Assembly: GCA_012718855.1 (NCBI GenBank)
Contig: JAAYBS010000059.1
Location: forward strand, 1-39,588
Direction: 5' to 3'
DNA length: 39,588 nt
Source of the DNA: Syntrophomonadaceae bacterium
GTDB taxonomy: Bacteria > Bacillota > Syntrophomonadia > Syntrophomonadales > Syntrophomonadaceae
The position numbers and the translations under genes are program-made. Below, one piece after another: positions 1 to 39,588 of the stretch. How positions within the stretch are numbered: the stretch's first letter is position 1; every line of letters begins with the position of its first letter. The notes under the pieces were generated by a model. That model did not search any database and was not told the DNA's origin. It worked only from the letters and a program-made list of their open reading frames with translations.

Positions 1-96
1 GGAAGGAGTGATGGGATATCCAAAGTAAGCCATACAACCGGCTCTGATTGCTCCCTCTGCTAATGCTTCATTGCCCTTCATAAGTATCTTACTCAC
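1..96 (-). CDS. 2-oxoacid:ferredoxin oxidoreductase alpha subunit (VorB/KorA-like), N-terminal part, truncated by window edge
   Basis: Reverse strand from GTG at 96 reads [32 protein letters not shown], typical N-terminus of VorB/KorA; follows the ferredoxin subunit gene. Confidence 0.85.
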
Positions 97-100
97 TGCA

Positions 101-316
101 TCACGCCCTTTCCACCACAATGACCATATCAGGACACATCACAGCACATAGGGCACATCCAGTACATTTTTCCATTTCAGTAACTGATATAGGGTGATAT
201 CCCAATACATTAATCCGAGTTTTATCGAGCATCAAAATATTTTTAGGGCAAAAATTAACACAGAGTTCGCAGGCTTTACAGTGCTCAGTGTTAAAACTAA
301 CCCTGCCCTTTGCCAT
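101..316 (-). CDS. 4Fe-4S ferredoxin, delta subunit of 2-oxoacid:ferredoxin oxidoreductase
   Basis: 71 aa with two CxxCxxCxxxC-type motifs ([24 protein letters not shown]), adjacent to VorB/KorA-like start. Confidence 0.88.
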
Positions 317-340
317 ACCATATTCCTCCCCTTGCTACAA

Positions 341-1003
341 CTATATCCATTCAGGCCGCATATAAAGTGTGAGTGCTTTTAGAACCGCTCCATATTCCTC
401 GAAAAGCAACGGGTAAAAGTCATTCCGGACCGTCAGATAATTAACTGGCAAGTCCAATTTTTTAGCGAAATCCAACACTATATTATGACCATGGCGGATG
501 ACATCCAAATCAGTTTCTTCCACTAAATTCGGATTGCTTATAATACCAGTAAAATTTAATCGAGCTGCTCTTTCCAGAAGCATCTTAATTTCCATCAAAT
601 CATCAATATGCTGAGCAAACGGGCGATACGGATTTATTACAAAAAAGAACTTCAGCTCAGTCCGGCTGATAAGATGTCGGCTCAAATATCCCAGCACTAA
701 TGAACCCACTTCATCACCGGCTAAATCGATAATTAGATGGTTATCAACATTTATAGAGTTGATAATATGAGCGGGAATGTGAGGAACATCGCCAAATGAC
801 AGTGAGCCTTCAGGTGCCAATAAGTTAATCCCCAATTCTTTCAATCTCTTCGCAACGTCCCGAGAGACAAAATAAGGATTAACCAGATCAAGATCAGCCA
901 TTACGACATTACTGACTTTTGAAGCCGTTTCTACCGCAAAATTTAATGCCACTTCGGTCTTGCCACTGCCAAAACCACCGGCGAAGATTTTTACACTTCC
1001 CAA
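341..1003 (-). CDS. P-loop nucleotide-binding protein (CobQ/MinD-like) linked to 2-oxoacid oxidoreductase operon
   Basis: Walker A-like GGFGSGKTEVALN near N-terminus, DLDLVNPYF, LIIDLAGDE; same strand immediately upstream of ferredoxin/VorB-like genes. Confidence 0.7.
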   Translation of the reverse strand: MGSVKIFAGGFGSGKTEVALNFAVETASKVSNVVMADLDLVNPYFVSRDVAKRLKELGINLLAPEGSLSFGDVPHIPAHIINSINVDNHLIIDLAGDEVGSLVLGYLSRHLISRTELKFFFVINPYRPFAQHIDDLMEIKMLLERAARLNFTGIISNPNLVEETDLDVIRHGHNIVLDFAKKLDLPVNYLTVRNDFYPLLFEEYGAVLKALTLYMRPEWI

Positions 1004-1034
1004 ATTCTTTCCCTTTCGACCGGATTTACTTATA

Positions 1035-1050
1035 CTGTAATGTAATACAG
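1035..1050. promoter_or_regulatory. Operator-like inverted repeat CTGTA-N6-TACAG upstream of the P-loop ATPase/oxidoreductase operon
   Basis: ctgtaatgtaatacag, about 30 bp upstream of the 341..1003 ORF. Confidence 0.3.
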
Positions 1051-1209
1051 CCCAGTTCGAAAATCAACTGTTATTTGTTTTAATTACAAAATATTTATTC
1101 TATAACTATATACATAAAAAATAAGCCACCCGTAAGTAGCCAATATAAACACAGCTAATAATTAAGTTGTTTTGTGTTTTACTATAGATTTATTAAATAC
1201 TGTAATAAA

Positions 1210-2067
1210 TCATAATTTATCTATAGCGAATGATTGCTGATCACTTACTACATCAGCCATTTCCGAAATTACACTTTCGATATCAATTTCATTAATCCCC
1301 AGTAAATCCATGGCTTCAGAAGATATCGGATATAACATCCCGTCAATTCCAACCCCGATACCCATAGTAACCGAGACGAAATCAGCAATATGAACAATAG
1401 CCGTCAACTTCTTGTTAATGGTTGCCTTTTCCGGTTCATGATGAAACATAATGGCTTCTACCAGTTCCGGCGGTAAGTTCCATTTTTCTGCCACCTGGGC
1501 TCCTACCTGAGCATGATCAAAACCCATTATCTCTATCTCAACTTCATTAAAAGGAACGTCTGTATTTTCTACCTTTTCTACTACCTCACGATAAACTTCT
1601 TTCATATTGTTGTTAAGAATAACTTTGCCAATATCATGTAATAAGGCAGCTGTATAAGCAACATCTACCGCCGGGTATTTAATTCTTTTGGCAATTATAC
1701 GCGCCGCAATAGCCGAGCTTTGTGAATGACGCCATAATTCACCCGGTTCCAGTGCATAGCCGCCAATTTCCTGATTAAGAATTTCACTGACTGATGCTGC
1801 CAGTACAATACTGCGAATAGTTCTGAAACCCAGCAGTACAACTGCATCAGTAACGGTAGAAATTCTACGCGGAAAACCATAAAAAGCCGAGTTCGCCAAT
1901 CTCAGTACTCTGGCCGTCATACTCTGATCCTGAGTAAGAACATTATTTATGTCCTGGGCGGTTGAATCCGGATCTTCTGATAACTGCATTACCTTTACTA
2001 CTACATGAGGTAATGCTGGCAGATCATTTACTGCAGCAACAATTTGTTCGAGGGAAACCATTCCCAT
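1210..2067 (-). CDS. HDOD domain-containing protein
   Basis: LPALPHVVVKVMQLSEDPDSTAQDINNVLTQDQSMTARVLRLANSAFYG and LLHDIGKVILN: typical HDOD domain. Confidence 0.92.
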   Translation of the reverse strand: MGMVSLEQIVAAVNDLPALPHVVVKVMQLSEDPDSTAQDINNVLTQDQSMTARVLRLANSAFYGFPRRISTVTDAVVLLGFRTIRSIVLAASVSEILNQEIGGYALEPGELWRHSQSSAIAARIIAKRIKYPAVDVAYTAALLHDIGKVILNNNMKEVYREVVEKVENTDVPFNEVEIEIMGFDHAQVGAQVAEKWNLPPELVEAIMFHHEPEKATINKKLTAIVHIADFVSVTMGIGVGIDGMLYPISSEAMDLLGINEIDIESVISEMADVVSDQQSFAIDKL

Positions 2068-2078
2068 CGATAACCCTC

Positions 2079-2552
2079 CTATCTCCAGTTATCTATTTTT
2101 CGTTCGAGATAAGTACGGTAATTCCCAAGTTCTTCACTAACTTTTAATAATAATCTTTCCAGGTCAACTTTAGATAAGGTTATTTCCTCAGGATTTATTA
2201 TCTCTATAGTTCTAAATTCATCTTTCATGGTAAATTTTAATACTTCTTCTATGGTATCTGCAGTTAAAGTGATGATAACAGGCGCATAACTAATAGTTTT
2301 ACCGGTAATTTCATCAACAACCGAGTAAGTTTCAAGCCCCATATCAATGTCCTCGATATAAATTCCCTGAATGGGCACATTACGAATCAAGGATATTTTA
2401 TTCTGTCTAATTTCCTCTGCCACCTGTTCTCCATTTTTACCTCCGAATAATTTACCCTGCTGGGCACGACCACGGTAATCAAAACGGACTTTCATTCGCA
2501 GTCTTTCCAAATCAGTGCTCCCTCCCTGTTTTCCTAACATCTTTTTTAACAA
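2079..2552 (-). CDS. Hypothetical protein (157 aa)
   Basis: Intact ORF in operon-like arrangement with HDOD gene; family not recognised. Confidence 0.7.
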   Translation of the reverse strand: MLKKMLGKQGGSTDLERLRMKVRFDYRGRAQQGKLFGGKNGEQVAEEIRQNKISLIRNVPIQGIYIEDIDMGLETYSVVDEITGKTISYAPVIITLTADTIEEVLKFTMKDEFRTIEIINPEEITLSKVDLERLLLKVSEELGNYRTYLERKIDNWR

Positions 2553-2575
2553 CCATCATTTATAAAACAAATATA

Positions 2576-3484
2576 TTAGTTAAGGTTACACTCATACTGC
2601 TTCAAATTCATTCCCAGAATAGCAGCCAGTCCTTCCCCATAATGAATACCCAGATTAATATCCGGTTTCAGACTCAAACTTTCCAATGCCATTAGATGCC
2701 CGGGCTCAGCCGATAAAGAAGATGTCAACAGTTTAAAATCTGCCTGATTATCTAATCCTCTGGCCAGCAAAGCTGCTACCGAAGTAACATATCCGTCCAG
2801 CATTATGCCTATCCCTTTACGAGCTGCTTCAAGTATAAATCCTGCCAGCGAAGCAATTTCCAGACCTCCAAAACGACTAAGCAGGTCAATGGTATCAAAC
2901 GGATCTACCTGTCGATACCTTAAAGCCCTATTAATTATATCGACTTTTTGTGCATAAACTTTATCCCCGGCAGAGCCAGGTCCAACAATATCAGCAGGTG
3001 ATACTCCTAACATTACTGATATAAGTGCTGAAGCACACAGCGTATCGGCAACACCGATTTCGCCTATCCCTATTATATCAAATTTATAATTAGATAAACT
3101 GTTGCATATAAATGCTCCAATTTCAATGGCTCGTTCAACTTCAATTCTTTCTAAAGCATCCCCAAATAAAAAATTCGCAGTCCCCCGTCGAATATTAAGT
3201 TTTACAGTACCAGGTACTGATTTAGCCAAGCCAACATCGATTATATACTCCAATTTATTCATTTGCTGTAATAAGCGAGCTGTAGGTGCCCTGCCGTATA
3301 AATGTTCCTGCACAATGTCACTGGTACTATACGGAAGGTAAGCACTTATATTTTCCCCGCTGATACCATTATCTCCTGCAAATAAAACCAAACAATAATT
3401 TATTGGGTCAATATTTGTCATTTTATCATTTAGCCAATATTGGTTAACCGGTTCAATCACTGGCTGTATATTAATTAATTCCAC
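2576..3484 (-). CDS. cobT: Nicotinate-nucleotide--dimethylbenzimidazole phosphoribosyltransferase-like (CobT family, short)
   Basis: LVLFAGDNGISGENISAY, DVGLAKS, NIRRGTANF, GIGEIGVADTLCASAL, FGGLEIASLAGFILEAA, LDGYVTSVAALLA, SAEPGHLMALESL, GEGLAAILGMNL: CobT motif series; the KPPGSLG-type N-terminal motif is absent. Confidence 0.85.
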   Translation of the reverse strand: MELINIQPVIEPVNQYWLNDKMTNIDPINYCLVLFAGDNGISGENISAYLPYSTSDIVQEHLYGRAPTARLLQQMNKLEYIIDVGLAKSVPGTVKLNIRRGTANFLFGDALERIEVERAIEIGAFICNSLSNYKFDIIGIGEIGVADTLCASALISVMLGVSPADIVGPGSAGDKVYAQKVDIINRALRYRQVDPFDTIDLLSRFGGLEIASLAGFILEAARKGIGIMLDGYVTSVAALLARGLDNQADFKLLTSSLSAEPGHLMALESLSLKPDINLGIHYGEGLAAILGMNLKQYECNLN

Positions 3485-3486
3485 TC

Positions 3487-4044
3487 TTAGTAATCAATTC
3501 CCTTCCTGGCGGAAATGCCTCGACTGTAAGGATGTTTAATCTTATCCATACTGGTTATCAAATCAAAGTTGTCAGTTAATTCGCGTGGGAACTGTCTTCC
3601 GGTAGTTATTATATCTATTTCGGGTGACGAATTTTGCAATATTGAGATAATATGTTCTCTACATGAAGTAAAAAGTCGATAAACATTCCATATTTCATCA
3701 AGGATAATAACATCGTAATAGCCATTTTTTAATTGATGACTGACAAAATCCAATCCTGCTTCTACCAGTCGATAATCTTCATCAGTTTGGTTGGAATGGG
3801 TTACTATGCACTCTCCGTCTCCCGGGCAGCAATCCTGCCCTCGATAAGGACACGTACGACCAAAAGATACTGCTTTCAGCGCGGAGTCATCAATTCGATT
3901 TATTGCCCGCCACTCACCGCTGACTTTAAGGTCTTTAAGAAAGGCAACTACTAAAACTCTTTTGCCATGTCCCCAGGCTCTTATTGCCAAACCTACTGCT
4001 GCAGTTGTCTTCCCTTTTCCGGTTCCGGTAAATACTACTCTCAT
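3487..4044 (-). CDS. cobO: Cob(I)alamin adenosyltransferase (CobO/BtuR family)
   Basis: FTGTGKGKTTAAVGLAIRAWGHGKRVLVVAFLK; DVIILDEIWNVY; TTGRQFP; MDKIKHPYSRGISARKGIDY. Confidence 0.9.
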   Translation of the reverse strand: MRVVFTGTGKGKTTAAVGLAIRAWGHGKRVLVVAFLKDLKVSGEWRAINRIDDSALKAVSFGRTCPYRGQDCCPGDGECIVTHSNQTDEDYRLVEAGLDFVSHQLKNGYYDVIILDEIWNVYRLFTSCREHIISILQNSSPEIDIITTGRQFPRELTDNFDLITSMDKIKHPYSRGISARKGIDY

Positions 4045-4054
4045 TATGCTATCC

Positions 4055-4798
4055 TCAAATTACTTCTCTGGCTAACTGTCTTAATTTATTTACTTCCTGC
4101 CGGTCTAAAAATCGGTATTCACCTACCGCCAGGTCTTTTAATTCCAGAAAAGCAAATCCGGTTCGTTTTAAGCTTATAACCGGATGTCCAACTGCCTGGC
4201 ACATTCTTTTTACCTGCCGGTTCCGTCCCTCATGAATAACTATTTCCAGTAAGGTTCGATGTCGATCTGTTTTTAAACATCTTACTCTGGCTGGAGCCGT
4301 TATCCCATCGTCAAGCATTACTCCTTCAGATAGTTTTTTTATAGCTTCCTTATAAACTACTCCCTCTACCCAGGCTTGATAGGTTTTATTTATCTCATAG
4401 CGGGGATGAATCATGAGGTTGGTAAAATCACCGTCATTAGTAAGCAACAATAAACCCTCTGTATCCATATCGAGGCGACCTATAGGGTAAATTCGCTGTG
4501 GAAGGTTAGTTAATAAATCTATTATGGTGGGACGGCCATAAGGATCGCTAACTGATGATAATACTCCAACAGGTTTATTTATCATCAGATAGATTTTGTC
4601 CGCAATAGAAATCTGCCAGCCATCTACTTCAATCGTATCTGTATCAGGTATTACATTATAAGCCAACTGATCTACTATCTGACCATTAACCGCTACACGC
4701 TTATCCATAATAAGCTGTTCAGCTTTTCGACGAGAGGTTATACCCGCTTCTGCCAAAAATTTTGCCAGTCTCACTTTTTCCCCCATCCTGTTTAGCAA
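4055..4798 (-). CDS. rluB: RluB/RsuA-family 23S/16S rRNA pseudouridine synthase
   Basis: S4 domain (RLAKFLAEAGITSRRKAEQLI) plus NKPVGVLSS, YPIGRLDMDTEGLLLLTNDG, EGRNRQVKRMC; true start probably GTG near 4774 with upstream GGATGGGGG. Confidence 0.93.
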   Translation of the reverse strand: MLNRMGEKVRLAKFLAEAGITSRRKAEQLIMDKRVAVNGQIVDQLAYNVIPDTDTIEVDGWQISIADKIYLMINKPVGVLSSVSDPYGRPTIIDLLTNLPQRIYPIGRLDMDTEGLLLLTNDGDFTNLMIHPRYEINKTYQAWVEGVVYKEAIKKLSEGVMLDDGITAPARVRCLKTDRHRTLLEIVIHEGRNRQVKRMCQAVGHPVISLKRTGFAFLELKDLAVGEYRFLDRQEVNKLRQLAREVI

Positions 4799-4959
4799 CT
4801 AAATTATCCTTGATTCTATTATGCTTTAATTTCGTGATATACATTCTATTTCCTGCCCCTGGGAAATACTAAGGGAGAATTTAATTTATATTTTAATACT
4901 TGGCCGTCTGGCTTTTCTGGTATTATTATCATTAATGAAAGTAATTGGTGGTGGCTTGT

Positions 4960-5535
4960 ATGGAAAAAAGAAACATTGATAAACCCAAAGTAGAGCAGGC
5001 CGTACGCATGATTTTGGAGGCTATCGGTGAAGACCCGGAACGTGAAGGTTTGGTTGATACTCCCCGCCGGGTCGCTAATATGTATTCCGAAATATTTGCC
5101 GGGCTTGATGTTGAACCCCGTGAATTATTAAAGGTGCGTTTTTCTGAATTTCATGATGAATTGGTGCTGGTTAAAGATATACCCCTTTATTCGATGTGTG
5201 AGCATCATCTGCTGCCTTTCTATGGCAGAGCCCATGTAGCCTATATACCACGGGGCGGACAGGTGGTCGGTATAAGTAAACTGGCCAGAGTTGTAGATGC
5301 CTATGCTCACCGTCCTCAGTTACAGGAGAGATTAACTTCTCAGATTGCTGATTGTATTAACGATACGTTAAAGCCCTATGGTGTTGGCGTAGTAATTCAG
5401 GCTGAACATATGTGCATGACCATGCGTGGCATTCGCAAACCTGGTTCCCTGACTGTAACTTCAGCGGTGCGCGGTATATTTGAATCCCGCTCAGAAGCCC
5501 GTGCTGAACTTCTTTCATTGATTCAAAACGACTAA
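4960..5535 (+). CDS. folE: GTP cyclohydrolase I FolE
   Basis: [68 protein letters not shown] track extends to a TTG at 4945. Confidence 0.96.
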
Positions 5536-5625
5536 GATAATAATCTGCCGGGTCAGGACTGATTTAATAACCTTAGCGATAAATAATACCCCTGCTCTTG
5601 ATACTAAGGTATCTTAATAAAGCAA

Positions 5626-5663
5626 GCCCGTACCATTTTTTTGATGATACGGGCCTATTTTTT
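5626..5663. terminator. Bidirectional rho-independent terminator between convergent folE and fhs
   Basis: GCCCGTA...TACGGGC stem followed by T-rich run on the + strand; convergent genes. Confidence 0.75.
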
Positions 5664-5715
5664 GGATTTGGTTGTTTTACAGTTGCTTTTGATTAGCCTT
5701 TCGATACCGAACCGG

Positions 5716-7383
5716 CTAGAACAGTCCTACTATTTCCCCGTCGGCTTTTATATCTATTTTTTCGGCTGCAGGTGTTTTTCCCAGTCCGGGCATGGTCATA
5801 ATTTCACCGGCCAGAGCCACTACAAATCCGGCACCGGCAGATAATTTTACCTCACGAATTATAACTTCAAATCCGCGTGGTCTGCCTTTTAAGTCAGCAT
5901 TATCTGATAATGAATACTGCGTTTTAGCTATGCATACCGGTAAGTTTCCATAGCCTTGCTGTTCGTATTTATCCAGCATTTTATTAGCTGCCGGTAAATA
6001 TTTAACGCCATCCGCACCATATATTTCGCGGCATATGGTTTCAATTTTGTTTTTAAGTGGTTGGTTCAAATCATACAGGAAATTGAATGTACTTTTGCTC
6101 TCTGCAGCTTCAATTACTTTATGGGCTAATTCTTCACCGCCTGCTGAACCCTCAGCCCAAACTCTTGATAATGCTACAGAAGCCCCTAAAGCTTCACATT
6201 TAGCAAATACCAGCTTAATTTCTTCCTCAGTATCAGTGGGGAACTCGTTCAAGGCCACTACTACTGGAAGACCATACTTCTGAATATTCTCCAGTTGTTT
6301 TTCCAGATTTTCAATACCACGCTCCAGGGCTGCCAGATCGGGTTCACCCAGTTTATCTTTGCTTACCCCGCCATGGTTTTTTAGAGCCCGAATAGTAGCA
6401 ACCAGCACCACTGCATCCGGAGCCATGTTTCCGTAGCGGCAAACTATATCAAAGAATTTCTCCGCACCCAGATCAGCACCAAATCCGGCTTCAGTTATCA
6501 TATAATCTGCCAGCTTCATTCCCATACGGGTTGCCATTATACTGTTGGCCCCATGAGCAATATTGGCAAATGGACCGCCATGTACAAACGCAGGTGTATT
6601 TTCCAGAGTCTGCACCAGATTAGGTTTTATAGCATCTTTCATCAGCAGAGCCATAGACCCGGCCGCTTTTAAATCATCAGCAGTAACTGGTTTGCCGTCA
6701 TAAGTATAGGCAACCACGATACGTTTAAAACGTTCTTTTAAATCCATTAAATCAGTTGCCAGACAGAGACATGCCATTATTTCTGAAGCCACCGTTATAT
6801 CAAAGCCTGATTCTCTGGGAACGCCGTTAACTTTTCCTCCCAGACCGACTACTATATTTCTCAGCGCCCTTTCGTTTAAGTCCATGGCCCGGCGAAATAC
6901 AATCTGTCCAGGATCAATCTGCAGAGTGTTGCCCTGGTGAATATGGTTGTCCAGCATAGCTGCCAGTAAATTATGAGCTGTGGTTACCGCATGAATATCT
7001 CCGGTAAAGTGCAGATTAATATCTTCCATAGGAACTACCTGGGAATACCCACCTCCGGCTGCTCCGCCTTTTACTCCAAAACTGGGTCCCAGGGAAGGTT
7101 CACGCAGGGCAATAATAGCCTTTTTGCCAATACGATTAAGTGCCTGTCCCAAACCAACCGTGGTAGTTGTCTTTCCTTCACCTGCCGGAGTAGGATTAAT
7201 AGCAGTAACCAGAACTAATTTCCCCGAAGACCGATCCTTTAATCTTTCCCACAAATCCAGCGACACTTTGGCTTTATATTTACCGTACAGGTCCAAATCG
7301 TCTTCGTTGATACCTATTGATTCGGCTACATTGATAATCGGCTCCATTTTCGTTTCCTGGGCAATTTGAATGTCAGTTTTCAT
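5716..7383 (-). CDS. fhs: Formate--tetrahydrofolate ligase
   Basis: 555 aa; [72 protein letters not shown]. Confidence 0.98.
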
Positions 7384-7504
7384 TATGTTTCCACCTCTCT
7401 GTTTTTTCGTTTACTCTTATATTATAACCAGTTTATTAGAACCTGATTTTTAATGACTATTTCTACATTAATGATGTTAATAGGCGGAGGCTTAAACACA
7501 TAAG

Positions 7505-7523
7505 TAGTCCCTAAAAGGGACTA
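7505..7523. repeat. Perfect short inverted repeat TAGTCCCT-AAA-AGGGACTA
   Basis: 8-bp perfect arms, 3-nt spacer, in the ~470 bp AT-rich intergenic region upstream of fhs. Confidence 0.55.
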
Positions 7524-7784
7524 AATCTAATGTTTTTAATAATTTTCTTTTATCCAAAAAATTTAATATATTTTAACATCACCCACTATTAAATCATTTT
7601 TTACATATAAATGTCCACTATTAGTTATTTAAAAAGTTAAAACTTCTTAATTATTCTAATATAAATTCACCTAAGAAACCCAAAACAATTCCCGGATATT
7701 TTTAGCATTCAGAGGATAATTATTATATTGCCTGGCATTATTGTACCAATATTAAGTTATCATTATTCTTATCAGTGGTTTGTA

Positions 7785-7822
7785 CGAAAAAATAGCACGG
7801 TAAACCGAAGTTTAACCGCGCT
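7785..7822 (-). terminator. Rho-independent terminator downstream of spmAB
   Basis: Minus strand reads AGCGCGGTTAAAC-TTCG-GTTTACCGTGCT-ATTTTTT: UUCG-capped stem followed by T run. Confidence 0.85.
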
Positions 7823-7849
7823 AAAAGAAGTTTGGTAACGGGAAAGATA

Positions 7850-8386
7850 TCATTTAAATAATAAATTACAAATGTATACTGAGGCGATAAATCCGGTAAT
7901 ATCGGCAGTTAATCCGGTGACAACTGCATAGCGGAATTTTTTTATCCCGACTGCTCCGAAATAAACGGTCAATACAAAAAAAGTGGTATCCGTTGTTCCC
8001 TGCATGGTTGACGCAATACGGCCGATTAAAGAGTCCGGGCCGTAAACGCGCATTAGTTCAGTAGCCATGCCTAGAACTCCACTTCCTGATAAAGGGCGCA
8101 TTATGGCCAGGGGCAGAACTTCAGCCGGGGCACCCAGGTAATTGGTGACCGGTGACAATATTTGGGTCAGATATTCCATAGCTCCCGAAGCTCTGAAAAC
8201 TGAGATGGATACCATCATCCCTACCAGAAAGGGAATTATCTTTATTGCAGTTGTAAATCCTTCCTGGGCACCTTCTACAAAGCTCTCATATACAGGAACC
8301 TTTTTTATAAATCCGTAAATTGGCACCGTCAACAGCAAAAAAGGAATTGCCCAGCGGGAAACCGTTTCCAGTATCTGCAGAAACAT
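7850..8386 (-). CDS. spmB: Spore maturation protein B
   Basis: 178 aa; EGAQEGFTTAIKIIPFLVGMMVSISVFRASGAM, RPLSGSGVLGMATELM, TTDTTFFVLTVYFGAVGIK. Confidence 0.95.
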   Translation of the reverse strand: MFLQILETVSRWAIPFLLLTVPIYGFIKKVPVYESFVEGAQEGFTTAIKIIPFLVGMMVSISVFRASGAMEYLTQILSPVTNYLGAPAEVLPLAIMRPLSGSGVLGMATELMRVYGPDSLIGRIASTMQGTTDTTFFVLTVYFGAVGIKKFRYAVVTGLTADITGFIASVYICNLLFK

Positions 8387-8389
8387 ATA

Positions 8390-8977
8390 TTATCTCCCCC
8401 AACGGCTATAGGTACGCAGCCAGTAATCGAGGGATACGGCAATAATCATGGCCAGGCTGGTGGCAAATATACATGGCCCTACTATTTCAGTGGGATTGGC
8501 AGAACCGAATGATAAGCGTACTCCGATAATTGTAGCCGGTATTAATGTAATACAGGAAGTATTAAGGGCCAGAAAGGTACACATAGCCGTGGATGCCTGC
8601 TCGGGATCAGGATTTAATTGCTGCAATTCCTGCATGGCTTTCATTCCAAATGGAGTAGCGGCATTGCCTAGCCCCAGCATATTAGCACTTAAGTTAAGAA
8701 TAATTGCTCCCATAGCCGGATGCCGGGGTGGGACTGTGGGGAATAACCTTACCATCAGGGGTCTCATAACCCAGGCAATTACTCTTATCAATCCGCCTTT
8801 TTCGGCAATTTTCATAATGCCCAGCCATAAGGCCATAACCCCAATCAAATCAAAACAGACTGCAACTGCTCCCTGAGCAGCATCCAAGGCTGCCGAGGTA
8901 ACTACCTCAATATTACCGTTCAGAGCAGCTACAATTATTCCCATAGCCAGCAGCAACAGCCAGATTACATTAAGCAT
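8390..8977 (-). CDS. spmA: Spore maturation protein A
   Basis: 195 aa; MALWLGIMKIAEKGGLI, LNLSANMLGLGNAATPFGMKAMQELQ, TCITLIPATIIGVR; adjacent to spmB. Confidence 0.95.
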   Translation of the reverse strand: MLNVIWLLLLAMGIIVAALNGNIEVVTSAALDAAQGAVAVCFDLIGVMALWLGIMKIAEKGGLIRVIAWVMRPLMVRLFPTVPPRHPAMGAIILNLSANMLGLGNAATPFGMKAMQELQQLNPDPEQASTAMCTFLALNTSCITLIPATIIGVRLSFGSANPTEIVGPCIFATSLAMIIAVSLDYWLRTYSRWGR

Positions 8978-9040
8978 TTGAATAATTCCCTCCTACCCCT
9001 GCCTTTTAGAAGGGTATGAGAATTAATGCAAAAATAGAAC

Positions 9041-9060
9041 AGCCCCTGTTTCCAGGGGCT
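9041..9060 (-). terminator. Rho-independent terminator downstream of ytfJ-like gene
   Basis: Minus strand AGCCCCTG-GAAA-CAGGGGCT followed by GTTCTATTTTT. Confidence 0.85.
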
Positions 9061-9108
9061 TATAGCCGTTAATTTTCAAAGGATTATTCAGTTTTTAATT
9101 CAAATATT

Positions 9109-9537
9109 TTAATAAATCGTATCATCCAGATCGCCATCACCTTTGTTGCGGCGCAAGATACCTTCCAGTTTATCCATAAACTGCGGAGCAATATCTACCA
9201 TTCTCTCGGCCAGATGATTCCCTGCGGTAGATATCAACCGTACATCATTCATGCGTACCACCAAAAACCCGATAGGTTTTACTGATACTCCCGCACCACT
9301 CCCCCCCGCAAAGGGCAATGTATCATTTTTTGATTGGGGAGATAAATCATATTCTCCTCCGCCAGCCGCAAAACCACAGGCAACCTGGGAAATAGGAATA
9401 ATTACTGAGCCATCATTTGTTTCAACCGCATCCCCTACAACTGTATTTACATCAACCATTTCCTTAATACTCTGCATGGCAGTTTTCATAAGACTCTCTA
9501 TAGGATGACCTGTTCCATTTCCGGATTGAGTTTCCAT
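9109..9537 (-). CDS. ytfJ: Sporulation protein YtfJ (GerW family)
   Basis: GHPIESLMKTAMQSIKEMVDVNTVVGDAVETNDGSVIIPISQVACGFAAGGGEY, GGSGAGVSVKPIGFLVV. Confidence 0.92.
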   Translation of the reverse strand: METQSGNGTGHPIESLMKTAMQSIKEMVDVNTVVGDAVETNDGSVIIPISQVACGFAAGGGEYDLSPQSKNDTLPFAGGSGAGVSVKPIGFLVVRMNDVRLISTAGNHLAERMVDIAPQFMDKLEGILRRNKGDGDLDDTIY

Positions 9538-10132
9538 TATAATACCCCCTGACTATCCAAACCAGCATTAAATATGCTATAGCTATAATATGTACCAATC
9601 GAATTTTGAATATACCTGTTATCTCACTTTTCAATCGTGGGTTAATGAAATTAAAATCCGGTTCAACCTTCAGATTTAATTGCTTCATTTTAATCCAATT
9701 ATTAAGCAAACCAACAGCAATTCCTTTAATTGACCAGATGGCCCCGGTTAATAGTCCGGTAAACATAGCATCACCAGTACTGCAACAGCTTTTCCAATCC
9801 AGACGTTGCAAAATCAGATAATGGCTGATATGCTTTAATAATTTTCTTAGATCTCTTTCGTCACCATGGGTTGCCCCACGGTGTATAATGCTGCGTATAA
9901 GCGGAGTAGATCTGGTTTTAAGCCAGTTATTAAATTCCGGCCAATCAGAAAACTCTTTTTTAGTTATCCATAGTTTGCGTTTTCCTGCGGAAAATGGAGA
10001 TATGATAAAGATTTCAAGGTGAGGGTAAGCTCCCGGCCAGTCAACTTTAAAAATAAAATGTATTTTTATCTTCAGCATCCATAATAGCAAGGATACCAGT
10101 AATATAACTAATAAAATAAGGTGCCCTGACAT
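9464..10132 (-). CDS. DUF2953 domain-containing membrane protein
   Basis: 222 aa with N-terminal hydrophobic helix; position directly upstream of ytfJ; WKSCCSTGDAMFTGLLTGAIWSIKG resembles the DUF2953 core. Confidence 0.75.
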   Translation of the reverse strand: MSGHLILLVILLVSLLLWMLKIKIHFIFKVDWPGAYPHLEIFIISPFSAGKRKLWITKKEFSDWPEFNNWLKTRSTPLIRSIIHRGATHGDERDLRKLLKHISHYLILQRLDWKSCCSTGDAMFTGLLTGAIWSIKGIAVGLLNNWIKMKQLNLKVEPDFNFINPRLKSEITGIFKIRLVHIIAIAYLMLVWIVRGYYNGNSIRKWNRSSYRESYENCHAEY

Positions 10133-10195
10133 GGTACAATCTCCTGTTTTGGTTATTGTTCCCAGACAGTTCGCCGTCTATGCAAATTTTCAAAT

Positions 10196-10747
10196 TTATC
10201 GTGACTGAGCAATGCTGTTTTCAATAATATCAATTACTTTAGCCATTTCATCTTCAACACTTATATTAGTTCGGCCCAATTGAAAAGTCGGACAATGCAG
10301 GTTGTAATCCAGAATTTTTTTACTGATCTTATTCAGAGTGATACGACTTTCATAGTAAAAATGCTTTTTCTTATTATTATATCGGGCAATAACATCATCA
10401 TTATGCTTCTCCCGCCAGATTACCTGGGTATAACGGCGGAAATAATCCACCTCCTGCCAGAACTTTTCCAGGTCGGCATCAATATCTTTTCCTAATTCAA
10501 TCCAATGAGGAGCAAAATTATTATCTTTTAATATTTTAAAAACCATGCGTAGTTCAGGCGGTTCATAGGGATTTTCCTGCAGATTTAAAGGTTTCCCGGC
10601 TCCGGGCAAGTTATTGAATTTACCTTCTTCCTGGGCTTTGAGAATCTGGTTTTCCACCAAATCTTCCGTACTGCTCATATATTGAGCAAGTTTACGGGCT
10701 TTTTGGGCTTTGGTCTTTATTTGTTCCTCAATCGACTTTTCAGACAC
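10196..10747 (-). CDS. DUF1992 (DnaJ homologue subfamily C member 28-like) protein
   Basis: ENQILKAQEEGKFNNLPGAGKPLNLQENPYEPPELRMVFKILKDNNFAPHWIELGKDI. Confidence 0.88.
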   Translation of the reverse strand: MSEKSIEEQIKTKAQKARKLAQYMSSTEDLVENQILKAQEEGKFNNLPGAGKPLNLQENPYEPPELRMVFKILKDNNFAPHWIELGKDIDADLEKFWQEVDYFRRYTQVIWREKHNDDVIARYNNKKKHFYYESRITLNKISKKILDYNLHCPTFQLGRTNISVEDEMAKVIDIIENSIAQSR

Positions 10748-10749
10748 CC

Positions 10750-11262
10750 TTATTCCTCCTCCAAACCCGGCAATTCCTGCAAACTTGCCAGACCAAAAGC
10801 ACGCAAAAATTCTTCACCTGTTCCATACAGTATTGGTTTTCCAACTACCGGTTTGATGCCCACCTCTTCTATAAGACCTCGTTCCAGCAAACCTGAAATA
10901 GTCTTGTCCCCTTTTACGCCTCTAATGCTTTCAATTTCTGCCCTGGTTATCGGTTGACGGTAAGCAATCAAGGCTAGAGTTTCCAGGGCAGCAGAAGACA
11001 ATCTGCGCTTAACCGGGCGAATCATTCGAGATAGTATATCTGAGTAATCAGGTTTTGAACATAGTGTATAATAACCATCCTCAAGAATAATCTGAATACC
11101 ACGATTAGCCTCACGATACTCAACCATCATTTCTCTTAATATCGGCTTTAGTTCCAGTAATGGTACATCAAGTATTTCCACCAGTTCATCAGCACTTACC
11201 CGTTCAGCACGAGCAAATAGAATGGCTTCTACTGCACCCTTTATTTCCTCACGCATAATCAT
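10750..11262 (-). CDS. scpB: Segregation and condensation protein B
   Basis: KGAVEAILFARAERVSADEL, RRLSSAALETLALIAYRQPITRAEIESIRGV, GKPILYGTGEEFLRAFGL. Confidence 0.95.
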   Translation of the reverse strand: MIMREEIKGAVEAILFARAERVSADELVEILDVPLLELKPILREMMVEYREANRGIQIILEDGYYTLCSKPDYSDILSRMIRPVKRRLSSAALETLALIAYRQPITRAEIESIRGVKGDKTISGLLERGLIEEVGIKPVVGKPILYGTGEEFLRAFGLASLQELPGLEEE

Positions 11263-11977
11263 GAGATAATTCCACCCGTAAATATATTTTTATATCCTCA
11301 TTATTATCTTCCTGTATGGCAGTAACCTTTTGCAGGCGAATCAGTTCCAATAAAGCCAGAAATAAAGCCAGGGCCTCCCGTCGTCTTGAAATGCCCTCAA
11401 ATAATTGCTGCATCCAGATTTCCCGGGCAGGATTATTTAAAGCCAGCATTATTTGCTGCATTTTCTCCTGTATACTGATATCTTCATCAGGAATTTGATA
11501 TAGTTCGTCAGCTTCCGGCATACGACGCAATATTGCCCGATATGCTCTTAATAAACTTACACTGTTGGTAAGTAATTGTTCTTCTATAACCAGGTCTTCT
11601 GATGCTTGGCGAAAAAATACCCGGGGCAAAAGTCCATTTTCCAGTTCAAGCAACCACTGTGCCGCCGTCTTGTATTTTTTATATTCTATTAGTTTTTGCA
11701 TTAGATCAATCCGTGGATCTTCCTCTTCTTCTCCTTCAGACATTATCGCTCGCGGCAATAATAATTTGGATTTCAAATTCAGCAGATAGGAAGCCATTAG
11801 TAAAAAATCACCCATGCGTTCCAGATCATAGTCTCCGGTAACCGACAGGTAGTGCATATATTGTTCGGTAATAACCGCCACCGGAATATCATCCAATTCC
11901 ACTTCATTTTTTTCTATCAGATACAATAATAAATCCAGTGGTCCATGAAAAGCTTCCAGATCAACTAAATAAGCCAC
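11249..11977 (-). CDS. scpA: Segregation and condensation protein A
   Basis: FHGPLDLLLYLIEKNEVELDDIPVAVITEQYMHYL, FLLMASYLLNLKSKLLLP; overlaps scpB start. Confidence 0.95.
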   Translation of the reverse strand: MAYLVDLEAFHGPLDLLLYLIEKNEVELDDIPVAVITEQYMHYLSVTGDYDLERMGDFLLMASYLLNLKSKLLLPRAIMSEGEEEEDPRIDLMQKLIEYKKYKTAAQWLLELENGLLPRVFFRQASEDLVIEEQLLTNSVSLLRAYRAILRRMPEADELYQIPDEDISIQEKMQQIMLALNNPAREIWMQQLFEGISRRREALALFLALLELIRLQKVTAIQEDNNEDIKIYLRVELSHDYA

Positions 11978-11989
11978 GGTTGATCCTCC

Positions 11990-12610
11990 CTAAAAAACTA
12001 TTGCACTAAGTAATCCATAAAGTATCTGCACCAACGGAGTTAGAATTACCGATATGGCACCGCTGACTATCAACAATAACAGGATTAACATACTGTATCT
12101 TTCCAGGGAATACATAAAGTTTGCTCCTTCATCCGGAAGTAAACCGGCCAGAATCTTGGAACCGTCCAGAGGTGGTACCGGAATCATATTAAAAGCAGCC
12201 AGAATGAGATTTATCCAAACCAAAGGGCCCAGTAATTGAAGGGTATAATATGCCCACTGGGCTTGCTGGTATGGAGATAAATATTTGATTAAAATCATTC
12301 CCGCCAGTGCCAACAAGATATTGGTAACCGGTCCAGCCAGGGATACCAGCATCATACCCCGCTTAACCCCAACATTTCTGAAATTTGCCGGATTGACCAT
12401 AACCGGTTTAGCCCAACCAAAATGAAATATCATCAGCATGGCAAAGCCTATCCAGTCAATGTGAGCCAGCGGATTTAAGGTAAGACGGCCCTGATAGTAG
12501 GGAGTATCATCACCTAAATAATCAGCCACTTTACCATGAGCAAACTCATGAAAAGTCAAGCCAATTATTATACCCGGCAACCAAATAAACATTTCATATA
12601 TACTAGGCAT
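11990..12610 (-). CDS. Site-2 protease family (M50) membrane metalloprotease
   Basis: GLTFHEFAHGKVADYLGDDTPYYQGRLTLNPLAHID (HExxH-like) and NMIPVPPLDGSKIL; likely start MPSIYEM at 12610. Confidence 0.92.
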   Translation of the reverse strand: MPSIYEMFIWLPGIIIGLTFHEFAHGKVADYLGDDTPYYQGRLTLNPLAHIDWIGFAMLMIFHFGWAKPVMVNPANFRNVGVKRGMMLVSLAGPVTNILLALAGMILIKYLSPYQQAQWAYYTLQLLGPLVWINLILAAFNMIPVPPLDGSKILAGLLPDEGANFMYSLERYSMLILLLLIVSGAISVILTPLVQILYGLLSAIVF

Positions 12611-15239
12611 TAATAAATTTATCCTCCTCAATCCACTGAGCCACCATCAGCAGCTCTTCTTGTTTGCTTAATATAAGTCCATTCATTTTTTGTCGGTAAA
12701 GTTCAGATAGAATACTACTGTACAATGGTCCGGGCTTTAAACCCATAGCCTTCAAATCATGTCCATTGATTTCCACTTTTACCTTGTCTTTGGCCTCCAA
12801 ATAATGCACCAGTGTCTCCCAGGTATTTTCATTATGCGCGGTTAACAATAAATAAACCAGCGATTCAGCAGAAAAAGCAGCAATCATTTCATGAATATCT
12901 GCCGGTGATGATTTGCCATGTACTTCAATAGCCCGAATAATATCACCCGTCTTACGAGAATTCCTAATACTGTTACTGGCATATTGATCCAAATAATAGC
13001 GGCTTATTACTTCTTCAATCTGTTCATCAGATAATTGGGCCAAAATAACCATAATATAAACCAACCAGGCTCTAAATTCGTTGTTATATTCTCTTTCTTG
13101 CCACCAGGCTATAACTACTGGTATGCGTCTTAAAGTAGTACGACTAATTTGTTGCAGGTCTACTTCGGGCAGAATATATTTCCATACGCCTATTTCTCTC
13201 ATTCGGTACAGTGATGCCACCGGGTCTTTCTCATTTAAAATTAAAATTAATTCCTGAAGTATGCGTTTATGAGATAGCTTACCCAACATATTACGGTCAA
13301 TAGCATCTTTGGCAAATCTCAATGTATCAGGCTCAATAGTAAAGCGATAACGCTGTTCAAAACGGATAGCTCTTAAAACACGGGTAGGATCCTCAACAAA
13401 ACTCAAATTATACAATACACGTATAAAACCATTTTCAATATCCTTACGCCCACCAAAATAATCGATTAAATTCCCAAACGAATCCGGATTAAGGCAAATG
13501 GCCAAAGTATTAATGGTAAAATCTCTTCGGTACATATCTTCACGAATAGATGATTTTTCTACGGTCGGCAAGGCTGCCGGAAACTCATAATACTCCGTGC
13601 GAGCGGTAGCCACATCTATTTTAAAGCCATCCGGCAACACCACTACTCCAGTTTTAAAACGGGGATGAATTCGTTCCTTTCCGCCCAGTTTTTGAGCCAA
13701 AGAACGTGCAATAGACTCTCCATCTCCCTCAACTACCAAATCAACATCAAAATTGGGTACGCGGATAAATAAATCTCTTACAAAGCCTCCTACACAATAT
13801 ACTGTGCTCTCATGTTCCTCGGCTATTTCACCGGCAATTTTCAAAACAGTCAATATCCGAGAAGGCAAGCGGTCGTGCATTAGCTCCCAACAGTTCTCTT
13901 TTTCTGACTCGCTGCCCGTGCCCGAATATAAAACTTCATGATCTTCAGGATAATCTTCCCCATGCAGGGTACGCAAAATATCGGTACGAGATACAATCCC
14001 CACTAGTTTTCCATTTTCTACTACCGGAAGTCTCCCAATATCGTGTTCAACCATTAATCGCTGAATCTCATTAACTGGCGTTTCAGGCTCAACGGATAAA
14101 ATTGCGGTGGTCATAAATCCTTTTACCGGTGCATGCCCCAAATCATGAATACGGGCTTTATCAACATCGCGACGAGATATTACACCTACCATTTGATCAT
14201 TTTCCACTACCGGCATACCGGTATGTCCATAGCGGAGCATTATTTTACCGGCTTCTTCCATGCTATGCGACATGGGTATGGTTTTAACCGGCGTAGACAT
14301 TATATCTTTAGCCAGCATACCGGGAGTACAATTATCCCCCAGTCCGGCAGTAATAATCCCTATTATTTCTTCTACTCCCTGAGCTTTTACAACCGCCGAA
14401 GCTGCCTTGTCATGACCTCTTCCTCCTAAAGGCCTTAAAATATCATTAACCTTAATATTACCGGTACGGCTACGACTTACTACATGAATCCTGCCTTCCA
14501 TTCGTGCTAAAACGAAAATCACATCACTGTTTTCCATTTCAAACAACCGATGGGTTACAATATCCAGGCCGGGAATAAACTCCTCACCATCATCAACTGC
14601 TATTACTACATCTATATTATTAATTCGGTAATGACGGGCTGTATTAAGCAGTTGCTGCAGTAATTGGCGCTGTTCACCTGAAAAAGGCTGATCCATAAAA
14701 TTAGCTACTACAGAAAGGTTGGCTCCCCACTCCAACAAATTGGATACTGCCCTTAAATCCCGGGGGGTAGTGTAAGGAAAAAGTAAGCTACCGGTATCTT
14801 CATATATTCCCAGAGCTAAAATGGTCGCTTCAAAGGAACTAACCGTAAGGCCCTGGTCCAATATTTTTTCAACCAATATAGTAGTCGCAGCCCCCGTATT
14901 ATGTATTTCGGTTATGGGACCACGTAAATCATCAGGTGATACCGGATGATGATCATAAATATAGAACTCCATATCTGATTGCGCAGCAGTTGATTTCAAA
15001 TGTCCCAAACGATTAATATTGGCTGTATCTACCAATATCATGCGTTTAACCCTCGATAAATCAATTTCACGAGGGCTCTTTATAATCAGAGAGTCTTTAT
15101 ATAAAGCTAAAAATTGCCTGACATTCTTGGATAAGGTTCCCGAAAAAACTTTTACGGCACCAGGATAAAGTTTACCTGCTGCCACCATAGAAGCCAAGCC
15201 GTCAAAATCGAGGGCATTATGCGATGTAATAATATCCAA
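12603..15239 (-). CDS. DHH-family phosphoesterase / tandem CBS / tRNA nucleotidyltransferase (CCA- or A-adding) fusion protein
   Basis: 878 aa: SHNALDFDGLAS, DTAN, DHHP (DHH motifs); two CBS repeats (KDIMSTPVKTI..., KGFMTTAILSV...); VYCVGGFVRDLFIRVPNFDVDLVVEGDG, RRDFTINTLAICL, RVLRAIRFEQRY (class II nucleotidyltransferase); TTG start. Confidence 0.93.
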   Translation of the reverse strand: MDIITSHNALDFDGLASMVAAGKLYPGAVKVFSGTLSKNVRQFLALYKDSLIIKSPREIDLSRVKRMILVDTANINRLGHLKSTAAQSDMEFYIYDHHPVSPDDLRGPITEIHNTGAATTILVEKILDQGLTVSSFEATILALGIYEDTGSLLFPYTTPRDLRAVSNLLEWGANLSVVANFMDQPFSGEQRQLLQQLLNTARHYRINNIDVVIAVDDGEEFIPGLDIVTHRLFEMENSDVIFVLARMEGRIHVVSRSRTGNIKVNDILRPLGGRGHDKAASAVVKAQGVEEIIGIITAGLGDNCTPGMLAKDIMSTPVKTIPMSHSMEEAGKIMLRYGHTGMPVVENDQMVGVISRRDVDKARIHDLGHAPVKGFMTTAILSVEPETPVNEIQRLMVEHDIGRLPVVENGKLVGIVSRTDILRTLHGEDYPEDHEVLYSGTGSESEKENCWELMHDRLPSRILTVLKIAGEIAEEHESTVYCVGGFVRDLFIRVPNFDVDLVVEGDGESIARSLAQKLGGKERIHPRFKTGVVVLPDGFKIDVATARTEYYEFPAALPTVEKSSIREDMYRRDFTINTLAICLNPDSFGNLIDYFGGRKDIENGFIRVLYNLSFVEDPTRVLRAIRFEQRYRFTIEPDTLRFAKDAIDRNMLGKLSHKRILQELILILNEKDPVASLYRMREIGVWKYILPEVDLQQISRTTLRRIPVVIAWWQEREYNNEFRAWLVYIMVILAQLSDEQIEEVISRYYLDQYASNSIRNSRKTGDIIRAIEVHGKSSPADIHEMIAAFSAESLVYLLLTAHNENTWETLVHYLEAKDKVKVEINGHDLKAMGLKPGPLYSSILSELYRQKMNGLILSKQEELLMVAQWIEEDKFINA

Positions 15240-15269
15240 ATTATTTATCTCCCTATTTTAATGTTGCTC

Positions 15270-15335
15270 CGGGATAGGGAAAGAGCAATAACTACCTATG
15301 TCATAAAGCATGTTTTGTGCCCATAGAGTATCCCG
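15270..15335 (-). other. Nested inverted-repeat leader region upstream of the DHH-CBS-tRNA nucleotidyltransferase gene
   Basis: Outer arms CGGGATA/TATCCCG enclosing CTATG/CATAG arms in the 103-bp intergenic region. Confidence 0.35.
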
Positions 15336-15342
15336 ATACTTT

Positions 15343-15765
15343 TTACTCAATATCAATTATTGACATGGTGCAACGGGATATGCAAATTAACTTTTCAGCT
15401 TCATTATAAATACGAATATCCCACACAATAGTTCTGCGCCCCACATGCACAGGAACACCAACAGCTTTTACAATTCCATCCCGCACGCTACGAATATGAT
15501 TGGCGTTAATCTCCAGTCCCACTGCCCGCTGCCGGGAAGCATCTATATGCAAATAGCTGCCTGAAGAAGCTACTGTTTCGGCAATAACTACTGAAACCCC
15601 TCCATGCATTATGCCAAACGGTTGATGATGAATTGGAGCTACCGGCATCTGTGCTACTACCCTTTCCGGAGTATATTCAATAATCTCGATGCCGAGTGTA
15701 TTCATAACCGTGTTTTCCAGATTAAATCCTGAAGCATCCTGCAAATCAATCTCCCCCATATCCAT
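15343..15765 (-). CDS. PaaI-family hotdog thioesterase
   Basis: 140 aa; HHQPFGIMHGGVSVVIAETVAS, GLEINANHIRSVRDGIVKA, RRTIVWDIRIYNE. Confidence 0.9.
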   Translation of the reverse strand: MDMGEIDLQDASGFNLENTVMNTLGIEIIEYTPERVVAQMPVAPIHHQPFGIMHGGVSVVIAETVASSGSYLHIDASRQRAVGLEINANHIRSVRDGIVKAVGVPVHVGRRTIVWDIRIYNEAEKLICISRCTMSIIDIE

Positions 15766-15823
15766 ATTGATTATTTATCTTTACATTATATCAGTTTATA
15801 TACTCTTTCATTGCTTATTACAG

Positions 15824-17143
15824 TTACCGGGGTGCTTTCAATCGTTGAGGTATGATGTCATTACTAATCAAATCTGCATAAGTTTCCCGTTTTATAATTA
15901 CATCACTTCTACCATCATTAACCAGTACCATAGCTGGTCTTGGCAAGCGATTATAATTACTGGACATGCTATAGTTATATGCTCCGGTTGCAAATACCAC
16001 TAATAAATCACCCGCCTCAGCTGCAGGTAATTCAATGTCCCAGATTAACATATCTCCGGATTCGCAACATTTACCGGCGATGGATACCACTTCCTGCGGT
16101 GACAGATTAGCTTTGTTGCCCAAAATAGCGCTGTATTTGGCATCATAGAGGGCAGTTCTAATATTATCGGCCATACCTCCGTCTACCGCCAGATATTTTC
16201 TGACATTGGTGACCTCTTTCCAGGAACCAATTGAATAAATGGTGACGCCTGCGGGACCAACTATAGCTCTGCCCGGTTCCACTATTACTCGAGGTATATT
16301 TATATTTGCCTGACGGGCTTTTTCCGCCACAGTACTCATAACTGCATCAGCCCAATCATCTGCATAAGTAGGGTCATCTCCGGCGGAATAGTAAATACCA
16401 AAGCCGCCCCCCATGTCAATTTCATCTAACTGATAACCTAATTTATTATGTATTTCAACCACAAAATCCATCATCAAAGCAGTAGCCTGACGAAATGAAT
16501 CCATCTCAAATACCTGGGAACCAATATGGCAATGCAGCCCTACCAGGTTTATATTAGGACTATTCAGTGCCATCTTTATTCCTTCCATTGCCTGCCCATC
16601 GGGTAAAGTAAAACCAAACTTGGAGTCAATCTGTCCGGTCTGAATAAATTCATGGGTATGAGCCTCCACTCCTGGTGTAATACGCAGCAGAATATCCTGG
16701 GTATAGTTCTTTGCCCGGCATAAATCAGACAGTAAAGAGAGCTCGTAAAAATTATCAACTACTATGCGACCAACGGAATTATCAATTGCCAGTGTAATTT
16801 CATCTATGCTTTTATTATTGCCATGAAAATAAATAAGCTGGGGAGGGAACCCGGCTTCCAGGGCAGTATATAATTCCCCGCCGGAAACCACATCCAGTCC
16901 CAGTCCCTCCTCGTTAACCATACGTATAATAGCCAGAGAAGTCAGTGCCTTACTGGCGTAAAGAACCAGTGAGTTTCCCTGCCGGGCAAACGCGTCTCTA
17001 AAAGCCCGGCAGTTCTGTCGAAAGCCCAGCTCATCAATAACCCATAATGGAGTTCCGTAATCACGGGCTAAATCGACTACATCAATTCCCCCTATTTCCA
17101 AATGCCCTGCCTCATTAAACTGCATGGTTCCAGTTAAATACAT
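15824..17143 (-). CDS. lysA: Diaminopimelate decarboxylase
   Basis: 439 aa; YASKALTSLAI, VSGGELYTAL, FHGNNKS, GLHCHIGSQ, DMGGGFGI, EPGRAIVG, CCESGDML, ATGAYNYSMSSNYNRLPRPAMV. Confidence 0.97.
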   Translation of the reverse strand: MYLTGTMQFNEAGHLEIGGIDVVDLARDYGTPLWVIDELGFRQNCRAFRDAFARQGNSLVLYASKALTSLAIIRMVNEEGLGLDVVSGGELYTALEAGFPPQLIYFHGNNKSIDEITLAIDNSVGRIVVDNFYELSLLSDLCRAKNYTQDILLRITPGVEAHTHEFIQTGQIDSKFGFTLPDGQAMEGIKMALNSPNINLVGLHCHIGSQVFEMDSFRQATALMMDFVVEIHNKLGYQLDEIDMGGGFGIYYSAGDDPTYADDWADAVMSTVAEKARQANINIPRVIVEPGRAIVGPAGVTIYSIGSWKEVTNVRKYLAVDGGMADNIRTALYDAKYSAILGNKANLSPQEVVSIAGKCCESGDMLIWDIELPAAEAGDLLVVFATGAYNYSMSSNYNRLPRPAMVLVNDGRSDVIIKRETYADLISNDIIPQRLKAPR

Positions 17144-17199
17144 GCCTTTTGTTTCCTCCAGTCCCGCTAAATTGTGCTCAGTTTAACATTGGTTCTGCA

Positions 17200-17215
17200 G
17201 TAGCGTCAACGCTAC
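17200..17215. promoter_or_regulatory. Perfect inverted repeat GTAGCGT-CA-ACGCTAC upstream of lysA
   Basis: Operator-like palindrome about 57 bp upstream of lysA start. Confidence 0.35.
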
Positions 17216-17453
17216 CTTCCGGTATATACATAATACAATCACCTGTTTTTGGTATCTGTAGGTTATTGTCATACTCCGTCAACGCTCACTAATATATTTA
17301 TACAACCTGCCTGGAAATTCAGTGAAGACCCCATGATTGTAAGATACAACCCATTAATGAAAATGGTTGTTATGCATACTTCCTCAACAACAATAATCTG
17401 CATCACCATAGTTAAATTAACACAATTATACATACAATAATAAAATCTGCGAA

Positions 17454-17485
17454 AATCCGGATAATCCGCGTCATCCGCGTGAATT
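17454..17485. repeat. ATCCG-type intergenic direct repeat (AATCCGGATAATCCGCGTCATCCGCGTGAATT)
   Basis: Tandem degenerate ATCCGcgt units in non-coding DNA. Confidence 0.45.
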
Positions 17486-17528
17486 AAAATCTCTGTTTTC
17501 TATCTAATCATACATTTGATAATTAAAA

Positions 17529-17550
17529 ACCGGACTTATTTAAGTCCGGT
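17529..17550 (-). terminator. Rho-independent terminator downstream of lapA-like gene
   Basis: ACCGGACTTATTTAAGTCCGGT perfect stem; minus strand followed by TTTTTAATT. Confidence 0.85.
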
Positions 17551-17585
17551 ATATTATTGTTTTTATATTACAGCCGTAATAATCC

Positions 17586-17951
17586 TTACTGTTGTATATT
17601 ATCCGTTTTATTTTCCGGTTTATTGTCCTGTTCTTTAGACTCCTTGGAATGAGACGCCTTTTCTGTGCTTTTAGAAACAGTATCCGCTTTTAATCGGTTC
17701 AATTCTTTTTGTAATTTTTTATTCAATTGATGTAATTCTTTTTCCTGTTTAGCCAATTTATAATACCTGAAACTATCCAGCAAAAATGTAATCAGTGCTC
17801 CTGCACAGGCTGCAATAAGTACTACTATTGCCAGGGAAACTTCCGGAGAGGCCCAGTTTAAATAGCGGATACTAACTACAGCATTGTTCTGAAATACAAA
17901 AACTGCAATACCAATAGTAAAAATTAGTGCTCCAATTAAATATAACGGCAT
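17586..17951 (-). CDS. LapA/DUF1049 family membrane protein
   Basis: 121 aa, two TM helices (GALIFTIGIAVFVFQNN, SLAIVVLIAACAGALITFLLDS) and a charged coiled-coil tail. Confidence 0.75.
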   Translation of the reverse strand: MPLYLIGALIFTIGIAVFVFQNNAVVSIRYLNWASPEVSLAIVVLIAACAGALITFLLDSFRYYKLAKQEKELHQLNKKLQKELNRLKADTVSKSTEKASHSKESKEQDNKPENKTDNIQQ

Positions 17952-18036
17952 CGGTTAGCCCCCTTTCCAGCTGACATCCGGTTCGATTTAAATTTTATAG
18001 CATAAATACCGTATTTGTCCATAATCATCGTATAAG

Positions 18037-18067
18037 TTAAGGGGTCCATAATAATGAACCCCCTTAA
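18037..18067 (-). terminator. Hairpin downstream of secF, possible terminator
   Basis: Minus strand TTAAGGGGGTTCAT-TATT-ATGGACCCCTTAA; poor T tract. Confidence 0.5.
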
Positions 18068-18088
18068 ACTTTTATTCAATAAACTAAT

Positions 18089-18931
18089 TTATGCCTTGTT
18101 GCCTCTGATTTGATACAGCACCGGACTGGTAATAAAAATTGACGAGTAAGCTCCGATGGTAAAACCAATTAACATAGCCAGGACGAACAACTTAATTGAT
18201 TCTCCGCCGAATATTATTAATGCTACCAGGGCAAATACACTGGTGAGAACTGTATTAACTGAGCGGTTCATCATCTGCATTATACTTCGGTTAAGCAAAG
18301 TGGCAAAATCTTCTTTGGACTTGATACGAAGATTTTCACGAACCCGGTCAAAGATAATAATAGTATCATTAATCGTATAACCTATAACCGTTAATATGGC
18401 AGCAATAAAAGCACTGTTGATTTCCCATTGAAACAGAGAAAAGAGACCCAAAACAATCAATACATTATGAATAATTCCTACAATTGCCGCTATACCAAAA
18501 GTCCATTCAAATCTAAATGTAATATACAACAGCATCATTACCGTAGCTATTAATAAAGCCAATATAGCGTTGCGGGTAAGTTCCTTACCTATAACTGCCC
18601 CTACATTTTCCGAACTCAAAAATTCGACCTGTTTGAATTCAGTTTTAAAATTGGCCATTACTTCGTCGGTTTTTTCCTGACTTAATGCTGAAGTGCGAAT
18701 ATAAAACTCATCACCGCTTTTTTGTACATCCGCCTTACCAATTTTCATATCAGCCAAAACTTCACTTACCTGAGCAGAAGTTGTTCCTGCAGGCAATTTA
18801 ATATGCAACATTGATCCACCGGAAAAATCTATGCCCAGATTAAGTCCTTGCATCATTAAAGAGATTATACCGGGTATAATAATCAGGGCGGAAATAATAT
18901 AAAACCATTTTCTTTGTTGAATTATCTGCAT
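18089..18931 (-). CDS. secF: Protein translocase subunit SecF
   Basis: GLNLGIDFSGGSMLHIKL; AILTVIGYTINDTIIIFDRVREN; RSVNTVLTSVFAL. Confidence 0.96.
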   Translation of the reverse strand: MQIIQQRKWFYIISALIIIPGIISLMMQGLNLGIDFSGGSMLHIKLPAGTTSAQVSEVLADMKIGKADVQKSGDEFYIRTSALSQEKTDEVMANFKTEFKQVEFLSSENVGAVIGKELTRNAILALLIATVMMLLYITFRFEWTFGIAAIVGIIHNVLIVLGLFSLFQWEINSAFIAAILTVIGYTINDTIIIFDRVRENLRIKSKEDFATLLNRSIMQMMNRSVNTVLTSVFALVALIIFGGESIKLFVLAMLIGFTIGAYSSIFITSPVLYQIRGNKA

Positions 18932-18943
18932 TGCCTACCCTCC

Positions 18944-20149
18944 TTATATCCCGTATAACTTCTGATTCTTGGTTATATTTGCAGAAAGCACTAACATATA
19001 ACGCGTGAAGGTCAGTACTACCAGCATGCTCATAATAATACCTATGGATAAGGTAACTGCAAAACCTTTGATTGGACCGGTGCCAAAATACATCAATACC
19101 CCGGCAGTAATCAAGGTAGTTATATTGGAATCCAGAATGGCAGTAAATGCACGGGAAAAACCGGATTCTATACTGGCAACCAGGGTTTTTCCCAGTCGCA
19201 GTTCTTCTTTTATGCGTTCATAAATTATTATGTTGGCATCAACCGCCATACCTATCGATAAAACAAATCCAGCGATACCGGGCAGGGTCCATACTGAACC
19301 CAGCAATACCATTGCGGTGACAACCAATAATCCATAAAGGGCCAGGGAGAAGGCAGCTATGGTACCCGGCAGGCGATAATAACCAATCATAAAAATTAAT
19401 ATGGCGATTAAACCAATTAGACCGGCTTTTAAACTCTTCTCCAGAGAATCAGCACCCAGGGTCGGTCCAATAGACCTTTTCTCCATAATCTCCAACGTAA
19501 CCGGCAAAGCACCGGACCTAAGCAGAACTGCTAAATCTTCCGCTTCTTTGGCAGTAAATTGCCCTTCTATAACTGCATTACCATCAGTTATTGCTGTTCT
19601 GACTGTAGGAGCGCTAATCGCTTCTCCGTCCAGAACTATTACGATAGGTTTGCCTATATTGGCAGTAGTGGCAGCTGCAAATAATTGACTTCCATCTTTA
19701 TCAAACTCCAACAATATTTCAGCTGTCTGTCCATTCTGCGTCATGCGGGCTTCAGCATTCTTAAGGTTTTTACCGGTTAACAACAAATTCCCGCTTTCAT
19801 CATAAAACTCCAATTGTGCAGTGTTTTTTAACATCTTAACTGCTGCTTCCGGATCATTTTCTCCGGCAATTTCTATAACCACCCGATCATCACCCTGCGG
19901 GTAAACGGAAGTCTCCTTTACACCCAGAGTGTCCACGCGATTACGAAGTATTCCTACCGCTTTCTGAATGGTATCAGCAGTCAGCTTTTCTCCCTCATTT
20001 TCCTCTGCCTGCAGTACAACCCTCAGTCCGCCCCTTAAATCAAGTCCCAGGTTGATGTTATTCAACAGTGGCTGACTGGTGAAATATAGCAGCAAGCCTA
20101 GAGTTACTACGGCAAGAGCCACGATGAATATACTAGTGTTCTTGCTCAC
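18944..20149 (-). CDS. secD: Protein translocase subunit SecD
   Basis: NLGLDLRGGLRVVLQAE; FVLSIGMAVDANIIIYERIKEEL; DSNITTLITAGVLMYFGTGPIKGFAVTLSIGI. Confidence 0.97.
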   Translation of the reverse strand: MSKNTSIFIVALAVVTLGLLLYFTSQPLLNNINLGLDLRGGLRVVLQAEENEGEKLTADTIQKAVGILRNRVDTLGVKETSVYPQGDDRVVIEIAGENDPEAAVKMLKNTAQLEFYDESGNLLLTGKNLKNAEARMTQNGQTAEILLEFDKDGSQLFAAATTANIGKPIVIVLDGEAISAPTVRTAITDGNAVIEGQFTAKEAEDLAVLLRSGALPVTLEIMEKRSIGPTLGADSLEKSLKAGLIGLIAILIFMIGYYRLPGTIAAFSLALYGLLVVTAMVLLGSVWTLPGIAGFVLSIGMAVDANIIIYERIKEELRLGKTLVASIESGFSRAFTAILDSNITTLITAGVLMYFGTGPIKGFAVTLSIGIIMSMLVVLTFTRYMLVLSANITKNQKLYGI

Positions 20150-20188
20150 TAGCCTTTTCCTCCTTCCAACAACTAAAAAATTTATATA

Positions 20189-20848
20189 TTAAAGCAATTT
20201 CGCCCCATTTATAACTAATCCAAACTCACAATTAAAGTAATTAGCTGCTTTTTGACACATAAGCATACGGCTTAAAAATATCTCAAAATACTCCATTACC
20301 GGGCATATATTGGTGTCTATCGTCAAATCCATGGTAATGATTTTATTTTCACCATCAATTATCAGATTTGACTTCTGTGCAGCATAATTTACGCGATCAT
20401 GAATATCAAAAGTAGCTACATCCTGATTTCTAACCCGATTACGATGTACATGTGACTTATCTGCCAGGATAAGTGCAGCAGCAACTTCATTAACCGGTTG
20501 GCCGCTGCCTTCATCATGGTTACCTATGGCAGCAGTAATAATAGAAATTTCTTTAGGGTCCATACCTGAACGTCGTAAAATTTCCAGAGCCATTATTGAA
20601 CCGCTTTGGCTATGTCCATTGCGATTAATAACATTGCCTATATCATGCATATAAGCCGCAATGCCGGCTAATTCAGCTGTTCGTTCATCATATCCCAGTT
20701 TAAGCATGATATCCCGACTGACTCTGGAAACCACAGACAAATGCATTTTACCATGATCGGTGAAACCCATCTCGCCTAAATGCTTATTACCGGTTTCTAT
20801 AAACCCATTGACCAGAGGGTTGGACTTGATATCCTGTAAAGTTACCAT
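20189..20848 (-). CDS. HD domain-containing metal-dependent phosphohydrolase
   Basis: H...YMHDIGNVINRNGHSQSGS, GNHDEGSG, ALILADKSHVHRNRVR. Confidence 0.85.
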   Translation of the reverse strand: MVTLQDIKSNPLVNGFIETGNKHLGEMGFTDHGKMHLSVVSRVSRDIMLKLGYDERTAELAGIAAYMHDIGNVINRNGHSQSGSIMALEILRRSGMDPKEISIITAAIGNHDEGSGQPVNEVAAALILADKSHVHRNRVRNQDVATFDIHDRVNYAAQKSNLIIDGENKIITMDLTIDTNICPVMEYFEIFLSRMLMCQKAANYFNCEFGLVINGAKLL

Positions 20849-20849
20849 T

Positions 20850-21140
20850 TTATTGAGGGTCTCCTACGCGATAAGCTATAGCTTTCTTAATAAACTCTAT
20901 TTCAGTACTGTCACCGGTTTTTAGAACAAAAGTATCTTCTTTTACCCTGGTTATTTCACCTCTTACTCCCCCGATAGTAACAACCTTTTCACCTTTTTTA
21001 AGACTGTCAATCAAGTCACCGTGTTTTTTCTCCTGACGTTTACGCGGCATGATAATAAAAAAGTAAAAAATGCCGATAAACACTCCAAACCAGATTATCA
21101 GTTGTATCCACTGATTGTTCATTCCCACTTCTGCAATCAC
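20850..21140 (-). CDS. yajC: Preprotein translocase subunit YajC
   Basis: FFIIMPRKRQEKKHGDLIDSLKKGEKVVTIGGVRGEITRV. Confidence 0.95.
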   Translation of the reverse strand: MIAEVGMNNQWIQLIIWFGVFIGIFYFFIIMPRKRQEKKHGDLIDSLKKGEKVVTIGGVRGEITRVKEDTFVLKTGDSTEIEFIKKAIAYRVGDPQ

Positions 21141-21195
21141 TCCTTAACCTCTCAAACTTTATTACACTTCGCTAGCATTTACCAGAATCCTCTTG

Positions 21196-23374
<2,179 letters not shown>

Positions 23375-23378
23375 TAAT

Positions 23379-23600
23379 TTATCTCCGCCCCATAAAATTA
23401 AGTATAAAAGTTAAGATTAAACTTATTATCAGCATGGTTGCCAGGGGAAAATAAAAGCTAAAATTGCCTTTATGGATTACAATATCCCCCGGGAGCTTAA
23501 ACCCGGTAAAACCAAATCGGGATAACAATAACAGCAACGCCCCGATAAATATTAAGGTCAGACCCATAGAAATTATTATTCGTGCCCAATACTCAATCAA
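23379..23600 (-). CDS. DUF2905 family small membrane protein
   Basis: 73 aa; RFGFTGFKLPGDIVIHKGNFSFYFPLATMLIISLILTFILNF. Confidence 0.9.
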   Translation of the reverse strand: MIEYWARIIISMGLTLIFIGALLLLLSRFGFTGFKLPGDIVIHKGNFSFYFPLATMLIISLILTFILNFMGRR

Positions 23601-23601
23601 T

Positions 23602-24180
23602 TTATTTGCCTGTTTCCTTTACTTTATCAACATCACGATCAGCATATCTTTCCAGTTCACTGTACAAACAACCACAATATTGCTGACGGTATAAGCCCAT
23701 ATCCTTGGATAATTGTACAGTCTGTTTAAAACCTTCACGAAAGTCCCGATATAAAAAAGGCACTCCGTATTTTTCACCCATGGCCTGTCCGGTTTCTTTA
23801 ATTAAATTATGGTTTTGATAAGTGCTGACCAGCAATGTAGAGGTAAAATAATCAAATTTTCCCCGGGCAGCTATATGGGCAGCTTTTTCCAGCCGCATCT
23901 GATAACAAAATCTGCAGCGCTGGGTTTCCCGATAAGAAATCTGCTGAAAATATTTTACTGCATCATAATCAGGGTCCAAAATTAATTTAAGTTGGACAGC
24001 TTCCGCATATTTTTCCAATGATTCACGACGTTTCAGGTATTCGGTATAGGGGTGAATATTAGGATTGTAATAATAACCTATAACCTCAAAACCGTCATCA
24101 CGCAAACTGGGCAACGGGTAAGTTGCACAGGGACCACAGCATATATGCAGCAATACTTTAGGTTGGCTTTCGACAGACAT
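23602..24180 (-). CDS. queH: Epoxyqueuosine reductase QueH
   Basis: LLHICCGPCATYPLPSL, YNPNIHPYTEYLKRRESL, RCRFCYQMRLEKAA, FTSTLLVSTYQNHN, YCGCLYSELER; preferred start ATG at 24180 preceded by GGAGG. Confidence 0.93.
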   Translation of the reverse strand: MSVESQPKVLLHICCGPCATYPLPSLRDDGFEVIGYYYNPNIHPYTEYLKRRESLEKYAEAVQLKLILDPDYDAVKYFQQISYRETQRCRFCYQMRLEKAAHIAARGKFDYFTSTLLVSTYQNHNLIKETGQAMGEKYGVPFLYRDFREGFKQTVQLSKDMGLYRQQYCGCLYSELERYADRDVDKVKETGK

Positions 24181-24214
24181 TTTTTCCTCCATATTTAAAA
24201 CCGGGTTAACATAA

Positions 24215-25243
24215 TTAGAACTCAAATAATCCCGGACTGGTATCATTTTGATAAGCTATTCCCAGGTGGCGGTAGGCCCGCTCCAGAGCAATTCTACCGC
24301 GCGGTGTCTTCTGAATCAAGCCCAGTTTTAACAGATAAGGTTCATATACATCTGTTATGGTATCCTGCTCTTCGGAAACGGAGGCGGCCAATGTTTCCAG
24401 TCCTACCGGACCACCGCCAAACTTGACAATGATTGATTCCAGTATCATTCTATCCATCATATCCAGACCGCATTCGTCTATTTCCATCATTTGCAGAGCC
24501 TTATTGGCCGTATCCTTGCTTATTATGGAATGCGATTTTACCAGTGCATAATCACGAACCCTCCTGAGCAAACGATTGGCCACCCGAGGGGTACCCCGGG
24601 AACGGCGTGCTATTTCCATAGCTCCTTCCGGTTCAATCCCAATTCCCAGAATACCTGCGGCTCGTTTAATAATTAGTGCTAATTCTTCATCCTGATAAAA
24701 GTCCAGACGACAGGTGATTCCGAAACGATCACGTAATGGTGAACTGAGAAGTCCCGGACGCGTTGTGGCTCCAATCAGTGTAAAGGGTGGCAGATCAAGT
24801 CATATGGTCCTGGCTGCCGGTCCCTTTCCAATTACGATATCAATTACATTATCCTCCATAGCCGGATACATTATTTCTTCCACGGTACGATTAAGTCGAT
24901 GGATTTCATCAATAAACAGAACTTCACCCGCATCCAGGTTTGTTAATATGGCGGCCAAATCACCAGGTCGTTCAATGGCCGGTCCGGAAGTTTTACGAAT
25001 AGGTTTGCCAATTTCATGGGCGATAATTGACGCCAGCGTAGTTTTCCCCAAACCAGGTGGTCCACTGAGCAGTACATGATCCAAACTATCCTGTCTTTCC
25101 CGCGCTGCAGCTACAAACACGCTGATATTTTCTTTAACCTTTTCCTGGCCTATGTAATCCTGTAACGTTAATGGCCTGATTGATATTTCCGGGGAGTCTT
25201 CCTCTGATAACCAATGTGGTGAAATTAACCTGTCATCCTGCAT
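24215..25243 (-). pseudogene. ruvB: Holliday junction branch migration ATPase RuvB with an internal in-frame TGA
   Basis: N-terminal 147 aa ([18 protein letters not shown]...[14 protein letters not shown]...[10 protein letters not shown]) then TGA at 24800-24802, then same-frame [85 protein letters not shown] to 24215; total 343 codons, otherwise uninterrupted. Confidence 0.93.
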
Positions 25244-25257
25244 TGTCTAACCCCCCC

Positions 25258-25857
25258 TTATTTTAGTTGACTGCTATTCTTCATTTTTAATACCAACTTA
25301 ACATTTTCTTCCACCCGGTTACTATATTTCCCACTTTCCACCAGTTCGCGCAATAGTGGGAAAACTTCACTGCGACTATATCCCAATGCTTCGAGGGCAT
25401 CAATTACATCATCCATAGCACTGTTTTCTGCCGATACCTGACCGGTAGTATCCAGGTCCTGTACCTTATCCTTTAACTCAAATAAAAGTCTTTGCGCTGT
25501 CTTCTTACCAATCCCCGGCAATTTAACCAGAGTCTTTTCATCCTGACTGGCCACTGCCAGATAAAAATCCGCTGGCTCTATATGGGCTAACAGATTAGCT
25601 GCCCCCCGGGCACCTATCCCTGATACTGTCAGTAATAGCTTAAATAGCCTCAACTCGTCTACGGTAAGAAAGCCATATAACTTGAATTCATTTTCCAGCA
25701 CTTGCATATGAGTATGCAAAGTTATGCGTTCACCTAATCGAGGTAATCGTGAAAAAGCTCGGGCATGAATGACAATCTCCCATCCAATACCGTTTATTTC
25801 CAGGATAGCCTTTTCAGGCTCCGCATCTGCCAATATACCTGTCATATAAGATATCAT
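25258..25857 (-). CDS. ruvA: Holliday junction branch migration protein RuvA
   Basis: MISYMTGILADAEPEKAILEINGIGWEI, LLTVSGIGARGAANLLA, KLPGIGKKTAQRLLFELKDK, DDVIDALEALGYSRSEV; ORF track 5' extension to 25908 probably spurious. Confidence 0.95.
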   Translation of the reverse strand: MISYMTGILADAEPEKAILEINGIGWEIVIHARAFSRLPRLGERITLHTHMQVLENEFKLYGFLTVDELRLFKLLLTVSGIGARGAANLLAHIEPADFYLAVASQDEKTLVKLPGIGKKTAQRLLFELKDKVQDLDTTGQVSAENSAMDDVIDALEALGYSRSEVFPLLRELVESGKYSNRVEENVKLVLKMKNSSQLK

Positions 25858-26354
25858 TATTTGCTCCCCCCTAAAAGATTTTGCAGACGCCAGGAATGGG
25901 CATGGCAAATGGCAATCGCCAAAGCATCCGCAGCATCGTCAGGTTTAGGCATTTCCTTCATAACCAGAATTTTTTGTACCAGTAGCTGAACCTGCCGTTT
26001 ATCAGCAGTACCGTAACCAACCACCGCTTTTTTTACCTGCAGCGGAGTATATTCACATACCTGCAAACCGTTGCTGGCTCCTGTAAACACAGCTACCCCC
26101 CTGCTTTGTGCTACGCTGATAACTGTCTTGGCATTTTTATGATAAAAGATTTGTTCTATGGCCATCACTTCCGGTGAGTATTGAATAATTAATTGTTCAA
26201 TTTTATTATTTATCATACACAACCGCTGCTCCATAGGAGCATCGGATGGAGTAGTAATGACACCATAATCTATCAACATACATTTGTTACCTGAAGACTC
26301 TATTACACCATATCCGGTGGTTGCAGTTCCAGGATCAATTCCCAAAATGATCAT
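25857..26354 (-). CDS. ruvC: Crossover junction endodeoxyribonuclease RuvC
   Basis: MIILGIDPGTATTGYGVIE, MAIEQIFYHKNAKTVISVAQSRGV, VKKAVVGYGTADKRQVQ, DAADALAIAICHAH. Confidence 0.97.
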   Translation of the reverse strand: MIILGIDPGTATTGYGVIESSGNKCMLIDYGVITTPSDAPMEQRLCMINNKIEQLIIQYSPEVMAIEQIFYHKNAKTVISVAQSRGVAVFTGASNGLQVCEYTPLQVKKAVVGYGTADKRQVQLLVQKILVMKEMPKPDDAADALAIAICHAHSWRLQNLLGGSK

Positions 26355-26467
26355 ATAAGATTAACCCCATATTCTTCGAAATGTTAACCTTATATTACTG
26401 TAAAATCAGGTAGATGGCTATTGGGTGAATCAAAGGAAGGGTAGATTTTGTAGACGCGGCATTTTTT

Positions 26468-26536
26468 TGTCATCCTGAGCATAGCGAAGGATATCGACCA
26501 GGCATAGCAGACTCTTCGCTTCCGCTCAGAGTGACA
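26468..26536. repeat. GTCATCCTGAGC-family palindromic intergenic repeat (REP/MITE-like)
   Basis: TGTCATCCTGAGCATAGCGAAGGAT...GACTCTTCGCTTCCGCTCAGAGTGACA: long imperfect inverted repeat between ruvC and a BofC-like gene. Confidence 0.75.
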
Positions 26537-26569
26537 TGTTCAGGAGCTTTAAGCCCTTCTCCTTACAAA

Positions 26570-27142
26570 TTACAGATATTCATCGAAATTTTCCAGAGCA
26601 TCATTTAATTGTTCCATATTTTCAAACTCATACTCACCATGCAAAATCTTATTCTTTATTTCTTCGGGCAATTGGTCGGTATATAAATTAGTAACCCTTT
26701 GCAAGACATCATTTTCTGCATCAGGTCCCTGGAAGATTGCTATCCGACCTTTGTAGTCCTTTAACCGGCAGCGGTCCTCCTCCTGTGGACACCACCCTTC
26801 AACTGCCTGGTTAATAGTCAGGGTATTATCTTTAAACCTAACCTGATAACCATTTTTAAGTGGATATAAGGTTTTTACCTGAGCAATAGTTTTGCCGATA
26901 ACTTTTTCTTTTTCTTTAAACTCAGAAATTACCACATGGCTACAACGGCTAAATTGCTGTTCAAATATTATTTGGGTATCCTGTTTAACAATCTTCTCCG
27001 GTTCTTTAACCTGCATTACCGGTTTTTCTTCTACTGCACCTGCCTGTAATTCCCGGTAGATAGTAGCAATATAATATCCGGTAACGGCGCTGATTAATAA
27101 AACTGCGATTAAAACAACCAGATTTATTTTTTTGGTTATCAA
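26570..27142 (-). CDS. Membrane-anchored protein with BofC C-terminal-like region
   Basis: 190 aa; N-terminal TM anchor; GYQVRFKDNTLTINQAVEGWCPQEEDRCRLKDYKGRIAIFQGP resembles BofC C-terminal-domain proteins. Confidence 0.5.
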   Translation of the reverse strand: MITKKINLVVLIAVLLISAVTGYYIATIYRELQAGAVEEKPVMQVKEPEKIVKQDTQIIFEQQFSRCSHVVISEFKEKEKVIGKTIAQVKTLYPLKNGYQVRFKDNTLTINQAVEGWCPQEEDRCRLKDYKGRIAIFQGPDAENDVLQRVTNLYTDQLPEEIKNKILHGEYEFENMEQLNDALENFDEYL

Positions 27143-27264
27143 AACGACTCACCTCTTAGCACTATTTTTTACCAGATGATGGTTGTTTATACTTATTTTT
27201 TAGCCAAGCTTATATGTTTGACTATTGTTGATTATTAATTTTAGGTTAATTTTTTATTTTTTAC

Positions 27265-27296
27265 TTGCATACGCAGCACAAATAAGGTTTATAATG
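27265..27296 (+). promoter_or_regulatory. Possible sigma-A-like promoter for 27392 gene
   Basis: ttgcat ... tataat with long (~19 nt) spacing upstream of the 27392 ORF. Confidence 0.3.
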
Positions 27297-27391
27297 AAAG
27301 TAGGAAAGTCAAACTAATGTCAAAGTAATTTGAATTTTCAAAATATTTATTGTTGTAAAGGATAGAAATTCGTCATAAGGGGGCGATTGTA

Positions 27392-28138
27392 TTGAAGAAC
27401 ACTATAGACCGATATCTGTCAGAGTTAAATCGGGTAGCCTATGACATACTGGATCCTAATTTTGCAATGGATGAAACACCAATCTTTTACACTGGAAGTA
27501 GTATGTTTCCCGATGCACCTCTTTCAGATGAAGACCTGGACCTTTTTGACACTGTCAGTTGGGTTATGAGTCCCAACCCGGAATCAGAATCACAAAAACC
27601 TCAGGCCAATACTTCTTTAATGGATTTTGCATCCTTGGAACAGGCTTGTAGAGTTGCCATGGACTCCGGATACTTTTGGGGTGCCAATGATATGGACCTG
27701 AATGTCCTGGGAAAAATGGATACTGATCTTGAGTCAGCTATCAATCATCTAAATGAGGAATGTTTTCCGGTTTCAGAAGAAGATTTATTAGCCCAATTTG
27801 ATAATTGGTCAGGTACACCTATGGATATTTTATCTTTATATGGGGATGTGGATTACGGTCATAATATTTATGAAGAAGGCTTTGAAATGGATCTGCCCAT
27901 AAGAATTTTCAGCAGTAACGAAGATTTAATAGTTAAAGCCAACGTTCCCTGGGTAAAATTTGACAGTTTTGAGGCTATGGATGTTTATTCCAACAAGATT
28001 AATTTGAAGAGTGTTTTATCTTTGTTGCCGGTACGAGTCAATTCCAGAGAAATGAAGGTTAGCTTTGTTGATGGTGAATTTAAATTGGAAATGCCTCGGA
28101 TTGAGGAAAAAGAAACCAAGCTGGAAAAACTTCAATAA
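27392..28138 (+). CDS. Acidic hypothetical protein with possible divergent alpha-crystallin (Hsp20)-like C-terminus
   Basis: 248 aa, TTG start with AAGGGGG upstream; C-terminal IRIFSSNEDLIVKANVPWVKFD...LLPVRVNSREMKVSFVDGEFKLEMPRIEE pattern. Confidence 0.65.
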   Translation: MKNTIDRYLSELNRVAYDILDPNFAMDETPIFYTGSSMFPDAPLSDEDLDLFDTVSWVMSPNPESESQKPQANTSLMDFASLEQACRVAMDSGYFWGANDMDLNVLGKMDTDLESAINHLNEECFPVSEEDLLAQFDNWSGTPMDILSLYGDVDYGHNIYEEGFEMDLPIRIFSSNEDLIVKANVPWVKFDSFEAMDVYSNKINLKSVLSLLPVRVNSREMKVSFVDGEFKLEMPRIEEKETKLEKLQ

Positions 28139-28160
28139 ATTTTAGTTTGATTCCAAATTA

Positions 28161-28210
28161 AACCCTTTAAAGCCCGGCTCTCCAGCCAATCAGCTTTAAA
28201 GGGTTTTTTT
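28161..28210 (+). terminator. Rho-independent terminator
   Basis: AACCCTTTAAAG ... CTTTAAAGGGTT followed by TTTTT. Confidence 0.85.
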
Positions 28211-28279
28211 ATGGTGACAGTTTACCTGTTTACCGGCGTATAGATGTAAAAGTTATTGATTGAAGGGAGAATTAAAAAA

Positions 28280-30442
28280 GTGTCACACATAAACAAATTA
28301 TTAATATCTTCGGTTTTAACCATCATGTTTCTATTTAGTGCAGTACTCCTTCCTGTTCAAGCCTCAACTGCACCAATAAGTCTGGAGCAAGCTATTAAAA
28401 CAGCTAAAACCTGTTTTCCCTTAACAGAAAGTTTTTCTGAGTTTTCTTCCGAGTATTCCAGTTCCCCATTTCAATCAGTCTGGAATCTTAATTGGGGTTC
28501 CAAAGACCCTGCACCGGGAAGCCTGTATGTATCAGTTGATGCCCATACTGGTAATGTCCTGAATATGAATTACTGGGTAAATAAACCCGTCGATAAAACC
28601 AGCAGGAATATTTCTACTGACCAGGCTTTAGCTATCGGAGAAAAGTGGTTATCTACTCTGGCAGCTGACAAGATTAATAACTTACGGTTTGTAACCGGAC
28701 AAAATCTAATTCCCCTTTCCAACAACGGCTATGAAACTTTAAATCTGCGCTGGCAACGTTACGAGAACGGAATACCAGTGATAGGTAATGGGGTTACTAT
28801 GTATATTAATCTATCCTCCGGCCAGTTGAGCAGTTATAATCTACAATGGGTTGAAGGACAATTCCCCCAATCAGACCAGGCTATAAAAGCCGACCAGGCA
28901 ATTAAAGTGTTTCGGGATGAGAATATGCTGGCCAGGCAATATTTTATTTCTCATTACCGGATTTTCTCAAATTCTCAATCCTCCCCACCCGTGCAATTGG
29001 TATATTTACCAGAGCATCCTTCCGGAGCTGTAATTGATGCTATCAGCGGTAAACCTCTGATTCTAAAACCAGGACAATGGAATACCAGATCTGATCTGGA
29101 AATGGAAATGATGTCCGGGGGTATGGGCAGTGCTGATCAAGGAGCTGACAATATCGCTAAATTAAGCCCTGAAGAAGTTGCTGAATTGGAAAAATCCAAA
29201 AATATTCTCAGCCAGGAGCAGGCTATGGAAAAAGTTAAGCGTTGGGTAAGTATCCCATCGACAGCTATTTTAACTAATGCCAGCTTATCACGCTATTATA
29301 ATAATCCAGATACCCGGGTATGGAGTTTTAACTGGGATATTCCTCAGGGAGATAATCCTGCTCCGATGCGTTCTATATGGGCAACTGTTGATTGTCAGAC
29401 CGGACAGGTTTATTCATTCTATCAGTCAATTAACCAAACCGGTAATGGAGTATTGACTGAAACCGAAGCAGAACAACTGGCTAAGGATTTTATAAAACAA
29501 ATTGAGCCGTCGCTTTCCGATCAACTGGTTTTGGAAAAACAGAATCAAAATATTATTCCCTTTCAAACTAAACCAGCTGACTTACCCTCGGAATGGAATT
29601 TTAGCTTTACCCGATTGGTTGACGGAATTAAATTTCCTCATAATGGGATTAATATAACTATATCCGGTATTAACAAACAGATTATAAGTTACAATCTTAA
29701 CTGGTCAAAACATAATTTCCCTTCTTCCAGTGAATCCCTTGGTTCTGACTCCGCTCATGCAATCTATTTGAAGCATGCTCCGTTGTCCCTTTGTTACAAT
29801 ATCATTAATTCAGAAAATGCTTCCAGAGAAATAAAATTAGTCTATCAATTACTGCCTACCTACGATAAAGTCGGCATGGCTATGATTGATGCCCGCAACG
29901 GAGAACCTCTTGATTATATGGGTAAACCATTATCATCCAGAATTATCCCGCGTACCTTCACTGATATTAATGGTCATTTTGCCGCTGAGCAAATAAATTT
30001 GGTTGGCCAGGCAGGACTGATGTCGGAATATGGAAATTTATTTAAACCTGATGAAAAGATAAACCTGGTTACTTTCTTAAGAGCCTTGCTGGGTGCCTGG
30101 GATGGTGCCAACAATTTTACAAATTCTGATGATGATCAGATTATTAAAACTTGTCAGGAACGTGGCTGGTTAAAAGAAAAGGTTTCAGCAAGTGACCCTC
30201 TTACCCGTGAGCAATTGACCCGCCTGGTTATTCGCAGCCAGGGTCTGGGATTGCCGGCTAAGTACCCACAAATATTCACTAACCCTTATCCACAGGATAA
30301 AAGCATTACTGATTCCAACCTGGGGTTTGCAGCCATGGCTAATGGTTTCGGCTGGCTTTATCTACAGGATGCCTTTAACGCCAATGATGAAGTAACACGA
30401 GGAGAAGCAGCTTATACACTGGTGAAAAGCCTGCATTATTAA
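28280..30442 (+). CDS. Secreted surface protein with duplicated YcdB/YcdC (PepSY-like) modules and C-terminal SLH-type repeats
   Basis: Signal peptide (LLISSVLTIMFLFSAVLLPVQAS); two repeats of EQA...W.LNW...V...TG.V pattern; TFTDINGHFAAEQINLVGQAGLMSEYGNLFKPDEKINLVTFLRALLG is SLH-like; GTG start preceded by GAAGGGAG. Confidence 0.82.
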   Translation: MSHINKLLISSVLTIMFLFSAVLLPVQASTAPISLEQAIKTAKTCFPLTESFSEFSSEYSSSPFQSVWNLNWGSKDPAPGSLYVSVDAHTGNVLNMNYWVNKPVDKTSRNISTDQALAIGEKWLSTLAADKINNLRFVTGQNLIPLSNNGYETLNLRWQRYENGIPVIGNGVTMYINLSSGQLSSYNLQWVEGQFPQSDQAIKADQAIKVFRDENMLARQYFISHYRIFSNSQSSPPVQLVYLPEHPSGAVIDAISGKPLILKPGQWNTRSDLEMEMMSGGMGSADQGADNIAKLSPEEVAELEKSKNILSQEQAMEKVKRWVSIPSTAILTNASLSRYYNNPDTRVWSFNWDIPQGDNPAPMRSIWATVDCQTGQVYSFYQSINQTGNGVLTETEAEQLAKDFIKQIEPSLSDQLVLEKQNQNIIPFQTKPADLPSEWNFSFTRLVDGIKFPHNGINITISGINKQIISYNLNWSKHNFPSSSESLGSDSAHAIYLKHAPLSLCYNIINSENASREIKLVYQLLPTYDKVGMAMIDARNGEPLDYMGKPLSSRIIPRTFTDINGHFAAEQINLVGQAGLMSEYGNLFKPDEKINLVTFLRALLGAWDGANNFTNSDDDQIIKTCQERGWLKEKVSASDPLTREQLTRLVIRSQGLGLPAKYPQIFTNPYPQDKSITDSNLGFAAMANGFGWLYLQDAFNANDEVTRGEAAYTLVKSLHY

Positions 30443-30452
30443 AGGATAAATT

Positions 30453-30494
30453 ATGATTCTACTGTAAAAACCCTCGTTTTTGCAGTAGAATCAT
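30453..30494 (+). terminator. Rho-independent terminator
   Basis: ATGATTCTACTG...CAGTAGAATCAT followed by TTATTTT. Confidence 0.85.
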
Positions 30495-30632
30495 TTATTT
30501 TATGGTTAAAATTCTTCCATTATGAACTATACATATTTTAAATTTCCGTCTATCATTAGTTTAATAATGCAGAATCATTCCATGAAAAAGATTTTGCGAA
30601 ATTATTTTTTATTATTTAAGGAGGGTATACTT

Positions 30633-31412
30633 ATGGAGTTTAAAACAATTATTCTTGAAAAGAAAGACCAACTGGCAACCATTATTTTTAATCGTCCTGA
30701 AGCGATGAACGCTTCCAATGCTCAGTCAATAGCGGATATGGCGGCTGCTGTTGCCAATATTGAGGCTGACGATAATATACTGGCTACTATTGTAACCGGT
30801 GGAACCGAAGTATTTGCTGCCGGCGGAGACATCAAATACTTTTCAGAAGCAGGACATTTGGAAATGGAAAGTTTTATTGCCAAATGTCACGCTATTAATG
30901 ACACCATAGCCGCTTCACCCAAACCCTATATTGCAGCTATTGGCGGTATGGCCCTGGGCGGAGGTATGGAAATAGCACTCGCCTGCGATATCCGTATCGC
31001 TGCTGACAATGCTATTTTTGGTATGCCCGAAATAAACATAGGTATCATTCCCGGCGCCGGAGGAACCCAGCGTTTACCGCGTGTAGTAGGTTCCGGATGG
31101 GCCAGACACCTGATACTGACCGGTGAAATGATTAATGCGGAAACTGCATTGAGCATTGGACTGGTTACCAAATTGGTACCCAAAGATGAGCTTCTTGGCG
31201 CCACAGAAAAACTGGCCAAATCATTGTCACGTAAAAGTCCTATGGGAATACGCAGTGCAATTAAATGCATAAATATGAGTGAAACTTCTGATATGCCTAC
31301 CGGTCTGGCTTATGAACAGAAAGCCTGGGCTTTCCTCTTCTCTGGTTCCGATAGAGCTGAAGGAATGAAAGCATTCCTGGAAAAACGCCGTCCGGTTTAC
31401 ATTAATAGATAG
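30633..31412 (+). CDS. Enoyl-CoA hydratase/isomerase (crotonase family)
   Basis: NRPEAMNASNAQ, AAGGDIKYF, IGGMALGGGMEIALACDIRIAADNAIFGMPEINIGIIPGAGGTQRLPR; ATG at 30633 preceded by AAGGAGG. Confidence 0.95.
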   Translation: MEFKTIILEKKDQLATIIFNRPEAMNASNAQSIADMAAAVANIEADDNILATIVTGGTEVFAAGGDIKYFSEAGHLEMESFIAKCHAINDTIAASPKPYIAAIGGMALGGGMEIALACDIRIAADNAIFGMPEINIGIIPGAGGTQRLPRVVGSGWARHLILTGEMINAETALSIGLVTKLVPKDELLGATEKLAKSLSRKSPMGIRSAIKCINMSETSDMPTGLAYEQKAWAFLFSGSDRAEGMKAFLEKRRPVYINR

Positions 31413-31433
31413 CCAAAATAGTATTCAATATTT

Positions 31434-31470
31434 AAGGGCGATATTAAAGTTTATACTTTATATCGCCCTT
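31434..31470. terminator. Bidirectional terminator between convergent crotonase and yebC genes
   Basis: AAGGGCGATAT...ATATCGCCCTT. Confidence 0.75.
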
Positions 31471-31476
31471 TGTGAT

Positions 31477-32232
31477 TTATAATTTTTCCATGATTTCATC
31501 GGGGATATCCATGTTGGCATATACATTCTGCACATCATCATGGTCTTCTAATAATTCAATTAATTTTATTACTTTTACAGCTGTATCAAGCTCATTAATT
31601 TCAACTGTATTTTCCGGTAATAGTACTACATCTGCTTCCCCAATTTTATAGTTGGCCGCCTCCATAGCTTCCTTGATATCCATAAAAGAATCGGGTGTAG
31701 TTATTACTTCAAATACATCATCCTCATCACGCACATCATCAGCACCCAATTCCAGAACCTGCAGCATAAATTCTTCTTCATCCACACTTAAATCTTCTTT
31801 ATTAATAGTAATTAAACCGACTCGTTTAAACATCCAGGCAACGCATCCGCTTTCCCCCAGATTACCGTTATGTTTGGAGAATAGATGGCGAATCTCTGAA
31901 GCAGTCCGATTACGGTTATCAGTAGCAATTTCCAGCATTACTGCTACACCGGCCGGTGCATAACCTTCATATATTATTTCTTCGAGGGCATCACTGTCAC
32001 TATCCCCACTACCTTTTTTTATGGCACGTGCAATATTGTCATTGGGCATATTAATGGCTTTGGCTTTTTGTATAGCCAGCTTCAGTTTGGAATTAGAATC
32101 CGGATCAGAGCTGGCGCCGGTTCTAACCGCGATCGTGATTTCCTTGGAAATCTTCGTAAATTCTTTACCGCGTTTTTCATCTGATCTGGCCTTTTGATGT
32201 TTTATATTAGCCCATTTTGAATGTCCTGCCAT
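31477..32232 (-). CDS. yebC: YebC/PmpR family protein
   Basis: MAGHSKWANIKHQKARSDEKRGKEFTKISKEI, YEGYAPAGVAVMLEIATDNRNRTASEIRHLFSKHNGNLGESGCVAWMF. Confidence 0.97.
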   Translation of the reverse strand: MAGHSKWANIKHQKARSDEKRGKEFTKISKEITIAVRTGASSDPDSNSKLKLAIQKAKAINMPNDNIARAIKKGSGDSDSDALEEIIYEGYAPAGVAVMLEIATDNRNRTASEIRHLFSKHNGNLGESGCVAWMFKRVGLITINKEDLSVDEEEFMLQVLELGADDVRDEDDVFEVITTPDSFMDIKEAMEAANYKIGEADVVLLPENTVEINELDTAVKVIKLIELLEDHDDVQNVYANMDIPDEIMEKL

Positions 32233-32257
32233 GTTTATTTTTCCTCCTCAATAACAA

Positions 32258-32923
32258 CTACCAAATTCCAGGAATTAAGCGTTTGCTGGTCTGCATATAG
32301 AAAGGATATTCATCCGGAAAATGGCGACTCATGAACTCTTCCTCAATATTTATTCTATATAAAATTGCTGGTATTACTGCAACCAGCACCAACAAAACAG
32401 CTCCAAAGGAACTAAATATTAAGGCTATGGAAACCGTGTTGAGTAAAGCACTGAGATAGAAAGGATGACGCAGATGTTTGTATATACCATCGGTAATCAG
32501 TTCGTGTTTTTGATAAACGGCAACACGCGGATTATAATAATGTCCCAGTTGCCTGATGGCCTGATAACGAATCAGGGAAGATATAATAAAGATAATAAAA
32601 CCAATGTAAATAATGGTCGGCTCTCCAGAATAAATTCTGGTAAAATGCAAACCGGTAAAATCCAGTATAGCATACAACAATACTGCTATGGATGAAAATT
32701 GCATATAAGCAAATGAACGCCGATCATCATCTTCTATTGCATAGGTTTGCGGCTGCTGGTAGATTAAGGTTTCAATTATTGACCAGGTTAAATACAAGGC
32801 TATAAAGCTCATAATTACTGCAAAATCGAATTTGGGCAGATAAATTCGAGCCCAATAACCAATATAAATAAAAATGGCAACGGCAATAATCATACGAATA
32901 AAATTTTTTTGCCGGGTATTCAA
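32258..32923 (-). CDS. Isoprenylcysteine carboxyl methyltransferase (ICMT)-like membrane methyltransferase
   Basis: 221 aa multi-TM; LGHYYNPRVAVYQKHELITDGIYKHLRHPFYLSALL ... RINIEEEFMSRHFPDEY. Confidence 0.85.
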   Translation of the reverse strand: MNTRQKNFIRMIIAVAIFIYIGYWARIYLPKFDFAVIMSFIALYLTWSIIETLIYQQPQTYAIEDDDRRSFAYMQFSSIAVLLYAILDFTGLHFTRIYSGEPTIIYIGFIIFIISSLIRYQAIRQLGHYYNPRVAVYQKHELITDGIYKHLRHPFYLSALLNTVSIALIFSSFGAVLLVLVAVIPAILYRINIEEEFMSRHFPDEYPFYMQTSKRLIPGIW

Positions 32924-32934
32924 ATGCAGCCCCC

Positions 32935-33690
32935 CTAAATTTTTACAGGAAACTCGGCGGGAAGAATTGCTATTTCAGGTGTTTTGCGTTTATGTTCACT
33001 GGCAGCAATCATTTTATCAATACGAGCCTTAATATCTGCATCTGCTTTACCTGTAGCCAGATATAAGTCCAGTTGTTCATAAGTTAAACCCATTTCGCCT
33101 TCATCAGTTTGCCCTTCCCACAATCCTCCTGATGGTATCTTATTAATTATTGTTTCCGGGACTTGCAGATAACGAGCCAATTCATATACCTGATGCTTTA
33201 ATAAATCTCCGAGAAGATGTATGTCTACCCCACCATCTCCATGTTTGGTTACATACCCAACCATGATTTCACTCTTGTTGCTGGTTCCTAAAACCAGATA
33301 ATTTCTGACCTGCGCTGAATAATATAAAGCAGTCATTCTCAATCTGGGTTTAATATTGGCTCGGATTAATCGCCCTTCTGCGCCATTTAATTTAGCATAG
33401 CTCTCAAACTGTGTCAACATCAGCGAATAGACATTATCTAAATCTACTACTCTATAGGGAATATCAAATTCCTCTAAAAATATCTGGCTATCTATTCGAT
33501 CGGAAACATCGCTTTCACAAGGAAGAATGAGTGCCATACATTTATCCGGAAAAGCCCGTTTGGCTATTACAGCAGCTACGGCTGAATCCACTCCACCGCT
33601 TACTCCCAGAACAACGCCTTCAGCCCCTGCCTCAGCCACTTTTTCTCTTAGCCAATTCACCATGTAATCTACCACTTGTTCGGTATTCAT
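32935..33690 (-). CDS. nadE: NAD(+) synthetase (ammonia-dependent type)
   Basis: VLGVSGGVDSAVAAVIAKRAF, ALYYSAQVRNYLVLGTSNKSEIMVGYVTKHGDGGVDIHLLGDLLKHQVYELARYL, GLWEGQTDEGEMG. Confidence 0.96.
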   Translation of the reverse strand: MNTEQVVDYMVNWLREKVAEAGAEGVVLGVSGGVDSAVAAVIAKRAFPDKCMALILPCESDVSDRIDSQIFLEEFDIPYRVVDLDNVYSLMLTQFESYAKLNGAEGRLIRANIKPRLRMTALYYSAQVRNYLVLGTSNKSEIMVGYVTKHGDGGVDIHLLGDLLKHQVYELARYLQVPETIINKIPSGGLWEGQTDEGEMGLTYEQLDLYLATGKADADIKARIDKMIAASEHKRKTPEIAILPAEFPVKI

Positions 33691-33928
33691 TTAACCAGTT
33701 CCCCCCTCCAGGTTAAAACATTTTAGTTGACACAGTCTATCTCTGGCTTTTAATCCTTATTTGATACCTTGCATTACCATTCCTGAACAATTTTAAAACT
33801 TCGGTCAACTATGATAAAATTCAACATGATTAATCAGAATCCTGCCCCATAATACTATTTTGCACATAAATCTAATGTTTGTATTTGTAATATTGTGCCA
33901 ATATCATTAATATCGAAACCTTATAAAC

Positions 33929-34675
33929 TTATAGGGGTGTAATCTCAATTTTACCCCAGGCAGTCAGGGCATCATCTTTAATAATTAGCACCCCGGTAAC
34001 TCCTTCTATATTCTTTGCTACCTCAATAGCTGTCATAAAATCATCCCTGGTTTGAACAAGATTCCCTATTCGGGTGGCAACTGCATCGGCTAAAGCCGTA
34101 TTGGGACTCTTTATCATTACCGCATCAGCTTTACCAAAACTGAGGCTATGACCAACGGTTCCTGAAGAGGTACAAACTCCCAGAGGCATTTCATCAGTTT
34201 CTACCGTTATACCTATCCGGGAACTGAACTCTGATTGGCCGGCAAATACCGCAATAGTTCTATTACGCTTACAATTCAGATATATATCGCCACCATTTTC
34301 AACTATTACTTCCTGAACCCTGGAGAGCAGTTGTTCGCCCACATTTTGTGCAACTGCACCTGCTACAGCTGCCATAGGACCTACTCCGGCAATCCAGGCA
34401 GCCTCCGCCATACTTGCTACTAGAGGTGTTGCCCGGGAATAAACCTTTACCGGCAACAATGAATGTTGAAAATCCGGGTCAAAATCAATATAGGTCTCCA
34501 ATTCTGCCCGCAGTTTGATAATGCTTTGACGCGTGAACTCAATCAGGCTGTCATGATAACTGGCTTTGTCGACCCCAATTGATAAATCAGTCTGCTTTAT
34601 TTTCACATTAAAATAATGCAAATCCTTGCTCTGATGCAAACTGCGATAATTACGCCTGACAAAATCCCCTGACAT
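33929..34675 (-). CDS. UPF0280 family protein (COG2122, ApbE-like fold)
   Basis: PLVASMAEAAWIAGVGPMAAVAGAVAQNVGEQLL, ENGGDIYLN, PLGVCTSSGTVGHSLSFGKADAV. Confidence 0.9.
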   Translation of the reverse strand: MSGDFVRRNYRSLHQSKDLHYFNVKIKQTDLSIGVDKASYHDSLIEFTRQSIIKLRAELETYIDFDPDFQHSLLPVKVYSRATPLVASMAEAAWIAGVGPMAAVAGAVAQNVGEQLLSRVQEVIVENGGDIYLNCKRNRTIAVFAGQSEFSSRIGITVETDEMPLGVCTSSGTVGHSLSFGKADAVMIKSPNTALADAVATRIGNLVQTRDDFMTAIEVAKNIEGVTGVLIIKDDALTAWGKIEITPL

Positions 34676-34677
34676 AT

Positions 34678-35109
34678 CTACCTTGCGGCCCCCTGAACTT
34701 CAAAATGAAGCCTTATAGCCCTGGTTGGACAACATTCCAGACACATCTCACAGATAACACATTTGGAATTATCAAAGGATACTTCCATGGAATCGCGGTC
34801 TATTGATAATGCTTCCGTCGGACAAAAAGATGCACAGGCACCACACTGAATGCAAGTATCTTCATCCCACATTACTGTCTCACTCAAAGGTTCCACAATT
34901 ACGCCCAGACTCTTTAAAAAACTGATCCCCTCTTCATATTTGGCACGTTCACCTTCCAGTTCAGTTACCAGATAACCTTCTTTCTGCGGGTTGATATCAG
35001 CCTTTAGAATATTAACGATAAGGTCATAATTTTTAACTAATCGGTATATAATGGGCTGCTCTGATTGAGCTGCCGAAAAATAACATACAACTTTATCTTT
35101 CAATGCCAA
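34678..35109 (-). CDS. NIL-domain / 4Fe-4S ferredoxin (homocysteine biosynthesis-associated)
   Basis: N-terminal NIL-type domain (PIIYRLVKNYDLIVNILKADINPQKEGYLVTELEG) plus CIQCGACASFCPTEAL and CVICEMCLECCPTRAI. Confidence 0.9.
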   Translation of the reverse strand: MALKDKVVCYFSAAQSEQPIIYRLVKNYDLIVNILKADINPQKEGYLVTELEGERAKYEEGISFLKSLGVIVEPLSETVMWDEDTCIQCGACASFCPTEALSIDRDSMEVSFDNSKCVICEMCLECCPTRAIRLHFEVQGAAR

Positions 35110-35117
35110 TCTCTCCT

Positions 35118-36341
35118 TTAGCGATTAATGGTAAATCCGTTTGGACTACGTTCCGGAATGGACTTGAAATCTATCTCTGCATCAGCCAGTGGTAATTGTG
35201 CTACCGGCTGAGTTAATTCAAAACTGCCCTGTTTAATCCACTCCTGTAATGTACGGGCAATTTTTTTGGCCCGCGGATAACTGGATTGCGGTGTAGAAAC
35301 TACCATTTTGCCGTTAATTTCCACACGCCCGCTCTTTAAATCCCGATAATTTACATAGCCTAAATCTATAGGTTTTTTATATGGATAACCTTCGGCATAA
35401 TCTACTACCGGACAGAATATATCTTCGTCCTTGACTGCAGTATAGTAAAGTATTTCTTCATTTAGTATTGGTATTGGTATACCTAATCCTACTGCCATAG
35501 TGGCTCCATAACCAACATAACTTAAACCTACCAGCCAGTTGGGATCCATTTGCTTTAAATCTCCAATTACGGTTAATGTACCTGCCGGGACCCGGGGCAC
35601 ACCATTTTCACCTCGTTCTACATTGGGATGATGCTGAGTTCCATTCCAGGCAACATAACCTATTCCGCCGCCCAGAAATATTTTAGTACCCAGACCAATA
35701 GTTTTATAGTGCGGATCATTTAGCAACGGGCTTAACTGTCCGGCAGAAGAATAACTGGCGTTGCCCAGTTTGGGCTTTAAAATACCCATGTAAGTATACA
35801 AAGTGCGATCGCCCAAATTTACCGCACAATTATAATTCTGATATCCATTACGTGGGTTAAATAGAAAAGCTTCATTAACATCATTAATGGTTATTAAAGT
35901 ATCAACTTTCTTGTTTGGGTAACAATCTGTGCCATAAGCAACCGCTTCCAGCCTTATCTCCCTGCCTGCCACCAGGTCCTGAATGACATGTCCGCCCCCA
36001 TAAGTAAACCTTCCCGGGAACACTTTGTTTTCCGGATCAGTTTCCGGAAGCTGGGCAGCTCCGATATAAGCATCAACGGCAGCAATTCCGCTGTAAGCCT
36101 CAACCCCATTGAGCCATACTTTTTTCATCTTTATACGTGGATTGGAATGACCGAAATTTATAAATGCACCGGATGAACACATAGGTCCAAAGGTACCAGT
36201 AGTTACAACATCAATCTCCCGGGCTGCCTTCTCAACTCCCTTTTCTGCTACTATAGCAATAACTTCCTCGGCAGTTACAACCACTGCCTCTCCTCGACGA
36301 ATTTTAGCATTAATCTCTTCGTAAGTCTTTTCGTAAGCCAT
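35118..36341 (-). CDS. DUF39/COG1900 homocysteine biosynthesis protein (L-aspartate semialdehyde sulfurtransferase family)
   Basis: 407 aa; VVTTGTFGPMCSSGAFINFGHSNPRIKM, GVEAYSGIAAVDAYIGA, YGTDCYPNKK, GLGTKIFLGGGIGYVAWNGTQHHP. Confidence 0.92.
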   Translation of the reverse strand: MAYEKTYEEINAKIRRGEAVVVTAEEVIAIVAEKGVEKAAREIDVVTTGTFGPMCSSGAFINFGHSNPRIKMKKVWLNGVEAYSGIAAVDAYIGAAQLPETDPENKVFPGRFTYGGGHVIQDLVAGREIRLEAVAYGTDCYPNKKVDTLITINDVNEAFLFNPRNGYQNYNCAVNLGDRTLYTYMGILKPKLGNASYSSAGQLSPLLNDPHYKTIGLGTKIFLGGGIGYVAWNGTQHHPNVERGENGVPRVPAGTLTVIGDLKQMDPNWLVGLSYVGYGATMAVGLGIPIPILNEEILYYTAVKDEDIFCPVVDYAEGYPYKKPIDLGYVNYRDLKSGRVEINGKMVVSTPQSSYPRAKKIARTLQEWIKQGSFELTQPVAQLPLADAEIDFKSIPERSPNGFTINR

Positions 36342-36356
36342 AACGAAACTCCCCCC

Positions 36357-38864
36357 TTAATTAATTATACTTAATAATCGCTGAGCAACCGTAACAGCTG
36401 CCCGTGCGTCTTCAGAATAAGCATCTGCTCCAATTTGCTGTGAATAATCCTCAGTTAACACTGCTCCTCCCACCATGACCTTGCAGGGCAGACCCCGATC
36501 TTTTACACCGTCAATTATATCTTTCATACGGGGCATAGTAGTAGTCATTAAGGCACTGAGTCCAATAATATCAGCCTTTTCAGCTTCCGCTGCGTTTAGA
36601 ATTACTTCTGCGGAAACATCCTTACCCAGGTCAATCACTTTGAAACCATAGTTTTCCAGTAAAACACATACGATGTTTTTGCCAATATCGTGTATATCGC
36701 CTTCAACTGTTGCCATTATAATTACTCCATTGTTGGCTCCGGCATCATCAGATAAAAAGGGTTTTACAATGGTAAAAGCATGTTTCATCGTTTCCGCCGC
36801 TCTCATCAGCTGCGGAAGGAAATATTTTTTCTGGTCATAAAGCTGACCGGCCTTCTCAATGCCCGGAATTAATCCCTGATTTACAATATCCAGCGCAGGC
36901 AGCTTTTCCTCATTAAGAGCTTTATGCAATAAAGAATCAATCTCCTGGAGACCACCCTCCAATACTGCCCGGGATAATTTAGACATTATATTATCTTCCA
37001 CGGTCTCGGTTGCCTCAACCGGTTTTCCCGTATCTGCAACCGGTTTTTCCATCCGCCCTACCAGTTCAGGAATATTACATTGACTGCAAATTTCAGCCCT
37101 GCCACCAGCGGCTACAATGGTACCGGCCGGTTTATAATCGCGATAAGTTTCAATATATTTACTGCAGCCCGGATCACGGTTAAGTATTACTCCGGCAGCA
37201 GCAACCACATCCATCATACGTTGATCAAAAGGATTGACAATGGGCAAATCCAGTCCGGCGGCCATAGCCATGGCTAAATAAGCTGAATTAATTATTTCCC
37301 TCCCCGGTAAACCATGCGATACATTACTTACTCCCAGAACAGTTCCTACCGGGAGCTCCTGCTTTAAATTACTAAGAGCACCAATAGTCTCCATTACCTG
37401 AGCCTGTTCGGCGCTGGCGGTTTTTACCAGGGTATCAATAAAAATATCCTCATCCCGCAGCCCATACTCTTTGGCCCGTGCATATATCTTCCGGGCAATT
37501 TCAACCCGACCAGCTGCCGTATCCGGTATCCCTGATTCATCCAGGCATAAGCCCAGTACAGCAGCACCGTATTTTTTAGCCAGAGGCAGAATTAATTCCA
37601 GCTGTTTTTCCTCTCCAGTAGTAGAATTGATTAATGGCCTGCCTACAAAGGTTTTCAGCCCCTCCTCAACTGCCAATATATTGGTTGAATCAATAGCTAC
37701 AGGAATATCAACTGCCGATTGAATCTCCTCTACTGCTTTGCGCATGGCCAACGGTTCATCAATTCCAGGTACACCCATATTTACATCAAGAATCGGAGCA
37801 CCAACTGCAACCTGTTTTTTAGCTTCGTCAATTACCATCTGCATACTGCCCTCTTTTATATCTTTCGCCAAAGCTTTGCGGGCAGTGGGGTTTATTCGTT
37901 CTCCAATAAAGGCAATTGACTGATTATCTATAATTACGTGTTTACTGCGCGAGCTCAAAGCCCTTATTTTTTCAGGATTTCTTTTCACCGGTGCCAATCC
38001 TTTTATTGCCCGGGCAATTGCCTGGATATGCTGCGGAGAGGTACCACAACAACCACCAATTATATTAGCTCCGGCTTCTCGCAATAATAAAGCCAATTCC
38101 GCCATAGTTTCCGGTGAATCCGGAAATACTGTAACTCCATTAATCAATTGCGGTATTCCGGCATTAGGTTCCACTGTTAAAAAAGTACTGGTATATTTAC
38201 CCATCTCACTGATAATGGGCAATAATTCACGGGCTCCGCCTGAACAATTAGCCCCGATAGCTAACGGTTGCAATGCCTCAAGAATTATTAAAGCCGTTAG
38301 CGGGTCAGTTCCCATCATAGTTCTTCCATCGCCCTCAAAAGTCATATGGGCTATTACCGGCAGGCTGGTATTTTGCCGGGCTGCAATCAAGGCAATACGC
38401 ATTTCACCAATATCAGTCATGGTTTCCAGCGAAATCAGATCTGCTCCGGCTTTTTCACAACTGATTACCTGCTCGGCATATACCTGATAAAGAATGTCAA
38501 AATAAGCTAACCCCATGGGCTTAAGCAATTGACCGGTAGGTCCAATGGATGCAGCTACCAGAGTTTGTTTACCGGCACTGCGTCGGGCTATGGCAACCAA
38601 TTCGGCATTAATCTCGGCAGCTCGTTTTTCAAGTCCATATTCGGCCAGTTTAAAAGCATTGCCGCCAAAAGTATTAGTTTGAATAATATCACTGCCGGCT
38701 TCAACATATTGACGATGAATATCTCCCAATATTTTAGGATTATCTATTCCAAATAATTCCGGACACTGACCGGGCTGCATACCCTTATCCTGCAACATAG
38801 TGCCCATAGCGCCATCTAATATTAAAATTCGTTCTTTCAATAATGCTTCCAGATCTACTCCCAC
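36357..38864 (-). CDS. metH: Cobalamin-dependent methionine synthase, short form (Hcy-binding + pterin-binding + B12-binding; no AdoMet activation domain)
   Basis: ILDGAMGTMLQ, GGCCGTSPQHI, GERINPTARKALAKDI, DVNMGVPG, EGDIHDIGKNIVCVLLENYGF; likely GTG start at 38864 with GAGGAGG upstream (ORF track extends to 38885). Confidence 0.94.
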   Translation of the reverse strand: MGVDLEALLKERILILDGAMGTMLQDKGMQPGQCPELFGIDNPKILGDIHRQYVEAGSDIIQTNTFGGNAFKLAEYGLEKRAAEINAELVAIARRSAGKQTLVAASIGPTGQLLKPMGLAYFDILYQVYAEQVISCEKAGADLISLETMTDIGEMRIALIAARQNTSLPVIAHMTFEGDGRTMMGTDPLTALIILEALQPLAIGANCSGGARELLPIISEMGKYTSTFLTVEPNAGIPQLINGVTVFPDSPETMAELALLLREAGANIIGGCCGTSPQHIQAIARAIKGLAPVKRNPEKIRALSSRSKHVIIDNQSIAFIGERINPTARKALAKDIKEGSMQMVIDEAKKQVAVGAPILDVNMGVPGIDEPLAMRKAVEEIQSAVDIPVAIDSTNILAVEEGLKTFVGRPLINSTTGEEKQLELILPLAKKYGAAVLGLCLDESGIPDTAAGRVEIARKIYARAKEYGLRDEDIFIDTLVKTASAEQAQVMETIGALSNLKQELPVGTVLGVSNVSHGLPGREIINSAYLAMAMAAGLDLPIVNPFDQRMMDVVAAAGVILNRDPGCSKYIETYRDYKPAGTIVAAGGRAEICSQCNIPELVGRMEKPVADTGKPVEATETVEDNIMSKLSRAVLEGGLQEIDSLLHKALNEEKLPALDIVNQGLIPGIEKAGQLYDQKKYFLPQLMRAAETMKHAFTIVKPFLSDDAGANNGVIIMATVEGDIHDIGKNIVCVLLENYGFKVIDLGKDVSAEVILNAAEAEKADIIGLSALMTTTMPRMKDIIDGVKDRGLPCKVMVGGAVLTEDYSQQIGADAYSEDARAAVTVAQRLLSIIN

Positions 38865-38910
38865 TGTTATCCTCCTCACCTTCAATCATCATTTATAAAT
38901 AAACTAAAAA

Positions 38911-39046
38911 AACCCTCCTTAAAAGAGGGTTGCCTATCCCCTCTCATCTTCAGGGCTTTCCCCTGAGGAATTAGCACCATTCCAGTAATAATCTGGCGGT
39001 TGCCGGGTTTCATTGGGCCATTCCCTCCACCACTCTTGATAAGAGA
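38911..39046 (-). promoter_or_regulatory. SAM-I (S-box) riboswitch with downstream intrinsic terminator, leader of the metH operon
   Basis: Minus strand: CTCTTATCAAGAGTGGTGGAGGGAATGGCCCAATGAAACCCGGCAACCGCC...AATGGTGCTAATTCC...GATGAGAG then AACCCTC-TTTTAAG-GAGGGTTTTTTT. Confidence 0.97.
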
Positions 39047-39067
39047 CTAATATATTATTAAATGAAT

Positions 39068-39361
39068 TTAATCTTCTTTTGGCTGTTCATCCGGATATTC
39101 TTCGTTTAAATTATCCATGTCTACCTTATATTCCTGCGGTTCGGGCATTTTATTTTCTACAGGATTAGTCTGATTCATATCCGTATTCATCATATCACTA
39201 AACTCTTTTTTCACTCCCGATGTTGCCCGTTTGAATTCACCCATGGCTTTACCCATTCCCCGCGCAACTTCGGGTAATTTACCCGGTCCTACTACAATAA
39301 CTGCGACCAGTAATATGAGCATTAACTCCCAGGGACCAATATTCCCAATAAATCCAAACAT
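39068..39361 (-). CDS. tatA: Sec-independent (twin-arginine) translocase TatA/E-like protein
   Basis: IGPWELMLILLVAVIVVGPGKLPEVARGMGKAMGEFKRATSG. Confidence 0.94.
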   Translation of the reverse strand: MFGFIGNIGPWELMLILLVAVIVVGPGKLPEVARGMGKAMGEFKRATSGVKKEFSDMMNTDMNQTNPVENKMPEPQEYKVDMDNLNEEYPDEQPKED

Positions 39362-39449
39362 AATTGAACCTCCAGTTATAACGCTCTCAGCCGTCTTCCG
39401 TTAATTTTACTTGTAATTTATAATATTAGCAAATAGTTTTCAAATGAAC

Positions 39450-39484
39450 AACAGGCAGGCTATCTATTTATTAGCCTGCCTGTT
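39450..39484 (-). terminator. Strong hairpin terminator upstream of tatA
   Basis: AACAGGCAGGCTA...TAGCCTGCCTGTT, downstream of the truncated gene at the window end. Confidence 0.75.
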
Positions 39485-39513
39485 CAAGTGATTAATGAGG
39501 ATTATTTGTTCGA

Positions 39514-39588
39514 TTATCTAATAGTTGTGGGCACAAAAGCATCTACCAGACCTATAACGAATGCTGCCAGTAATGATCCTAACAAGGA
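39514..39588 (-). CDS. C-terminal end of a hydrophobic (membrane) protein, truncated by window edge
   Basis: Minus strand reads SLLGSLLAAFVIGLVDAFVPTTIR*; possibly a LivH-type permease but too short to assign. Confidence 0.5.
   Translation of the reverse strand, partial: SLLGSLLAAFVIGLVDAFVPTTIR

Follow-up and report, generated by a model that had tools for sequence, protein, structure and literature searches.

A SAM-I riboswitch heads a predicted direct-sulfuration methionine operon in a probable Syntrophomonadaceae bacterium

The stretch of DNA analysed here (the window, 39,588 nucleotides) is contig C31 of a 2.09-Mb genome that is 82.7% complete. On its minus strand the leader of a SAM-I (S-box) riboswitch is followed by four closely spaced genes, metH, HcyBio, NIL-ferredoxin and UPF0280. 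It is highly probable that they constitute a SAM-repressed methionine operon, in which the leader controls the synthesis of homocysteine from sulfide and aspartate semialdehyde and its subsequent methylation. The initial annotation of this region had proposed S-box control of such a direct-sulfuration module on the basis of a leader with a terminator in front of four close same-strand genes. All these elements were recovered, the coordinates given there are correct within one base, and the switch, the gene families and their arrangement support most of the proposal.

The aptamer is located at 38941–39045(-) and matches the full length (positions 1–108) of the Rfam covariance model RF00162 with 88.5 bits (gathering cut-off 44.4, E 6.8e-20). 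It is the only Rfam element in the window and the single RF00162 match across the window's own genome at its 82.7% completeness. The identity of the riboswitch is established by this covariance match and not by folding energy, the MFE z-score of the leader (-0.93) being not significant. The terminator scan places an intrinsic terminator of the expression platform at 38931–38911(-), formed by a 9-pair hairpin and a T-run (AACCCTCTTTTAAGGAGGGTT + TTTTTAGTTT). When P1 was forced in a constrained fold, the terminator hairpin formed; when the 5' strand of P1 was blocked, the antiterminator GAGAGGG:CCCUCUU was obtained, in which GAGAGGG comprises the end of the P1 3' strand together with the bases after it and CCCUCUU is the 5' arm of the terminator. 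The expression platform and P1 are mutually exclusive, which is the standard logic of a SAM-I off-switch. A hairpin with a T-run is found 3' of the aptamer in most of the 32 relatives' loci examined as well.

According to this logic, scarcity of SAM would let the leader antiterminator form, and RNA polymerase would read through metH, HcyBio, NIL-ferredoxin and UPF0280. Binding of SAM would stabilise P1 and withdraw its 3' strand from the antiterminator, so that transcription would stop before metH. The four genes are presumably co-transcribed and responsive to SAM in this organism. The promoter scan just upstream of the aptamer gave nothing above threshold, and a tatA-like gene of the same orientation (39068–39361(-)) ends 22 nt before the aptamer; read-through from tatA into the leader is therefore possible. 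A tatA-like gene is also situated close upstream in 11 of the 11 relatives checked.

The first gene (36357–38864(-)) starts with GTG, preceded by GAGGAGG, and codes for a short cobalamin-dependent methionine synthase MetH of 835 aa with the Pfam domains S-methyl_trans, Pterin_bind, B12-binding_2 and B12-binding. Its score against the full-length model TIGR02082 is 545.7 bits, below the cut-off of 1010.85, and the match covers model positions 1–859 of 1182; by Pfam and TIGR02082 matching the C-terminal reactivation domain is absent from the window protein. After a gap of 15 nt follows HcyBio (35118–36341(-)), a DUF39/COG1900a protein of 407 aa and a predicted aspartate-semialdehyde sulfurtransferase subunit, which matches PF01837 over the whole profile (524.5 bits, 1–349/349) and shows no match to a CBS domain. 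Its closest named relatives (79–83% identity) belong mostly to Syntrophomonadaceae and Syntrophomonas metagenome genomes. The third gene, 8 nt further (34678–35109(-)), encodes a NIL domain (PF09383) with two [4Fe-4S] ferredoxin motifs (PF00037, Fer4) and is the predicted reductant of the sulfuration. UPF0280/COG2122 (33929–34675(-)) follows after 2 nt; it matches NF003323 with 311.8 bits (cut-off 271) and is a homologue of PDB entry 2O34.

The sulfuration chemistry, and what each of the three downstream proteins contributes to it, are assigned here from published work on homologues. HcyBio, reduced by NIL-ferredoxin and aided by UPF0280, would transfer the sulfur of sulfide to aspartate semialdehyde and yield homocysteine with the homoserine intermediate bypassed, and the short MetH would methylate the product with methyl-THF. 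The module had been described as self-contained, which is overstated: aspartate semialdehyde, methyl-THF and B12 have to be supplied from outside the operon, as does the reactivation of B12. A candidate B12 reactivase for the short MetH is a RACo/RamA-like protein encoded on another contig of the same genome (C229:953–2746).

The nearest bacterial precedent is Desulfovibrio, where mutant fitness of D. vulgaris demonstrated a requirement for DUF39, NIL/ferredoxin and COG2122 in homocysteine synthesis (Price et al. 2018, PMC5764234). Both systems have the same three protein families, the same predicted reaction of aspartate semialdehyde with sulfide, a MetH that lacks the reactivation domain, and genome-encoded RamA/DUF4445-type proteins. 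They differ in arrangement: the tags DvMF_1464, DvMF_0262 and DvMF_0044 of D. vulgaris Miyazaki indicate three separate places, whereas in the window the genes are united with metH and a SAM-I switch in one operon. The S-box had been put forward as bacterial evidence that UPF0280 belongs to the pathway. It does provide a regulatory link, but it is not the first such evidence from a bacterium, as the fitness data on COG2122 in D. vulgaris are earlier (PMC5764234).

Residues C55 and C140 of HcyBio are conserved in 80 of 80 aligned bacterial sequences, the window included. In the methanogen enzyme MA1821 Cys54 is essential and Cys131 is helpful (PMC12068725); C55 and C140 appear to be their equivalents by position and spacing, in an alignment that does not itself contain MA1821. 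The eight Fe-S cysteines of NIL-ferredoxin are present in all 69 aligned sequences, and C168 of UPF0280 in 51 of 52. The lone exception (L160, an Atribacteria record) has alanine at this position. The one near-invariant cysteine of UPF0280 is a concrete residue to test. A sequence search of the PDB gave no solved structure of a HcyBio relative; the AlphaFold model of HcyBio is confident (pLDDT 90.3, pTM 0.88) and has no match among PDB folds (best E 0.13, TM about 0.1). For the UPF0280 profile 2O34 was the sole significant match in the PDB, and ApbE was not among the matches.

Conservation of the arrangement was surveyed in 54 genomes of the host's own family, probably Syntrophomonadaceae, which share ancestry, so that the counts are not independent events and the Fisher tests made on them do not give true probabilities. 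HcyBio (PF01837) is present in 42 of them. UPF0280 is found in 41 of these 42 and in none of the 12 genomes without HcyBio; the one HcyBio genome that lacks it is G040, whose contig breaks off 8 bases past the HcyBio match. HcyBio and UPF0280 lie on one strand with a spacing of about 0.56 kb, leaving room for NIL-ferredoxin, in most of 36 family genomes. In 34 genomes the contig with HcyBio also carries a SAM-I switch upstream of this gene, the distance being nearly always about 2.65 kb, i.e. the length of metH. The S-box link noted in the initial annotation is therefore present but not peculiar to the window genome, being general in the family and occurring also in other Bacillota.

The same 54 genomes were searched for alternative homocysteine routes by strong matches to PF01053 (MetB/C/Y type) and by PF04204 (MetA) and TIGR01392 (MetX). 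MetX above the TIGR01392 cut-off occurs in none of the 54. In the window's own genome neither MetA, MetX nor MetB/C/Y (metA, metX, metB, metC, metY) is detectable, its best PF01053 match scoring 51 bits vs 378–509 for full-length members; with 82.7% completeness such single-gene absences are weak alone. HcyBio without MetA and without a PF01053 enzyme is found in 24 genomes; 11 of these HcyBio-only genomes have a completeness of 96% or more, the one-contig G037 among them. In 14 family genomes HcyBio, MetA and PF01053 occur together, so HcyBio need not be the sole route wherever it is present; a further 10 have MetA and PF01053 only. In six of these 10 HcyBio-less genomes (G010, G017, G023, G034, G043, G044) a SAM-I switch is placed 93–125 nt before a PF01053 (MetY/MetB-type) gene, which is followed by metA. 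The same RNA class thus fronts whichever homocysteine route is present. The window agrees with known SAM-I methionine operons (RF00162) in aptamer, terminator, antiterminator logic and methionine-synthesis target; it differs in the DUF39-type homocysteine step, in place of which the HcyBio-less close relatives have their MetY/MetB-type and MetA genes. Direct sulfuration could help to explain methionine synthesis in syntrophs without MetA, MetX or MetB/C/Y.

These data bear on the question whether the product is homocysteine at all. COG1900 also includes coenzyme M synthase (PMC12068725), and HcyBio weakly matches the model of methanogenesis marker 16 (TIGR03287), so the gene set might make another thiol, as COG1900d MMP16 makes coenzyme M, and reside in a methionine operon merely through use or supply of sulfide. 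This seems very improbable. The marker 16 score (136.8 bits) is far under the cut-off of 363.95, HcyBio has no inserted ferredoxin and is accompanied by a separate NIL-ferredoxin as in L-ASST, and both COG1900a-type cysteines are invariant in the 80 sequences. Moreover, another homocysteine route was detected neither in the own genome nor in the 11 near-complete relatives, and the genes are adjacent to metH and under a SAM-I switch.

Beyond the family, a sample of 299 genomes from the phylum contained 100 with HcyBio. Among 80 HcyBio loci from named genomes, scanned with a covariance model built for this analysis (Rfam confirms a subset), 32 have a switch shortly before the HcyBio operon, and their record titles place all of them in Bacillota. 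Six loci of close Syntrophomonadaceae have it in front of metH. In Desulfosporosinus, Pelotomaculum, Thermincola, Thermacetogenium, Dethiobacter and some further genomes the switch is directly before HcyBio-NILFd-UPF0280, with no metH between. None of the loci of this set from Chloroflexota, Omnitrophota, Elusimicrobia or proteobacteria showed a SAM-I switch. Further SAM-I switches occur away from HcyBio (L124:9703–9809, L131:18064–18171).

One could suppose that the riboswitch governs metH alone, which would be ordinary for a SAM switch, and that an internal promoter mainly drives the three downstream genes; one promoter-like match (10/12) is indeed situated inside metH. However, such matches are no more frequent in the region than in shuffles (12 vs 14.7), the intergenic gaps are just 15, 8 and 2 nt, and both outside the family and in a second copy in genome G005 the switch directly precedes HcyBio with no metH between. 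We give this arrangement of control as slight a chance as a different thiol product.

Another close known counterpart is the L-aspartate semialdehyde sulfurtransferase MA1821-MA1822 of Methanosarcina acetivorans (PMC12068725). It is the same pair of COG1900a and NIL-ferredoxin, with the conserved cysteines apparently both present. In contrast to the window protein, the methanogen subunit carries a C-terminal CBS domain, which is thought to sense SAM. The bacterial HcyBio homologues checked have about 385–414 aa, too short for a CBS domain, except one 530-aa frame; we treat this domain as a feature of the methanogen L-ASST branch and not as a defining one for COG1900a/HcyBio. In many Bacillota SAM is sensed in the leader RNA rather than in a CBS domain. 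A strict exchange of CBS for a riboswitch was considered and rejected: HcyBio of Chloroflexota, Omnitrophota, Elusimicrobia and others has no room for CBS and no SAM-I nearby, and absence of CBS is thus not predictive of a riboswitch.

S-boxes before metX in Geobacter, as well as the lack of a known homocysteine route in Desulfovibrio, were described in 2004 (PMC545781). Our literature search gave no paper joining the S-box to DUF39, COG1900 or UPF0280; an earlier description is possible, most subscription journals, supplements and RegPrecise being outside its scope. The pathway and its parts are known, and the SAM-I link is well supported, yet expected for a methionine pathway of Bacillota. 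Its significance is that dozens of genomes provide regulatory and co-occurrence evidence, independent of Desulfovibrio genetics, for HcyBio, NIL-ferredoxin and UPF0280 as one methionine pathway in anaerobic Bacillota.

In G037 the operon runs on into cysK (TIGR01139, 413 bits; L172:2058–3020(-)), about 20 bp past UPF0280. Among 19 further family loci (L173–L191) cysK is directly behind UPF0280 in 12 and absent there in 7. This count excludes L192 (G005:C219), a second HcyBio-NILFd-UPF0280 set that lacks metH and is immediately preceded by a SAM-I switch of its own, in a genome with a reported contamination of 8%. The ancestral operon may have covered cysteine plus homocysteine synthesis. A more far-reaching version, which we consider rather unlikely, would be that metH-HcyBio-NILFd-UPF0280-cysK was a SAM-repressed sulfide-assimilation operon ancestral to the family, that UPF0280 acts as a sulfur carrier whose Cys168 persulfide loads Cys55 of HcyBio, and that SAM feedback operates on RNA here and on the protein CBS domain in methanogens. 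Comparison of the loci shows that in the window a gap of 238 nt (33691–33928) occupies the place between UPF0280 and nadE where many relatives have cysK; the best cysK match of the own genome is on contig C68.
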